NCBI RefSeq assembly: GCF_003814555.1
Contig: NZ_RKQN01000003.1
Coordinates: forward strand, 169,611 to 233,610
Reading direction: 5' to 3'
Length of the DNA: 64,000 nucleotides
Source: Vulcaniibacterium tengchongense
GTDB lineage: Bacteria; Pseudomonadota; Gammaproteobacteria; Xanthomonadales; Xanthomonadaceae
Shown: in pieces, positions 1 to 64,000 of the stretch
Layout of the letters: each line of letters opens with the position of its first letter
How positions within the stretch are numbered: the stretch's first letter is position 1
Program-made: the position numbers and the translations under genes
Notes under the pieces: generated by a model
What the model saw: only the letters and a program-made list of their open reading frames with translations
What the model was told of the DNA's origin: nothing
Database searches by the model: none

Positions 1-2
1 GC

Positions 3-99
3 CGGGTCTCATGGAATTTCGCCAGCTCTCTATTTAGCGGCTAAGTCATTGTTTTACGGTGCCTTTTTCGGCAATCGTCCCTATCCTCGGGTCTCATGG
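3..99. repeat. 12-bp direct repeat upstream of the integrase
   Basis: CGGGTCTCATGG occurs at 3-14 and again at 88-99, 85 bp apart, in the leader of the integrase gene. A near copy (CGGACTCATGG) lies at about 6716-6726 upstream of the AlpA-type gene. The shared placement makes a binding site for an element-encoded regulator or excisionase possible; no function is demonstrated. Confidence 0.5.
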
Positions 100-123
100 G
101 GGTTAATTAAATACCCCCGGAGG

Positions 124-133
124 TTTCACCCCC
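124..133 (+). repeat. Candidate integrase arm-type site, left end
   Basis: TTTCACCCCC at this position is repeated at the opposite end of the island (9991-10000 and inverted at 10047-10056). Short repeats shared by the two ends of an element are typical of integrase arm-binding sites. The run is C-rich and could partly be chance. Confidence 0.35.
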
Positions 134-158
134 CACCTAACCCCGAGGAGGTTTACAG

Positions 159-1376
159 ATGGCTAGCATACGCCTGACCGCGACGGCGGTCGAAAAGCTG
201 ACCCCGCCCGCTACCGGCCGCAAGGATGTCTATGATGCCGAAGTGCCCGGCCTAGTTCTTCGCATGTCGTCCTCCGGTGTCAAAAGCTGGAGCTTCACCT
301 ACCGCGTCGAGGGCAAGCCCCGCCGCCTGACGCTGGGGGCCTTCCCCGGCGTGTCATTGAAACTGGCCCGCGACCGCGCCCGAGAAGCCCGCGCCGCAGT
401 GCAACGGGGCGAGGACCCGGTAGAGGACAAGAAGACAGAGGAACGGGAGAAGCAGCTAAACGGCTTTGCCGCCTGCGCCCGCGACTATGTGGAGAAGTAC
501 GCCAAGCGCCGCCAGCGGACATGGGCCGAGACTGAGCGGGTCATGGAGAAGCTGGCGATCCCCGCATGGGGCGACAAGCCGGTGAAGGAGATACGGCGGC
601 GGGATGTGGTGGAGCTGCTGGACAAGGTAGCGGTGAAGACCCCGCACCAAGCGAACCGCCTCCGGGCCTACCTGTCGCGCATGTTCAAGTGGCTGATTGA
701 ACGCGAGGTGCTGGAGGTCAGCCCGGTCATGGGTGTAGCCCCTCGCATCAAGCCCTATGCCCGTAGCCGCATCCTCTCCGATGCTGAACTGGTTGCCTTG
801 TGGAAGGCTACCGAACGGCTGGGCGGCACCTTCGGCGCTTGCGTCCGTTACCTCATAACCACAGGGGTCCGCAGGGACGAAGCCTCCTGCCTCCGCTGGG
901 ACGAGCTGGACGGGCCTTGGGCTGCAATGCCCGCCTCGCGCATGAAAGGTGGGCGGGACTTCCGCGCCCCGCTATCCTCTACGGCCGTCTCCATCGTGGA
1001 GGGGATGCCCCGCTTCGAGAAGTGCCCCTACGTCTTCACGACCAACGGTCGCAGCCCGATTTCCGGCTGGAGCAAGACCAAGGAGAAGCTGGATAAATAC
1101 ATGAGCGAGGAACTCGGGGAGCCGGTCGCCGACTGGCGGCTGCATGACCTCCGGCGCACCCTCGCTAGCGGTCTAGCCGGGCTGGGCGTCCGGTCCGAGA
1201 TCATCAAACGCGTGCTGGGCCATGCCGCCAACTCCAACGATGTGACGGCGGTTCATTACAACTGGCACTCCTACGATGCCGAGGCCATGGCCGCCGTGCA
1301 GGCATGGGCCGACCACCTCGCCCGCCTCATAGAGCCCGAAGCGGTCGATACCCGCGAACTTTCGATGGCCGTCTAA
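159..1376 (+). CDS. P4-type tyrosine site-specific integrase
   Basis: This 405-residue recombinase should catalyse integration and excision of the island. The N-terminal 90 residues match the DUF4102 arm-binding domain of P4-type integrases, followed by a SAM-like core-binding domain (about 100-190). The catalytic domain shows R238 (TTGVRRDE), H329 and R332 (LHDLRR), H355 (VLGHA) and the likely nucleophile Y367 (VHYNW), so it looks intact. A strong GAGGAGG ribosome binding site lies 7 bases before the ATG. Its length is normal for the family. It points into the island from the left end, as expected if the attachment site lies just upstream of the window. Confidence 0.95.
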   Translation: MASIRLTATAVEKLTPPATGRKDVYDAEVPGLVLRMSSSGVKSWSFTYRVEGKPRRLTLGAFPGVSLKLARDRAREARAAVQRGEDPVEDKKTEEREKQLNGFAACARDYVEKYAKRRQRTWAETERVMEKLAIPAWGDKPVKEIRRRDVVELLDKVAVKTPHQANRLRAYLSRMFKWLIEREVLEVSPVMGVAPRIKPYARSRILSDAELVALWKATERLGGTFGACVRYLITTGVRRDEASCLRWDELDGPWAAMPASRMKGGRDFRAPLSSTAVSIVEGMPRFEKCPYVFTTNGRSPISGWSKTKEKLDKYMSEELGEPVADWRLHDLRRTLASGLAGLGVRSEIIKRVLGHAANSNDVTAVHYNWHSYDAEAMAAVQAWADHLARLIEPEAVDTRELSMAV

Positions 1377-1402
1377 GCGACCAGATTTTATAATGGCAGG
1401 TT

Positions 1403-2287
1403 ATGAAGCAGGATTTTGACCTATTCGCTGAAGAAGCGAAAACACTCGCTGAGCAGCTTCCGAGCAACCCTCGGAACCGCTGCGAAATTGTCGTGGGCGA
1501 CGCTCGCAGAATCTTGCATGAGATGCCCGAAGGACATTTTGATTGCGTCGTGACGTCGCCGCCCTACTGGGGGCTGAGGGATTACGGGATCGACGGGCAG
1601 ATCGGAGCGGAAACAACCGTCGATGAGTATATAGCGGACCTCGTGCGCCTGTTCCGGGAGGTCCGGCGCACCCTCGCCGACGATGGCACCCTGTGGCTGA
1701 ACATTGGAGACAGCTACACCTCCGGGGGGCGGACTTGGCGGGACGCTGACGCGAAGAACAAGGGCCGGGCGATGGACTACCGCGCCCCGACACCCGAGGG
1801 CTTGAAGCCAAAAGACCTTATCGGCGTTCCTTGGCGGCTTGCGTTTGCTTTGCAGGCTGACGGCTGGTACTTGCGCACCGACATTATCTGGAACAAGCCC
1901 AACTGCCAACCCGAGAGCGTCAAGGATCGACCGACCCGCGCCCATGAGTATGTGTTCCTGTTTTCCAAGTCGGAGAAGTACTACTACGACTGGCAGGCAA
2001 TCATGGAGCCAGCGGCGGACCCGAAGCAAAAGGCGAAGAACCGGCGCACCGTTTGGAACATCAACACCGAGCCATACCCCGGCAGCCACTTCGCCGTTTA
2101 TCCTCGGGCGCTTGTCCGTCTATGTGTTGCCGCAGGCTCCCGCGAAAACGGCCGCGTCCTCGACCCGTTCTTCGGGTCAGGGACGACTGGCGTTGTCTGC
2201 AATGAGCTGGGGCGGCAATGCGTCGGCATCGAGCTTAATGCCGAATATGCCGAACTGGCCCGCGAGCGGCTGTTACGCGGGCGCTGA
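1403..2287 (+). CDS. SmaI-like type II DNA methyltransferase (probable N4-cytosine, CCCGGG)
   Basis: This is a beta-class DNA amino-methyltransferase of 294 residues. The catalytic motif IV TSPPYW is at 51-56 and the AdoMet-binding motif I DPFFGSGTTG at 254-263, so the target-recognition part lies between them. TSPPYW is typical of N4-cytosine enzymes such as those that methylate CCCGGG. The convergent neighbour strongly resembles R.SmaI, which supports this specificity. It overlaps the endonuclease gene tail to tail by 15 bases. It would protect the cell and island from the cognate nuclease. The exact target is inferred, not shown. Confidence 0.88.
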   Translation: MKQDFDLFAEEAKTLAEQLPSNPRNRCEIVVGDARRILHEMPEGHFDCVVTSPPYWGLRDYGIDGQIGAETTVDEYIADLVRLFREVRRTLADDGTLWLNIGDSYTSGGRTWRDADAKNKGRAMDYRAPTPEGLKPKDLIGVPWRLAFALQADGWYLRTDIIWNKPNCQPESVKDRPTRAHEYVFLFSKSEKYYYDWQAIMEPAADPKQKAKNRRTVWNINTEPYPGSHFAVYPRALVRLCVAAGSRENGRVLDPFFGSGTTGVVCNELGRQCVGIELNAEYAELARERLLRGR

Positions 2288-3031
2288 ACCAAAGCTCCAG
2301 GTCGCATGCACCTTGCACAAGTCTTTGCGCAGGTGCTTGATCTGGAGCTTGCGCTCCGTCCCACCGTCGAAGTAAAGCGCATACTTGAGCTGACCGGCGG
2401 CATCCCGAACATAACCATAACCCGGCTGTGGGTTCTGCCGGCTGTTCGTGCAGACCTCAAGCTCGCAGTTGGCCGCCTCCAGCAGCAACGCCTTCGGAAT
2501 CTCGACCAGCTCATAACGGATCGTCGCCCCTTCGTCCTTCAAGCGGCGCAGGGTGAAGATGCGGGCATAGCTCTGCATGTGCTCAAGGAACAGATCGCGC
2601 AGCAGCGGCAGCTTCCATTCGCCCCGTCCCAGCTCCATCCACTTGCTAACGTGAATCGTGTCGTCCTTGATGGTTGCGGCTGCTTCGGTCTTGAGGCTGA
2701 CCGGGACGCCGCGAATGTCGATGTCGTGCCCGCGATTCGTCCTGCTCTTTACCAGCTGGGCCGGAATGCCCGACGCATTTAGCACCGACTCGAAAGCAAA
2801 CTCGAAGCGATCCTTGCTCAAGGCCTGACGGCTCCCGGCGTGGTGGCTCAGCAGTCGATCCCCGAGGGACGCCAGCACTGCATCAGTGACCACATCGGAG
2901 TCAGATGCGCGCCAGAAGGTGCAGGCAGCGCCGAACGCATGGACGGCCGACTTGACCCATTGCTGCTGCGCCGGAGTCAGACGACCCAGCGCCTCCAAAA
3001 GCTCTTGTTTTTCCTTATCCGTAAGACTCAA
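2273..3031 (-). CDS. SmaI-like type II restriction endonuclease
   Basis: This 252-residue protein resembles R.SmaI (CCCGGG, blunt cutter) along most of its length as I remember that sequence, including the segments IHVSKWMELG, YARIFTLR, LVEIPK, PGYGYV and YFDGG-ERKLQIKHL. A PD-(D/E)XK-like core is seen at GHDIDI (101-106) and SLKTE (112-116). The reading frame starts with TTG at 3031, preceded at a suitable distance by AAGGG; there is no earlier ATG, and the SmaI-like N-terminus begins here. A weak start codon may hold nuclease levels low. No controller (C) gene is visible beside it. Confidence 0.9.
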   Translation of the reverse strand: MSLTDKEKQELLEALGRLTPAQQQWVKSAVHAFGAACTFWRASDSDVVTDAVLASLGDRLLSHHAGSRQALSKDRFEFAFESVLNASGIPAQLVKSRTNRGHDIDIRGVPVSLKTEAAATIKDDTIHVSKWMELGRGEWKLPLLRDLFLEHMQSYARIFTLRRLKDEGATIRYELVEIPKALLLEAANCELEVCTNSRQNPQPGYGYVRDAAGQLKYALYFDGGTERKLQIKHLRKDLCKVHATWSFGSAPA

Positions 3032-3266
3032 CGCTTAGCCCTTGCTGTCATCATCAAAACAGCAGAGCATAAACGAGCGGCTGCAGTACGTCGATTGCCA
3101 GCGTGCCATGGCACCGGGCCAACACCCCGCCCCTGGCCCTCGTAACCGCGCTATACCGGGCGAACGGGCCTTGCCCCTCCCTACCCTATAGCCCCGGCCC
3201 TTGCCCCCCTTAAATCGCAGGTAACAAGGCCGGGGGCACCCCCAGCCGAACCCCGAACGAAAAGCA

Positions 3267-3300
3267 AAACGCCCAACCCCTTGTCAGGGCTGGGCGTTTT
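3267..3300. terminator. Bidirectional rho-independent terminator
   Basis: A long stem (AAAACGCCCA... paired with ...TGGGCGTTTT, loop TTGTCA) with A-runs on one side and T-runs on the other can stop transcription both ways. It lies just past the stop of the leftward five-gene operon and upstream of the endonuclease gene, insulating the restriction gene from operon read-through. The surrounding 3032-3324 gap holds no other gene I can support. Confidence 0.85.
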
Positions 3301-3324
3301 CGTTGAAGGCCAGCGGATTAGAAA

Positions 3325-3615
3325 TCAGGTCGCCTGATTTTGCTTCCACTTCTGGTACTGGGTCCGCGCCGTGAAGAAGGCGATGCCTTCTGCAACGCAG
3401 GCGGCAATGACATCCTTCCGCTTGGCCTCGGGCATCGAGTCGGCGATGGCCCAGACGCGCTTGACCGGGCTATCGACGGTGGAGGCATTGCGAGCCTTGA
3501 CCACAGGGGCGGGGGCTTCTTCCTGCTGGACTTCCTCGGCCTGCACTTCCGGGGCTGCTTCTTGGACTTCTTCGGGCTGGTCGTTCTTGGGGGCGCGGCG
3601 GTTGCGAGTTGCCAT
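3325..3615 (-). CDS. Hypothetical protein, acidic linker plus small conserved C-terminal domain
   Basis: This 96-residue protein has a basic N-terminus, a Glu/Gln/Ala/Pro-rich stretch (about 14-40) and a compact C-terminal part (about 46-92). That C-terminal part is clearly related to the C-terminus of the next gene upstream (3708-4190); both carry an SMP-A-(R)K--VI-AC-A-G motif followed by T-A-TQ. I choose ATG 3615 because AGGAG lies 6-7 bases upstream; the longer frame from 3711 lacks this. It is the last gene of the leftward operon. The function is unknown. Confidence 0.7.
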   Translation of the reverse strand: MATRNRRAPKNDQPEEVQEAAPEVQAEEVQQEEAPAPVVKARNASTVDSPVKRVWAIADSMPEAKRKDVIAACVAEGIAFFTARTQYQKWKQNQAT

Positions 3616-3707
3616 GATGATTCTCCTGTTAGGCGGCGGGGGCCTGTTCCCCTGCCCATGAGGTGAATAATCAAGCTGGGCCGCAGCAGTGGCACTCCGA
3701 ACGACGA

Positions 3708-4190
3708 TCAATTGTTCGACTCAGCAAGCGCCTTTCGATACTTGCGGACTTGGGTGGCGGCGGTCGCCGGATTGACCCCAGCAGCAATGCAGGCGCGGAT
3801 TACCTCGCTGGGCTTGGCATCGGGCATGGTCGCGGCGATAGCCCGGACCATCTCGACGGGGCGGATAGTGGTCGAAGGCTGCGCGGGGGGACAGGTACCC
3901 CATCGCAGGGACTCCGGGGGCTTGGCCGGGGCCAGTCCGGCGAAGGCTCCCGGCTTGATCTGCCCCGCAAGGAACATACGGCGAACCCGCTCCGCTAGGT
4001 CCAGGTCGATCCCTGCAAAGTCGGCAATCAGCAGGTAGTCGGGCGACTCTACCCATTCCCGATCCTGCTCCTGTAGCGCCTGCATGAAGACCGCGCCGAA
4101 CAGGTTATGGATGGCTTCGGTGGGCGTGTGTCGCAGGTCCGGCGTCAGCGGCGGCAAGTCCGGCCCCTCCTTTGTGATGCGCGGGGCCAT
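3708..4190 (-). CDS. Hypothetical island protein sharing a C-terminal domain with its neighbour
   Basis: This protein has 160 residues. The first 100 residues show no recognised motif; a proline-rich link leads to a C-terminal domain at about 108-155 that matches the C-terminus of the 96-residue neighbour, pointing to duplication of a small domain, perhaps nucleic-acid binding. The ATG lies 4 bases after the stop of the upstream gene, so the two are probably translationally coupled. I do not recognise a function. Confidence 0.75.
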   Translation of the reverse strand: MAPRITKEGPDLPPLTPDLRHTPTEAIHNLFGAVFMQALQEQDREWVESPDYLLIADFAGIDLDLAERVRRMFLAGQIKPGAFAGLAPAKPPESLRWGTCPPAQPSTTIRPVEMVRAIAATMPDAKPSEVIRACIAAGVNPATAATQVRKYRKALAESNN

Positions 4191-4194
4191 GCGG

Positions 4195-4611
4195 TCACCA
4201 GCGGGGCAGGAAGACGGCGGCGGTCTGGTCGAGGTCGAGGCCGGGAGCTTGTTGGTCGAGCGCCGCCTGTAGCGTTTCGCTGGGATCGGTCAGGTCGATA
4301 AGCTGGACGCCCGGAAAGCGGCCATCCTGCACCATCCAGACGATATGCCCGAGGCGCTGCGCCTTGTGGTCTTGGCTGGCCGGGGCGCTGGTGTCGATGG
4401 CTGGCAGGTCGGCGGGTGCCTGAGCTGCCGGTATCCACAGGGGCAGGGCTTCGGGGTCGAAGGTCGGTGCAGGCGCTTGGTCGAGGGCCAGCGGGACGAG
4501 GACGGCGAACGGGCCGACGAGGGTATCGCCGCCAAGCGGAGTCTTCCGGGGCTGGCTGCTGGCCTTGATCCAGCCCGCGAGTGCGGTAATGGCTTCTTGT
4601 GCTGCGCTCAT
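4195..4611 (-). CDS. Hypothetical island protein
   Basis: This 138-residue protein has Ala/Pro/Asp-rich character and no membrane segment or catalytic motif that I recognise. AGGA lies before the ATG, and the gene sits between the 229-residue gene (5397-4714) and the domain-sharing gene at 4190 in the leftward operon. Coding-like third-position GC supports a real gene. The function is unknown; a role in packaging or satellite biology can only be guessed from its neighbours. Confidence 0.65.
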   Translation of the reverse strand: MSAAQEAITALAGWIKASSQPRKTPLGGDTLVGPFAVLVPLALDQAPAPTFDPEALPLWIPAAQAPADLPAIDTSAPASQDHKAQRLGHIVWMVQDGRFPGVQLIDLTDPSETLQAALDQQAPGLDLDQTAAVFLPRW

Positions 4612-4713
4612 TTTCGGGAGTCCTGATAGTTAATCGGGTGGCAAGCGTGACGAACTGCCAAGGCTTTCAACACCTTCCAGTCGCCCCGCCCGTTCCGGGG
4701 GTGCGAATCGGGG

Positions 4714-5397
4714 TTAGATTTCCACCCGCTTGCTGGCCTGCTCCGCGAGGCTGGGCGTGTAGAAGCTGGGCGCTACCTTGCGGATCGCAGCCGCGTACTT
4801 GCCCGCCAGCTTCGACAGGCCGACGCTGTTGCTCAGGCTGGTGTAGATGTCCGGCTTGCGCGATTGCAGGGCTTCAAGGCGCAGCCCTTCATGGACGCTT
4901 GGCGCCAGCCCGACGAGGAACGAGGGCGAGTGCCAGAGGACAGCCGCAACGTCGTCGTTGTCCGCCATCGCCTTCTTCACTTGCAGCATTCCTTCCGGGG
5001 TCTTCGCCTGCTCGCGCACCCAGCTACGAATCTCGCTGTGCAGGGCGCTGCGGTCCGAGCTGGGGCCGAGATGCAAATCAGCCTGCGCCAGCGCGGACGT
5101 TTTCAGCTTCTCGGCGTGGGCCTCCAGCGCGGCCTTCGACTTCTCCAGATGACTGGTCACCTTCTCCGCAAGCTGCTTGGCCGCGTCATGCTTGGCCGTC
5201 TCGGTTCTGGTGGGATCATTGACGAGGGCGGCGACCTTCTTGGCTGCGTCCTTGAGAACGATGTGGGCGCTCTGAACGTCCGGCGCGACATGGGCGTCGA
5301 TGGCCTTGGGGTCTCCGAGGATGGCGGACAGGCCGCTATCCAGCTGGGCGGTGTCGAGGAAGCTGGTGGCATCCGGCGAATTGACGAGGTATTGCAT
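4714..5397 (-). CDS. Hypothetical island protein with Ala/Lys-rich helical middle
   Basis: This is a soluble 227-residue protein with an Ala/Lys/Glu-rich, probably coiled-coil segment around residues 50-105 and a mixed C-terminal part. An AAAGGAG ribosome binding site lies 1-2 bases from an ATG at 5403 but about 7 bases from the ATG at 5397, so the second ATG is the better start. It lies 12 bases downstream of the DUF5681-like gene in the same operon. I find no homologue by memory; a structural or scaffold-like phage role is possible but unsupported. Confidence 0.7.
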   Translation of the reverse strand: MQYLVNSPDATSFLDTAQLDSGLSAILGDPKAIDAHVAPDVQSAHIVLKDAAKKVAALVNDPTRTETAKHDAAKQLAEKVTSHLEKSKAALEAHAEKLKTSALAQADLHLGPSSDRSALHSEIRSWVREQAKTPEGMLQVKKAMADNDDVAAVLWHSPSFLVGLAPSVHEGLRLEALQSRKPDIYTSLSNSVGLSKLAGKYAAAIRKVAPSFYTPSLAEQASKRVEI

Positions 5398-5409
5398 GGT
5401 CATGCTCCT

Positions 5410-6030
5410 TTAATTGCGAACTTGTTGCTTGAGGGCGTTTTGTTTGCCCAGTGCAGCGGCTTCCCAGTCATCGAGGGAGCCGCCAAGGGGAACCAGCATC
5501 ACCCCGCCCGGAAGGGCTCCGGCGTCGGTGGCTTTCTGGATGGCTTCAATCTGCTGCTGCCGCATATCCGCGAGGATTTGCGTTGCTGCGACGCGGGCGG
5601 CGCTTTCGACCATGCTCACCACATCGCGGCCTTCCTCGGGCGTGACGTGCCCATCGAGGACGGCGCGGAGCAGGGTTTCGACGGGGTTCTCGCCTTCCTT
5701 TCGTTCCAGCTTGGGAAGGGGTCGACCCTTGCGCGGCGGAATGATCCGGTCGAGGCAGAGCTTGAGCGCGGTGGTATCGCCCTTGAGGGCAAGGTCGATC
5801 GCCTTGCGGGTTAGCTTTTCGCCTTCGCCTTCCAGCAGGTTTTCGCAAGCAATCGTCACCTTGTTCCGACTGCCGCGAGGCCGACCGGGGGCGCCCTTCA
5901 TAAAGCGCCCGGTCTTCGGATCAATGGGATGGCCGTTGCTGGCGACGATGGGCGCGTCTGCCTGCGCTTCTGCTTCGGCCTGTTGCTGCGCCAGTTCTTC
6001 CGGCGTCAGCTTCCAAGGCGGTGTTTTCAT
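5410..6030 (-). CDS. DUF5681-like phage-associated protein
   Basis: Counting from ATG 6030, this 206-residue protein contains the signature GRFMKGAPGRPRGSRNK, typical of DUF5681 proteins, which are often encoded beside phage terminase genes and may bind DNA. The remainder is charged and helical. It is the first gene of the leftward five-gene operon. The frame is open to an ATG at 6147, but that region looks less coding and neither start has a clear Shine-Dalgarno. No terminase large subunit is present in the window, so a link to packaging is inference. Confidence 0.7.
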   Translation of the reverse strand: MKTPPWKLTPEELAQQQAEAEAQADAPIVASNGHPIDPKTGRFMKGAPGRPRGSRNKVTIACENLLEGEGEKLTRKAIDLALKGDTTALKLCLDRIIPPRKGRPLPKLERKEGENPVETLLRAVLDGHVTPEEGRDVVSMVESAARVAATQILADMRQQQIEAIQKATDAGALPGGVMLVPLGGSLDDWEAAALGKQNALKQQVRN

Positions 6031-6219
6031 TCTGGGCAACCAATAAAATTCAGGGTTGCCGCTATGTTCCCGCCGTAAAAATGGTGGGGCACCGGGAAAG
6101 TTGATCCCTTTCGGTGCCAAGGCCCTACCCCAGCCCCTACCATCCATTTACCAGCTACCCCGGAGCCGCCCTGAGGAAACTGGTTGGCGCGCCGATCAAA
6201 GCCCGGCGCGCTGCTCCTG

Positions 6220-6256
6220 AAACCCCCGATTGCGAGAGTGATCGGGGGTTTCTTTT
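6220..6256 (+). terminator. Rho-independent terminator with no plus-strand gene upstream
   Basis: AAACCCCCGAT and ATCGGGGGTTT form an 11-bp perfect stem around a 10-base loop, followed by CTTTTT on the plus strand. No plus-strand gene lies before it for nearly 4 kb, so it may end an antisense or small RNA, or block read-through toward the regulator region. Confidence 0.75.
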
Positions 6257-6500
6257 TGCCTGTCTCACCCCCTCGGGCACCCCTCTCGCCGCCGCAGACT
6301 GCTAGAGCGTTGATTACTCAATGATTTTTCGACTAGACCTGCGAACTAAATATGAGGCGGCCTGTTTTCCGGCATGACCACACAACGCGCCGCCATTTGC
6401 GCCAAGGCAAAATGGTTGGCGTTGGTGCCGCCGTCGCGGGCCTTCCCTGTCGTCCGTAAGGATGCCTATCTAGAGGACGCGTCATCGTCTGGAACTAGCC

Positions 6501-6730
6501 GGGATATTTCTGCATATCCCATATCCCGGGCGGGATATCCCAGCGGGACGGGGGCCGGGATGTCTGGGACCTCCCCCTTTAGGGGGTCCCCATATCCCGC
6601 CCGTCCTTTCGTCCGCAGTCTTGGGGGTAGGCTGGGACATGCGGGCCATCCTTAACTTGAGAGTCGTTCTCATTTGCTCTCAAAGAGGATCTAAAAATCA
6701 TTTGGGGTCTTTCCCGGACTCATGGGATAT
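6501..6730. repeat. GGGATAT repeat cluster, origin- or operator-like
   Basis: The heptamer GGGATAT occurs at 6501-6507, 6532-6538 and 6724-6730 and inverted at 6514-6520, 6521-6527, 6535-6541 and 6592-6598, making nested inverted repeats such as GGGATATCCC (6532-6541). Between 6560 and 6600 there is also a C/G-rich imperfect hairpin flanked by arms of the same repeat. The cluster lies in the 780-bp non-coding gap (6031-6809) ahead of the alpA-like and primase-helicase genes. Iteron-type origin or repressor operator are both plausible. A CCCGGG site (6525-6530), the presumed target of the island's own methylase, sits inside it. Confidence 0.6.
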
Positions 6731-6764
6731 TTGGGTTGTGCGCATGTAGATCAGTAGGGCGGTG

Positions 6765-6800
6765 CCCGGAAACCGTAGCGCACGGTTTAACGTTTCCGGG
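6765..6800 (+). promoter_or_regulatory. Inverted repeat overlapping the alpA-like ribosome binding site
   Basis: CCCGGAAAC (6765-6773) and GTTTCCGGG (6792-6800) form a 9-bp perfect inverted repeat ending just before the ATG at 6810. Its right arm overlaps the GGGAGA ribosome binding site. It could be an operator for autoregulation or an RNA hairpin that hides the start. Confidence 0.5.
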
Positions 6801-6809
6801 AGAACTGCC

Positions 6810-7010
6810 ATGCAAGACAAGACCATCCTGCGCGCGGCTGACGTCGTCGCAATCCTCAACATCGCCAAGCCCACCTTCTACCGCTGGATCAAGGAAGGCC
6901 GCTTCCCCGCTGGGGTCAAGTACGGCCCGAACACGACCGGATGGCCCCGCCATGTGGTTGATGGCTGGCTTGCAGCCAAGGAATCCGCCCAGCCCGCCCC
7001 GGCGCAGTAA
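6810..7010 (+). CDS. AlpA/MerR-like winged helix-turn-helix regulator
   Basis: This 66-residue protein has the AlpA-type layout: a short helix-turn-helix at about 7-33 (LRAADVVAILNI, then TFYRWIKEGRFP) and a short wing with W45 and a VDGWLA helix. In P4-like and PICI satellites such proteins activate integrase/excision or replication genes. ATG 6810 is chosen because GGGAGA lies just upstream; an in-frame ATG at 6762 lies inside the inverted-repeat leader. It is followed 17 bases later by the primase-helicase gene, so the two probably form one transcript. Confidence 0.88.
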   Translation: MQDKTILRAADVVAILNIAKPTFYRWIKEGRFPAGVKYGPNTTGWPRHVVDGWLAAKESAQPAPAQ

Positions 7011-7027
7011 GAACAGCGGAGGCGGCT

Positions 7028-9013
7028 ATGACAACAAGATTCGAGTCCTCGGGCATCCCCGAGGAACTGAAGGCTCCCGCCCGTTGGGTGGCATGGCGCT
7101 ACGTGGAGCGCGACGGCCAGCCCAAGCCGGCGAAGGTGCCGACCGATCCGAAGACGGGGCGCAATGCCAGCCCGACCGATCCGGCCACATGGGCGGACTT
7201 CCAGACCGCCGAGGCATACGCCCGCCAGCATGGCGTCGGCATCGGCCTTGTCCTGTCGGCGGAGTCGGGCCTTTGCTGCATTGACCTGGACGCGACCAAT
7301 GACCCCGCCGTGCAGGGCGTCCATCGCGGCATTCTCGACGAGGCGGCAGCGGCTGGCGCATACGTCGAAGCCTCGCCCAGCGGCAAGGGCTGGCATATCT
7401 GGGTGCAGCATGACGAGGCAGTGACCGCGCCTCGCGCCGTTCCCGGCGTCGAGTGCTACACCGCCGAACGCTTCATAACTGTTACTGGCGCGAGCGGACA
7501 AGGGCGCGTTGTGCCGATGCCGGATTCGCTGGCCTCTCGGCTGGCCCCATGCTTCGCGGCCCCGGTCGCCCCTGTGGTGGCTGCCGCATCCGTCGAGCTA
7601 CCGGCCATCACAGACGAAGCCCTCTGGAAGCAGGCGGCGGAACACTTCGGCGACCGCTTCCAAGCGTTCTGGACCGGGCAATGGGAAAGCCTGCACCCGT
7701 CGCAGTCGGAAGCCGATCACGAGTTCGCCATCATGCTGGCCCGCTTCACTTCGGACCCGGACCAATGGCTGCGCTTGTTCCTGCAAAGCGGGATGGCGGC
7801 GACCTTGGAGCGGAAGAAGACCAAGCGGCATATCCAGCAATACCTGAGCACGACCTACGACAAGGCGCGGCGCATCGCGGACGACGAGAACTACCACATC
7901 ACCTTCGGGCGGCGCGTTGCAGAAGCCCTCATCGCCCGCTGGAACGCGATGAAAGCGTCACTTGCGGCAAACCTGTTGGAGCCGTTCGCCGAGTTCATCC
8001 AGAAGAAGGTTTCGGTGCTCAAGCTGGTTCGCGGCATCCTCGGCGAAGGCGGCCTGTCGGTCCTCTACGGTGCCCCCGGTGCGGGTAAGTCGTTCCTCGC
8101 GCTGGACCTTTGTTACGCCGTCGCCACGGGGCAACCATGGATGGGGAGGGACACCCGGCAGGGGCCGGTTATTTACGCCGCTGGCGAGGGCGTACCGGGG
8201 CTGCGGATGCGCGGCAAGGCCATCGCCAAGGTGAAGGGCTGCGACGCGCCCAACATCTTCTTTCTACCGCATTCCCTGAGCACGCCGGACGAGGGCGAGA
8301 AGATGGCAATGGTGCTGGATCAAGTGACGGCCCGCTGCGGCGTCCCGCCCGCCTTGCTCATCATCGACACCCTGAGCCGCTTCTTCGGCGAAGGCGACGA
8401 CGAGAACTCAGCCAAGGACATGAAGCGGTTTGTCGGTGCCATCAGCGCCCTCATGGCGAAGTGCCCGACGCTGCACGTCATGATCGTCCATCACTCCGGC
8501 AAGGACGCGGACAAGGGGATGCGCGGATCGTCGGCCCTGCAAGGTGCAGCCGATACCGTCATCCAGTGCCGCAAGGATGGCGACGCACACCGCGCCGTTG
8601 TCGAGAAGCAGAAAGACGGGCAGGACAACATCCCGCTGCCCTTCGCCCTCGATCAAGTGGAGCTTGGCGAAGACGAGGACGGGGAGCCGATTACCTCCTG
8701 TGTGGTCGTCCATGACCATGAGGGCAAGGCGCGCCCCTTGTCTGGCTTCGCCGCAACCGGAGTCAAGATTCTTCGCTTCCTCCGGCAGTCGGTAGTTGAG
8801 GCCAACGGGATAGCCTCCTACGCCGACCCGATCCCGCTTCAGGCGTATCACAACCAATGGTATCTGGAGCGCCCCGGCGAGAAGCCGGATTCCGTCCGCA
8901 AGACAGACCGCCGCGTATTGAACAACCTGCGCGAGATGAAGCTGATCGAGTGGAACGGCGGCGAAAGCCCCATCCGTCTGCTGCCCGCCTTCGATGGCGT
9001 CACGATTGAATAA
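7028..9013 (+). CDS. Phage/satellite primase-helicase (RepA-type AAA ATPase)
   Basis: This 661-residue protein has two parts. The N-terminal part (about 15-165) resembles prim-pol-like replication domains: a WVAWRY start, a KVPTDPKTG segment, the acidic motif IDLD (85-88) and a SPSGKGWHIW motif (116-125). The C-terminal part is a RecA-like hexameric helicase (RepA/AAA_25 type) with Walker A GAPGAGKS (348-355), a Walker B-like LLIIDTLSRF and the downstream HHSGKD and GSSALQGAADT motifs. It should drive autonomous replication of the excised element, possibly from the repeat cluster upstream. Confidence 0.9.
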   Translation: MTTRFESSGIPEELKAPARWVAWRYVERDGQPKPAKVPTDPKTGRNASPTDPATWADFQTAEAYARQHGVGIGLVLSAESGLCCIDLDATNDPAVQGVHRGILDEAAAAGAYVEASPSGKGWHIWVQHDEAVTAPRAVPGVECYTAERFITVTGASGQGRVVPMPDSLASRLAPCFAAPVAPVVAAASVELPAITDEALWKQAAEHFGDRFQAFWTGQWESLHPSQSEADHEFAIMLARFTSDPDQWLRLFLQSGMAATLERKKTKRHIQQYLSTTYDKARRIADDENYHITFGRRVAEALIARWNAMKASLAANLLEPFAEFIQKKVSVLKLVRGILGEGGLSVLYGAPGAGKSFLALDLCYAVATGQPWMGRDTRQGPVIYAAGEGVPGLRMRGKAIAKVKGCDAPNIFFLPHSLSTPDEGEKMAMVLDQVTARCGVPPALLIIDTLSRFFGEGDDENSAKDMKRFVGAISALMAKCPTLHVMIVHHSGKDADKGMRGSSALQGAADTVIQCRKDGDAHRAVVEKQKDGQDNIPLPFALDQVELGEDEDGEPITSCVVVHDHEGKARPLSGFAATGVKILRFLRQSVVEANGIASYADPIPLQAYHNQWYLERPGEKPDSVRKTDRRVLNNLREMKLIEWNGGESPIRLLPAFDGVTIE

Positions 9014-9025
9014 GGAGAAGCAACC

Positions 9026-9967
9026 ATGAACGCTATTCACCTTCCCGGGCTGGCCGGAGAGATTGCCCAGCACCTCAATGAACAGGCCCCCGTCGCCACT
9101 CCCCGGATGGCAATGGGCGGGGCCATTGCCCTGCTGGGGGCCATCGTCGGCGCTGGCTGGGAGTTGCCGCATATCGGCCTGTTCCCTGAGTCGGCCGTGC
9201 GCCGCGTCCTGCCGCACCTTGAGCCGGAGGACTTCCCGACGACCCAGCCCATCGGGCAAAGCGTCATGCTGGTAGCCGACCCGGCGCACGGCAAGGGCGG
9301 AATCATCGAAGGGGTCGAGGCCCTGCTGGGCGGGCTGCTACGGCAGCGCCCGGACACCTCGGCCATTGCCCAGCGGCTGCTGACCATCCAGCACTTCAAC
9401 CATCTGGCGCTCGCCGGGATGGAGCCGGAACCCGAGGATGTGGATAGGGTGCGCGGCATCGTCAAGCCTGCGACCTTCGACCGGCTGCTAGACGGCTCCC
9501 TGTTCCTGCTGGCCGAATCGACCCCGGATGACTTCGATTACCTGCTGCCGCATTGGTACGAGAGCAGCCCGTTCTACGGCCAGTGCCTGATGATCCGGCA
9601 TCATGGGCCGAAGGGCGAGAAGAACCGACAACCACATGGGCAGCCGTCCGCCTTGCTGCTGGGGCGTCTCGCCGAGCTGGCGGACCTGGCCCAAGCCGGG
9701 CGAAAGGTTCTGGTCGAAGTCACCGAGGACGCCGCCGCTTGGTATCGCCTGTTCCTGCGCTTGGACATGGACACCTACAGCGAGCATGGGCCGGTCGGGC
9801 TGGAGGGCGAATGGGCGCGGCAATCGTTACAAGTGGCGGCCATCGTCGCGGTGGGGCTGGACCCGCTGCGCCCGGTCATCACTGCCGGGGTGTTCCGGCT
9901 TGCCAGCGACCTTGCAAGCGAAGGCGTCCGGCTGGCCCGCGCTGGGCTGGGGGTGGTTGGGGTGTAA
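9026..9967 (+). CDS. Uncharacterised partner of the primase-helicase
   Basis: This 313-residue protein starts 12 bases after the helicase stop, with AAGGAG ahead of its ATG, so it belongs to the same operon. The first 50 residues include a small Gly/Ala-rich helix (AMGGAIALLGAIVGAG) reminiscent of DUF3987-type replication proteins. A GKGG stretch at about residues 89-92 is not a complete Walker A. The rest is predicted helical and soluble. I cannot name its function; a replication or regulatory accessory role is inferred only from position. Confidence 0.75.
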   Translation: MNAIHLPGLAGEIAQHLNEQAPVATPRMAMGGAIALLGAIVGAGWELPHIGLFPESAVRRVLPHLEPEDFPTTQPIGQSVMLVADPAHGKGGIIEGVEALLGGLLRQRPDTSAIAQRLLTIQHFNHLALAGMEPEPEDVDRVRGIVKPATFDRLLDGSLFLLAESTPDDFDYLLPHWYESSPFYGQCLMIRHHGPKGEKNRQPHGQPSALLLGRLAELADLAQAGRKVLVEVTEDAAAWYRLFLRLDMDTYSEHGPVGLEGEWARQSLQVAAIVAVGLDPLRPVITAGVFRLASDLASEGVRLARAGLGVVGV

Positions 9968-9990
9968 CCCCTCGGGGCCTGGAAAAGGTG

Positions 9991-10071
9991 TTTCACCCCC
10001 GACTGCACCCCCGGCCTTTGGCTGGCCTTGGTGGGGGCTGGGAAACGGGGGTGAAAAGACTGCACCCCCGG
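9991..10071. repeat. Candidate integrase arm-type sites, right end
   Basis: TTTCACCCCC (9991-10000) and its inverse GGGGGTGAAA (10047-10056) match the left-end copy at 124-133. In addition GACTGCACCCCCGG is repeated directly at 10001-10014 and 10058-10071. The set lies between the last island gene and the tRNA attachment region, where arm sites are expected. Confidence 0.4.
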
Positions 10072-10079
10072 AAAGCGAA

Positions 10080-10113
10080 AGGGGCTACGGATCAACCGTA
10101 ACCCCTTGATTTT
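10080..10113 (+). terminator. Terminator of the island replication operon
   Basis: AGGGGCTACGG and CCGTAACCCCT pair around ATCAA with one mismatch, followed by TGATTTTA. It would end rightward transcription from the alpA-like/primase operon before the tRNA gene, which is read from the opposite strand. Confidence 0.65.
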
Positions 10114-10115
10114 AT

Positions 10116-10191
<76 letters not shown>

Positions 10192-10203
10192 GAAACCTTT
10201 ACC

Positions 10204-10247
10204 AGCGCATTACGAATGCGCCGCTCTACCAGCTGAGCTATTCCGGC
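10204..10247 (-). pseudogene. 5' half of the host tRNA-Thr(CGT), cut by the island
   Basis: Read on the minus strand, this is GCCGGAA, the D-arm GCTCAGCTGGTAGAGC and a complete anticodon arm GCGCA-TTCGTAA-TGCGC. It then runs into unrelated sequence, with no T-arm or matching acceptor strand. It is the 5' part of an original tRNA-Thr(CGT). The missing 3' part should lie beyond the left end of the window, which places the crossover at or just after the anticodon arm. Confidence 0.88.
10205..10221 (-). other. Probable attR core in the tRNA anticodon arm
   Basis: The anticodon stem-loop GCGCATTCGTAATGCGC is the last recognisable host tRNA sequence before island DNA. Tyrosine integrases often use the symmetric anticodon arm as crossover site. 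The precise core cannot be set without the left junction. Confidence 0.55.
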
Positions 10248-10463
10248 CAGGAGCGGAATTGTAGGCGGCCGCGGCGGAGAGGGTCAAATGCGGGCGCCCC
10301 GGCATCCGCGCGGCGCCTCCGGCGCCTCCTGCCTGGCTTGCCGGCAAACCCGGCATGGCGGACGATGGCCTCCGGCATGGGGGCTGCCGGCGCACGCCGG
10401 AGCGGCATCGCCGGATCGAACTTCGGCCCCTCCCGGGCCGGCGAACACGGGGAGGCAGATTCG

Positions 10464-10937
10464 ATGCGCTTTTTTCTTCTTTTCGCCGCGCTGGGCCTGC
10501 TCGCGCTCGGGCAGGCCGCCGCCGCGAACGAGGGCGGCACGGACAGCGAGGCGATCCTCGCCCAGCAGCGGCAGATCCGCGCCGAAGCCATGGCCGGCAA
10601 GGGCCGGTTCAAGGACCTGGACCCGGCCCGGCGCAGCGAGCTGTTCGCGCAACAGGACGAGGTCACCCGCCTGCTGACGGGCACGAGCCGCACCTCGGAG
10701 CTGTCCGAAACGGACCGGATCGCGGTCTTCAACGCGCTGGAGGCCGTCGAGGCCATCGTCAACCAGGCCGAGGACGAGCGCATGGTCTGCGAGCGGCACA
10801 AGCCGGTCGGCAGCAACCGCCTGCAGACGGTCTGCAAGACGGTCGCGCAGCGGCGGGCGGAACGCGAGGCCGCCAGCACGCGCGGCGGGGTGCAGTGCGT
10901 CGACGCCTGGAATTCGGGCATCTGCCGCAAGGATTGA
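10464..10937 (+). CDS. Secreted hypothetical protein
   Basis: This 157-residue protein starts with a clear signal peptide (MRFFLLFAALGLLALG, cleavage near QAAAA). The mature part is charged and helical, with three Cys residues toward the end. The ATG at 10464 is preceded by GGGGAGG; the longer upstream frame is not supported because the signal peptide begins here. It looks like a small periplasmic protein of the Xanthomonadaceae. No domain is recognised. It is the first chromosomal gene after the island junction. Confidence 0.75.
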   Translation: MRFFLLFAALGLLALGQAAAANEGGTDSEAILAQQRQIRAEAMAGKGRFKDLDPARRSELFAQQDEVTRLLTGTSRTSELSETDRIAVFNALEAVEAIVNQAEDERMVCERHKPVGSNRLQTVCKTVAQRRAEREAASTRGGVQCVDAWNSGICRKD

Positions 10938-10984
10938 GCCGAGCCCGCGGGCGGCAGCTTTCCGGCGCGCGATGCGGCGGACGG

Positions 10985-11935
10985 TCAATCGACCAGTTGC
11001 AGGCGCAGTTCCTTGGGCAGGGCGAAGACCATGTCTTCCGGCTTGCCGGCCAGCTCGGTGACGGCACCGGCGCCGAGTTCGCGCAGCCGCGCGATCACGC
11101 CCTGCACCAGCACCTCCGGCGCGGAAGCGCCGGCGGTGACGCCGATCCGGCGGCGGCCGGCCACCCACGCCGGATCGATCTCGTCGGCGCCGTCGATCAG
11201 ATGCGCCTCCACTCCCTCGCGCTCGGCCAGTTCGCGCAGGCGGTTGGAGTTGGAGCTGTTCACCGATCCGACCACCAGCACCAGGTCGCAGCTGGCGGCC
11301 AGCTCACGCACCGCATCCTGGCGGTTCTGCGTCGCGTAGCAGATGTCGTCGTTCTTCGGCCCCTGGATCGCCGGGTACTTGGCCCGCAGCGCCTCGATCA
11401 CGCCGCGGGTGTCGTCCACCGAGAGGGTGGTCTGGGTCGTGTAGGCCAAGTTCCCGGGCTGGCCGACCTCGAGCGCGGCGACGTCGTCGCAATCCTCGAC
11501 CAGGTAGATCCGCCCCGCGCCGGCCTCGCGACGCCATTGCCCCATGGTGCCTTCGACCTCGGGATGGCCTTCGTGGCCGATCAGCACCACGTCGCGCCCG
11601 GCGCGGCAATGCCGGGCGACCTCCAGGTGCACCTTGGTCACCAGCGGGCAGGTCGCGTCGAAGACCTTGAGCCCGCGGCGCGCGGCCTCGTTGCGGACCG
11701 CCTGCGACACGCCGTGGGCGCTGAAGACCACCGTGGCCCCGTCCGGCACTTCGTCCAGTTCCTCGACGAAGATCGCGCCGCGCTGGCGCAGGTCCTCGAC
11801 GACGAAGCGGTTGTGCACGACCTCGTGGCGCACGTAGATCGGCGCGCCGAGCGTCTCGATCGCGCGCTTGACGATCTCGATGGCGCGGTCGACGCCGGCG
11901 CAGAAGCCGCGGGGGTTGGCGAGCAGGATGTCCAT
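10985..11935 (-). CDS. ispH: 4-hydroxy-3-methylbut-2-enyl diphosphate reductase
   Basis: This is the last enzyme of the MEP pathway, converting HMBPP to IPP and DMAPP with a [4Fe-4S] cluster. The 316-residue protein shows the three cluster cysteines in NPRGFCAGV (C12), FDATCPLV and DDICYATQ, and the catalytic region HGVS and TTQTTLS. ATG 11935 matches the usual N-terminus [10 protein letters not shown]; the longer frame from 11983 adds a non-conserved lead. It lies 97 bases downstream of lspA, but the fkpB gene that often separates them in enterobacteria is absent. Confidence 0.97.
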
Positions 11936-12032
11936 CGGCGCCATTCTACCCCGCGCGGCGCGGGCGCCGCCGAACCGCTCCATCCGGAGTCACGCCGGGT
12001 TCGGCGTCCCACCGGTCCAGCCGGGCGGCGGA

Positions 12033-12530
12033 TCAGCCGCGCGGGGCCGGCTTGGCGCCGAACAGGCCGAACAGGGCGATCCCGACCGCGCCGGCGACGA
12101 TCGCCGAATCGGCCACGTTGAACGCCGGCCAGTAGTAGTCGCGCCAGTGCCACTGGATGAAGTCGATCACGTGCCCGTGCAACAGGCGGTCGATCACGTT
12201 GCCCAACGCGCCGCCGATCACCAGCGCGTACGGCAGCGCGCTCTTCCAGTCGCGCCGCGGCGTGCGCGCCAGCCAGTAGCCGAGCAGGCCGGTGATCGCC
12301 AGCGCCAGGGCCACGAAGAAGTACTTCTGCCAACCGCCGGCGTCGCTGAGGAAGCTGAACGCCGCGCCGGTGTTGTAGGTGCGATACCAGTTCCAGAATC
12401 CCTCGATCACCGGGATCGGGGTGTATTCCGGCAGCGCGTTCAGCACCCATTGCTTGGTCAGCTGATCGAGCACGATCACCACGGCGGAGACGATCAGCCA
12501 GGGCAGCGCGTTGGGACGGGTCATGGGCAT
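12033..12530 (-). CDS. lspA: Lipoprotein signal peptidase
   Basis: This inner-membrane aspartic protease removes the signal peptide from diacylglyceryl prolipoproteins. It has 165 residues and four hydrophobic segments. The family motifs LDQLTKQW (21-28), NTGAAFS (53-59), GNVIDR (110-115) and FNVADSAI (137-144) are present; the catalytic pair is D123 and D141. ATG 12530 has GAGG 5 bases upstream. It follows ileS in the usual murJ-ribF-ileS-lspA order. Confidence 0.97.
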
Positions 12531-12685
12531 TCGATCCTCGTGATTGGACGGCTGTCGCGGGCCGCGCCGCGGACGCGGAGCGCGCCGGGGGACTCCGGCC
12601 GGGCCATGAAGCGGGCTCGGTCGGCCGCCACGCCGCGCCCCGGGCCGGGGCCCTGCCCCGGCACCGGCGCGGCGAACGCGCACGC

Positions 12686-15553
12686 TCAGAACCAGCGCCG
12701 CTCCTCGCCCGCGCCGTCGACGTTCTCGACGCAGCGCCCGCACAGCCCCGGGTGCGCGGCGACGCCGCCGACGTCGGCGCGGTGCTGCCAGCAGCGCACG
12801 CACTTGGGCTTGGCGGTCGGCGCGGCGACCACGGCGATGTCGCGGGCGGCATCGTCGGCGATCACCTCGACGTCGCCGCTGATGAACAGGAACCGCAGCT
12901 CGTCCGCGAACGGCGCCAGCCAGTTCTGGTCGGCGACGCCGCAGCGCAGGCCGATCTCGGCCTCGAGCGCGGCGCCGATCTCGCCGGCGGCGCGCATCGG
13001 CTCCAGGGTCTTGGCCACCGCGTCGCGCAGCTCGAGCAGGCGCTCGAAGTCCGCCGGCGACAGCGGCGCGGCCTCGTCCAGCACGGCCAGGCCGTCGTAC
13101 CAGGTGACGAACAGCACGTGCTCCTCGCGCGGGCCGCGGTCGGTCGTCGCCGGCAGGTGGCGCCACATCTCGTCGGCGGTGAAGCTCAGGATCGGCGCGA
13201 TCCAGCGCACGAAGGCCTCGGCGATGCGGTACATCGCGCTCTGCGCGGACCGGCGGCCGCGCGAATCCTCGGGCATCGTGTACAGCCGGTCCTTGGTCAC
13301 GTCCAGGTACAGCGAGCCCAGGTCGACGCTGCAGAAGTTCGACAGCGCCTGCACGATCTCGGCGAAGTCGTAGCGCTCGTAGGCCGCGGCGATGCGGTCC
13401 TGCAGCTCGGCCGCGCGGTGCACGATCCAGCGGTCCAGCGCCACCATGTCCCCGAGCGGCCGCAGGTGCCGCGCCGGGTCGAAGCCGTTGAGGTTGGCGA
13501 GCAGGAAGCGCGCGGTGTTGCGGATGCGGCGGTAGACGTCGGCGGTGCGCTTGAGGATGTCGTCGGACACCGACATCTCGTTGCGGTAGTCGGTCGAGGC
13601 GATCCACAGGCGCAGCACGTCGGCGCCCATGGCGTTGATGACCTTCTGCGGCTCGACCACGTTGCCGAGCGACTTGGACATCTTCTTGCCTTGCGCGTCC
13701 ACGGTGAAGCCGTGGGTCAGCACCTGCCGGTACGGCGCCGCGCCGTCCATCGCCACGCCGGTCAACAGCGAGCTGTGGAACCAGCCGCGATGCTGGTCGG
13801 AGCCCTCCAGGTACAGGTCGGCCGGCTTGTACAGGCCGTCCTGCGGCCGCTGCGCCAGCGCGCATTCGTGGCTGACGCCGGAGTCGAACCAGACGTCGAG
13901 GATGTCGGTGACCTTCTCGTAGCGGCCGACCTCGTCTTCCTCGAGCAGGTCCTCGGCGCGCATCGCGTACCAGGCGTCGACGCCTTCCCACTCGACCTTG
14001 TCGGCGACCTGCCGCATCAGCTCGGCCGAGCGCGGGTGCGGCTCGCCGGTCTCGCGGTCGTAGAACAGCGCGATCGGCACGCCCCAGTAGCGCTGGCGCG
14101 AGATGGTCCAGTCGGGGCGCGCCTCGATCATCGCCGAGATCCGCGCCTCGCCCCACTCCGGCACCCAGGCGACCTTGCCGATCTCGCGCAGCGCGTCGCG
14201 GCGCAGGTCCGCCTTGTCCATCGAGATGAACCACTGCGGCGTGGCGCGGAACACCACCGGCGTCTTGTGCCGCCAGCAATGCGGATAGCTGTGGGTCAGG
14301 CGCGCGGCGGCGAGCAGGTGGCCGTTGCCGCGCAGCACGTCGATCAGCGGCTCCTGCGCCTTCCAGATGTGCAGGCCCGCCAGCGCGGTGCCGTCCGCCG
14401 GCGGCGTCGACGCCAGGTACAGGCCGCGGCCGTCGACCGGGTTGATCTGCGCCGCGGTGTAGCGTTCGACCAGGCCGTACTTCAGGCAGACGGCGTAGTC
14501 CTCCTGGCCGTGGCCGGGCGCCGTGTGGACGATGCCGGTGCCGTCCTCGGCCGAGACGTGCTCGCCGAGCAGCACCGGGATGTCGCGGCCGGCGTAGAAC
14601 GGGTGCGCCAGCGACAGGCCTTCCAGCCCGGCGCCGCGGGCGCGGCCGAGGATGCGCACCTCGTCCACGCCGTAGCGCGCCAGCGCCTTGGCCGCCAGCG
14701 CCTCGGCCAGCACCAGCAGGCGGCGGCCGCCGTTGGCGGCGCGCGGGCCTTCGACCAGCACGTAGTCCAGTTCCGCGCCGATGCTCACCGCCAGGCTCGC
14801 CGGCAACGTCCACGGCGTGGTGGTCCAGATCGGCATCGCCACGCGCGCCGCGTCGTCCACGCTCGCGCCGAAGCGTGCGGCGAGCGCCGCCGGCTCGCGC
14901 GCGTCGTAGGCCACGTCGATCGCCGGCGACTGCTTCTCCGCGTATTCGATCTCCGCCTCGGCCAACGCCGAGCCGCAGTCGAAGCACCAGTGCACCGGCT
15001 TGGCGCCGCGCACCAGGTGGCCGCGTTCGACGATCTTCGCCAGCGAACGCAGGATGTCCGCCTCGTAGCGGAAGTCCATCGTGCGGTACGGGTGTTCCCA
15101 GTCGCCGAGCACGCCCAGGCGCTTGAAATCGCGGCGCTGCAGCTCGATCTGCTCGGCCGCGTACTCGCGGCACTTGGCTCGGAACGCGGCGGCGTCGAGC
15201 TTCTCGCCGACCTTGCCGTACTTCTTCTCCACCGCGTGTTCGATCGGCAGGCCGTGGCAGTCCCAGCCCGGCACGTAGGGCGCGTCGTAGCCCGCGAGCA
15301 GCTTGGACTTGACGATCACGTCCTTGAGCACCTTGTTGACCGCGTGGCCGATGTGGATCGCGCCGTTCGCGTACGGCGGGCCGTCGTGCAGCACGAAGGT
15401 GCGCTCGCGCCCGCGCGCCTTCTCGCGGATGCGCTGGTACAGGCCCTCGCTCTCCCAGCGCGCCAGGGTCTCCGGCTCGCGCTTGGGCAGGTCGCCGCGC
15501 ATCGGGAATTCCGTCGCGGGCAGATGCAGGGTCGCTTTGTAGTCGTGGCTCAC
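12686..15553 (-). CDS. ileS: Isoleucyl-tRNA synthetase
   Basis: This cytosolic class I synthetase of 955 residues charges tRNA-Ile. The HIGH motif is at 67-70 ([11 protein letters not shown]), the KMSKS motif at about 620 (KKMSKSLGN), and an editing domain lies between them. The C-terminus carries the zinc ribbon with CVRCW and CGRC pairs, as in bacterial IleS of the E. coli type. It starts 7 bases after ribF ends, consistent with co-transcription. Confidence 0.98.
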
Positions 15554-15559
15554 GGGGAC

Positions 15560-16543
15560 CTATCGCTGTGCGGCTTGCGGGGAGAAGCCCGCGCATGGGC
15601 GTGCGGGCGCTTGCTCGGGGGCGAGCATGTGTCGCGCCTGTTCGGCGTCGCGGTGCATCTGCGCGGTCAGCGCCGGCAGATCGGGGAACTTCAGCTCGTC
15701 GCGCAGCTTGGCGACGAATTCGACCTCGATGCGGCGGCCGTACAGGTCGCCGGCGAAGTCGAACAGATGCGCCTCCAGCAGCGGCTCGACACCGTCCACC
15801 GTCGGCCGCGTGCCCAGGCTCGATACCGAGGGCCAGGGCGTCTCGGCGATGCCGTGCACGCGGGTGGCATAGATGCCCGACAGCGCCGGGGTCTTGCTGG
15901 CCAGGCGCAGGTTCGCGGTCGGAAAGCCGAGGGTGCGGCCGAGCTGCTGCCCGCGCACCACCCGCCCGCCGATCGCATAGCGCCGGCCGAGCAGCCGCGC
16001 CGCCCGCTCGAACGCGCCGGCCTGCAGCGCCTCGCGGATGCGCGTGCTCGACACGCGCTCGCCGTCGACCAGGACCGGTTCGATCTCGCCCGCGGCGAAG
16101 CCGAATTCGCCGCCCAGCCGCCGCAACAGCGCCAGGTCGCCGCCGCGCGCGCGGCCGAACCGGAACTCCGGCCCGACCCAGACCTCGCGCGCGCCCAGGC
16201 GCCGGCGCAGCACCGCGTCGACGAAATCCTCCGCGCCCAGCGCGCTGAGCCGGCGGTCGAAGCGCAACAGGCCGACCTGGTCGGCGCCGAGCCGGAACAG
16301 CCCTTCGGCCTTCGCCCGCGGCAGCAGCAGCCGCGGCGGCGGCGCGGCCGGGGCGAAGAACTCGCGCGGCAGCGGCTCGAAGCTCAGCGCCACCGCGGGC
16401 AGGCCCAGCGCGCGCGCGCGCGCGACGGTGTGGCGCACCAGCGCCTGATGGCCGAGGTGCAGGCCGTCGAAGGCGCCGATGCAGACCACACTGCCGGGCG
16501 GGCATCGAAGCGCGCCGTCGACGTCACGAAAAAGCCTGCTCAT
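15560..16543 (-). CDS. ribF: Bifunctional riboflavin kinase/FMN adenylyltransferase
   Basis: This 327-residue enzyme makes FMN from riboflavin and then FAD. The N-terminal nucleotidyltransferase part shows [11 protein letters not shown] (about 24-34) and a later SSTRIREAL motif; the C-terminal kinase part shows FPTANL and GIYATRV. The ATG at 16543 gives the usual MSRLFRD N-terminus, although a GTG two codons earlier is also open. It sits between murJ and ileS, the standard order. Confidence 0.96.
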
Positions 16544-16573
16544 CGGCACGAAGTATAGCCGCCGGGGCTCGCC

Positions 16574-18202
16574 TCAATGGCCGCGCAGGTCGCGCAGGCG
16601 GATGCCCTGCAGCCACAGCGCCGCGCCGTAGACGCCGGCGCCGGCGCCGACCGTCGCCGCCAGCTTCCACGCGCGCTCCCACCACGGCCACGCGGTCCAG
16701 TCCTGCCAGGCCCACAGCAGCGCCGCGAGCACCGCGACCATCGCCAGGCTGGCGAGCGCGAGCTGGCGCAGGAAACACCCCCACCCCGGCTCGCGCCGGT
16801 ACACCGCCGCCCGCCGCAGGTACCAGGCCAGCTGCAGCGCGTTGGTCCAGCCGGCGATCGCGATCGCCAGGGCGAGCAGCGCGTGCGCGCCGGGAATGCG
16901 GCCGAGCGCGTCGGCCAAGTCGCCGTGCGCGGCGGCGCGCGCGGCGGCGCCGGCCTCGGTCAGCCACAGCAGCCCCGCCATCAGCGCGGCGGTCGCCAGC
17001 ACGTTGACGACCACCGCGGCCACCGCCGCCTTCACCGGCGTGCGCGTGTCCTGGCGCGAGTAGAACGCCGGCGCCAGCACCTTGACCAGCAGGAACGCCG
17101 GGACCGCGATCGACTGCGCCATCAGGCTGAGCCGGGCCATGCGGGTGTCGTGCGCGCCGAAGTGGCCGTACTGGAACAGCGTGGCGATCAACGCCTCCGC
17201 GCACAGCACCAGGCCCAGGCACGCGGGGATGCCGATCAGCAGGCACAGGCGGAATCCCCAGTCCAGGCCCTTGGAGAACCCCTGCGGGTCGGTCGCCGCG
17301 TGCCGGCTCGACAGGTGCGGCAGGATCACCGTGCCGATCGCCACGCCGAACATGCCGAGCGGGAACTCGAGCAGGCGGTCGGTGTAGTACAGCCAGGTCA
17401 CGCTGCCGCCGATCAGGAACGAGGCCATGATCGTGTTGAGCAGCAGGTTGACCTGGGCGACCGAGGAGCCGAACAGGGTCGGCACCATCAGCCTCATGAT
17501 CTTGCGCACGCCGGCGTGCGCCGCCCCCCAGCGCGGCCGCGGCAGCAGGCCGAGCCGGGCCAGCGAGGGCAACTGGAACGCCAGCTGCAGCACGCCCGCG
17601 GCGAACACGCCCCAGGCCAGCGCCAGCACCGGTTCGTAGCCCCAGGCCTTCAGCTGCGGCGCCAGGCCCAGCGCCGCGGCGATCATCGACAGGTTCAGCA
17701 GCACCGGCGACAGCGCCGGGATCGCGAAGCGCTGGTAGCTGTTGAGGATGCCGCCGACGAACGAGGCGAGCGAGATGAACAACGCGTACGGGAAGGTGAT
17801 CCGCAGCATCAGCTCGGCCAGCCCGCTCTGCTCGGTACCAGGCTCGAAGCCGGGCGCGAACAGGCGCATCAGCGCCGGCGAGAAGATCACCGCCAGCGCG
17901 GTCACCACCAGCAGCGCGGCGGTCAGGGTGCCGGCGACCCGGTCGATCAGCTCCTTGACCGCGGCCCGGTCGTGCTTGGCCTTGTACTCGGCCAGCACCG
18001 GCACGAAGGCCATCGAGAAGGAGCCCTCGGCCGACAGCCGGCGCATGAAGTTCGGGATCCTGAACGCCACCACGAAGGCGTCCATCGCCGGCCCGGCGCC
18101 GAACACCGCGGCGTAGACCTGGTCGCGGATCAGCCCGGAGACCCGCGAAACGAAGGTCATCGCGCTGAAAACGGTGGTGGAACGCAGCAAGCCGCCGCTC
18201 AT
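16574..18202 (-). CDS. murJ: Lipid II flippase MurJ (MviN)
   Basis: This 542-residue polytopic membrane protein has about 14 hydrophobic segments and the family start STTVFSAMTFVSRVSGLIRD, with conserved FRIPNFMRRL and EGSFSMAFVP. MurJ moves lipid II across the inner membrane for peptidoglycan synthesis. ATG 18202 is chosen with GAGGGG upstream; the frame extends nine codons further without conservation. It heads the leftward murJ-ribF-ileS-lspA cluster and diverges from rpsT across about 100 bases. Confidence 0.96.
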   Translation of the reverse strand: MSGGLLRSTTVFSAMTFVSRVSGLIRDQVYAAVFGAGPAMDAFVVAFRIPNFMRRLSAEGSFSMAFVPVLAEYKAKHDRAAVKELIDRVAGTLTAALLVVTALAVIFSPALMRLFAPGFEPGTEQSGLAELMLRITFPYALFISLASFVGGILNSYQRFAIPALSPVLLNLSMIAAALGLAPQLKAWGYEPVLALAWGVFAAGVLQLAFQLPSLARLGLLPRPRWGAAHAGVRKIMRLMVPTLFGSSVAQVNLLLNTIMASFLIGGSVTWLYYTDRLLEFPLGMFGVAIGTVILPHLSSRHAATDPQGFSKGLDWGFRLCLLIGIPACLGLVLCAEALIATLFQYGHFGAHDTRMARLSLMAQSIAVPAFLLVKVLAPAFYSRQDTRTPVKAAVAAVVVNVLATAALMAGLLWLTEAGAAARAAAHGDLADALGRIPGAHALLALAIAIAGWTNALQLAWYLRRAAVYRREPGWGCFLRQLALASLAMVAVLAALLWAWQDWTAWPWWERAWKLAATVGAGAGVYGAALWLQGIRLRDLRGH

Positions 18203-18306
18203 CGGCCGGCCCCCTCGCGGTTGACGCAACCCACTGAATCCTCCATACTTTCCGGTCTGACTGTCCTCAGCCCCATTCTTTTCTTACCAGTTTCCAGGAA
18301 TTCGTC

Positions 18307-18585
18307 GTGGCCAACATCAAGTCCGCCAAGAAGCGCGCCAAGCAGACCGTCGTGCGCAACGCCCGCAACGCCAGCCAGCGTTCGATGCTGCGCACCGCCG
18401 TCAAGAAGGTGCTCAAGGCCCTGGGCGAGAACGACGCCGCCGGCGCCGAGGCCGCCTTCGCCGCCGCCCAGCCGATCCTCGACCGCTTCAGCGCCCGCGG
18501 CCTGATCCACAAGAACAAGGCCGCCCGCCACAAGAGCCGCCTGAACGCCCGCATCAAGGCGCTCAAGGCCGCCGCGGCCGCCTGA
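18307..18585 (+). CDS. rpsT: 30S ribosomal protein S20
   Basis: This small basic protein of 92 residues has the S20 N-terminus [13 protein letters not shown] and helical Ala/Lys-rich body; it binds 16S rRNA in the 30S body. The start codon is GTG at 18307. The gene is divergent from murJ and followed by its own terminator. Its length is slightly above the E. coli form. Confidence 0.97.
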
Positions 18586-18646
18586 GCCCGCGCCGACGCG
18601 GCCGCGCGCGGCGCGCCGTTCCGCGCCCGCGGCCGCAAGCGCAAAC

Positions 18647-18672
18647 AAAAACCCGGCGCCAGCCGGGTTTTT
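18647..18672 (+). terminator. Terminator after rpsT
   Basis: ACCCGGC and GCCGGGT pair around GCCA, with an A-run before and six T after. It is a strong rho-independent signal, able to work in both directions between convergent rpsT and obgE. Confidence 0.88.
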
Positions 18673-18694
18673 TGCTGCCCGCGCGGCGCGGACC

Positions 18695-19831
<1,137 letters not shown>

Positions 19832-19863
19832 CTAGTGGCCGGATCGAGGCGACTCGTCTTTGC

Positions 19864-19884
19864 GGATCCCGGATCCCGGATCCC
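19864..19884. repeat. Three tandem GGATCCC units
   Basis: GGATCCC is repeated three times without gaps between obgE and the rpmA terminator. It is a short local repeat with no evident role. Confidence 0.6.
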
Positions 19885-19897
19885 GCCGCTTGATAAC

Positions 19898-19920
19898 GAA
19901 AAGCCCCGCCGAAGCGGGGC
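19898..19920 (-). terminator. Terminator after rpmA
   Basis: On the minus strand GCCCCGC-TTCG-GCGGGGC is followed by TTTTCG. It closes the rplU-rpmA transcript before obgE. Confidence 0.85.
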
Positions 19921-19988
19921 CTCTCGCCTTGGTGAAGCGTCCGCGCGGGGCGTGACTCCTGCGAGGGGACCCGCAAGAGCCGTCGCGC

Positions 19989-20249
19989 TTACTCGGCGGC
20001 GACGACGCTGACGGTACGGCGCTTCTTCGGGCCCTTGGTCGAGAACTCGACCTTGCCGTCGACCAGCGCGAACAGGGTGTGATCGCGCCCCAGGCCGACG
20101 CCAGGACCCGGATGGAACTGGGTACCGCGCTGACGCACGATGATGTTGCCGGCCTCGATGGCCTGGCCGCCGTAGATCTTGACGCCCAGGTACTTCGGGT
20201 TGGAGTCGCGGCCGTTGCGGGTGGAACCTACGCCCTTTTTGTGTGCCAT
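19989..20249 (-). CDS. rpmA: 50S ribosomal protein L27
   Basis: This 86-residue protein has the L27 start [19 protein letters not shown] and the motifs IVRQRGT and GRDHTLFA. It sits near the peptidyl transferase centre. It lies 15 bases downstream of rplU. There is no N-terminal cleavage extension of the Firmicutes type. Confidence 0.98.
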
Positions 20250-20264
20250 GGCGGCTTCTCCTGG

Positions 20265-20573
20265 TTAGCCGGCGATGCCGGTGATTTCGATTTCGGTGTA
20301 ATGCTGGCGGTGGCCCATCTGCTTGCGATGGTGCTTGCGGCGGCGGAACTTGACGATCCGCACCTTGTCGGCGCGGCCGTGGCCGATCACCTTCGCCGAA
20401 ACGCTGGCGCCCTTGACCGCCTCGCCCACCTTCACGCCCTCGCCGTCGCCGAGCATGAGGACGTTGTCGAGCTTGATCTCGCTGCCGACCTCGGCGTCGA
20501 GCAGTTCGACGCGCAGGGTCTCGCCCTGCATCACGCGGTACTGCTTGCCGCCGGTGACTACTACTGCGTACAT
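20265..20573 (-). CDS. rplU: 50S ribosomal protein L21
   Basis: This 102-residue protein has the L21 start [14 protein letters not shown], the [21 protein letters not shown] motif region (residues about 70-90) and the ITGI C-terminus. It binds 23S rRNA. It is the first gene of the rplU-rpmA unit; its promoter must lie in the 700-bp gap to the divergent protease gene. Confidence 0.98.
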
Positions 20574-21281
20574 GACCGGGATTCCTCTGTAGTTATTCTG
20601 GTCGCTGCCGGCCCGGGCGGGCGGACAGAAGCGGAATTGTAGCGGCCTCAGGCACTTGGAGCAAGCCGGCCGGACCGTTTCGTCCCGGCATCGGCCGAGC
20701 GCTGGCGCCGTGCGGCCGCAGCGCCGACGATGCGGATACGGGGCGCGCGGCGGCCTGGCGCTCCGGCGATGCCGGCAGCGGCCGGCGCATCCCGACGGGT
20801 TGGCGCCGCCAGGGCCGCGCGCCGATGGCGTCCGGAAAGCCCGCCGCCCTTCCGGCCACCCCGGCTTCCGGCCACCCCGGCTTCCGGCCGGCCCGCGAGT
20901 GCGCCACGCCGTTCGCTCGGCAACGGTTCCGGCTCCCGACCGGCGGCGCTCGAAACCGTGAACTGCGTCCTTGATCGGGGCCCGGGCTTGGCCCTACGGT
21001 CGCTCGGGCGTCTGCAGGGGGACGCCGCCCGCCCGGCCGTTCGCCGGCGGTTCTCTCATGGAGCCCTGCATGCCCACGGAAGGCCTCTCCGCAGTTCCTC
21101 GACGCTCTCGCCCGCCGGCGCCCGGCCTCGCGTCCTCTCTCCTTTCCGTCTCCGTATCCGACGTCCTGGCCGCGGCGGCCGCCGCGTGCCCTGCATTCCG
21201 TCCCGGCCGCGCGCCGGCACGGCCCCTCACCCGCCGGTCAGGGGCGGCGGGTTCCTCCGCTCACGTTCAAGGATGCCCGTC
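20574..21281. other. Divergent intergenic region between rplU and the subtilase
   Basis: This is about 700 bases with no supportable gene. It contains a 16-bp unit CTTCCGGCCACCCCGG in two exact tandem copies plus a partial third (20849-20889). Promoters for the two divergent genes must be here, but none is clear by eye. Confidence 0.6.
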
Positions 21282-23333
<2,052 letters not shown>

Positions 23334-23499
23334 TCCGCGGTGCGGCGGGGGCTTCGGCCCCCGCCGTCGCCGTGCCCTTCCGCAGCATCCGTCCCCGGCG
23401 TAGCCGCGATCCGCTTCGCTTCCGCGCTCCCCTCGCGCTCCCCTCGTCGAGCGGATCGGATCCGGCTCCGCCGGGCCGACGGCCGCATACCGAGCGACC

Positions 23500-24360
23500 A
23501 TGACCGAACCTCGCATCCGCACCCCCGCACTGCGCGCCTGCGCGATCCTCATGCTGCTGGCCTGCCTCGCCTGCAGCCGCGGCCCGCAGCCGCACGCCCC
23601 TTCCACGTCCGCGTCCGAGGCCGATGCCGCGGCGGTCGCGCCGGCGGCGCAGTTCGACGCGCGGCTGAGCGTCGCGAACAACGGCGGCCGCATCCGTTAC
23701 GACGGCCAAGTCGGCGACGAGGCCGCGCGCCACGCGATACTGGCCGCGCTCGAGCGGGCCTACGGCCGCGAGCGCATCGACGGCCGCCTCGGGCTGGATC
23801 CGCGCGCGAAACCGCCCGGCTGGCTCGACGGCCTGCCCGCCTTCCTCGCCGGCTTCGACCTGCCCGGCGCCGCGGTGGTCTTCGCCGGCCGGCGCATCGA
23901 GCTCGGCGGCCGCGCCGCCCCGGCCGAGCGCGCCGCCCTGCTGGAACGGGCGCAACGGCTGTACCCCGGCTACGCCTATGCCGGCCTGTTCGAAGGCGCC
24001 GGGGCCGAGCCGGCCGCCGCCGCGGGCCTGGCGCCCGGCGCGGACGCCGCCGAACTGGTCGCGGCGCTCAACCGCGTGCCGGTGCGCTTCGAGCCCGGCA
24101 GCGCGCGCATCGATTCGGCCAGCCTGGACCTGCTGAGCCGCGCCGCCGGCGCGCTGCAGGCGCGCCCGGAGGCGCGCCTGGAAATCGTCGGGCCGTACGA
24201 GGCCACCGGGCTGCCGGAGGACGACCGCGCCCTGTCGCAGCAGCGCGCCGAAGCGATCAAGGTGCAGTTGATCGTCAACGGCGCCCATCCGGCGGCGCTC
24301 GTCACCCGTCCCGGCGATGCGGGCACGGCCCAGGCGCGGTTCCGGCTCGCGGGCGGATGA
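23500..24360 (+). CDS. OmpA-like lipoprotein with BON-like domain
   Basis: This 286-residue protein has a lipobox-type signal (LLACLAC) near residues 20-25, so it is probably a lipoprotein. Residues about 55-150 resemble tandem BON-type folds (RLSVANNGGRIRYDGQV). The C-terminal 90 residues resemble an OmpA-type peptidoglycan-binding domain (VPVRFEPGSARIDSAS, SQQRAEAIKVQL), although the usual D and R contact residues are partly changed. It may link the envelope to peptidoglycan. Confidence 0.75.
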   Translation: MTEPRIRTPALRACAILMLLACLACSRGPQPHAPSTSASEADAAAVAPAAQFDARLSVANNGGRIRYDGQVGDEAARHAILAALERAYGRERIDGRLGLDPRAKPPGWLDGLPAFLAGFDLPGAAVVFAGRRIELGGRAAPAERAALLERAQRLYPGYAYAGLFEGAGAEPAAAAGLAPGADAAELVAALNRVPVRFEPGSARIDSASLDLLSRAAGALQARPEARLEIVGPYEATGLPEDDRALSQQRAEAIKVQLIVNGAHPAALVTRPGDAGTAQARFRLAGG

Positions 24361-24778
24361 CCGCGCCGGGGACGGCCGGCGGCGCGCTCCGCACGCCGCG
24401 CCGCGGCGAACCCCGCCCGTGGGGCTTCCTGTGATCGCGTGACCGCGCCCGTGCGGGCTCGCGCGAGCGCCCCGCCGGGCGTGCTTCGCGCCCGCGGCCC
24501 GAAGCCGAGGCGGCGGCCCTCTTCACGCAGGAATGAACGGCCCCGCTGGCCGGCGCCCGGAGGCGCGTTCGCGCCCGCGGCGGTCTCAGCGGCTGCGACG
24601 CGGGCCGGCTAGGGTACGCGCGCATGTCCGCCGTCCGGTGCGTAGGCAAGCCCCGGCGCCCGCGCTGCATGCCCGGACGCCGGGTTCGGTTCGGCGGATT
24701 TGCCCCCATCTCCCCCAGTCGATACGCTCTTCTGTTCGCCGTCGCACCGCGACGGCGCCCTCCCCTTGCAGGCACCCG
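24361..24778. other. Intergenic region ahead of uvrA
   Basis: About 420 bases without a supportable gene. I looked for a LexA-type operator upstream of uvrA and saw no convincing copy. It presumably holds the uvrA promoter. Confidence 0.5.
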
Positions 24779-27735
<2,957 letters not shown>

Positions 27736-27739
<4 letters not shown>

Positions 27740-28269
27740 GCGAGGACACGCCGAAGCCGCGCCGCGCGCCGCGCAAGCGCAAGCCGGCCGCGAAGCAACC
27801 GGAAACCCGGGCCGCCCCGACGACGAGCGCGCCCGCGGAAGCACCCGCCGCCGCACCGACCGCGCTGATCCGCGTGCCGCTGTCGGTGCGCTGGCGCGAC
27901 CTGGACGCGTTCAACCACGTCAACAACTCCAAGTACCTCAGCTACCTGGAAGAGGCGCGCCTGCGCTGGATGCTGAGCGTGCCCGGCCAGGGCCTGGACG
28001 AGCACGTCGCGCCGGTGGTCGCGGCCGCGCACCTGAACTACCGCCGGCCAATCGAATGGCCGGCCGAGATCGCGATCGAGCTGTTCGTCGAACGCCTGGG
28101 CGCCACCAGCGTCACCATCGGCCACCGCATCGTCGATGCGGCGGACGCCGAGGTGCTGTACTGCGACGGGCACGTGGTGATGGTCTGGATCGACCGCGGC
28201 ACCGGCCGCGCCGCGACCTTGCCGGAAGCCGTCCGTCAGGCCTGCTCGCGAGGGGAACCAGGGAACTGA
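27736..28269 (+). CDS. Hot-dog fold acyl-CoA thioesterase
   Basis: This 177-residue protein has a Lys/Pro/Ala-rich, disordered first 45 residues and then a 4-hydroxybenzoyl-CoA thioesterase-like domain: [24 protein letters not shown] contains the active-site Asp and HVNN motif. It probably hydrolyses short or aromatic acyl-CoAs in the cytosol. It overlaps uvrA by ATGA. There is no functional link to repair that I know; the coupling is positional. Confidence 0.88.
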
Positions 28270-28440
28270 AGCCGTCGGCAACGGGCGGCCGCCTCCGCCC
28301 GGAGGCGCGCTTCTGCTCGAGCCCTCGGCCTCTTCCGGGGAGAGATTCGGCCGCCGCCGTCGGCCGCGGGAGGCCCGGGGACCGGGCCGTGCCGCGGCCC
28401 GACGTCGGCGCGGCGGACTTTGCCGCGGGAACGGCGGCGG

Positions 28441-28884
28441 CTACTCGCCCGCTTCGCGCACCACGAACTCGCCGCGCACGCTGCCGCCTTCCTTCAGCGT
28501 GAACTCCACCGCCACCTTCTGCCCCGCCCGCAGCGCTCCGTGCGGACGCATCAGCATCAGGTGCAGGCCGCCCGGCTGCAGCGTCGCCGCGCCGCCCGGC
28601 TCGATGCGCAACTCGGGCAGCGCGCGCATGCGGCTGACGCCTTCGACCACGCGGGTCTCGTGCAGCGACACCTCGGCGAACGCCGGGCTGCGCGCGCCGG
28701 CAACGGTCAGCGCCCGGGTGCAGGGATTCTCGATCCGGCCGAAGCCGGCCAGCATCGGCATTGCCATCGGCGGCCGGCGCAGCCAGGCATCGCGCACCTG
28801 CAGCCGGCATTCGTCCGCATGCGCGAACGGGGCGAAGGCGGACAGCGCCAGGCAGAGCAGCGGACGGGCGAGCGAGGTATGCAT
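28441..28884 (-). CDS. Periplasmic copper chaperone PCu(A)C
   Basis: This 147-residue protein has a signal peptide (about 1-23) and a PCu(A)C/DUF461 domain. The Cu(I)-binding motif H-X10-M-X21-H-X-M is exact: H75, M86, H108, M110. Such proteins hand copper to the CuA centre of cytochrome oxidase or buffer periplasmic copper. The gene stands alone between the thioesterase and the isomerase genes and diverges from the latter. Confidence 0.92.
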   Translation of the reverse strand: MHTSLARPLLCLALSAFAPFAHADECRLQVRDAWLRRPPMAMPMLAGFGRIENPCTRALTVAGARSPAFAEVSLHETRVVEGVSRMRALPELRIEPGGAATLQPGGLHLMLMRPHGALRAGQKVAVEFTLKEGGSVRGEFVVREAGE

Positions 28885-28928
28885 GCGCCTATGATAGCCG
28901 CGCCTCCCGCTTCCGACCGGAACGTCGC

Positions 28929-29702
28929 ATGAGCCCGATCCAGACCCGCGCGCACGGCGCGCTGACCGAACTGCGCCTCGCCCGCCCGCCTGCGAACGCG
29001 CTCGATCCCGCGTTGTGCGCGGCGCTGACCCAGGCGCTGCGCGCGGCGGTGGACCAAGGCGCCGAAGGCATCGTGCTCAGCGGCGGGCCGAAGGTGTTCT
29101 CCGGCGGACTCGACGTGCCGCATCTGCTCGCGCTCGGTGAGGACCGGGCGGCGCTGCGGTCGGCCTGGGAGACCTTCTTCGCCGCGGCCGCCGCGCTCGC
29201 GGAATGCCCGGTGCCGGTGGCGGCGGCGATCGACGGCCACGCGCCCGCCGGCGGCTGCGTGCTGGCGCTGTGCTGCGACTATCGGGTGATGGCGCGCGCG
29301 CCCGACCCGGCCAAGCCGTACCGGATCGGCCTCAACGAAGTGCAGGTCGGGCTGGTGGCGCCGGAAGGCGTCCAGCACCTGCTGCGGCGCGTGGTCGGCG
29401 CGTACCGTGCCGAGCGCCTGCTGGTCGCGGGCGCGATGCCCGACACCGACCAGGCCCTGGCGATCGGGCTGGTCGACGAAGCGGTTCCCGAGGGCGACGC
29501 GGTCGCGCGCGCCGCCGCCTGGCTCGACACCCTGCGCGCGCTGCCGCGGCAGGCGATGCTGCAGACCCGCGCGATCGCGCGCGAGGACCTGGTCGCGGCG
29601 CTGCGGCCCGAACGCATCCGGCTCGCGCATTTCCTCGATGCCTGGTACGCGAAGGATACGCAGGCGGCGCTGCGCGCATTGGTGGCGCGGCTGGGCAAGT
29701 GA
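28929..29702 (+). CDS. Crotonase-fold enoyl-CoA isomerase-like protein
   Basis: This 257-residue crotonase-family protein has the oxyanion segments SGGPKVFSGGLD and APAGGCVLALCCDY. The hydratase Glu that normally follows GG-C is replaced by Val, while the second Glu is kept in IGLNEVQVGL, a motif seen in mitochondrial-type delta3-delta2-enoyl-CoA isomerase. It is therefore more likely an isomerase in beta-oxidation of unsaturated acyl-CoAs than a hydratase. The start at 28929 fits the conserved N-terminus. Confidence 0.82.
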   Translation: MSPIQTRAHGALTELRLARPPANALDPALCAALTQALRAAVDQGAEGIVLSGGPKVFSGGLDVPHLLALGEDRAALRSAWETFFAAAAALAECPVPVAAAIDGHAPAGGCVLALCCDYRVMARAPDPAKPYRIGLNEVQVGLVAPEGVQHLLRRVVGAYRAERLLVAGAMPDTDQALAIGLVDEAVPEGDAVARAAAWLDTLRALPRQAMLQTRAIAREDLVAALRPERIRLAHFLDAWYAKDTQAALRALVARLGK

Positions 29703-29893
29703 GGCCCGTGACGCGCGATCGCGCTTGCCCTGCGCAGCCGCTCGCGCGAAGAGGCCGGGCCTGCCGCCGTCGCCGCGCGCGTCGCCTGGCCGCGCGCGTC
29801 GCGGGGCCGGTCCGCCTCGGGCGAGCGCCCTGCCCGCTGACCCGGGCTGCGCCGTAACCGCGCGGCGCCCGTCCGCGAAGGCCGAGCGCGGAC

Positions 29894-31225
29894 TCAGCGC
29901 AGCCACACCTCCACGCGCTCGTTGCGGTAGCGGTCGCCCGGCGCGCCGGTGCGCGCCAGCGGCAACGCCGCGCCCATGCCGCGCACCCGCTCCACCACCA
30001 GGCCGCGCGAGATCAGCTCCTGCGCGACCAGGTCGGCGCGGTCGTTGCTCATCATCAGCGAGGTCGCGGCCGGGCCGGTGCCGTCGGCGAAGCCGATCAC
30101 CAGCAGGCGACGGCCGCGATTCGGCGGCAGGCGCATGAAGGCCTCGAGCCGCTCGAGGTCGCGCACCGCGCGGCTGTCGTAGACGCTGGCGGCGATGCCG
30201 CTGTCGTTCTGCCCGGTCAGATTGAAGCGCAGGCTCAACGGCAGGCGCTGCGCGCCGTCCACCAGGGCGCGGTAGTCGCCAGGCCCGGCCAGGCTGGCTT
30301 GGCGCTGGCCGGGGCGCAGGGTCAGCGCGAAATGGCCGGCGCGCGCCACCGCATCCTGCCCGCGCCGGCCCATCGCGTACAGGGCGAAGCTGCGGCTCAG
30401 CGCGCCCATCATCTGGCTGCCGTACAGGTACAGGCGGCGCGTCAGCGGATAGTCCTCGCTCTGCACGCCGACACGGGTCGGCGCGATCGCGCGCCCGCCC
30501 TCTTCGATCGCCACCGGCCGCACGCCCGCGCCGAGCCCCTGGCGCAGGCTGACGAAGCCGATGCCCCACGGGTCGGCGGCGATCGCGCGCAGCAGCGCCG
30601 GCGCGTCCGCATGCCGCTGCGCCGCCGCGTGGCGCGCGCCCTGCATGACCCGTTCGTCGATCAGGTCGCGCGCCGAGTTCGCGCCGTCCACCCGATGCAG
30701 GCGCACCGGGCCCGCGCCGGCCCCGAGTTCGCTCCAGTGCCGGATCTCGCCCGAGAACAGCGCGCGCAGCTGGCGCAGGCTGAGCTTGGCGACCGGATTG
30801 GCGCGGTTCACCACCACCGCCGCACCGTCGAGCGCGAGCGCGAATTCCTGGTCGTGCGAGGCCAGGTCGCCGAGCTGCCAGCCGGCGTCGAGTTCGGCCG
30901 CGGTCGGCCGCCGCGTCGTCATCGCGATCTGCGCCCGGCCATCGACCAGCGCGGCGAAGCCCTGCGCGGAACTGCTGGCGACGATCTCCACCACCAGCGG
31001 CTGGCCGTCGCGGCTGGCGTGCAGCTCGGTGCGGTTCGGCGCCGGCTGCTCGCGGCGGATGCCGACGTAGCCGATGTCGCGCAGCCAGGCCTCGGCCACC
31101 GCCGGCACCAGCTTCGCGGCCAGGGTCTGCGAGCCGTGGATGCGCATCCGCTCGGGCTCGCCCTGCGCCTGCGCGCAGACGCTGTGGAACAGGAACAGCA
31201 ATAGAACGACGATCGCGCGCGACAT
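29894..31225 (-). CDS. Exported PstS-like/OmpA fusion protein
   Basis: This 443-residue protein has a signal peptide (MSRAIVVLLLFLFHSVCAQA), a periplasmic phosphate-binding-type domain at about 25-310 (IHGSQTLAAKLVPAVAEAW, GSSSAQ-like and FSGEIRHWSEL motifs), and an OmpA-type peptidoglycan-binding domain at the C-terminus (LVIGFADGTG, SNDRADLVAQEL, NERVEVWL). ATG 31225 has GGGGGAG upstream. The binding domain would thus be tethered to the cell wall, not paired with a transporter. The ligand is unknown. No pst genes adjoin it. Confidence 0.85.
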   Translation of the reverse strand: MSRAIVVLLLFLFHSVCAQAQGEPERMRIHGSQTLAAKLVPAVAEAWLRDIGYVGIRREQPAPNRTELHASRDGQPLVVEIVASSSAQGFAALVDGRAQIAMTTRRPTAAELDAGWQLGDLASHDQEFALALDGAAVVVNRANPVAKLSLRQLRALFSGEIRHWSELGAGAGPVRLHRVDGANSARDLIDERVMQGARHAAAQRHADAPALLRAIAADPWGIGFVSLRQGLGAGVRPVAIEEGGRAIAPTRVGVQSEDYPLTRRLYLYGSQMMGALSRSFALYAMGRRGQDAVARAGHFALTLRPGQRQASLAGPGDYRALVDGAQRLPLSLRFNLTGQNDSGIAASVYDSRAVRDLERLEAFMRLPPNRGRRLLVIGFADGTGPAATSLMMSNDRADLVAQELISRGLVVERVRGMGAALPLARTGAPGDRYRNERVEVWLR

Positions 31226-31521
31226 CGCGCACTCCCCCTGTGTGAAATCGCGCAAGGATCGGGCGTGACGATGACCGGGGAATTACGCCGCGCCGCCGAA
31301 GGCGAGGAGCCAGTGCCGAGAAACGAGGAACGAGCGGCGCGGCGCATACCGCGCTTTCGCCGGCCTCGCGTGCGGCGAAAGCGCGTCCGTTCGCCTTCGG
31401 CGCCGGCGCGGACGACGGCGATGGCGCGGCGTCGCGCTTGGCAAGCGAACCGGCACGCTCGCTCGCGGCGCCGCCTCGCGTTCTACCCTGTGGCGGAGGA
31501 ATGCGGCGGGACCCCGCCGCG

Positions 31522-32376
31522 CTACTCGCCGCCGCGCGCGACCGGCCGCGCGGGATCCTCGATCCAGCCGCTCCAGGAGCCGGCGTACAGCCGCGCACCG
31601 CGCAGGCCGGCATGCGCCATCGCCAGCAGATGATGGCAGGCGGTCACGCCCGAGCCGCACATCGCCACCGCGGCCTGCGGCGCGCGCCCCTGCAGCGCGC
31701 CGGCGAACTCCTGCGCCAGTTCGTGCGCGGGCTTGAAGCGGCCTTCGCGCAGGTTGGCGGTATACGGCCGGTTGCGCGCGCCGGGCACGTGGCCGGCGAC
31801 GCGGTCGACCGGCTCGACCTCGCCGCGGAAGCGCTCGGCCGCGCGCGCATCGAGCAGCAACCCGCCGGCGTCGAGGTGCGCACGCACCGCATCGGCATCG
31901 AGCAGCAGTTGCGGATCGAACGCGCCCGGATACGGCGGCGCGGCCGCCGCGGGCGGAACCTCGCTCGAGACCGGCAGGCCCAGCGCGCGCCAGCGTTCCC
32001 ACCCGCCGTCGAGCACGGCGACGCGCTCATGGCCGAACGCGCGCAGCAGGCACCACAGCCGCGCGGCCGCGAGGGCGCCGTCGCCTGCGTCGTAGGCGAC
32101 CACCTGGTGCCGCGGCGTCACGCCCCAGCGCGCCAGCGTGGCGGCGAAATCCTCGGCCCGCGGCCACGGATGGCGGCCGGCGCCGGGCCGGTGCGGCCCG
32201 GACAGATCGCGGTCCAGATGCGCGTAGCGCGCGCCGGGGAGGTGCCCCTGCCGGTACGCGGCCTCGCCCGCGCCCGGATCGGCCAGGGCGAAGCGCGCAT
32301 CGACCACGACCAGCTCGCCGTCGCCCAGCGCCGGCGCGAGCGCCTCGGCATCGACCAGCGTGTTCCATCCGTTCAT
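31522..32376 (-). CDS. sseA: 3-mercaptopyruvate/thiosulfate sulfurtransferase
   Basis: This 284-residue protein has two rhodanese domains. The catalytic loop CGSGVTA (C240) is the signature of 3-mercaptopyruvate sulfurtransferases and the N-terminal domain keeps the Y-GHLPGARYAHLD-DLSG pattern. It acts in the cytosol on sulfane sulfur. Its ATG overlaps the stop of the Nudix gene (ATGA), so it is the third gene of a coupled set. The frame upstream of 32376 belongs to another gene's shadow. Confidence 0.93.
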   Translation of the reverse strand: MNGWNTLVDAEALAPALGDGELVVVDARFALADPGAGEAAYRQGHLPGARYAHLDRDLSGPHRPGAGRHPWPRAEDFAATLARWGVTPRHQVVAYDAGDGALAAARLWCLLRAFGHERVAVLDGGWERWRALGLPVSSEVPPAAAAPPYPGAFDPQLLLDADAVRAHLDAGGLLLDARAAERFRGEVEPVDRVAGHVPGARNRPYTANLREGRFKPAHELAQEFAGALQGRAPQAAVAMCGSGVTACHHLLAMAHAGLRGARLYAGSWSGWIEDPARPVARGGE

Positions 32377-32996
32377 GGCACGGCCTCCAGGCGTTGGCGC
32401 AGGTTGAGCAGCATCGACGCGGTCGCGCCCCAGATGCGCTGGCCGGGATACCGATATTCCAGCACCCGCCGCGGGCGGCCGCGCACGTCCAGCACCTGCG
32501 CGTCCAGGTTGGCCGGGTCGAGCAGGAAGGCCAGCGGCACCTCGAATACCTCGGCGACTTCGTTCGGGTCCGGCCGCGCGACGTAGTCGGCCGCGAGCCG
32601 CGCCACCACCGGCTGCACCCGGAAGCCGGTGATCGTCAGCAGCGGATCCAGATAGCCCAACGGCGTGATCTGCGCCGCAACGACGCCGATTTCCTCGACC
32701 GTCTCGCGCACCGCCGCGGCCACCGCATCGACGTCGTCGCTCTCGATGCGCCCGCCCGGGAAGCTCACCTGGCCGCCGTGCTGGCGCAGGCCGTCGGTGC
32801 GGCGGGTCAGCAGCACCTGCGTGCCCGGCCCGCGCGGCACCAGGCCGACCAGGACGGCGGCCGGCACCGGCGTCGCGTCGGCGGCGACCAGGCCTTCGAG
32901 TTCGCTGCGGTTCCATTCCGGGCCCTGCGGCGGCCGGGTCAGCGGATGCAGCGCGGCGCTCAGGCGCGGGCAATCGGGCGGCGCCAGCGGGCTCAC
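32373..32996 (-). CDS. CoA pyrophosphatase, Nudix family
   Basis: This 207-residue protein has the Nudix box GGRIESDDVDAVAAAVRETV followed by EEIG, preceded by the NudL-type motif LLTRRTDGLRQHGGQVSFPGG that marks coenzyme A hydrolases. The start is probably GTG at 32996, because it overlaps the TGA of the upstream DUF1289 gene (GTGA) and there is no suitable ATG. Its own stop overlaps the sseA start. It would clean up oxidised or toxic CoA derivatives. Confidence 0.9.
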   Translation of the reverse strand: MSPLAPPDCPRLSAALHPLTRPPQGPEWNRSELEGLVAADATPVPAAVLVGLVPRGPGTQVLLTRRTDGLRQHGGQVSFPGGRIESDDVDAVAAAVRETVEEIGVVAAQITPLGYLDPLLTITGFRVQPVVARLAADYVARPDPNEVAEVFEVPLAFLLDPANLDAQVLDVRGRPRRVLEYRYPGQRIWGATASMLLNLRQRLEAVP

Positions 32997-33178
32997 CTTC
33001 GCCGCGACTCCCGTTCGGGCAGCACCGTCTCCATCAGGCGCAGGCGCTCGTCGTCGTTCATCTGCGACCAGCGCGCGATCTCGGCGCTGGTGCGGTGGCA
33101 GCCTTCGCACAGGCCATCGTCGCCAAGGGTGCAGACGCCGATGCAGGGACTGAGCACGGCGCGATAGAAAGTGTTCAT
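32993..33178 (-). CDS. DUF1289 family Fe-S-type small protein
   Basis: This 61-residue protein has the DUF1289 pattern SPCIGVCTLGDDGLCEGCHRT (four Cys in CxxxC and CxxC form) and a helical tail with WSQMNDDERLRLM. The Cys set suggests metal binding; the biochemical role is unknown. It is the first gene of the coupled DUF1289-nudL-sseA unit. Confidence 0.9.
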   Translation of the reverse strand: MNTFYRAVLSPCIGVCTLGDDGLCEGCHRTSAEIARWSQMNDDERLRLMETVLPERESRRR

Positions 33179-33756
33179 GCAGCGACTGCCGAAGGAATGC
33201 GGGTGGCGCCTCGCCGGAGGGCGGCCACTGAGACCCTAATGCGGCCCGGCGAAATTGCAAGTGGGCCGGCGCGCGGAAGGATACGGCACGGGGCCGCGGC
33301 GGCGCCACGAGCTTCCGCCGCGGCCGCGCCATGCCGTCGACGCGCACGCACCGCTGCCGCGCCGATGCGGCGAAACCTGCGTGCGATGCGGAAACGGGCG
33401 AGCGACGGGGAATGCGGCCGCGCGCGCCTGGCGGCCGGCGGTGGACACGGAGAGGGCACGCGGCGCGGTCGCGGCCGGAACCGCGCGCCACCTGTCCCGG
33501 GCGGCGGGCTGTCGGTCCGCGGGCGACGCGGAATGGCGTCGGGTTCGCGACCTCAGGCCTTCGCAACGACGCCTCGCCGAAGCCGGGCGCCACGCGGGCA
33601 TGGCGCGCCGCTGATATTCCCGCTTCCGCAGCCGGCGATGCCAAGGCCGTGGCCGCGATGCGGCCACGGCGCAGAGCCGGAGAGGGCGGGTCCCCGCATG
33701 CGCGGGGATGACGATACGGCCAAGCCGCGGCCGCTACGCGGCCACGGGCCACATCG
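33179..33756. other. Intergenic region with one REP-like hairpin
   Basis: Nearly 580 bases without a supportable gene. It contains one copy (33692-33713) of a palindrome CCCCGCATGCGCGGGGATGACG that resembles the four copies ahead of pstC. Nothing else stands out. Confidence 0.6.
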
Positions 33757-34443
33757 TCACTTGACGCTGACCAGCTTGACTTCGAACTGGACGGCGACGT
33801 TCGGCGGGAACGGCGTGCGCGGATCGGCGCCGTAGGCCTTGTCCGGCGGCAGGGTGATCTCCCACTTGGCGCCGGCCGGCATCTGCAGCAACGCTTCGCG
33901 CATCGCCGGCATCTCGATCTCGCTGACCTTGATGGCCGGGATGTTCTGCGGCGCGCGCGCCTGCTGCGGACGCTCGCCCCAGGCGTACGGGCCGGCCACC
34001 TCGAGCTGCACCGTGCTGGCCTGGGTCGGCTTGGCGCCGGTGCCGTTCTCGATCACCCGGTACTGCACGCCGCTGGCCAGGGTCTGCACGCCCTGCTTGG
34101 CCTTGTTCTGGGCGAGGAACTGGTCGCTGCGGGTCTTGTTCTCGGCCGCGGCCTTGTCCCACGCCGCCTTGGCCTTCGCGGCCTGGCGCTGCTGCATGTT
34201 CTGCACCGCGGTGCGCAGCTGGTCCACCGGCACCGACGGCTGCTTCTTGGCGTAGCCGTCCTGCAGGCCCTTGACGATGGTGTTCACGTCGAGCTGCTCG
34301 CCGCTTTCGATGGCGTTGCGGCCCAGGTCGTAACCGAGGGCGTAGCTGAGCTTGCCCTTCTCGGTCGAGGTGTCCTGGGCGGCGGCTTGGCCGGCGGCCA
34401 GGATCAGGGCCGTGGTGGCGACGGCGATCAAACGCAACTTCAT
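33757..34443 (-). CDS. Exported FKBP-type protein, degenerate catalytic domain
   Basis: This 228-residue protein has a signal peptide (cleavage near AAAQD), a FkpA/Mip-type N-terminal dimerisation domain (KLSYALGYDLGRN, VNTIVKGLQDGY) and a helical linker. The C-terminal FKBP part starts (VQYRVIENGTGAKP) and ends (PPDKAYG, FPPNVAVQFEVKLVSV) normally. The central F-D-S/T active loop is replaced by a sequence rich in Pro, Gln and Arg. It may work as a periplasmic chaperone without strong prolyl isomerase activity. Confidence 0.88.
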   Translation of the reverse strand: MKLRLIAVATTALILAAGQAAAQDTSTEKGKLSYALGYDLGRNAIESGEQLDVNTIVKGLQDGYAKKQPSVPVDQLRTAVQNMQQRQAAKAKAAWDKAAAENKTRSDQFLAQNKAKQGVQTLASGVQYRVIENGTGAKPTQASTVQLEVAGPYAWGERPQQARAPQNIPAIKVSEIEMPAMREALLQMPAGAKWEITLPPDKAYGADPRTPFPPNVAVQFEVKLVSVK

Positions 34444-34646
34444 TCGGTGGAATCTCCGGTTCGTGGATCGGCGCGGTCGCGCCGTGCCGCTCGCTATGTC
34501 CCCAACCGGTCGTATCCGCCCGGATGGACGCGCTAGGATAACGGCGCCGGGGCATGACCGCCACCGGCGCCACCCGCTCAGACCGCGCCTCCGGCCGGGA
34601 GTTCCCGCGGCCGTCCGCGCGCCCTCGCCCCTGGAACCGCCTCGCC

Positions 34647-35426
34647 ATGTCCCAACCGCTGCAGATCGCCGACGACGGCGCCGTTCGCCGGATCACGATT
34701 GATCGCCCCGACAAGCTGAACGCCCTCGATGCGGCCACGCTCGACGCCCTGAACGCGGCCTTCGAGGCCGCCGCGGCCGATCCCGCGGTGCGCTGCGTGG
34801 TGCTGACCGGCGCCGGCCCCAAGGCCTTCGTCGCCGGCGCCGACATCGCCCAGATGCATGCGCTGAGCCCGGTCGAGGGCCGCGACTTCTCGCTGCGCGG
34901 CCAGCGCCTGATGCGGCGGATCGAGACGATGCCGAAGCCGGTGATCGCGATGATCAACGGCTACGCCCTGGGCGGCGGCCTGGAGCTGGCGATGGCCTGC
35001 CACCTGCGCATCGCCGCCGACGGCGCCAAGCTCGGCCAACCCGAAATCAACCTCGGCCTGATCCCCGGTTTCGGCGGCACCCAGCGCCTGTTGCGCCTGG
35101 CCGGTCGCGCGGCGGTCCTGGAGCTGTGCCTGCTCGGCGCGCCGGTCGACGCGGCCCGCGCGCTGCAGCTGGGCATCGTCAACCGCGTGGTCGCGGCGGC
35201 CGAGCTCGAGGCCGAGACGATGCAGCTCGCCGCGCAGCTGGCGCAGGCCGCGCCGCTGGCGCTGCGCGGCGTGCTCGACTGCGTCCACGTCGGCGGCGAA
35301 TGCGGCCTGGAGGAAGGATTGCAGTACGAGACTGCGCAATTCGGCCTGATGTTCTCCACCCAGGACATGCGCGAAGGCACCGCCGCGTTCCTGGAGCGGC
35401 GCAAGCCCGCCTTCGCCGGCAAGTGA
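34647..35426 (+). CDS. Enoyl-CoA hydratase
   Basis: This 259-residue crotonase has both catalytic glutamates, in GGGLELAMAC and QPEINLGLIPGFGGTQRL, and the oxyanion segment AFVAGADIAQM. It should hydrate trans-2-enoyl-CoA in fatty-acid beta-oxidation. ATG 34647 (MSQPLQI) matches the usual start. Its stop overlaps the GTG start of the next small gene. Confidence 0.93.
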   Translation: MSQPLQIADDGAVRRITIDRPDKLNALDAATLDALNAAFEAAAADPAVRCVVLTGAGPKAFVAGADIAQMHALSPVEGRDFSLRGQRLMRRIETMPKPVIAMINGYALGGGLELAMACHLRIAADGAKLGQPEINLGLIPGFGGTQRLLRLAGRAAVLELCLLGAPVDAARALQLGIVNRVVAAAELEAETMQLAAQLAQAAPLALRGVLDCVHVGGECGLEEGLQYETAQFGLMFSTQDMREGTAAFLERRKPAFAGK

Positions 35427-35803
35427 GCGACGCCCTGCCCGCGCGTTGCGCCTGCGGCTGTGCCGCGCCCGCGGCGGCGCGCGCGCATGCGATCGCGCGC
35501 GCGTTGGCGGAGGACGACCTGGATCTGGCGCTGCGGACCGGCTTGCTGGACGCGGCGGACTGCCCACAGTGCGCGCCGGCTTGCCGCGAGCGGACGCAGG
35601 CGGCGCGGCGCGCGCGCCTGGCCGCGCTCGCCGCGCGCGAACGCTACCGCGCACGCGCCGCCCGCCTGGCGCGGCGCGCGCAGGAACGCGCCCGCGAGCG
35701 CGCCGCCGCGCAGCCGGCCGCCGGCGCGCCGGCCCTGCCCGAAGCGGCGGCGGCCGCCCTGGCGCGCGCGCTGGCCAAGGCGCGGCAGCGGCACAAGCCA
35801 TGA
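35423..35803 (+). CDS. Small Cys- and Arg-rich hypothetical protein
   Basis: This 126-residue protein begins at a GTG that overlaps the hydratase stop (GTGA). It has CACGC near the start and CPQCAPAC around residue 50, then a very Arg/Ala-rich helix to the end. The Cys groups could bind a metal. Its stop overlaps the nth start (ATGA), so the frame is bracketed by translational coupling on both sides, which argues for a real gene. The function is unknown. Confidence 0.75.
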   Translation: MSDALPARCACGCAAPAAARAHAIARALAEDDLDLALRTGLLDAADCPQCAPACRERTQAARRARLAALAARERYRARAARLARRAQERARERAAAQPAAGAPALPEAAAAALARALAKARQRHKP

Positions 35804-36528
35804 GCGCGACGAAAGCGAAGCCGAAGGCCGGCAAGGCGACCCGCCGCGCCGGAGCGCGCCGCCCGCCGCGCCTCGCCCCGGCCGAGGTCGAGGAGATGTT
35901 CGCGCGCTTCAAGGCGCTCAACCCGAAGCCGACCACCGAACTGGAGTTCCGCACGCCGTACGAATTGCTGGTCGCGGTGACGCTGTCCGCGCAGGCCACC
36001 GACGTCGGCGTCAACAAGGCCACGCGGCGGCTGTTCCCGGTGGCCAACACGCCGCGGCAGATCGCCGCGCTCGGCGTCGAAGGGCTCAAGCCGTACATCT
36101 CGACGATCGGCCTGTACAACACCAAGGCCGCCAACGTCGTGGCGATGGCGCAACAATTGATCGAGAAGCACGGCGGCGAGGTGCCGCGCGACCGCGCCGC
36201 GCTCGAGGCCCTGCCCGGGGTCGGCCGCAAGACCGCGAACGTGGTGCTCAACACCGCCTTCGGCGAACCGACCATGGCGGTGGACACGCATATCTTCCGC
36301 GTCGCCAACCGCACCGGCCTGGCCCCGGGCAAGAACGTGCGCCAGGTCGAGGACGAGCTGCTGCGCACCGTGCCCCAGGCCTACCTGCACGACGCCCATC
36401 ACTGGCTGATCCTGCACGGCCGCTACGTGTGCAAGGCGCGCCGGCCGGACTGCCCGCACTGCCCGGTCCGCGACCTCTGCCGCTACCCGGACAAGACCCC
36501 GGGCGAGCCGGCGCCGCCGCTCGCCTGA
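35800..36528 (+). CDS. nth: Endonuclease III
   Basis: This 242-residue DNA glycosylase/AP lyase removes oxidised pyrimidines. It has a basic 25-residue N-terminal lead, helix-hairpin-helix LPGVGRKTA with catalytic K144, catalytic D162 (VDTHIFR), and the [4Fe-4S] loop C211-X6-C218-X2-C221-X5-C227. It overlaps the preceding small gene by ATGA. Length and motifs are normal. Confidence 0.97.
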   Translation: MSATKAKPKAGKATRRAGARRPPRLAPAEVEEMFARFKALNPKPTTELEFRTPYELLVAVTLSAQATDVGVNKATRRLFPVANTPRQIAALGVEGLKPYISTIGLYNTKAANVVAMAQQLIEKHGGEVPRDRAALEALPGVGRKTANVVLNTAFGEPTMAVDTHIFRVANRTGLAPGKNVRQVEDELLRTVPQAYLHDAHHWLILHGRYVCKARRPDCPHCPVRDLCRYPDKTPGEPAPPLA

Positions 36529-36570
36529 ATCCGCTCGCGCGCGGCGTTGCCCCCGACCGCGGGGCGCGGC

Positions 36571-36591
36571 TCGTCATCCCGCCGTCATCGC
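36571..36591 (+). promoter_or_regulatory. Pho-box-like repeat ahead of the phosphate porin
   Basis: CGTCAT at 36572-36577 and 36583-36588 are spaced exactly 11 bp apart, the half-site spacing of PhoB boxes. The site lies about 85 bases before the porin ATG. Confidence 0.6.
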
Positions 36592-36674
36592 GCGGAAATA
36601 AGTCAGCGTTGTCACATTTACGCAACTTTCACGCCCTAGGCTGCGCGGCATCATCCCACGCCTCAGGGCATCCC

Positions 36675-37832
36675 ATGAAACTGTCCCGCAGTACCCTTGC
36701 CGTCGCTCTGCTCGCCGCGCTGGCCGCTCCGGCCGCCCACGCCGAGATCACCATCGACGTGATCGGCGGTTCGGAAGTGTCCTTCGAGGGCCTGGTGCAG
36801 GCCGACTTCTACCAGTTCGACTCCGACACCATCGACTACGGCGCCGACTCCTCGTCCGACCTCGACGGCAGCGAGTACCTCAACGAGCTGCGCCGCGCCG
36901 AGCTGGTGCTCAAGGGCAAGGGCCCGGGCAACATCGAGTGGGTGCTGGGCTACGACGCCAAGGACGACAAGTTCCTCGACGTCAACGCCAAGTACAAGTT
37001 CGGCAACAACGCCAACCACTTCATCCAGGTCGGCCAGTTCAAGCAGCCCGGCGCGACGATGGAGGAGCTGTCGTCGACCAAGAACAACGACTTCATCTCC
37101 AAGTCGTCGATCACCAACACGCTCGGCACCGCGCGCCGCGTCGGCGCCCAGTACAACATCGGCGACGCCGATTGGGGCCTGACCGCCAGCTACTTCAGCC
37201 GCGAGCTGACCCGCAACCGCGAGCACGGCAACGGCTACGCCGTGCGCGGCTACTGGGCGCCGGTCAACGAGGCCGGCAACATCCTGCACCTCGGCGTCTC
37301 CTACCTGGACAAGGACACCGACGGCGACGCCCTGCGCCTGCGCGCCCGGCCGATGGCGGACATGGTGCCGACCCGCTTCGTCGACGCCAACATGAACCGC
37401 ACCGACCGCGCCAGCTTCGTCGGCGTCGAGGGCCTGTGGGTCCGCGGCCCGTTCAAGCTGCAGGCCGAGTACATGAGCACCGACGTCAAGCGCTACGGCG
37501 GCGCCGACGACTTCAGCGGCGACGGCTACTACGTCAGCGGCCTGTGGAACATCACCGGCGAGACCTGGGGCTACAAGGGCGGCGTGCCCACCACCGGCCT
37601 GCCGGACAACCCCGGCCTGGGCATGTGGCAGCTGGGCCTGCGCTACGACACGATCGACCTGACCGACGGCGCCGTGGTCGGCGGCGAAATGGACAGCATC
37701 ACCGCCGGCGTCAACTGGTACTGGCGCTCGAACTTCAAGTTCATGCTGAACTACGTCAAGGTCAACCAGGAAAAGGGCGTGCTCGAGGACAACCCGAACA
37801 TCATCGAAGCGCGCATGCAGTTCTATTGGTAA
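36675..37832 (+). CDS. Phosphate-selective porin (OprP/OprO family)
   Basis: This 385-residue outer-membrane protein has a signal peptide (cleavage near AHAE) and a C-terminal aromatic residue (MQFYW) typical of beta-barrels. The N-terminal pattern FEGLVQADFYQFD and later QFKQPGATMEELSSTKNNDF are of the OprP/OprO type. It would admit phosphate or polyphosphate to the periplasm for the PstS proteins encoded next. A Pho-box-like element precedes it and a terminator follows. Confidence 0.92.
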   Translation: MKLSRSTLAVALLAALAAPAAHAEITIDVIGGSEVSFEGLVQADFYQFDSDTIDYGADSSSDLDGSEYLNELRRAELVLKGKGPGNIEWVLGYDAKDDKFLDVNAKYKFGNNANHFIQVGQFKQPGATMEELSSTKNNDFISKSSITNTLGTARRVGAQYNIGDADWGLTASYFSRELTRNREHGNGYAVRGYWAPVNEAGNILHLGVSYLDKDTDGDALRLRARPMADMVPTRFVDANMNRTDRASFVGVEGLWVRGPFKLQAEYMSTDVKRYGGADDFSGDGYYVSGLWNITGETWGYKGGVPTTGLPDNPGLGMWQLGLRYDTIDLTDGAVVGGEMDSITAGVNWYWRSNFKFMLNYVKVNQEKGVLEDNPNIIEARMQFYW

Positions 37833-37868
37833 GTCTTTCGAATCCTCTCTCCCTCCCACGGATTCACC

Positions 37869-37896
37869 GGGCGCGGCTCTGCCGCGCCCTTTTTTT
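37869..37896 (+). terminator. Terminator after the porin gene
   Basis: GGGCGCGGC and GCCGCGCCC pair around TCT, followed by seven T. It separates the porin transcript from the pstS unit. Confidence 0.88.
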
Positions 37897-38013
37897 CTTC
37901 GCCCGCGGCGAACCGCGGCGGGATGCCGCGGCATCCCGCCGGTCCGCCGCCCTCCGGGCCCCCGGCCGCGCGGCAGAGCGCCGGCGGCGCACCGGACGCG
38001 CCCGCCGGCGCCG

Positions 38014-38066
38014 CCGTCACAACTCCGTCATGCGACTGCCGCGCTGCTGTCACGCAACCGTTATGA
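38014..38066 (+). promoter_or_regulatory. Two Pho-box-like elements ahead of the first pstS
   Basis: CGTCAC/CGTCAT (38015 and 38026) and TGTCAC/CGTTAT (38048 and 38059) are each 11-bp-spaced repeats of the PhoB half-site type. They end about 50 bases before the GTG start, a good distance for activation. Confidence 0.65.
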
Positions 38067-38113
38067 AATGCGCCGCGAACGGGCCCAGCCCGTCGTCACT
38101 CCAGGAGCCCACC

Positions 38114-39133
38114 GTGTTCAAAACCATCCAGTTCCGCCTCGCCGCGATCGCGCTGGCGGCCGGTTTCGCCGCCAACGCGCAGGCCGCCGACGTCACCGGC
38201 GCCGGCGCCTCGTTCGTCTACCCGGTCATGTCGAAGTGGTCGGCCGACTACGCCAAGGCCACCGGCAAGAAGGTCAACTACCAGTCGATCGGCTCGGGTG
38301 GCGGCATCGCCCAGATCAAGGCCGGCACCGTCGACTTCGGTTCCTCGGACGCGCCGCTGAAGCCGGAAGAGCTGGCCCAGTTCGGCCTGGCCCAGTTCCC
38401 GTCGGTGATCGGCGGCGTGGTGCCGGTGATCAACGTGCCGGGCGTGGCCTCCGGCGCGCTCAAGCTCGACGGCGAGACCCTGGCCAACATCTTCCTCGGC
38501 AAGATCAAGACCTGGAACGACCCGGCCATCGCCGCGCTCAACGGCGGCGTCAAGCTGCCGTCCACCAAGATCACCGTCGTCCACCGCTCCGACGGCTCCG
38601 GCACCACCTTCAACTTCGTGAACTACCTCTCCAAGGTCAGCCCGGAGTGGAAGCAGAAGGTCGGCGAAGGCACCGCGGTCAAGTGGCCGGTCGGCATCGG
38701 CGGCAAGGGCAACGAGGGCGTCGCCGCCTACGTCAAGCAGATCGTCGGCGGCATCGGCTACGTCGAGCTGTCCTACGCGCTGCAGAACAAGATGGCCTAC
38801 TCGCGCCTGAAGAACGCCGCCGGCAACTTCGTGCTGCCGTCCGACGAGACCTTCTCGGCCGCCGCGGCGAACGCCGAGTGGGGTTCGTCCAAGGACTTCC
38901 ACCTGGTGATGACCAACGCCCCGGGCGAGAACTCCTGGCCGATCACCGCGACCAACTTCATCCTGATGTACAAGCAGCCGAAGAACCCGGACGGCGCCAG
39001 GAACGCCAAGGAGTTCTTCCGCTGGGTCTACGCCAACGGCGACGCCCAGGCCAAGGCCCTGGACTACGTGCCGCTGCCGGACGCGCTGGTGCAGCAGATC
39101 GAGCAGTACTGGTCGGCGAACATGAAGTACTGA
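38114..39133 (+). CDS. pstS: Phosphate ABC transporter substrate-binding protein PstS (first copy)
   Basis: This 339-residue periplasmic phosphate-binding protein has a signal peptide (cleavage near AQAAD), the start ADVTGAGASFVYPVMSKW and phosphate-contact motifs ASF, GSGGG, FGSSD and HRSDGSGTTFNF. The start is GTG at 38114 with AGGAG upstream. It is about 65-70% identical by eye to the lipoprotein copy downstream, pointing to tandem duplication. It is followed by a terminator, so it may be made in excess over the transporter. Confidence 0.95.
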   Translation: MFKTIQFRLAAIALAAGFAANAQAADVTGAGASFVYPVMSKWSADYAKATGKKVNYQSIGSGGGIAQIKAGTVDFGSSDAPLKPEELAQFGLAQFPSVIGGVVPVINVPGVASGALKLDGETLANIFLGKIKTWNDPAIAALNGGVKLPSTKITVVHRSDGSGTTFNFVNYLSKVSPEWKQKVGEGTAVKWPVGIGGKGNEGVAAYVKQIVGGIGYVELSYALQNKMAYSRLKNAAGNFVLPSDETFSAAAANAEWGSSKDFHLVMTNAPGENSWPITATNFILMYKQPKNPDGARNAKEFFRWVYANGDAQAKALDYVPLPDALVQQIEQYWSANMKY

Positions 39134-39157
39134 GCGGCGGACACCGCTCTCCCCGAA

Positions 39158-39182
39158 AGGCGGGCTTCGGCCCGCCTTTTTT
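39158..39182 (+). terminator. Terminator after the first pstS
   Basis: AGGCGGGC-TTCG-GCCCGCCT is followed by TTTTT. The strong stem makes the first pstS largely its own transcript. Confidence 0.9.
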
Positions 39183-39219
39183 CCGCCCGTCGGAACGTTG
39201 CAGAAATGTGGCGGGCGCA

Positions 39220-39248
39220 TGTCATCGCGCTGTAACAAAAAGATCATC
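39220..39248 (+). promoter_or_regulatory. Pho-box-like element ahead of the second pstS
   Basis: GTCAT (39221), GTAAC (39232) and ATCAT (39243) are three half-site-like pentamers at exact 11-bp steps. They lie about 55 bases before the ATG at 39304. Confidence 0.6.
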
Positions 39249-39303
39249 AAATGGCGGCGTGCCGGCGGCGTGCGCCGGCTCACGTTTCCCACAGGAGCTG
39301 CGC

Positions 39304-40395
39304 ATGATCCCGACCCCGGCCCGCTTCGCCGCCCTTTCGCTCGCCCTCGCCCTGGCGCTGGCCGCCTGCAAGCCGGGCGACCAGACCACGACTCCGGCCG
39401 CCGGGGACGACGCGCAGGCCTCCGCCGCGGCGGCGGGCGACCGGGTCGCCGCCGAGATCACCGGCGCCGGCGCCACCTTCATCTATCCGCTGCTGTCGCG
39501 CTGGTCGGACGAATACCACAAGGCCACGGGCAACAAGATCAACTACCAGTCGATCGGCTCCGGGGGCGGCATCGCCCAGATCAAGGCCGGCACGGTCGAC
39601 TTCGGCTCCTCCGACAAGCCGCTGTCCACCGAGGAGCTGGCCCAGGCCGGCCTCGGCCAGTTCCCGTCGGCGATCGGTGGCGTGGTGCCGGTGGTCAACC
39701 TGGAGGGCCTGCAGCCGGGCCAGCTGCGCCTGACCGGCCCGGTGTTGGCCGACATCTACCTGGGCAAGATCAAGGCCTGGAACGACCCGGCGATCGCCGC
39801 GCTGAACCCGGGCGTGCCGCTGCCCGCGGCCAAGATCAACCTGGTCCACCGCTCCGACGGCTCCGGCACCACCTTCAACTTCGTCAACTACCTGTCCAAG
39901 GTCAGCCCGGAATGGAAGCAGAAGGTCGGCGAAGGCACCTCGGTGAACTGGCCGACCGGCATCGGCGGCAAGGGCAACGAGGGCGTCGCCGCCTACGTGA
40001 AGCAGATCAAGGGCTCGATCGGCTACGTCGAACTGGCCTACGCGACCGAGAACGGCATGGCCCACGCCCAGCTGCGGAACGCCGCCGGCGAGTGGGTGCA
40101 GCCGAGCGTGGAGTCGTTCCAGGCCGCCGCCGCGGGCGCCGACTGGAAGAGCGCGAAGGACTTCAACCTGGTGATCACCAACGCCCCGGGCCGGGGCGCC
40201 TGGCCGATCGCGGCGACCAACTTCATCCTCATGTACAAGCAGCCGAAGGACCCGCAGCGCAGCGCCGCGGCGCGGGCGTTCTTCAAGTGGGCGCTGGAGA
40301 ACGGCGCCGAACAGGCCAAGGCGCTGCACTACGTGCCGCTGCCGCCGGAACTGGTGCAGCAGATCGAGGCCTACTGGGCGAGCGAATTCAAGTGA
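39304..40395 (+). CDS. pstS: Phosphate-binding lipoprotein PstS (second copy)
   Basis: This 363-residue PstS has a lipobox (LALAAC, Cys about 22) instead of a plain signal peptide, so it should be anchored in a membrane, followed by a Thr/Ala-rich tether. All phosphate-contact motifs seen in the first copy are kept (GATF, GSGGG, FGSSD, HRSDGSGTTFNF). The pair implies a free periplasmic and an anchored phosphate receptor for one PstCAB. pstC follows after a 355-bp gap. Confidence 0.95.
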   Translation: MIPTPARFAALSLALALALAACKPGDQTTTPAAGDDAQASAAAAGDRVAAEITGAGATFIYPLLSRWSDEYHKATGNKINYQSIGSGGGIAQIKAGTVDFGSSDKPLSTEELAQAGLGQFPSAIGGVVPVVNLEGLQPGQLRLTGPVLADIYLGKIKAWNDPAIAALNPGVPLPAAKINLVHRSDGSGTTFNFVNYLSKVSPEWKQKVGEGTSVNWPTGIGGKGNEGVAAYVKQIKGSIGYVELAYATENGMAHAQLRNAAGEWVQPSVESFQAAAAGADWKSAKDFNLVITNAPGRGAWPIAATNFILMYKQPKDPQRSAAARAFFKWALENGAEQAKALHYVPLPPELVQQIEAYWASEFK

Positions 40396-40750
40396 CGCGC
40401 CGGCGCGTTCGCGCCGGGCGCGGGCGCCCTTGCCGGTGCGCCATCCCGCGCAAGCGGCGATCCCGCGACGTTGCCTTGCCGCTTCCCGGGCGGGCGGAAA
40501 CAACCGCAACAAGCGCAAAGCGACGTCACCGGATCCCCGCTTTCGCGGGAATGACGGCCCGGCAGACTCCGCCGCTTTCGCAGGAACGACGAACCCAGGG
40601 ACTTCCCCGCATTCGCGGGAATGACGGACCAGCAGAACGCCCGCTTGCGCGGGAAGCACGATCAGGATCCGCCCCAGCGGGAACGCCGAGCAAACGCAAC
40701 TCGCGCGCGCCCGACTGCCCGACGCCATCGCCCGGACGCCCACCCTTCGC
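40396..40750. repeat. REP-like hairpin cluster between pstS and pstC
   Basis: In this 355-bp gap four related palindromes of the form CCCCGC-TTTC-GCGGGAATGACGG occur at about 40534-40557, 40570-40591, 40604-40627 and 40639-40661, roughly 35 bp apart; copies two and four are diverged. A fifth copy lies at 33692-33713. They look like dispersed REP elements and may adjust read-through or mRNA stability between pstS and pstC. No gene is supported here. Confidence 0.7.
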
Positions 40751-41722
40751 ATGAACGCCACCGCCTTTCCCGTCCCCGCCTCGACCGACCGCGACGTCAA
40801 GGACGCGCGCGCCGACCGCGGCTTCCGCTGGCTGGTCACCGCCGCCGGCGTGTTCGTGCTGGTTTCGCTGGCCGCCGCCGCGCTGTCGATGCTGTGGGGC
40901 GGGCGCGAGGCCTTCGCCAAGTTCGGCATCGCCTTCCTGTGGACCGACGCCTGGGATCCGGTCGGTCTGAACTTCGGCGCGCTGGTGCCGATCTACGGCA
41001 CCCTGGTCACCGCCCTGATCGCGATGCTGATCGCGGTGCCGGTGAGTTTCGGCATCGCCATGTTCCTGACCGAGATCGCGCCGAAATGGCTGCGCGGGCC
41101 GATCGGCTCGGCGATCGAGCTGCTCGCCGGCATTCCCTCGATCATCTACGGCATGTGGGGCCTGTTCGTGCTGGTGCCGTACCTGAGCGAGCACGTGTAT
41201 CCCTGGGTCGACGCGCACCTGGGCCAGCTGCCGCTGGTCGGCACCCTGTTCGCCGGGCCGCCGCTCGGGCTGGGCATGGGCACCGCCGGCCTGGTGCTGG
41301 CGATCATGGTGATCCCGTTCATCGCCTCGGTGATGCGCGAGGTCTTCCTGACCGTGCCGGGGCGGCTGAAGGAGTCGGCCTACGCGCTCGGCTCGACCCG
41401 CTGGGAAGTGGTCTGGGACGTGGTCCTGCCCTACACCCGCTCGGCGGTGATCGGCGGCATCTTCCTCGGCCTGGGCCGCGCCCTCGGCGAGACCATGGCG
41501 GTGACCTTCGTGCTCGGCAACGCGCACGAGCTGACCGCGTCGCTGCTGATGCCCGGCAACTCGATCGCCGCGACCATCGCCAACGAATTCTCCGAAGCCG
41601 ATTCGGACATGTACCGCTCGGCGCTGATCGCGCTCGGCTTCGTCCTGTTCCTGGTCACCTTCGTGGTGCTGGCGGCGGCGCGGCTGATGCTGCGCCAGCT
41701 GTCGAAGAAGGAGGGCAACTGA
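40751..41722 (+). CDS. pstC: Phosphate ABC transporter permease PstC
   Basis: This 323-residue inner-membrane permease has six to seven hydrophobic segments and the EAA-type cytoplasmic loop around LKESAYALGSTRWEVVWDVVLP. The family motifs AGIPSIIYGMWG and LGRALGETMAV are present. It forms the channel with PstA. The stop overlaps the pstA start (TGATG). Confidence 0.97.
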   Translation: MNATAFPVPASTDRDVKDARADRGFRWLVTAAGVFVLVSLAAAALSMLWGGREAFAKFGIAFLWTDAWDPVGLNFGALVPIYGTLVTALIAMLIAVPVSFGIAMFLTEIAPKWLRGPIGSAIELLAGIPSIIYGMWGLFVLVPYLSEHVYPWVDAHLGQLPLVGTLFAGPPLGLGMGTAGLVLAIMVIPFIASVMREVFLTVPGRLKESAYALGSTRWEVVWDVVLPYTRSAVIGGIFLGLGRALGETMAVTFVLGNAHELTASLLMPGNSIAATIANEFSEADSDMYRSALIALGFVLFLVTFVVLAAARLMLRQLSKKEGN

Positions 41723-42573
41723 TGAGCGCCTCGCTGTACGGCTACCGCCGCGCCAAGAACCTCGTCGCGCAAGGGCTGGCGATCCTGGCCACCGCGTTCG
41801 GCCTGTTCTGGCTGGTATGGATCGTCTGGACCACGCTGAGCAAGGGCCTGGCTTCGATCAACCCGGACCTGTTCACCAAGATGACCCCGCCGCCCGGCGA
41901 CGAGGGCGGCATGCTCAACGCGTTCTTCGGCAGCGCGACGATGAGCCTGCTGGGCATCGCCATGGGCGCGCCGATCGGCGTGCTCGCCGGCACCTTCCTC
42001 GCCGAGTACTCGCAGAAGAGCTGGATCGGCAACACCGTGCGCTTCGTCAACGACATCCTGCTGTCGGCGCCGTCGATCGTGCTCGGCCTGTTCGTCTACA
42101 CCCTGGTGGTGGCGCAGATGGGCCACTTCTCCGCGCTGGCCGGCGCGATCGCCCTGGCCTTCATCGTCCTGCCGGTGGTGGTGCGCACCACCGACGAGAT
42201 GCTGCAACTGGTGCCGACGCAGATGCGCGAGGCCGCGCTGTCGCTGGGCGTGCCGCAATGGAAGGTGATCGTGCAGGTGCTGTACCGCTCCTCGCTGCCG
42301 GGCATCGTCACCGGCATCCTGCTGGCGCTGGCCCGCATCTCCGGCGAGACCGCGCCGCTGCTGTTCACCGCGCTCAACAACCAGTACTGGACCACCGACG
42401 TGTTCTCGCCGATGGCGAACGTTCCGGTGGTGATCTTCCAGTACGCGATGAGCCCGTACGAGAGCTGGCACACCCTGGCCTGGGCCGGCGCCTTCGTCCT
42501 CACCCTGTTCGTGCTCTGCGTCAGCCTGCTGGCGCGCGCGATCGTGCTGCGCAACAAGATCAGCCATGACTGA
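41722..42573 (+). CDS. pstA: Phosphate ABC transporter permease PstA
   Basis: This 283-residue partner of PstC has six hydrophobic segments, [21 protein letters not shown] and the EAA loop [20 protein letters not shown], then [14 protein letters not shown]. Its start overlaps the end of pstC by a base and its end overlaps pstB by 8 bases, so expression is coupled. Confidence 0.97.
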
Positions 42574-43417
42574 CCTCTCGACCCCTTCCCTCGCCCGGAA
42601 CCCGGCCATGAACGACGCCCGCCTCGCGGTCGCCACTCCCGAGCGCGCGCCCGCCGCGGCCGCGCCGGTCAAGCTGTCGGCGCGCGACCTGAACTTCTAT
42701 TACGACAAGTTCCACGCGCTCAAGGACATCAACCTCGACATCCCGGAAAAGCGCGTCACCGCGCTGATCGGCCCGTCGGGCTGCGGCAAGTCGACCCTGC
42801 TGCGCATCTTCAACCGCATCTACGCCTTGTACCCGAAGCTGGAGGCCCGGGGCGAGGTGCTGCTGGACGGCGAGAACATCCTCGACCCGAAGTACCCGAT
42901 GAACCGGCTGCGCAGCAAGGTCGGCATGGTGTTCCAGAAGCCGGTGCCGTTCCCGATGACGATCTACGAGAACATCGCCTACGGCATCCGCCACCACGAG
43001 CGCCTGTCGAAGAGCGAGATGAACGACCGGGTCGAGCAGGCGCTGCGCCAGGGCGCGCTGTGGGACGAGGTCAAGGACAAGCTGGGCCAGAGCGCGCTCG
43101 GCCTGTCCGGCGGCCAGCAGCAGCGCCTGTGCATCGCCCGCGCGGTGGCGCTGCGCCCCGACGTGCTGCTGCTGGACGAGCCGACCTCGGCGCTGGACCC
43201 GATCTCGACCGGCCGCATCGAGCAGCTGATCGAGGAGCTGAAGCAGAACTACACGATCGCCATCGTCACCCACAACATGCAGCAGGCCGCGCGCGTGTCC
43301 GACTTCACCGCCTTCATGTACCTGGGCGACCTGATCGAGCACGGCCCGACCGAGGTGATCTTCTCCAACCCGACCAAGCAGCAGACCGAAGACTACATCA
43401 CCGGTCGCTTCGGCTGA
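42566..43417 (+). CDS. pstB: Phosphate ABC transporter ATPase PstB
   Basis: This 283-residue ABC ATPase drives phosphate import. It shows Walker [10 protein letters not shown] (about 71-79), Q-loop [21 protein letters not shown], signature [14 protein letters not shown] and Walker [13 protein letters not shown]. The first 35 residues are an Ala/Pro-rich lead; an alternative start at 42608 would shorten it by 14 residues. It follows pstA with an overlap. Confidence 0.97.
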
Positions 43418-43514
43418 CGCGGGCCGCTCGCGCGGGCCGGAGCAGTCGGAGCCGGCGGTACGCGCCAGGGACGCACCGAAGCCTTCGCAAGGCGCCAACG
43501 GACAAACACAGCCC

Positions 43515-44225
43515 ATGAGCACCCAGATGCACGACCACATCGTGAAGAGCTACGACGAAGAGCAGCGGCGCCTGCTGAACGAAACCCTGCGCATGGGCGA
43601 GATGGCCGCTTCGCAGCTGGAGGCCGCGCTGGACGTGGTCCAGCGCCGCGACGACCGCGCCGCCGAGCGCATCATCGCCAACGACGAGGCGATCGACGCG
43701 CTCGAGCAGGAGATCAGCCACGACGTGATGAAGCTGGCGCTGCGCGGGCCGATGGCGCGCGACCTGCGCGAGATCCTCGCCGCGATCCGGATCGCGTCCG
43801 ACATCGAGCGCGTCGGCGACTACGCCGCGAACGTGGCCAAGCGCTCGATGGCGCTGAACCTGGCGCCGCCGCTGCCGCACGTCAGCGGCCTGCACGCGAT
43901 CGGCACGCTGGCGGTGCAGCAGGTGCGCGACGTGCTCGCCGCCTACCGCGACAACGACGTCGAGCGGGCCCGGCGCGTGCGCGCGCGCGACGCCGACCTC
44001 GACGTCGCCTACACCGCGCTGTTCCGCGAACTGCTGACCTACATGATGGAGGACGCGCGCAGCATCACGCCGTGCACGCACCTGCTGTTCATGGCCAAGA
44101 ACATCGAGCGCATCGGCGACCACGCCACCAACATCGCCGAGAACGTGTGGTTCCTGGTCAAGGGCGACGACCACCTGCCGCCGCGCGAGAAGCGCGACGA
44201 GAGCAATACCGCGACCGGTCCCTGA
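43515..44225 (+). CDS. phoU: Phosphate signalling regulator PhoU
   Basis: This 236-residue, all-helical protein has the two PhoU repeats with the conserved E/DRxGDYAxNVAKR and ERIGDHATNIAENV metal-binding motifs. PhoU links PstB activity to the PhoR sensor and limits phosphate uptake. It closes the pst operon; phoB and phoR are not in the window. Confidence 0.96.
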   Translation: MSTQMHDHIVKSYDEEQRRLLNETLRMGEMAASQLEAALDVVQRRDDRAAERIIANDEAIDALEQEISHDVMKLALRGPMARDLREILAAIRIASDIERVGDYAANVAKRSMALNLAPPLPHVSGLHAIGTLAVQQVRDVLAAYRDNDVERARRVRARDADLDVAYTALFRELLTYMMEDARSITPCTHLLFMAKNIERIGDHATNIAENVWFLVKGDDHLPPREKRDESNTATGP

Positions 44226-44811
44226 CCGCCGCCTGTCGGTTCCCGGCAGGACGCCCCCTGGGTTGCACGCATCGGGCCGGCCGCCACGAGGCGGCCGCGT
44301 TCGTTTCCCGCGTTCGTTGGTTCCCCCACCCGTCCGCGCGCGCGCCTCCAGCGCTGCCGCACGCCCATCCACGGCTTCTGCGTCGACGCCCGATGCCGGC
44401 GCGCCTGCGCTGCGTCGCAACATGCGCCCAAGCTGAACGGATCCCGCATCCGCTCGGCCTGGCCGGGCTCTTTCCCGCCCGCCCTGCCTCTTGGGGGATG
44501 TGATTGCCGGCGCGCCGCGCCATCATCGGCGCAGGAGGACCGCTCATGCCGCATGCCGCACCGCCGCCCGGGCGCGATCCGCAGGCCGCCACGCCGGATC
44601 GTTGCCGGAACTCCATCGTGGGGATCGGCTGCGCGCTCGCGCGGGCGCGGCCCGCGGCGGCGTCGCCGGGCGGCCGCGGCCGGGACGCGAAGCGAAGGCC
44701 GCCCGCCCCGCTTCCCGGCCGCCCGCGCATGCCCGCGCCGCCGAATCCCCTTCCGGCCCGATCTTCGGCGCCGCCCCCGCGGGACATCCCGCCCTCAACC
44801 GGAGTACACCC
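44226..44811. other. Intergenic region between phoU and the HvfA-like gene
   Basis: About 590 bases without a gene I can support. GGCCGCC-ACGA-GGCGGCC (44279-44296), followed by GCGTTCGTTT, may be a weak phoU terminator. An AGGAGG before ATG 44547 opens a frame that runs into the next gene out of frame and has no protein-like character. Confidence 0.5.
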
Positions 44812-45198
44812 ATGTCGAATCACAGCAAGTCCGCTACGTTCGCCCTCGGCGCCGCCCTGGCCGGCGGCCTCGCCCTGTCCTCGTCGGCGTTCGCGATGAC
44901 CGACCTGGCCGGCGGCTACATGCTCGGCGCGGCCGACCAGGCGGCCAAGGCCGCGGAAGGCAAGTGCGGCGAGGGCAAGTGCGGCGTCGAGAAGATGGAC
45001 ACCGACAAGGACGGCCGGGTCTCGCAGGCCGAGTTCGCCGCGGCCCACGACGGCGACGCCAGCAAGTTCGCCGGCCACGACGCCGACGGCGACGGCTTCC
45101 TCAGCGCGGACGAGCTGAAGGCCAAGGCCGGCAAGCGCGCCGACAAGGCCGGCATGGAAGGCAAGTGCGGCGAGGGCAAGTGCGGCGGAATGGCGTAA
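44812..45198 (+). CDS. HvfA-like RiPP metallophore precursor with two EF-hand loops
   Basis: This 128-residue exported protein has a signal peptide (about 1-28). Two EGKCG motifs (49-58: C52, C57) follow it and two more (116-125: C119, C124) stand near the C-terminus. Between them lie two canonical EF-hand loops, [12 protein letters not shown] (63-74) and [12 protein letters not shown] (90-101). EGKCG cysteines are the sites that MNIO enzymes convert into oxazolone/thioamide or thiooxazole groups binding copper (HvfA/bufferin-type families). The downstream DUF692 and DUF2063 genes make this assignment firm. The EF-hand core is unlike the minimal HvfA and suggests calcium or a second metal. 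Confidence 0.88.
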
Positions 45199-45235
45199 TC
45201 GCCGGTTTTCGCGCGCCGCAGTGCGCGATCCGCGG

Positions 45236-45259
45236 CCTCCCCCTGCCCGCAGGGGGAGG
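45236..45259 (+). promoter_or_regulatory. Hairpin between precursor and MNIO genes
   Basis: CCTCCCCCTG-CCCG-CAGGGGGAGG is a 10-bp perfect stem with no T-run after it. It lies 38 bases past the precursor stop. It may slow read-through or protect the 3' end of precursor mRNA, giving more precursor than enzyme. Confidence 0.5.
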
Positions 45260-45373
45260 TTGCGCGAATACGAGGAGCGCGCCGATGCCGCCCCGGCAGG
45301 CCTGCCCGGGCCGCATCGTGCACGATGCGCACGCGCGCCTTGCCACAGACGGGCAACGTTCTCCCCCGGCGAC

Positions 45374-46225
45374 ATGACCTTTCCGCTTGCTGCCACCGCC
45401 GCCGGCCTGGGCCTGCGCCGCGCCCTGCTCGGCCCGCTGCGCGCCGCCGCGCCGGGCGACTACGACTTCCTGGAATGCGCGCCGGAGAACTGGATCGGCG
45501 TCGGCGGGCCGCTCGGCGAGGCGCTGGCCGAGCTGGCGGCGCGGGTGCCGCTGGTCTGCCATGGGCTGTCGCTGTCGCTGGGCGGTTTCGCGCCGCTGGA
45601 CGAGGCCTTTCTCGCCCAGGTGCGGCGGTTCCTCGACCGCCATCGCGTCGCCCTGTACAGCGAGCACCTGAGCTACTGCGCCGACGACGGCCAGCTGTAC
45701 GACCTGCTGCCGATCCCGTTCACCGAGGAGGCGGTGCGCCACGTCGCCGCGCGCATCCGCCGCACCCAGGACCTGCTCGGCCGCCGCATCGCGGTGGAGA
45801 ACGTGTCCTACTACGCCGCGCCGCACCAGGCGATGGCCGAGATCGACTTCCTCAACGCAGTGCTGGCCGAGGCCGACTGCGACCTGCTGCTGGACGTCAA
45901 CAACGTCTACGTCAACGCGGTCAACCACCGCTACGACCCGCGCGATTACCTCGCCGCGCTGCCGGGCGAACGCATCGCCTACCTGCACGTGGCCGGGCAC
46001 TACGACGAAGCCGAGGACCTGAAGGTCGACACCCACGGCGCGCCGGTCAAGGACGCGGTGTGGGGCCTGCTGGCGGAAACCTACCGCCGCTTCGGCCCGC
46101 GCCCGACCCTGCTCGAGCGCGACTTCAACTTCCCGCCCTACGCCGAACTGCTCGACGAACTCGCGGTCGTCCGCCGCCTGCTCGCCCGGGCGGCGCCCGC
46201 GGCCGCGCGCCATGCCCATGCCTGA
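45374..46225 (+). CDS. MNIO (DUF692) peptide-modifying enzyme, HvfB-like
   Basis: This 283-residue TIM-barrel multinuclear iron oxidase shows the family metal-site pattern: E38 (ECAPENW), H63 (CHGLSLSLG), H98 (SEHLSY), E142 (VENVSYY), D174 ([11 protein letters not shown]), H205 and H209 (LHVAGH), D219/H221 (DTHG) and E248. These enzymes oxidise cysteines of their precursor peptide. It lies between an EGKCG precursor and a DUF2063 gene, the usual trio. ATG 45374 is chosen by length and family start; no strong ribosome site is visible. It overlaps the next gene by 14 bases. Confidence 0.92.
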
Positions 46226-46964
46226 CGCGCCCGAGCGCCTGCGCGCGCAGCAGCTCGAACTGACCCGGCACCTGCGCGATCCGGCAAACGCGCCCGCGCC
46301 CGCCGGCGTCGAGGAACGGCGCCTGGCCGTCTACCGCGAACTGCTGTTCAACAACATCGAAGGCTTGCTCGCCGGGAATTTTCCGGTGATCCGCCGCCTG
46401 CTCGGCGAGGAATGGCCGGCGCTGGCGCGCGCGTTCTACCGCGACCACCGCTGCCGCACCCCGCTGTTCCCGGAGATCGCGCGCGAATTCCTGCGCTACC
46501 TCGAAGGGCGCGAGGACCTGCGCCCGCCGTTCCTGGCCGAGCTGGCGCATTACGAATGGGTCGAGCTGGCGCTGCAGATCGCCGAGGCCGCGCCGCCGCG
46601 CGACGGCGCCTGCGATCCGCTCGAGGGCGTGCCGCGGCGGTCGCCGCTGGCCTGGCCGCTGGCCTACCGTTGGCCGGTGCACCGCATCGGCCCGGACTAC
46701 CGGCCGGACGCGCCGCCGCAGGCGCCGACCCTGCTGCTGGCGCGCCGCCAGGCCGACGGCGCGGTGCGCTTCTCCGAGTTGAGCCCGCTCGCGTTCCGCC
46801 TGCTCGAACGCCTGGACCAGGCGCCCGCGTCGAGCGGCCGCGAGCAGTTGCTGGCGCTCGCGCGCGAGGCCGGCATCGAGGCCGGCGCCGGCTATCTCGC
46901 GCAAGGCTCGGCGCTGTTGCGGCAGATGCGCGAGGCCGGCGTCATCGCGTACGCGCCGGCCTGA
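46212..46964 (+). CDS. DUF2063 putative DNA-binding domain protein, HvfC-like
   Basis: This 250-residue protein has an N-terminal DUF2063 domain (about 8-105: [29 protein letters not shown]) and a C-terminal winged-like part ending in [12 protein letters not shown]. In MNIO clusters this protein binds the precursor leader and presents it to the DUF692 enzyme, despite its old name. The start overlaps the MNIO gene; a second ATG at 46218 is equally possible. No DoxX-type HvfE gene follows. Confidence 0.9.
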
Positions 46965-47025
46965 GCCGGCGCTCCCGGCGTGCCGCGCCACTCGCCGCCG
47001 CGGCGGCGTCTGCTAGGCTTTCCGC

Positions 47026-47664
47026 ATGCACAGCCCCGATGCCGTCGCCGCCGCCCCGTCGCCGTTGTCCCTGCGTTTCCGCGGCTTCCTGCCGGTGGTG
47101 GTCGACGTGGAGACCGGGGGCTTCGACTGGAATCGCCACGCCCTGCTGGAGATCGCGGCGGCGCCGATCGACCTCGACGCGGACGGCCGGCTGGTGGTCG
47201 GCGAGATCGTCAGCACCCACGTGGTGCCGGCCCCCGGCACCGAGATCGACCCGAAGTCGCTGGAGATCACCGGCATCGACATCGACCATCCGTTCCGCGA
47301 CGCCAAGCCGGAGCGGGCCGCGCTGGACATCGTGTTCGCGCCGGTGCGCGCCGCGCTGAAGAAGCACGGCTGCCAGCGCGCGATCCTGGTCGGGCACAAC
47401 GCCCATTTCGACCTGAACTTCCTCAACGCCGCGGTCGCGCGCAGCGGCCACAAGCGCAATCCGTTCCATCCGTTCAGCGTGTTCGACACCGTGAGCCTGG
47501 CGGGCGTGGCCTACGGCCAGACCGTGCTCGCGCGCGCGGTGCAGGCCGCCGGGCTGGAGTGGAACGGCGCCGAGGCGCACTCGGCGGTCTACGACACCGA
47601 GCGCACCGCGCAGCTGTTCTGCAAGATCGTCAACGCTTGGCCGCCGGCGCGGCCTGCGGCGTAG
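47026..47664 (+). CDS. rnt: Ribonuclease T
   Basis: This 212-residue DEDDh exonuclease trims the 3' ends of tRNA and other stable RNAs. It has DVETGGF (motif I), [11 protein letters not shown] (motif II) and [14 protein letters not shown] (motif III). The N-terminus is about ten residues longer than usual. Its 3' end overlaps the convergent CoA-transferase gene by 35 bases. Confidence 0.95.
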
Positions 47665-48844
47665 CCGCCTCGGCGCCGTCGCCGACGTATCCGGCGAGCG
47701 CGTCGCTGTCCTGGCCGAAGGTCGGCGCGGCGAACGGCGCCGGGCCGGGCGTGCGGCCGAACTTGATCGGATGGGCGATGCCGCGGTAGCGGCCCACCAG
47801 CGGGTGCTCGAGCGTGGCCAGCATGCCTTCGGCCAGCACCTGCGGATGCTCGAACATGTCCTCGACGCGTCGCGCCGCGGCGCATGGCACCTCGTCGCCG
47901 AACACCGCCTCCCATTCCAGCGCGGTGCGCGCGGCCAGCGCCTCGTGCAGGCGCGGCAGGATCTCGGCGGCGCGCTCGGCGCGCTTGCGCACGGTGTCGT
48001 AGCGCGGGTCCTCGGCCAGGTCGGCGAGGCCGGTCTTCTCGCACAGCGCCTTCCAGAAGCGCGGCGTGTTCGCGGACAGGTAGATGTGGCCCTCGCGCGC
48101 GGGGTGGATGCCAGTGACGCCGCCGGAACGCATGTCGCGGCCGATGTCCGGCGGCTCGCCCTCGGCCCAGATCATCCGCGCCGACTGCATCGCCAGCGCG
48201 CTGCGCAGCAGCGACACGCCAACGTACTGGCCCTCGCCGCTGCGCTCGCGCTCGTACAGCGCCGAAGCCACGCCGGCGGCGACCAGCGCGGCGGCGTAGT
48301 AGTCCACCACCGAGCCGTAGATGATCTCCGGCGGGCCGCCGCGCTTGCCCTGCAGCGCGCACATGCCGGTCATGGTCTGCAGCACCTGGTCGTAGCCGGC
48401 CTTGTCGCGCATCGGCCCGGTCTCGCCGTAGCCGGTCACCGCGCAATAGATCAGGCGCGGGTTGATCCGGCTCAGGCGATCGTAGTCGATGCCCAGGCGC
48501 GGCGGCACCGAGGGGCGGAAGTTGTGCACCAGCACGTCCGCCTCGCGCACCAGGCGCAGCAGCGCCGCCTGGCCGCGCTCGCTCTTCAGGTCCAGGCACA
48601 CGCCGCGCTTGCTGCGGTTGACGCCGAGGAAGGCGCGGCTCTCGGCCTCCAGCGTCGACGGATACTTGCGCAGGTTGTCGCCTTCCGGCGGCTCGACCTT
48701 GATCACCTGCGCGCCCTGGTCGGCGAGCAGCGTGCAGCCGTACGGGCCGGCGATGTAGGCGCTGAGATCCAGCACCTTGACGCCGCTCAGCGGACCGGGC
48801 GGGCCCTCGCGCCGGGCGAGGCTGAAGGGGGAAGCATTGTCCAT
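47630..48844 (-). CDS. CaiB/BaiF-type class III CoA-transferase
   Basis: This 404-residue protein has the family start [38 protein letters not shown], including the catalytic-type Asp region and the GYG motif. It moves CoA between carboxylic acids in the cytosol; the acids here are unknown. ATG 48844 fits the conserved start; the open frame upstream is not conserved. It is the last gene downstream of the arabinosidase operon, and with the CitE-like lyase at 61546 suggests a CoA-thioester catabolic route. Confidence 0.9.
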
Positions 48845-48991
48845 GCGAGCGTGGAATCTGCAGGGCGGACGGGGGGAACGCAGCGAGTCTCGCCCATACG
48901 GGCGCGGGGAAACAGGCGACGAGGATATTTTCTGCGCCCACAATTTCTTGTCTGCGCCGGCCTCGCGCCCGTTCGGGAACGGGAGGCCGCG

Positions 48992-50926
48992 CTACCGCGC
49001 GTCCTCCGGCGGCAACGGCAGCCAGACGAAGCGCCAGGCGCCGTGCGCGCGGCCTCCTGCACGGTAGTACGGCTGCAGGCGCAGCGGCGGGCGGCCTTCG
49101 GCATGCAGCAGCAGGTCGGCGCCCTCGCCCGCGTCGGCCAGCGGCTCGATCCAGGCCTCGCACGGCGCCTGCGGCAGCTTGACCGTCTCCTCGGTCTTGT
49201 AGCCGTCGATCAGGCCGCCCACGGCGTAGACCAACGCGCCGCGCGAGATCGCGGCGTAGTCGTAGCGCAGCACCTCCTGCGCCACGGGCGCGCCGTCCGG
49301 CGCGCGCGATTCCTGCACGTTGCGGTGCGTGCGCCGGTGCAGGCGCGGACGCAGCGGCAGGTCGAACTCGATCGCGTCGCCGGCCCGCCATTCGCGGGCC
49401 ACGCGCAGGTAGCCGTCGTCGCCGGCCTCGGCCGGGACCGGGGTGCCGTTCACCCGCGGTTGGAAACCCTCCGCCCACGCCGGCAGGCGCAGCGCGACCA
49501 CGAACCGCGCCGGCCGCGCCGGCGCGACTTCGATCCGGACCGCGCCGTCGAACGGGTAGCGCGTGCGCTGACGCAGCTCGACCGCGCCGGCCTGCGCCGT
49601 CTCCAGCTGCGCCGTGCCGGGGCCGTACAGGTGGACCCGCACGCCCGCCTCGTCGGCCGCGTAGGCCACGCCGGGCAATTCCTCCAGCGCCATCGCGCCG
49701 CTGGACTTGCAGCAGCGCCAGTAGGTGGTGTGCACGCGCTTGCCGTTGGCGTAGGAGTAGTAGCACCAGTCCTCGCCGTCCGGCGCCTGCGCGCCGATCA
49801 GGTCGTTGTAGGCGGTGCGTTCGATCTCCTCGGCGTAGCGCGCGTGCCCGGTCAGCGCCAGCAGCTCGCGGTTGAGCTGCAGCCAGGCCAGGACCGAGCA
49901 CGTTTCGATGTAGCCCTGCGGCACGAACGCGCCCGGGGCGTTGAACACCTCGCGCGAGCGGTGCGCCACCCCGCCCCACGGCCCGCCGCCGAGGCTGAGA
50001 TGATGCTCGCGGATGTTGCCCCACAGCCGCTCCACCGCCTCGCGGTACTCGGGCTTGCCGGTGGCGCGGTGCAGCTTGAGCACGCCGACCAGGTTCCAGA
50101 TCAGCTGGTAGGCCTTGCCGGTGGCGATCTCCGAGGCGTCGGCGCCGGCCAGCGCGCGCCGCAGCAGGGCCAGCTGCGGCTCGGCGTCGGCCTGGGCGAG
50201 CACGCGCTCGGCCAGGTCGAGGTAGCGGCGCTCGCCGGTGGCGAAGTACAGCTCCACCGCCGGCTCCATCAGCACCGTCGCCGACATGCCGAAATGGTTG
50301 CCCAGCTCGGTGATCGCGATCCCGCCGTCGAGCGTGCGCAGGCACAGGTCGCCGATGCGGCGTGCGGCCTGCAGGTAGCGCGGCTCGGGGATGTGGCGGT
50401 GCGCCTCGAGCAGGCCCAGGACCAGGTAGCTGTGGGTCCACACGTCCCAGGTGCGCAGCGCCGGTTCGCCGTTCCAGCTCACCGGCTTGGGCGGCTGCTT
50501 GCGCATGAAGCGGCGTTCGGGCGCGTAGTTGCCGAGGTAGCCGTCCTCGTCCTGGCGCGAAACCAGGTAGTCGGCGACGCGGCGCACGCTCGCGGCCAGC
50601 GCCGCGTCGCCGCTGCGCGCGGCCGCCTTGGCCGCGGCGTACAGCCACTTGCCGGCGTGCTCGCCGTACCAGTCGCCCTCGTGGTTGCCGCGCACGCGCT
50701 CGGGCGCGAACAGCGCGATCGCCGGGCTGGTCTCGTCGACGATGAAACGGCTCAGCCGGCCGCGCAGGTTGGCGGCCAGTGCATCGCCGAGCGGCCCGTG
50801 CAGTTCCACCTGCCGCGGCAGCGGCGGGCGCAGGCCCGCCGGCCGAGGCACGGCGCCACCGCGTTCGCCGTCGCGGCCGTTCCCTCGTTCCTCGTTGCTC
50901 TTCACGCGTTCCCCTTCATTCGTCAT
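48992..50926 (-). CDS. GH127-type beta-L-arabinofuranosidase
   Basis: This 644-residue glycoside hydrolase of the DUF1680/GH127 family has the zinc and catalytic residues E341 and C343 (YIETCSVLAW) and C405-C406 (YWRCCKSSG), matching Glu-X-Cys and the Cys-Cys pair known from HypBA1. The fold should be an (alpha/alpha)6 barrel with a beta domain. It releases L-arabinofuranose, for instance from hydroxyproline-linked arabinans. No signal peptide is seen, so it may act in the cytosol or leave by another way. Its ATG overlaps the previous stop (ATGA). Confidence 0.88.
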   Translation of the reverse strand: MTNEGERVKSNEERGNGRDGERGGAVPRPAGLRPPLPRQVELHGPLGDALAANLRGRLSRFIVDETSPAIALFAPERVRGNHEGDWYGEHAGKWLYAAAKAAARSGDAALAASVRRVADYLVSRQDEDGYLGNYAPERRFMRKQPPKPVSWNGEPALRTWDVWTHSYLVLGLLEAHRHIPEPRYLQAARRIGDLCLRTLDGGIAITELGNHFGMSATVLMEPAVELYFATGERRYLDLAERVLAQADAEPQLALLRRALAGADASEIATGKAYQLIWNLVGVLKLHRATGKPEYREAVERLWGNIREHHLSLGGGPWGGVAHRSREVFNAPGAFVPQGYIETCSVLAWLQLNRELLALTGHARYAEEIERTAYNDLIGAQAPDGEDWCYYSYANGKRVHTTYWRCCKSSGAMALEELPGVAYAADEAGVRVHLYGPGTAQLETAQAGAVELRQRTRYPFDGAVRIEVAPARPARFVVALRLPAWAEGFQPRVNGTPVPAEAGDDGYLRVAREWRAGDAIEFDLPLRPRLHRRTHRNVQESRAPDGAPVAQEVLRYDYAAISRGALVYAVGGLIDGYKTEETVKLPQAPCEAWIEPLADAGEGADLLLHAEGRPPLRLQPYYRAGGRAHGAWRFVWLPLPPEDAR

Positions 50927-53097
50927 TCCGCGTCGACGACGCAGCGGAAGCCGATGCAGCCGGAGCGGTCCTTGCTCGGCGCCATCAGCAGGTACTTGCC
51001 GTGCTGGTCGAGCCGGTACGCCTGCGGGAAGTACCAGTGCGAGGTCTGCGGCCGGTAGGCGCTGCCGCCGCGCAGGATCGCGGCGCGGGTGTGCTCGTCC
51101 TCGTATTCGTCGGTCCATTGCCAGACGTTGCCGACCAGGTCCAGCACGCCGAACGGGCTGGCGCCGCGCGGGTGCGCGTCGACGTCGGCCGGCGGCCTCA
51201 GGCGGCGGCCGCGGTTCGGCGGCGGCACCGCGGCCTCGTCCCAGTCATTGCCCCAGGGGTACAGGCGGCCGTCGCCGCCCTGCGCGGCGTACTGCCATTC
51301 CCACTCGCGCGGCAGGCGCTTGCCGGCCCAGGCGGCGTAGGCCCGCGCGTCCTCCAGCGACACCCAGGTCACCGGCTTGTTCTCCCAGCCCGGCAGCGGC
51401 GCGCCGTCGCGCCAGTCGCGCAGGAAATTGTGCGCGTCGCGCGGCTGGTAGCCGCTGGCGTCGAGGAAGGCCTTGAACTGCGCGTTGGTGACCGGATGGC
51501 GGTCGATGTGGAAGGCGCGCATCCGCATGCGCCGGCGGTGGAAGCGGCGCGGGCTGTTCTCCCACGGGTACTGCACGTCCACGCCTTCCCAGGTCTGGCC
51601 TTCGATCTCGATGCCGCCGACCGCGAACACGAACTCGCCCGCCGGGATCGTCACCATGCCCTCGGGCGCGACCGCGGCCGGGGCCGTGGGCGCGACCTCG
51701 ACCAGCCGCTGCGGCAGCGCCTTCCACTGCGCCGACAGCGAGCGAAGCGGCGTCTTCGCCCATTCGCGCATCCGCGCGAGGAAGGCATCGAGGCCCTCGA
51801 CCTGCGCGCCCGGCTCCAGCGCCAGCACCGCGCCGAAGCCGCGGCCTTCCAGGTCGAACTCGAGCACCGCCTCGCCGCCCGCCCGCAACGGCTGCAGCTC
51901 GACGCCGTGCCAGAGGTCGTAATAGCGCACGCCGTCGCGATGCGGCAGCGCGAGCTGCTCGCCGCTCACGTCGCACTCGTTCCGGTTGACCACGGTCCAC
52001 AGGGTGCGGCCCGCGCCCGGGAAGCGGCTGGCGAAGACGTCGCGTTGCAGCGTCGGGAAGTACGGCGTCCATTCCAGGCTCACCATCAGCTCGGCGAACT
52101 TGCGCTCGATGGCGGCGATGCGGCGCAGCGATTCGGCGTCGCGCGGGGTGAACTGGTTCCAGATGCCCCAGACGTTCTCCCAGGCGTTGTAGCCCACGCC
52201 GTTGAAGAAGATGTACTGCAGGTCGTGGTTGCGGTCGCGGCCCCAGCGGTTCTCGTAGTTGATCATGTGCCGCGGCTCGAGCCACTTGAACTTGGCCACC
52301 GGCGGGATCACCTCGTTCGGCGCCTTCTTGCCCCAGCTCTGCACGTTCCAGTTCAGCTGCTCCTCGGCGCTGATCGTGGACTCCGGCTGCACCACCACCG
52401 GCCGGCCGAGCGCGTCGCAGGCGTCGAAGAACGCGCGCGGCACGCCGTTGTAGGTGTCGCCGTTGATGCCGTCGGCGCCGACCGCCTTCACGATCCGGGC
52501 GATCGCCCGCCAGTCCGGCTCGCCCTGTTCGCGGGTGCCGTTGTCCCAGGGCATGGTCGGCAGGAACACGCGCACGCCGCGGCGATGGAAGTCGTCGACC
52601 GCGCTCTTCAGCCCCTCCAGGCCGCCGGGCAGGTCGGCGGCGAGATCGAACTGGTTGCGGTCGTCGATGCCGATGTTCGGGTACACGTACCAGATCAGCA
52701 CGCTGTCGACGCCGCCGAAACGCGCTTCCAGGTCGTCGAGGTACCGGTCCACGGTGTAGCGGCCGGCCACCGGATCGTAGAAGTAGCGGTCCTCCACCAT
52801 CATCTGCACGTGGACGAAGTTGCGCTGCGCCCACTGCAGCTCGGGACGGCGGTAGTGGGCGTCGTCGTAGCCGATGCGGGTCAGGTGCTCGCGGCGCCAG
52901 TCGCGCAGCTCGCGCAGCCAGTCGGCCGAGGTGGCGTTGACGTCGGTCTTCCAGTGGCCGATCTCGGCGAACGGCCAGCCCGGCGCCTTGCCCGGCGTGG
53001 GCAGGTAGCGGCCGGTGGTGACGTGGGAGAACTTGAATTCGGTCTTGACCGGCGGGCGCTCGGCGGCGGTGTCGTCGTGGGGCGAAGCGGAACTCAT
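50923..53097 (-). CDS. Fusion of glycoside-hydrolase-like TIM domain and SUMF1/FGE-type domain
   Basis: In this 724-residue protein, residues about 20-475 resemble an alpha-amylase/GH-type barrel acting on large glycans (FHRRGVRVFLPTMPWDNGTRE, GADGINGDTYNG, WGIWNQFTPRD). Residues 481-724 form a formylglycine-generating-enzyme-like domain (GMVTIPAGEFVF, HPVTNAQFKAFLDASGY, GKRLPREWEWQYAAQGGDGRLYPWGN, GNVWQWTDE, GFRCV). The Cys pair that catalyses FGE chemistry is not found, so it is unlikely to be a sulfatase activator. It overlaps rbsK and the GH127 gene by 4 bases each. The activity is unknown. Confidence 0.8.
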   Translation of the reverse strand: MSSASPHDDTAAERPPVKTEFKFSHVTTGRYLPTPGKAPGWPFAEIGHWKTDVNATSADWLRELRDWRREHLTRIGYDDAHYRRPELQWAQRNFVHVQMMVEDRYFYDPVAGRYTVDRYLDDLEARFGGVDSVLIWYVYPNIGIDDRNQFDLAADLPGGLEGLKSAVDDFHRRGVRVFLPTMPWDNGTREQGEPDWRAIARIVKAVGADGINGDTYNGVPRAFFDACDALGRPVVVQPESTISAEEQLNWNVQSWGKKAPNEVIPPVAKFKWLEPRHMINYENRWGRDRNHDLQYIFFNGVGYNAWENVWGIWNQFTPRDAESLRRIAAIERKFAELMVSLEWTPYFPTLQRDVFASRFPGAGRTLWTVVNRNECDVSGEQLALPHRDGVRYYDLWHGVELQPLRAGGEAVLEFDLEGRGFGAVLALEPGAQVEGLDAFLARMREWAKTPLRSLSAQWKALPQRLVEVAPTAPAAVAPEGMVTIPAGEFVFAVGGIEIEGQTWEGVDVQYPWENSPRRFHRRRMRMRAFHIDRHPVTNAQFKAFLDASGYQPRDAHNFLRDWRDGAPLPGWENKPVTWVSLEDARAYAAWAGKRLPREWEWQYAAQGGDGRLYPWGNDWDEAAVPPPNRGRRLRPPADVDAHPRGASPFGVLDLVGNVWQWTDEYEDEHTRAAILRGGSAYRPQTSHWYFPQAYRLDQHGKYLLMAPSKDRSGCIGFRCVVDAE

Positions 53098-54077
53098 GCG
53101 GGAACGATCCGGCGTGCGGGGGAATCGGGGGCCAGGCCGCAATGATCGGCCAGTTCGGCGAGGAGCTGCGGCGCCGCGGGCGGCGCCTGGCGCAGGAAGG
53201 CGTCGACCTCGCCGCGCGTGGGAATGCTGGGCTGCGCGCCCAGCCGGGTGCAGGCCAGGGCCGAGGCCGCGCAGGCGCGGCGCAGCGCCTCGGGCAGCGC
53301 CGCGCCGCCGGCGAGCGCGGCCACCAGCACGCCGCAGAAGGTATCGCCGGCGGCGGTGGTGTCGAGCGCGGCCACGGCGAAGGCCGGCTGCAGGTGGCAC
53401 TTCGCGCCGTCGCGGACGAGGCAGCCGCGCGCGCCCAGGGTGACGGCGACGCAGGGCACGTCGAGCGCCGCCGCGGCGGCGGCGATGCCGCCGCGGTCGC
53501 CGGCCAGCGCCGCCAGTTCGCCCTCGTTGACGATCAGCAGGTCGACCTGCGCCAGCAGCTCGGCCGGCAGCGCCTGCGCCGGCGCGGCGTTCAGCGCCAC
53601 CTTCGCGCCGGCCGCGCGCGCGGCGCGGGCATAGCCGGCGACCACGTCGAGCGGCGTCTCCAGTTGCAGCAGCAGCCAGGCCACGCCGTCGAGCGGCGGC
53701 AGGTCGGCCTCGGTCAGCGCGGCATTGGCGCCGGGCGCGACGGTGATCGCGTTCTCGGCGTCGTCGCCGATGCAGATGAAGGCGGTGCCGGTCGGCAGCG
53801 CCGCGGAGCGCACCACGTGCGCACGCACGCCGGCGTCGCGCAGCGACTGCTCGATCGGCTGCGCGAAGGCGTCGTCCCCCAGCGCGAGCAGCATGCGCGT
53901 GTCGGCGCCGCCGGCGCGGGCGCAGGCCACCGCCTGGTTCGCGCCCTTGCCGCCGGGCGCGGTCACGAAACCGCGGCCGAGCACGGTCTCGCCCGGGCGC
54001 GGCACGTGGCTGGCGCGGACCACGAAATCGAGGTTGGCCGACCCGGCGACCAGGACGGCGTTGCGTGCGGCGCTCAT
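53094..54077 (-). CDS. Ribokinase-type PfkB sugar kinase
   Basis: This 327-residue kinase has the PfkB signatures GGKGANQAVACARAGG (42-57) and LDTTAAGDTFCGVLVAAL near residue 245, with the catalytic Asp in GDTF. It most resembles ribokinase. In this operon it could phosphorylate a pentose freed by the arabinosidase. It overlaps both neighbours by ATGA. Confidence 0.9.
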   Translation of the reverse strand: MSAARNAVLVAGSANLDFVVRASHVPRPGETVLGRGFVTAPGGKGANQAVACARAGGADTRMLLALGDDAFAQPIEQSLRDAGVRAHVVRSAALPTGTAFICIGDDAENAITVAPGANAALTEADLPPLDGVAWLLLQLETPLDVVAGYARAARAAGAKVALNAAPAQALPAELLAQVDLLIVNEGELAALAGDRGGIAAAAAALDVPCVAVTLGARGCLVRDGAKCHLQPAFAVAALDTTAAGDTFCGVLVAALAGGAALPEALRRACAASALACTRLGAQPSIPTRGEVDAFLRQAPPAAPQLLAELADHCGLAPDSPARRIVPA

Positions 54078-55453
54078 GGCGCGATGGCCTCGTGGACGAG
54101 ATTGAAGAACGGCGTGGCGAGCTTCGGCGGGTCGCGCGCGTCGTCGCGCGGCAGATACTGCAGCAGCAGGATCGCCACCAGCCGCTCGCGCGGGTCGATC
54201 GAATAATAGGTGGACGCGGCACCGGACCAGCCGAACTGCCCCGGCGCGCCGTTGCGGCCCTTGCCCTCCGGGTCGAGCAGCACCGCGCCGCCGAGGCCGA
54301 AGCCCTCGGCATCGCTGAACTCGGTCACCGGCGGCTGCAGACGGCCCTCGAGCTGGTTGCGGAACATCGCGGCCACGGTGGCGCGGCGCAGGATGCGCAC
54401 GTCGCCGAGACGGCCGCCGTCGAGCAGCATCTGGCAGAAGCGCGCGTAGTCGGCCGCGGTGGAGTACAGCCCGCCCGCGCCGCTGTCGTAGGCGTTCAGG
54501 CGAGCGCCGGGACGGCGCGCGCCGGCCGTGTCGGCGAGCACGGTGCGCCCTTCGGCGTCGCGCGTGACGAGGTCGACGACGCGAGCGCGTTCGCGCTCCG
54601 GCACTTCGAAGCCGGTGTCGCGCATCCCCAGCGGGAGGAAGAGGCGCTCGCGCAGGAACCGCGCCAGCGGCTGCCCGCTCGCGACCTCGATCACGCGCCC
54701 GAGCGCCTCGATCGCGGCGCCGTCGTAGGCGAACCGCGTCCCGGGATCGGCGGCCAGCGGCACCCGGCTCAGCCGGGCCGCGAAATCGGCCAGGTCGCGC
54801 GCGCCGTGCAGGTCGGCGCGGCGCAGCAGTTCGTCGGCCGCGGGCGAGGCGCCGTTGCCGCTGGCGAAGCCGGCGGTGTGCGTCATCAGGTCGCGCACGG
54901 TGATCGGCCGCGCCGGCGGGCGCAGGCGCGGCGCCCCGGCGTCGCCGCCGGCGAGCACCTGCACGTGCGCGAATTCGGGCAGGTACTCGCCCAGCGGCGC
55001 ATCGAGCTCGAGCTTGCCCTCTTCGACCAGGATCAATGCCGCCGCCGTGGCGACGGTCTTGCTCATCGAATAGACGCGGAAGATCGCATCGCGCGGCATC
55101 GGGGCGGTGCGCGCCCGGTCGCGATGGCCGTAGCCGCGCCAGGCGACCAGGCGGCCGTCGCGCGCGATCAGCGCGACCGCGCCCGGGTAGCCGTCGGCGT
55201 CGGTGGCGCGTTCGAGCAGCGCGTCGATGCGGTGCAGGCCCTCGGTGGAAAAGCCGGCGCGCGCCGGTTCGACCGGCGGCAACGGCGATGCCGGGTCCGC
55301 GCCGGCGCTCGCCGCCGCCCCCAGCAGCAGCGCCAATGCCGCCGCCCGCCCGAAAAGACGCACCGCGCGGACCGGGCCGCGCGGGCGGATCCCACCGGGC
55401 GCCCGGCGCCCCGCGGGAATGGGGGGGAAAGGAACGCCGCTTCTTCGTCGCAC
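54074..55453 (-). CDS. Exported beta-lactamase-family serine hydrolase
   Basis: This class C beta-lactamase/esterase-like protein has 459 residues from ATG 55453, with the SMSK nucleophile motif (S-X-X-K), the second-motif-like YDGAA and a C-terminal W/SGAAS segment. A hydrophobic signal sequence (FGRAAALALLLGAAASAGA) begins about 32 residues in, so a GTG start at 55360 is an alternative. It may be a periplasmic esterase rather than an antibiotic resistance enzyme. It sits directly behind the TonB receptor gene and overlaps rbsK. Confidence 0.85.
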   Translation of the reverse strand: MRRRSGVPFPPIPAGRRAPGGIRPRGPVRAVRLFGRAAALALLLGAAASAGADPASPLPPVEPARAGFSTEGLHRIDALLERATDADGYPGAVALIARDGRLVAWRGYGHRDRARTAPMPRDAIFRVYSMSKTVATAAALILVEEGKLELDAPLGEYLPEFAHVQVLAGGDAGAPRLRPPARPITVRDLMTHTAGFASGNGASPAADELLRRADLHGARDLADFAARLSRVPLAADPGTRFAYDGAAIEALGRVIEVASGQPLARFLRERLFLPLGMRDTGFEVPERERARVVDLVTRDAEGRTVLADTAGARRPGARLNAYDSGAGGLYSTAADYARFCQMLLDGGRLGDVRILRRATVAAMFRNQLEGRLQPPVTEFSDAEGFGLGGAVLLDPEGKGRNGAPGQFGWSGAASTYYSIDPRERLVAILLLQYLPRDDARDPPKLATPFFNLVHEAIAP

Positions 55454-55454
55454 G

Positions 55455-57653
55455 TCAGAAGTTGATGGTGTGCGTCAGCGAGAACGAACGACCGCGGCCG
55501 GCGAGGTAGTCGGGCTCGTAGTAGTTCTCCCACAGCACCGGGCTGCTGCCGCCGAACTGCGAGGTGTTGAGGATGTAGTACTTGTCGAAGATGTTCTCCA
55601 CGCCCAGGCTCAGGCGGCCGTAGCGCCCCATGTCGTAGGCCACGCTGGCGTCGAACAGGGTGTAGCCGTCGGTCTCCTCGTGGAACTGGTAGTCCTCGTT
55701 CTCGACCGAATGGATGTTGCGCGAGAACCAGCGGGTCGCGGCCAGGTTCAGTTCGAGCTGCGGCAGGATCTTCCAGCTCAGGCTCGCGCTGAGCTTGTCC
55801 GGGCTCACGTCGATGATGCCCATCTCCTTGACCATCGGGCCGTCCTCGTAGAACGCGGTCTTGCCCTCGGCGTGCGAGTACACCGCGTTGGCGCGCAGCG
55901 CGTCGCTGAAGCGCCAGGCGCCGGTCAGTTCCACGCCCTCGATCTCGGTCGGCGCGCGCACCATCACGTAGTCGCCGGTGGCCGGGTCGACCTGCAGCGA
56001 TGCGCCGAAGTCGGACGTGCTGCGGTACAGCGAGACGCCGAAGCTGCCGCGCTCGCCGGCCCAGTTCGCGCCGATCTCCTTGTTCTCGACCACGATCGGC
56101 TGCAGGCCCTCGATGTCGTCGACCGAGCGGCCCGGCGTATTGATGTTGCGCAGCGGGATGCCGACGTTCGGCAAGGTGAAGCCTTCGCCGTAGGAGCCGT
56201 ACACGGACCAGCCCGCCGGCAGGCGCACGATCGCGCCGAAGTTGACCAGGTTTTCCTGGTACTCGAGCTTGCCTCCCTGCACGAACACGCGATTGCGGTA
56301 CCAGGTGGTGGTGTAGTCGTTCACCTCCAGCTCGCCGTCCTCGCGGCGGATGCCGCCGCTCAGGGTCACCGGGCCGATGTCGTAGGACAGCTGCAGGTAG
56401 GGCGCGGTGCTGCTGTACTGCATCGGCGGCACCCAGACGCGGTGGGTGAGCGCCAGGCTCTGTTCCGCCTCGTCCTCGACCACGTCCACGCCGGCCCGCA
56501 GCTCCAGGCCTTCCACCAGGAAGTTGCCGCGGGTCCAGCCGGTGCGCAGGCCCTTCTTCTTCGAGTGGATCTCCGACTGGTCGTTGAGCTGGCCGATCGG
56601 CGCGATCTCGGGATCCTGGCGGTCGATGCTGTTCTCGGTCGGGTAGCGCATCGCCTGGTCGGCGGTGTACAGGTTCGCGAACAGCGTGCCGTCGAAGAAG
56701 TTGCTGTGGGTGTAGGTCAGCGTGTACTGGCGGAAGTCGTTGAACTCGGTCTTCGAGCCCAGCGGCTCGCCGCGCACGGACGTGCTCGGGATGCCGAACT
56801 CCGGCTGGCCCGGGACGTTGACGTAGTTGCCCTTGCCGGTGACGTCGAAGCGGCTCAGCGTGGCCTGCAGGCGCTGCGCGTCGCCCTCGCCGAAGTTCAT
56901 GCCGAACTTCAGGAACAGGTTCTTGCTTTCCGAATCGGCGAGCGAACCGGCGGTGCTGCGGCCGACGCGGTTGCCCTTGCCGTCGTAGCTGACGCCGCGG
57001 TCGAGGAACGCGGTGGAGACCAGCAGGTCGTAGGCGTCCTCCTTGTGGCCGAAGTTCAGGCCGATCTTCCAGCTGTCGCTGTCGCCCTTGAACTGGCTGC
57101 CGTAGCGGGTGCTCAGGGTGGCGTGGGTGCCCTCCTCCGGCGTCTTGGAGATGTAGTTGATGATGCCGCCGGCGGCGCCGATGCCCTCGGCCGCGGAGGG
57201 GCCGTTGATGACCTCGATGCGGCCGACCACGCCCATGTCGGTGAAGGTGGCCGAGCGGTTGCCCTCGCGCAGCGGCGAGCCCTGCGGGATGCCGTCGAAC
57301 AGGCGCAGCGCGATGCGGCCGCGCAGGTTCTCGCCGCGGCTGCCCATCTGCTGGGTCGATTCGGAATAGCCCGGCACGGTGCGCGACAGCACCGAGGTCA
57401 GGTCTTCGGTCAGGGCGAGCGTGTTGCGGATCTCTTCCGGCGTGACCACGGTGACCGCGCCCGGAATCTTGTCCACCGCCTTGGCTGTGCGCATGCCGGT
57501 CACCATCACCCGGTCCAGGTCGACCGCTTCGGCCGTGGCCTGCCCGCTGTCTTCCTCGGCCGCCTGTGCGGCCTGCTGCTGCGCCTGCACGCTGGCGCTG
57601 ACCGCCGCGGCCAGCAGGAACACGCTCAGGGCCGCAGGTTTGTTCTTCTTCAT
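55455..57653 (-). CDS. TonB-dependent outer-membrane receptor
   Basis: This 732-residue receptor has a signal peptide (MKKNKPAALSVFLLAAAV), a TonB-box-like EAVDLDRVMVTG stretch, a plug domain (AVDKIPGAVTVVTPEEIRNT, RIEVINGPSAAEGIGAAGGIINYI) and a 22-strand barrel ending in THTINF. ATG 57653 is chosen for the signal peptide; a longer open lead is not conserved. The following genes suggest a glycan or glycoside substrate, not iron. It heads the leftward six-gene block. Confidence 0.93.
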   Translation of the reverse strand: MKKNKPAALSVFLLAAAVSASVQAQQQAAQAAEEDSGQATAEAVDLDRVMVTGMRTAKAVDKIPGAVTVVTPEEIRNTLALTEDLTSVLSRTVPGYSESTQQMGSRGENLRGRIALRLFDGIPQGSPLREGNRSATFTDMGVVGRIEVINGPSAAEGIGAAGGIINYISKTPEEGTHATLSTRYGSQFKGDSDSWKIGLNFGHKEDAYDLLVSTAFLDRGVSYDGKGNRVGRSTAGSLADSESKNLFLKFGMNFGEGDAQRLQATLSRFDVTGKGNYVNVPGQPEFGIPSTSVRGEPLGSKTEFNDFRQYTLTYTHSNFFDGTLFANLYTADQAMRYPTENSIDRQDPEIAPIGQLNDQSEIHSKKKGLRTGWTRGNFLVEGLELRAGVDVVEDEAEQSLALTHRVWVPPMQYSSTAPYLQLSYDIGPVTLSGGIRREDGELEVNDYTTTWYRNRVFVQGGKLEYQENLVNFGAIVRLPAGWSVYGSYGEGFTLPNVGIPLRNINTPGRSVDDIEGLQPIVVENKEIGANWAGERGSFGVSLYRSTSDFGASLQVDPATGDYVMVRAPTEIEGVELTGAWRFSDALRANAVYSHAEGKTAFYEDGPMVKEMGIIDVSPDKLSASLSWKILPQLELNLAATRWFSRNIHSVENEDYQFHEETDGYTLFDASVAYDMGRYGRLSLGVENIFDKYYILNTSQFGGSSPVLWENYYEPDYLAGRGRSFSLTHTINF

Positions 57654-58133
57654 GGTTCGTCTCTGATGATGTCGCGCCGTCGCGGGCGCGTTGCGACTGT
57701 CCTCAATGCGACCTTGCGAGACGAGCCGTTGTCGTCGCCGCACGGTGCATCCCTCCCAGGACGCTTGGTGCGGTGAACATTGCCGGGGCGCCGACGGAAA
57801 TAGAACCGTCCGCGCCTATGTTCAAAGACTAGTTTTTGTTGCTTGAGGCGAAAGATTTTGTGCGTCGCAACATCCCACCTACCTTCAAGGCCGCGGTCCG
57901 GAATCCGTCAGACCCGCGCGGGGCGAACGGGCGCCTGCGACATCGCGTTCGAGCGCGATCACCTGCAGGGCGCGCATCGGGCGGCTTGCGAACCGGGCGA
58001 ACCGCCAGGAGCGACCTCGCGTGTCTCCGATGCGCACGCTGCATTGCGCGCCGGGAAAAGCGCCTCCCGCCCGCATGGTCCGGCACACGCTCTGCGGCTC
58101 CGCGGCGATCGGCGCTGCGCCGGCTCCCATCCC
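57654..58133. other. Leader region of the TonB receptor operon
   Basis: About 480 bases between the LysR stop and the receptor start with no supportable gene. It holds the AT-rich motif at 57813-57837, also found ahead of the CitE-like gene. Confidence 0.6.
57813..57837 (-). promoter_or_regulatory. Candidate regulator site shared with the CitE-like operon
   Basis: On the minus strand this begins AAAAACTAGTCTTTGAACAT and continues AGGCG. It matches 62466-62490 at 17 of 25 positions without gaps. Both lie upstream of leftward operons on either side of the lysR gene. Confidence 0.5.
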
Positions 58134-59009
58134 TTACATCGCCGCGGCGGCGGCCTTGCTTTCCTGCAGGAACGCGGTGACCAGGCGGATGCGCACCGTC
58201 GAGCGCGACCAGACGATGCCGATGCGGCGCGGCTCGCTCGGCTGCGGCAGCGGGATGCGCGCCAGGCGCAGGCCTTCCGGCCAGGGCCGGGCCCAGTCCG
58301 GCACCAGCGACACGCCCAGGCCGCGGTCGACCATCACCGCGATCGCGTTGAGCGCATTCAGCTCGAAGCGCTCGCGCGGCACGATGCCGACCCGGCGCAG
58401 GTATTCGTCGGCTTGGCGGCCGCCCCATTGGTGGCGGTCGTAGCGGATCAACGGCTCGGTCGCGAGCAACTCGTGCGGGTCGCGCCCGGCCATGCGTTCG
58501 GGCGCCAGCACCACCAGCGGCTCCTCGCGCAGCAGCTGCCAATGGCAGGTCTTCGGCAGCGGAAACGGCGCCTGCAGCACCACCGCCGCATCCAGCGCCC
58601 CGCTCTCGACCGAGCGGTACAGGTCGGCCGAATAGCCCGGCTGGATGAACACGTTGATCTGCGGGAACTTCTCCACCATCCGCGCGAGCACGTCCGGCAG
58701 CAGCCCGGCCAGCCCGGTCGGGCACGCGCCCAGGCGCAGCTCGCCGGACATCGAGTCGTCGTTGGCGACGCTGCGCATGTCGGCGACGTCGCGCAGCAGG
58801 TCGCGCGCGCGTTGCAGGATACGGTGCCCGGCCTCGGTCACGCCGACCGTGCGCCCGGCGCGGACGATCAGCGACGCCCCCAACTCGCGCTCGAGCGTGC
58901 GGATCTGCTGCGCCACCGCGGCCGGGGTGATGTTGAGCTGGCGCGCCGCCGCGGCCATCGAGCCCCGGTCGACCACGGTGACGAAGGTATTGAGGAACTG
59001 GGTATCCAT
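58134..59009 (-). CDS. LysR-family transcriptional regulator
   Basis: This 291-residue protein has a winged helix-turn-helix at 1-60 (FLNTFVTVVDRGSMAAAARQLN, AVAQQIRTLERELGASLIVR) and a periplasmic-binding-like effector domain. It lies downstream of the symporter gene on the same strand, between two operons that share an upstream motif, so it may control both. The effector is unknown. Confidence 0.93.
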   Translation of the reverse strand: MDTQFLNTFVTVVDRGSMAAAARQLNITPAAVAQQIRTLERELGASLIVRAGRTVGVTEAGHRILQRARDLLRDVADMRSVANDDSMSGELRLGACPTGLAGLLPDVLARMVEKFPQINVFIQPGYSADLYRSVESGALDAAVVLQAPFPLPKTCHWQLLREEPLVVLAPERMAGRDPHELLATEPLIRYDRHQWGGRQADEYLRRVGIVPRERFELNALNAIAVMVDRGLGVSLVPDWARPWPEGLRLARIPLPQPSEPRRIGIVWSRSTVRIRLVTAFLQESKAAAAAM

Positions 59010-59101
59010 CGCGACTCCTGGCGGACGCCGCGCAGGCTACACCAGCGGCGCCGGCGGCGGACCGTGCCGAAGGTCGCCTGCGCCGGCCCGCGTCCGCGTG
59101 C

Positions 59102-61549
59102 TCACTCCCGGTCCCGGTAGATCGTCAGGCCCTTCAGCGAGCGCGTCGGCGCCGGGAACAGCAGGCTGGCCAGGTAGCCGATCACGATGCAGGCCATGAT
59201 CGAGATGCCCAGGTAGAAATACGGATGCACCAGGTCCTGCGACCACAGCGCCAGCGTCAGGACGATGCTGCCGAAGATGCCGATCGCCACCCCGGGCGTG
59301 TTGGCGCGGCGGGTGAACATGCCGAGCGTGTAGGCGCCGGCGAAACCGCCGCCGAGCAGCCCGGCCAGCTCGATCGACACGTCGAACAGCGAATGGATGT
59401 CGTAGCGCGACAGCAGCAGGGCGATGCCGATGCCGGTCAGGCCCACCAGCACGCCGACGATCTCGGCGAACAGCACGCTCTTCTTCGGCGTCGGGTGCTT
59501 GGCCAGCTTCTCGTAGAAATCCACCGACGCCAGGGTCGAGACGCTGTTGATGATGCTCGACAGGGTCGACATCGCCGCGGCGAAGATGCCGGCGATGATC
59601 AGGCCGGTCACCCCCATCGGCAGCTCGGCGGCGATGAACAGCGGGAAGGTGGCGTCGATCGGCAGCAGCGGGTTCATCCGCTCCGGGTTGTCCTTGTAGT
59701 AGACGTACAGCGCGGTGCCGATCATGTAGAAGAAGAAGCCGCCCGGGATCATGATCGCGGCGAAGGTCCACACCGAGCGCCCCGCCTCCTTGTCCGAGCG
59801 CGTCGACAGCACGCGCTGCATCAGCACCTGGTCCTTGGGGAAGGTCAGGATCACGTCGAACAGCACCAGGAACAGGAAGCCCCAGACGGTGGCCTTGGTC
59901 AGGTCGAAGCTGAAGTCGAACAGCTTCATCTTGTCCTCGGCCATCGCCACGGCGAGGAACTCCGGCACGCCGCCGTGGATGTTCCAGACGATGAAGCCGA
60001 TCGCGAAGATCGCGCCGCCGAACATCACGAACACCTGCACGAAGTCGGTCCAGATCACCGCCTTCATGCCGCCCAGCGTGGTGTACAGGATGGTGAACAC
60101 CCCCATGATCAGGATGCTCCAGACCACGTCCAGGCCGGTGATGGTGGCGATGGCCAGCGCGGGCAGGAACAGGATCACGCTCATCCGCGCGCCGATCTGC
60201 ATGGCGATGCACAGCGCGCTGGCGAGCATGCGGATCAGCGGGTGGAAGCGCGTCTCCAGGTAGGAGAACACCGACATCAGGTCGAGCCGGCGCAGCAGCG
60301 GTACGATCCACACCGCGACGAACATCAGCCCGAGTACCGCGATCAGGTTGTTGGTCAGGTACTGCCAGTTGCTCTCGAAGGACTTGGCCGGGATGGCGAT
60401 GAAGCTGATCGAGCTGGTGTTGGTCGCGTACAGGCTGACGCCGGCGGCCCAGAACGGGATGGAGCGGCCGCCGACGAAGAAGTCCGAGGTCGAGCCGCGC
60501 TTCTCGCGCAGGTAGAACCAGGCGCCGATGCCGCTCATCGCGACCAGGTACAGCGCGATCACGGTCCAGTCGAGCCACTTCAGCAGGTACTTGCCGCCTT
60601 CCGGCGCCGCCGCGGCGAACACGCTGCGGCCGCCGGCGTCCGGAACGGCCCAGAGCAGGCCGTCGCCCCAGCCGGCCGCCAGCCGCGCCGGTGCCGCCTC
60701 GGCGACCGGCGGCGTTGCCCACGCGTCGGTGATGGTGTGATAGCTGGCCAGGCGCGCGGCCCCCGGCGCGGCCTCCGGCGGCGCGACGAGGAACAACAGA
60801 TGCGCCTGGCCCAACGCGCGCACCGAGCCCTCGAGCACGCGTCCCGGCACCGGCGTGCGCGGCTGCCAGAGTCCCTCGGCGTCGCGGCGCCACAGGCGAT
60901 CGCCGCCGGGCGCGGCCACGCTCACGAACAGCGCCTGGTTCTGCGCGGCCAGCGCGGTGGGCGCGCCGCCGCCCGGCCACGGCGGCAGCGGCGTCCACCG
61001 CGTTGCCGCCGCCTGCAGCGGCAGGGCGAGCAGGCGCGCGGCGCCGCCGGCGTCCACGCCCGCCACGTAGAGGCGCTCGGCCAGCGCGCCCACGCGCGCC
61101 GAGGCGAGCGGCTGCGGCCAACCGGGCAACGCCTGGCGGCGCAGCTGCCCGCCTTCGATCCGGAGCCGTTCGACGCCGCGCGCCCCGGCGGCGTCGCCGC
61201 GCAGCAGCCAGGTCGCGCCGCCGGCGCGCGTCAGCCCGAGGATCCTGCCGCTCGCCGCGTCGTCCGGCAGGCGGCGCCACTCGCGCGCGCCGGGCTCGAG
61301 CAGCCACAGCGTGCGTTCGCTCGCCGCGAGCAGGCGGCCGTCGATTTCGGCCAGGCCGACCAGCGGCGCGTCGTGGTTCAGCGGCGGGAACGCGCCGGCG
61401 GGCTTCCACGTCACCAGGTTGTCGGCGTGCGCCGCGGCCGCGCAGCACAGCAGCGCGAGCCACAGCAACAGCCGCGCCAGCCACGCATGCGCCGCCGGGC
61501 CGCGGGCGGCGCGCGACGGGTCCGCGATCATTCCGAAGCCGGCGCTCAT
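59102..61549 (-). CDS. Sodium:solute symporter with N-terminal beta-propeller
   Basis: This 815-residue protein has a signal-like segment (about 25-42), a kelch-type repeat domain to about residue 320 (repeated G-R-L-AA, WTPLPPWPGG, WRRLPDD units), then a 13-TM SSS transporter (LDWTVIALYLVAMSGIGAWFY, GGRSIPFWAAGVSLYATNTSS, GGMKAVIWTDFVQ). The propeller should face the periplasm and resembles NanM-type mutarotase folds. The fused pair could bind or isomerise the sugar or acid before uptake. It overlaps the CitE-like gene by ATGA. Confidence 0.92.
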   Translation of the reverse strand: MSAGFGMIADPSRAARGPAAHAWLARLLLWLALLCCAAAAHADNLVTWKPAGAFPPLNHDAPLVGLAEIDGRLLAASERTLWLLEPGAREWRRLPDDAASGRILGLTRAGGATWLLRGDAAGARGVERLRIEGGQLRRQALPGWPQPLASARVGALAERLYVAGVDAGGAARLLALPLQAAATRWTPLPPWPGGGAPTALAAQNQALFVSVAAPGGDRLWRRDAEGLWQPRTPVPGRVLEGSVRALGQAHLLFLVAPPEAAPGAARLASYHTITDAWATPPVAEAAPARLAAGWGDGLLWAVPDAGGRSVFAAAAPEGGKYLLKWLDWTVIALYLVAMSGIGAWFYLREKRGSTSDFFVGGRSIPFWAAGVSLYATNTSSISFIAIPAKSFESNWQYLTNNLIAVLGLMFVAVWIVPLLRRLDLMSVFSYLETRFHPLIRMLASALCIAMQIGARMSVILFLPALAIATITGLDVVWSILIMGVFTILYTTLGGMKAVIWTDFVQVFVMFGGAIFAIGFIVWNIHGGVPEFLAVAMAEDKMKLFDFSFDLTKATVWGFLFLVLFDVILTFPKDQVLMQRVLSTRSDKEAGRSVWTFAAIMIPGGFFFYMIGTALYVYYKDNPERMNPLLPIDATFPLFIAAELPMGVTGLIIAGIFAAAMSTLSSIINSVSTLASVDFYEKLAKHPTPKKSVLFAEIVGVLVGLTGIGIALLLSRYDIHSLFDVSIELAGLLGGGFAGAYTLGMFTRRANTPGVAIGIFGSIVLTLALWSQDLVHPYFYLGISIMACIVIGYLASLLFPAPTRSLKGLTIYRDRE

Positions 61550-62406
61550 GCCGGCCCCGTGCCGGCGGCGGCGAGCAAGGCGCGGGCGCGCTTGAGGAAC
61601 GGCGCATCGACCATGCGCCCGTCCACCGCGAACGCGCCGCGGCCTTCGGCTTCGGCCGCCCGCGCGGCCTCGACCACGCGCCGCGCCGCTTCGATCTCGT
61701 CCGGATCCGGCCGGAACGCCTCGTTGGCCAACGCCACCTGGCGCGGATGGATGCAGCTCTTGCCGGCGAAACCCAGCCGCCGCGCCATCCGCGCTTCCTC
61801 CAGGAATCCCTCGTCGTCGCGGAAGTCCGGATACGCGCCGTCGTAGGCGAACACCCCGGCCTCGGCCGCGGCCATGCGCAGGGCGAACAGCGCCGCATGC
61901 ACGTTGGCGCGCTCGTGGCGGGCGATGCCATAGGGCTCGAACAGATCGCCCAGGCCGAGCTGCAGCCCGGCCACGCGCGGGTGCGCGCGCGCGATCCGCG
62001 CCGCGCGGCGCAGCGCCCGCGGCGTCTCGATGTTCACCAGCACCTGGATCGGCCGGTCGATACCGTTGGCCGCCTCGGCGCGCTCGAGCTGCGCCACCGC
62101 CGTGCGCAACGCATCCTCGGATTCGATCTTCGGCAGGTTGACCAGGTCCACGCCCGGGATCGCCAGCGCCGCCAGGTCCGCGGCGAAGTGCGCGCTGTCC
62201 GGGGCGTTGGTGCGGACGATGACCAGCTTGGCCGCCGCCTGCGCCGCGCGCTCGCGCAGGAAGCCGGCGACCTGCGCGCGGGCCTGGTCCTTGCCGGACT
62301 CGGGCACCGAGTCCTCCAGGTCGAAGGACAGCGCGTCGGCCTCGCCGGCCAGCGCCTTCGGGAACAACTCGGGCCGCGCGCCCGGCACGAACAGCTTGCT
62401 ACGCAT
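61546..62406 (-). CDS. HpcH/HpaI-family CitE-like acyl-CoA lyase
   Basis: This 286-residue TIM-barrel lyase has the CitE start RSKLFVPGARPELFPKAL, metal-binding E in LSFDLEDSVP, and LVNIETPRAL, LGLGDL, AYDGAYPDFRD and GKSCIHPRQV. It probably cleaves a malyl- or citramalyl-CoA-type substrate. With the CaiB-type CoA-transferase at 47630 it could form an activation and cleavage route for a dicarboxylic acid. It leads the operon with the symporter. Confidence 0.9.
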   Translation of the reverse strand: MRSKLFVPGARPELFPKALAGEADALSFDLEDSVPESGKDQARAQVAGFLRERAAQAAAKLVIVRTNAPDSAHFAADLAALAIPGVDLVNLPKIESEDALRTAVAQLERAEAANGIDRPIQVLVNIETPRALRRAARIARAHPRVAGLQLGLGDLFEPYGIARHERANVHAALFALRMAAAEAGVFAYDGAYPDFRDDEGFLEEARMARRLGFAGKSCIHPRQVALANEAFRPDPDEIEAARRVVEAARAAEAEGRGAFAVDGRMVDAPFLKRARALLAAAGTGPA

Positions 62407-62465
62407 GGACTGTGCTCTTCATCCGGCACAGTGTCGGCGAAGCGGACGCCGGGAAAATTCGCTCC

Positions 62466-62490
62466 CCGCCATATTCAGACGATAGTTTTT
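62466..62490 (-). promoter_or_regulatory. Candidate regulator site ahead of the CitE-like gene
   Basis: On the minus strand this begins AAAAACTATCGTCTGAATAT and continues GGCGG, 60-84 bases before the ATG at 62406. It pairs with the motif at 57813-57837. Confidence 0.5.
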
Positions 62491-62586
62491 CTTTGTCCTG
62501 CAGCCGCGACGACGGGCGCGTGCGCCACAGTCCGCGGGCGTGGAGCCGCGCCGCTTCGCCGTGGGCGCGGCGCGAGGCAGGGCCCC

Positions 62587-63345
62587 TCAACCGGCGCCGC
62601 GCTGCCGCACCGCCTCGAACAGGGTCACGCCCGCGGCCACCGAGACGTTCAGGCTCTCCACGCCGCTGCCGCCGGCGCCGGGCATGGGGATGCGCACCAG
62701 CTTGTCGCAGTTCTCGCGGGTGAGCCGGCGCAGGCCGTCGCTCTCGCCGCCCAGCACCACCGCGACGTTGCCGCGCAGGTCGAGCGAATAGAACGAATCC
62801 TCGGCCTCGCCCGCCAGGCCGTACAGCCAAACGCCCAGCTTCTGCAGCTCGCGCAACGCCCGCGCCAGGTTGGTCACCGCGATCACCGGCACGCTGTCGG
62901 CCGCGCCGGCCGAGGTCTTGCGCACCGTGGCGTTGACCTGCACCGCCTTGTCCTTGGGGATCACCACGGCGGTGGCCCCGGCCGCGGCCGCGCTGCGCAG
63001 GCAGGCGCCGAGGTTGTGCGGGTCCTGCACGCCGTCCAGCACCAGCAGCAGCGCACGGCCGGCGGCGGCCTCGACCCGTTCCGCCAGTTCGTGCTCGCCC
63101 CAGGTCCGGGCCGCGGCGTAGCGCGCGACCACGCCCTGGTGGCGCAGCCCGCCGGCGACGCCGTCCAGCGCCTGCGCGGCGACGCGGCGCACGTCGATGT
63201 CGCGGCGGCGCGCGCTTGCCTCGATCTCGGCCAGGCGCGGGTTCTTCGAACCGGCCTCGATCAGCACTTCGCGCACGTGTTCGGCGTCGTGCTCCACCGC
63301 CGCCGCCACCGCGTTGATGCCGGCGATCCATTGTTTGCTGCTCAT
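62587..63345 (-). CDS. rlmB: 23S rRNA (Gm2251) 2'-O-methyltransferase
   Basis: This 252-residue SPOUT methyltransferase has a small N-terminal substrate domain and the knot motifs LDGVQDPHNLGACLRSA, VVLGGESDGLRRL and IPMPGAGGSGVESLNVSVA. It methylates G2251 in 23S rRNA. It follows rnr on the minus strand, the usual rnr-rlmB order. Confidence 0.96.
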   Translation of the reverse strand: MSSKQWIAGINAVAAAVEHDAEHVREVLIEAGSKNPRLAEIEASARRRDIDVRRVAAQALDGVAGGLRHQGVVARYAAARTWGEHELAERVEAAAGRALLLVLDGVQDPHNLGACLRSAAAAGATAVVIPKDKAVQVNATVRKTSAGAADSVPVIAVTNLARALRELQKLGVWLYGLAGEAEDSFYSLDLRGNVAVVLGGESDGLRRLTRENCDKLVRIPMPGAGGSGVESLNVSVAAGVTLFEAVRQRGAG

Positions 63346-63491
63346 CGCGTCTCTCTATCGGTGCATGCCCTCTCCCGCCCGGGGAGGGGAAAACGGCGCG
63401 CGGCGCCGAGGATGGGGACGTTCGCTGGCGACCTCCGGGCCGGCCCCTGCTCGGCGACCTGCCCCGCGCCCGCGAGCGCGAGGAAGAAGGG

Positions 63492-64000
63492 TCAGTACTT
63501 CTGCTTCTTCCGCCGCGCCGGCTGCCCCCTCGGCGGCGCCTTGCCCGGCTTGCCGGTGCCGCTCTCGGCGAGGCGGAAGTCGATCTTGCGGTCTTCGACG
63601 CTGGCCTTCATCACCACGATGCGGACCCGGTCGCCGAGGCGGAACTCGCGGCCGCCGCGTTCGCCCGACAGCGTCTTGCGGATCGGGTCGAAATGGTAAT
63701 AGTCGTGCGGCAGCTGGGTCACGTGGATCAGGCCGTTGACCTTGGACTCGTCCAGCTCGACGAACAGGCCGAAGCTGGTCACGCCGCTGATCGTGCCCTC
63801 GAACTCGCCGCCGACGTGCTGCTCCATCCAGGCGGCGCGGTAGCGCTCGTCGACCTCGCGCTCGGCTTCGTCGGCGCGACGCTCGCGCTCGGAGCACTGC
63901 AGGGTCAGCGCGGCCATCTGCCCGGGGGTGTAGAGATAGTTGGTCGGCCGCCCGCGGCGCAGCGCGTGCTTGATCGCGCGGTGCACCAGCAGGTCCGGGT
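63492..64000 (-). CDS. rnr: Ribonuclease R, C-terminal part (gene runs off the window)
   Basis: The visible 3' end of the gene encodes the end of the RNB domain (DLLVHRAIKH, CSERERRADEAER) and an S1 RNA-binding domain (GEFEGTISGVTSFGLFVELDES), followed by a Lys/Arg/Pro-rich tail. This matches the C-terminus of the 3'-5' exoribonuclease RNase R. The 5' part lies beyond 64000. Confidence 0.93.
   Translation of the reverse strand, partial: PDLLVHRAIKHALRRGRPTNYLYTPGQMAALTLQCSERERRADEAEREVDERYRAAWMEQHVGGEFEGTISGVTSFGLFVELDESKVNGLIHVTQLPHDYYHFDPIRKTLSGERGGREFRLGDRVRIVVMKASVEDRKIDFRLAESGTGKPGKAPPRGQPARRKKQKY

Follow-up and report, generated by a model that had tools for sequence, protein, structure and literature searches.

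What does a dense cluster of the heptamer GGGATAT do in the gap in front of the replication genes of an integrative island? A first-pass annotation had described seven copies in both orientations, strong palindromes and an embedded CCCGGG site, and had read the cluster as either an iteron origin or a repressor operator. Coordinates given below are positions in the window, which is the whole 64 kb stretch of DNA that was analysed, unless a locus label is given.

The array lies in a satellite-like integrative island

A 14-bp repeat occurs at window position -19 and again at 10206, with 10.2 kb in between. Joining the outer flanks yields a complete tRNA-Thr(CGT), both in this genome and in the locus of Betaproteobacteria bacterium SCN1 (L019). 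As the tRNA is restored in this way, the element represents a 10.2 kb integrative island with a phage-satellite gene kit. The host tRNA-Thr(CGT) is split by the island within the anticodon stem-loop, where the 14-bp core is located, and the island brings its own complete tRNA-Thr(CGT) at 10116-10191; the layout in L019 is identical (tRNA-Thr region: window -19 to 10250 and 10116-10249; L145 9947-9994). None of the seven other tRNA-like matches retrieved from the genome has the anticodon CGT, so that the genome may have no intact copy apart from that of the island. Repeats of TTTCACCCCC / GCACCCCC flank the attachment site (9991-10070 and 124-133) and are kept in L019. Integrase arm sites cluster around attP, and the repeats are likely such arm sites and possibly a second origin candidate.

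The island starts with genes for an integrase (159-1376), an N4/N6 methyltransferase (1403-2287) and, on the minus strand, a SmaI-family endonuclease (2273-3031). Several leftward ORFs follow up to the DUF5681 gene on the minus strand (P0006; 5410-6030), whose product matches the terminase small subunit family phrog_5334 (E 8.7e-8). On the plus strand, alpA (6810-7010; 66 aa, Phage_AlpA / HTH_17) precedes the gene for P0001 (7028-9013; 661 aa), a primase-polymerase fused to a RepA-like helicase. Directly after the latter lies a primase-like fragment (9026-9967; phrog_3022, E 1.2e-16), possibly the remnant of a second replication protein. Gram-negative PICIs are about 10-15 kb in size, and the island has the integrase, AlpA, primase/replication genes and specific attachment site by which they are recognised. 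PICI transcription is unidirectional and rightward; here the endonuclease gene, the DUF5681 gene and several ORFs are directed leftward, and we therefore class the island as satellite-like and not as a PICI.

Heptamers in both orientations border an AT-rich stretch

A window-wide count bore out the description of the array: GGGATAT occurs seven times in the 64 kb, in both orientations and exclusively within 6501-6730, between the DUF5681 gene and alpA. Dinucleotide shuffles of the whole window contained 1.72 copies on average, and 1 of 100 shuffles reached seven anywhere. When 64 kb of sequence was simulated 60 times with a first-order Markov model, no 7-mer reached seven copies within 230 bp, and the peak density per simulation was four to six copies.

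The spacing of the heptamers is irregular. Heptamer 1 (6501-6507, plus) and heptamer 2 (6514-6520, minus) form an inverted pair with a 6-nt spacer, and heptamer 3 (6521-6527, minus) follows head to tail. Heptamers 4 (6532-6538, plus) and 5 (6535-6541, minus) are the two halves of the palindrome GGGATATCCC, which spans 6532-6541; heptamer 6 is located at 6592-6598 (minus) and heptamer 7 at 6724-6730 (plus). The palindromes, too, proved to be present, since besides GGGATATCCC there are perfect 12-nt arms at 6527-6538 / 6592-6603 and a CCGGGATAT / ATATCCCGG pair at 6499 / 6521. A further dyad, GGGACCTCCCCCTTTAGGGGGTCCC, occupies 6566-6590. With the one-base variants GGGATGT (6557-6563, plus) and GGGACAT (6634-6640, plus), the motif is roughly GGGAYAT. 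Between the second variant and heptamer 7 lies an AT-rich stretch (6660-6720), as is typical of iteron origins, which by its base composition is a candidate melting site; the GC content is 43-45% at 6660-6749 compared to 72% at 6540-6599. The right-hand heptamer set consists of one exact copy and one variant.

All heptamers are kept in the only close relative found

L019, in which P0001 is 96% identical, was the only close relative found. High identity begins abruptly at about 6475 and spans the array, alpA, the helicase gene and the right end of the island, and the two islands differ on the DUF5681 side. Conservation in related islands had been named as a check on the array, and all seven heptamers are kept in L019, together with one extra copy to make eight. 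Thus, a repeated short motif is conserved in a related replicon, as expected of an iteron origin, if in one close relative only. The two DNAs differ at 15 positions within 6501-6730, none of which falls into the 45 heptamer bases (chance P 0.04), a sparing that may support an origin but is weak alone. The differences include the spacer bases 6510-6512 between the unchanged heptamers 1 and 2. At 6566-6590, the alignment gives GGGACATATCCCCTTTAGGGATGTCCC for L019, which is still a dyad, rebuilt with other bases, and holds the eighth GGGATAT. Identity amounts to 89% at 6501-6600, compared to 95.6% in the genes, and to 75% at 6731-6810.

Searches with the array DNA gave no match among phages and plasmids and only the own genome among 397 genomes of the order. 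ATATCCCATATCCC occurred in at least 120 stretches of viral contigs; among those listed, none apart from the island itself and L019 had more than four heptamers per 230 bp. A search of open-licence papers returned none on the GGGATAT array or on the helicase-array pairing described below.

The embedded CCCGGG site is best taken as a by-product

The CCCGGG is indeed embedded in the array (6525-6530), as one of 41 in the window, and forms where ATATCCCGG abuts GGCGGGATAT. To presume it to be the target of the island methylase, from the SmaI family name only, is reasonable because the adjoining gene codes for a SmaI-family endonuclease. As in SmaI-type restriction-modification (R-M) systems, this endonuclease (PF17411, E 1.4e-66) is encoded next to an amino-methyltransferase (PF01555, E 3.2e-56). 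The idea that methylation of the site could affect replication found no support, since L019 has CCCGGA instead, lacks the R-M cassette (1328-3115) at the same place and keeps the heptamers nonetheless, and since GC-rich palindromes are avoided generally. On the same grounds we rejected CCCGGG as a selected site. The cassette itself appears, from the comparison of both islands, to be a recent gain or loss of cargo.

Within the island, CCCGGG was observed twice versus 9.9 times expected from its sub-words, and all eight GC-only 6-bp palindromes tested are also rare (e.g. CCGCGG, 0 versus 9.1; GGCGCC, 2 versus 12.9). This avoidance is found in both islands (window 1-10206; L019 3771-13180) and is absent from the flanking chromosome, a pattern suggesting that many restriction systems were encountered in the past. 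The CCCGGG in the array would best be taken as an accidental by-product of adjacent heptamers.

P0001 carries a predicted C-terminal winged helix

The N-terminal part of P0001 matches NrS-1-type primases, and its middle part is an AAA_25 helicase. As the full-length model (mean pLDDT 61.8) was poor except in the helicase core, the C-terminal 93 residues were modelled separately (pLDDT 80.6, pTM 0.73). The resulting domain (8732-9010, plus) is a predicted winged helix, although with weak Foldseek E-values (best 0.016), and we propose it as the reader of the heptamers. P0001 would thereby provide what an iteron origin calls for, a nearby initiator with a DNA-binding domain. The domain was found in its own genome only among 395 genomes of the family, and a comparison with the helicases that go with arrays gave no significant relative, the best match (E 0.025) being the array-less L141. 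With this domain an orphan apart from L019, any rule linking motif and protein can be checked for GGGATAT itself in L019 alone. Two of the helicase relatives end in a recognisable helix-turn-helix.

Related helicase genes are mostly paired with a repeat array

The helicase part of P0001 has many distant relatives, whose genes have clusters of short repeats in mixed orientation close to the stop codon, with motifs such as AACCGGAC, GGCGACAA, GACAATC, TGCGGAA, AAGTGAG and others. The survey covered loci L190-L349, L003-L018 and L155-L170; four of 37 loci of the first set, from genomes, had no tblastn match and were left out, and 7-mers made up of only one or two different letters, such as CACCCCC, did not enter the counts. 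In the first set, 23 of 32 relatives had at least four copies of one 7-mer within 300 bp around the stop of the helicase gene; of the remaining 300-bp windows from these loci, 16 of 418 did, including the one with the GGGATAT array itself. Two viral groups, near-duplicates included, gave the same picture: an array was present at the helicase stop in 52 of 74 loci versus 37 of 1532 control windows in group 1 (the best 80 of 505 matches), and in 68 of 78 versus 66 of 1854 in group 2 (the best 80 of 591), where all ten exceptions had an array 674-1277 bp further down. At one genome locus the array was displaced by about 750 bp, and its 7-mer GGCGACA is shared with a relative that has a look-alike C-terminal domain.

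For a non-redundant set, the loci were thinned to 97, and an array was defined by at least five copies within 1.5 kb on either side. Among loci with enough sequence on the respective side, 55 of 85 had an array downstream and 3 of 63 upstream; at least six copies in the 1.5 kb upstream occurred in 0 of 63. The AAA_25 (RepA-like) helicase genes of the phages and satellites examined are therefore mostly paired with a short-repeat array just 3' of the gene. At the P0001 helicase stop itself, the best 7-mer count in 300 bp is two.

The array motif follows the C-terminus of the helicase

Similarity of the array motifs was compared with that of the proteins. Motif similarity correlated with that of the last 100 helicase residues (Mantel r 0.31, P 0.0005, n 52), and did so with the ATPase domain removed (r 0.25, P 0.0005); for the ATPase domain with the C-terminus removed, the correlation was 0.12 (P 0.011). 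The first set, from which L010, L013, L015, L017 and L141 (partial or divergent matches, no array) and the array-less L160, L165, L166 and L167 were omitted, gave partial r values of 0.18 (P 0.005) for the C-terminus and 0.20 (P 0.014) for the ATPase domain. At the 11 loci with a nearby AlpA, the partial r was 0.53 (P 0.0006) for the C-terminus and 0.36 (P 0.009) for AlpA. By these correlations, the C-terminus appears to be a better predictor of the array motif than the ATPase domain or AlpA.

A candidate origin and its rivals

On balance we lean, with modest confidence, towards the array being the replication origin of the island, recognised by the C-terminal winged helix of P0001. In favour are the array as such, its conservation in L019, the AT-rich stretch, the domain make-up of P0001 and, as shown here, the general pairing between helicase and array, with a motif that follows the C-terminus of the helicase. 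After excision of the island, copies of P0001 would bind the GGGAYAT heptamers through their winged-helix domain and assemble on both heptamer sets, whereupon the AT-rich stretch between the sets would melt, the RepA-like helicase ring would unwind the DNA and the N-terminal primase-polymerase would prime. We infer P0001 binding, melting and origin function from the features described above. Against an origin stand the position of the array 5' of alpA, versus 3' of the helicase gene in nearly all relatives, the lower conservation of the array core compared to the genes, the small right-hand heptamer set, the orphan status of the P0001 C-terminal domain among the helicases that go with arrays, the correlation of the motif with AlpA and the presence of another set of repeats, CACCCCCG, which follows the helicase gene at a distance of roughly 1 kb. 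The origin might also sit in the alpA control region, with one heptamer set for two functions. Occupancy by the primase-helicase would then start replication while shutting or opening alpA, so that the island's copy number and its induction switch would be coupled; in relatives the two functions are separate, at opposite operon ends, and we regard such dual use as rather doubtful.

Of the two original readings, the origin is thus the better supported and the operator remains its main rival. AlpA, a predicted HTH protein, or another island regulator would bind the heptamers and control alpA and thereby the replication genes. This is supported by the place of the array immediately 5' of alpA, with heptamer 7 in the alpA promoter region, and by the correlation of the motif with AlpA in the 11 loci; moreover, AlpA of EcCICFT073 activates its own promoter (PMC6092414). 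However, the arrays of relatives are found by the helicase stop codon rather than by alpA, the C-terminal domain predicts the motif better than AlpA does, seven to eight copies without fixed spacing exceed the need of a simple operator, and a promoter scan of 6000-7100 gave no sigma-70-like promoter, all of which makes an operator fairly improbable. It is less probable still that GGGATAT is regulatory and the CACCCCCG cluster (9994-10070), 3' of the replication genes, is the origin. Its four copies in both orientations are kept in L019, and their distance from the helicase stop, about 1 kb on the 3' side, resembles that of the displaced arrays in the ten viral loci among the best 80 of 591 matches. 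Yet these are only four exact octamers, and TTTCACCCCC also occurs across the attachment site at 124, so that the copies surround attP like integrase arm sites. Very unlikely, finally, is a packaging or structured-RNA element, as which the strong fold (z-scores against shuffles -3.65 for RNA and -3.46 for DNA) and the terminase-small-subunit-like neighbour P0006 could be read. Such z-scores are expected from inverted heptamers alone, two Rfam matches in 5900-7100 are below the cut-off and none above it, and the conserved block from about 6475 goes with the replication genes, whereas the DUF5681 side differs between islands.

If the array is the origin, sequence data suffice to locate the origin of this island, and its relocation would show that an origin is movable relative to its initiator gene. 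The underlying rule would then be a general one, in that the RepA-like helicases of the satellites and phages examined are mostly paired with an array that follows their C-terminal domain; it would make origin prediction and initiator specificity testable in many uncharacterised elements by swaps of C-terminus and array.

Comparison with known replication systems

In E. coli PICI origins, sets of repeats flank an AT-rich stretch (PMC6092414, Fig. 2 legend). The same paper reports that a pri-rep-ori segment drove plasmid replication, and places the published origins immediately 3' of the initiator gene (PMC6092414). The array resembles the EcCICFT073 origin described there in that short repeats flank an AT-rich stretch, that a primase/helicase gene is adjacent and that the island encodes an integrase and AlpA, and departs from it in its position 5' of alpA, its motif GGGAYAT and its partly leftward island (PMC6092414). 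The SaPI origin likewise lies 3' of rep (PMC6092414). Iterons and an initiator with helicase activity are common to SaPIs and the present island, but the helicase of P0001 is RSF1010-RepA-like (AAA_25). The C-terminus of SaPI Rep reportedly sets iteron specificity. The alpha protein of P4 fuses a primase, an SF3 helicase and a DNA-binding domain, and the iterons of P4 ori/crr are short and occur in both orientations. P0001 similarly fuses primase, helicase and a putative DNA-binding domain and goes with short candidate iterons; its helicase, however, has the AAA_25 / RSF1010 RepA fold (RecA-fold) instead of SF3. The RSF1010 RepA helicase (1g8y, 1nlf, 1olo) is the nearest solved relative by sequence (E 3e-6) and among the best by fold. 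In RSF1010, iteron binding (by RepC) and priming are tasks of separate proteins, whereas in P0001 all replication parts appear to be fused.

Follow-up and report, generated by a model that had tools for sequence, protein, structure and literature searches.

Why should a precursor of a copper-binding peptide class carry a pair of calcium-type EF-hands between its cysteine motifs? The question is raised by a cassette of three genes in Vulcaniibacterium tengchongense (GCF_003814555.1, NZ_RKQN01000003.1, 169,611-233,610). The 64,000 nt of forward-strand DNA that were analysed are referred to as the window, and all coordinates below are positions in it. A sequence-only reading had assigned the precursor to the HvfA/oxazolin type, with an EF-hand pair, and had seen its MNIO enzyme and DUF2063 partner next to it; this description is borne out by the present analysis.

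The precursor and its modifying enzymes

The first gene of the cassette (44812-45198, plus strand, like all features of the cassette) encodes a precursor of 128 residues, recognised from its open reading frame, the NCBIfam and Pfam models given below and 66 distinct relatives of the same layout. It starts with a Sec-type signal, read off the sequence and not from a dedicated predictor, and an L..GY element (residues 1-37; 44812-44922), whose conserved columns make it a candidate region for recognition by HvfC: Y36 is invariant in the alignment, and G35, L32 and F27 are nearly so. Then follow a 10-residue stretch with two EGKCG motifs (residues 49-58; 44956-44985), the EF-hand pair (44998-45114), with loop 1 at residues 63-74 (44998-45033) and loop 2 at residues 90-101 (45079-45114), and a second 10-residue EGKCG stretch (residues 116-125; 45157-45186). 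Each of the exactly four cysteines lies in an EGKCG motif. The content and coordinates of this arrangement, i.e. two intact loops bracketed by paired motifs, were thereby verified, with Pfam and NCBIfam scores above the cut-offs: the HvfA EGKCG repeat model NF050137 reaches 36.6 bits (cut-off 19.5) and the Pfam EF-hand models exceed their curated values. The full-length HvfA equivalog NF050188 scores 25.4 against a cut-off of 95, a shortfall to be expected from the inserted core.

In the AlphaFold model the EF-hand pair (residues 57-110) is confident and the N- and C-terminal parts are of low confidence, so that both tails are predicted to be disordered. The entering helix of the first EF-hand is about one turn long and is joined directly to the EGKCG motif. 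The PDB fold matches listed for the model are EF-hand proteins, with weak E-values; together with the canonical loop ligands the predicted fold identifies an EF-hand protein that is predicted to bind calcium. The best PDB sequence matches are to lanmodulin and are confined to the EF-hand pair. The precursor lacks the proline at loop position 2, whereas lanmodulin lacks EGKCG motifs, and the LanM family model gives 25.5 bits where 135 are needed, which places the precursor outside that family; lanthanide binding was rejected on this ground.

The second gene (45374-46225) encodes an MNIO enzyme of the HvfB family (NF003818, 426 bits against a cut-off of 360; PF05114, 348 bits). Its closest solved structure is 3BWW (E = 5.8e-75), a relative of HvfB (PMC13419390). 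The DVNN and VDTHG residues are invariant over 109 relatives and would, by motif rather than by structure, correspond to the Asn, Asp and His that are required for catalysis in HvfB (PMC13419390). The third gene (46218-46964, possibly starting at an earlier ATG, 46212) encodes the HvfC partner, a DUF2063 protein with an RRE-like domain (NF050145, 294 bits against a cut-off of 142; PF09836 and PF22106; DUF2063 and NGO1945_C domains) that matches 3DEE. An EGKCG-repeat precursor with a Sec-type signal, alongside an HvfB-type MNIO and a DUF2063-RRE partner, thus places the cassette among the captophorin (HvfA/oxazolin) systems. The enzymes had been read as lying directly behind the precursor gene; they do follow it, with a gap of 175 nt before the MNIO gene. 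The host genome contains one MNIO match and one EGKCG-family match. By homology, modification of the EGKCG cysteines of the precursor is well supported.

A link to copper handling had also been sought in a PCu(A)C gene. This gene is real (28441-28884, minus strand), but it lies about 16 kb away, beyond many unrelated genes and outside the locus; the link was dropped, as the gene is distant from and unlinked to the cassette.

Relation to described systems

The combination of EGKCG motifs and EF-hands had been thought to be possibly undescribed, which is not the case. Antoine et al. (2025; PMC12452194) reported a second type of EGKCG precursor, in which a short, unstructured EGKCG domain is followed on its C-terminal side by two EF-hands; these Buf_EGKCG|EF-hand chimaeras are found beside MNIO genes, and a role of calcium was suggested by reference to EfhP (PMC12452194). 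EfhP of P. aeruginosa (PA4107) has been studied since 2014, and a shared operon with DUF692 and DUF2063 genes has been suggested for it (PMC4053335); the protein contains four EGKCG repeats (PMC11559002). It binds calcium with a Kd of 13.7 uM and is likely a molten globule without calcium that folds with it (PMC9132961). The Buf_EGKCG|EF-hand_5 type, which includes EfhP/PA4107 with PA4106 and PA4105, shares with the cassette in the window the signal, the EGKCG repeats, the two EF-hands and the MNIO and DUF2063 neighbours. Like these chimaeras, the window precursor has an EGKCG domain ahead of its two EF-hands, and its gene neighbours that of an MNIO. As published, however, the EF-hands only follow the N-terminal EGKCG domain, whereas in the window precursor EGKCG motifs also lie behind the pair, which therefore does not form the C-terminal end. 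The published loop positions and the related Pseudomonas loci suggest that EfhP itself has this N-only layout. The bracketed subtype, with EGKCG on both sides of the EF-hand pair, apparently has no published description so far, although an earlier description may exist in subscription journals or supplements, which lay largely outside the search.

HvfABC (oxazolin), FonABC (fontiphorin) and gonophorin, grouped as captophorins in PMC13097082, share with the cassette the HvfB and HvfC families, the EGKCG repeats and the 10-residue C-terminal end. Their precursors lack the EF-hand core, and modification has been demonstrated for them, whereas here it is predicted. The earlier suggestion of copper binding through cysteine-derived heterocycles holds for the class insofar as its peptides bind copper; the fon, hvf and ngo EGKCG products are now assigned as 5-thiooxazoles, revising an earlier oxazolone/thioamide assignment (PMC13097082).

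Three architectures and their constraints

Relatives were collected by reading loci and by a scan of named genomes limited to the best 80 loci, so that the numbers given here are counts and not frequencies. The resulting 142 distinct precursors (the scan contributing its best 80 loci) could be divided into three architectures: 66 with a bracketed EF-hand pair, 47 with EGKCG on the N-terminal side only (N-only) and 29 without EF-hands. Three further precursors, in which one loop is degenerate, were left out. The bracketed sequences all lie beside an MNIO gene; in the bracketed loci that were read the MNIO was present in 71 of 71 and the partner also in 70. Most of their hosts are Lysobacteraceae (Pseudoxanthomonas, Luteimonas, Lysobacter, Vulcaniibacterium and Thermomonas), next to Rhodanobacteraceae and a few Pseudomonas. 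Within the family of the window, 88 of 149 genomes contain the EGKCG family and all 88 of these an MNIO.

Conservation of the EGKCG motifs in orthologues, which had been named as the test that could refute the proposal, was examined, and few columns of the alignments are conserved as strongly as the motifs. E54, G55, C57 and G58 of the N-terminal stretch are invariant over 32 relatives, as are E116, G117, C119 and G120 of the C-terminal stretch over 38; the EF ligands are invariant as well. A 10-residue EGKCG stretch follows the EF-hand pair in the window precursor and in all 66 bracketed sequences. The mature parts of 145 distinct related precursors contain 796 cysteines, of which 793 belong to an EGxCG-type motif. 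In the bracketed set, all six positions checked have canonical residues in 131 of the 132 EF loops. These counts exclude a chance pattern. One bracketed precursor (L034:5153-5596) has an extra cysteine just after EF loop 1 (RAECRAHH), outside EGKCG. The L..GY element occurs in all three architectures (60/66 bracketed, 29/29 EF-less and 43/47 N-only) and may be the site recognised by the enzymes.

The spacing on the N-terminal side is rigid: the last N-terminal cysteine precedes loop 1 by 6 residues in 53 of the 66 bracketed precursors, as in that of the window, and by 9 residues in all 47 N-only ones; the spacing between the two loops is 27 in 53 of the 66. This fixed approach, together with motifs at both ends of the pair, could suggest that calcium-induced folding unites the N- and C-terminal thiooxazole pairs into one calcium-gated copper site. 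We regard such a joint site as very unlikely, since the C-terminal side is loose, with 9-28 residues separating loop 2 from the first cysteine behind it, and since disorder is predicted for the tails.

The MNIOs of the N-only type form a clade largely separate from that of the enzymes studied here. In this respect the bracketed precursors of Pseudomonas (L111, L117, L122 and L146) stand apart: they have a spacing of 9 residues, like the N-only type, a different C-terminal end (AAIES/AAIEP) and an MNIO clade of their own. Their spacing and enzymes perhaps point to a separate origin. For 25 N-only EfhP-like genes (L125-L144, other Pseudomonas loci) no MNIO was found within at least 2.5 kb downstream; their products may be unmodified or may be modified from elsewhere.

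An exchangeable core at one locus

The cassette lies between phoU and the RNase T gene. This position is widely kept: pstC-pstA-pstB-phoU lies upstream in 51-53 of 63 bracketed and 10 of 21 EF-less loci, and the RNase T gene follows the cassette in 55 of 63 and 18 of 21, respectively. In six of seven checked genomes without EGKCG and MNIO hits the RNase T gene follows phoU within 0.8 kb, and the cassette has therefore been gained or lost as a unit. In the window the phosphate locus (36675-44225) consists of an OprO/P-type porin gene and two tandem substrate-binding protein genes, then PstC, PstA, PstB and PhoU, and it is syntenic with the cassette across the Lysobacteraceae. A functional tie to phosphate uptake was rejected: phoU and the RNase T gene are adjacent without the cassette too, and position alone explains the synteny.

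On the MNIO tree, which comes from a quick search and does not distinguish gain from loss, well-supported branches force at least six changes of the bracketed label. Enzymes of the same clades accompany core-containing and core-free precursors at the same locus; in genus g20, the precursor at this position is EF-less in one species and bracketed in four, and the signals and GGMA ends match. Judged from these sequences, the EF core is an exchangeable plug-in module between the repeats of an otherwise HvfA-like precursor, because it is present or absent at one locus, even within a single genus. It is unlikely to be needed for modification, since the same enzyme clades serve both kinds of precursor, and it is dispensable, given the EF-less precursors at the same locus. 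Thus a folded calcium domain can be swapped in or out of EGKCG precursors at a single orthologous locus, and natural pairs with and without the core are available to probe its role.

That the core comes and goes among relatives would also suit a passive spacer, an acidic, soluble domain that keeps copper-loaded tails apart and dissolved, with calcium structural and without a regulatory role. EGKCG products do aggregate and precipitate with copper (PMC13097082), and the bracketed precursors are more acidic than the EF-less ones (mean net charge -4.1 vs -1.3). The near-perfect retention of the ligands of both loops goes beyond the needs of a spacer, however, and the fixed N-side spacing is not expected from it either, which makes this explanation improbable.

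The literature on EfhP suggests instead a calcium sensor, or a dual sensor of calcium and a metal, in which calcium alters the shape of the core, partners pass the signal on, and the EGKCG cysteines contribute sensing of a metal or of redox state, not bulk buffering. EfhP mutants lose calcium responses, the protein exposes a hydrophobic surface with calcium (PMC9132961), and dual sensing of calcium and iron has been proposed (PMC11559002). Still, the bracketed precursors contain more cysteines than the N-only, EfhP-like ones (mean 5.9 vs 3.5) and always adjoin an MNIO, and the EF-less versions at the same locus fit a buffer better. We consider a sensor unlikely as well.

Proposed role of the EF-hand core

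The reading that we favour, giving it about an even chance, is that of a captophorin cassette with an optional EF-hand pair, in which thiooxazole formation takes place in the cytosol, calcium-dependent folding in the periplasm, and the tails buffer copper. HvfC would recognise the signal/leader region of the precursor, and HvfB would act in the cytosol, converting the four EGKCG cysteines oxidatively into 5-thiooxazoles. Free calcium is low in the bacterial cytosol. There the EF core, on the assumption that the precursor is calcium-free, would be unfolded and hinder neither the enzyme nor Sec export. After export, periplasmic calcium would fold the EF-hand pair and leave two short thiooxazole tails, which would bind copper as a periplasmic buffer. 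That the core is open during modification and export and folded outside is expected from the low cytosolic calcium and from the unstructured state of EfhP without calcium. Each tail contains two EGKCG repeats, the size of substrate modified by FonBC (PMC13097082).

The buffer mechanism builds on the gene content, the conservation of motifs and ligands, the fixed N-side geometry, the linkage to the enzymes and the presence or absence of the core in place, all of which are observed, and it agrees with the predicted folded core with disordered tails. In relatives, 5-thiooxazole formation and copper binding (PMC13097082) and calcium-dependent folding of EfhP (PMC9132961) have been demonstrated, from which we infer copper binding and calcium-timed folding for the window precursor. 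Against it count the EfhP work, which was read as calcium sensing, and the EF-less precursors that make the core dispensable. Its most specific element, namely that calcium serves as a compartment signal that keeps the core unfolded for the enzyme and Sec in the cytosol and folds it outside, is put forward tentatively, as possible rather than probable.

If the mechanism is true, EfhP, so far studied as an unmodified calcium sensor, would natively be a thiooxazole copper protein. The calcium-binding study (PMC9132961) used protein that was made in E. coli and lacked the signal peptide, yet the neighbours of the EfhP gene are a modification enzyme pair.

Features of the DNA around the precursor gene

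A terminator-like hairpin 3' of phoU (44278-44297) suggests that the cassette is a transcription unit apart from phoU. A search for a sigma-70-type promoter upstream gave no match, and a shared upstream regulatory motif was discarded, as the top shared words could be 3' coding sequence of phoU in the loci with short gaps. Between the precursor and MNIO genes lies a strong hairpin (45236-45259), a perfect 10-bp inverted repeat CCTCCCCCTGCCCGCAGGGGGAGG that occurs once in the genome; the intergenic fold has z = -4.7, and the hairpin possibly sets the ratio of precursor to MNIO expression. As a general feature such a hairpin is not decisive, with z < -2 in 44% of the bracketed loci.

Gene conversion between the two EGKCG copies was considered and found weak: the copies are identical in 9 of 43 loci where 3.2 were expected, and for codon-level similarity p = 0.07. 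Finally, in the window the two EGKCG coding stretches on either side of the EF core are identical over 32 nt (44955-44986 and 45156-45187), and recombination between such identical stretches could insert or delete the core.
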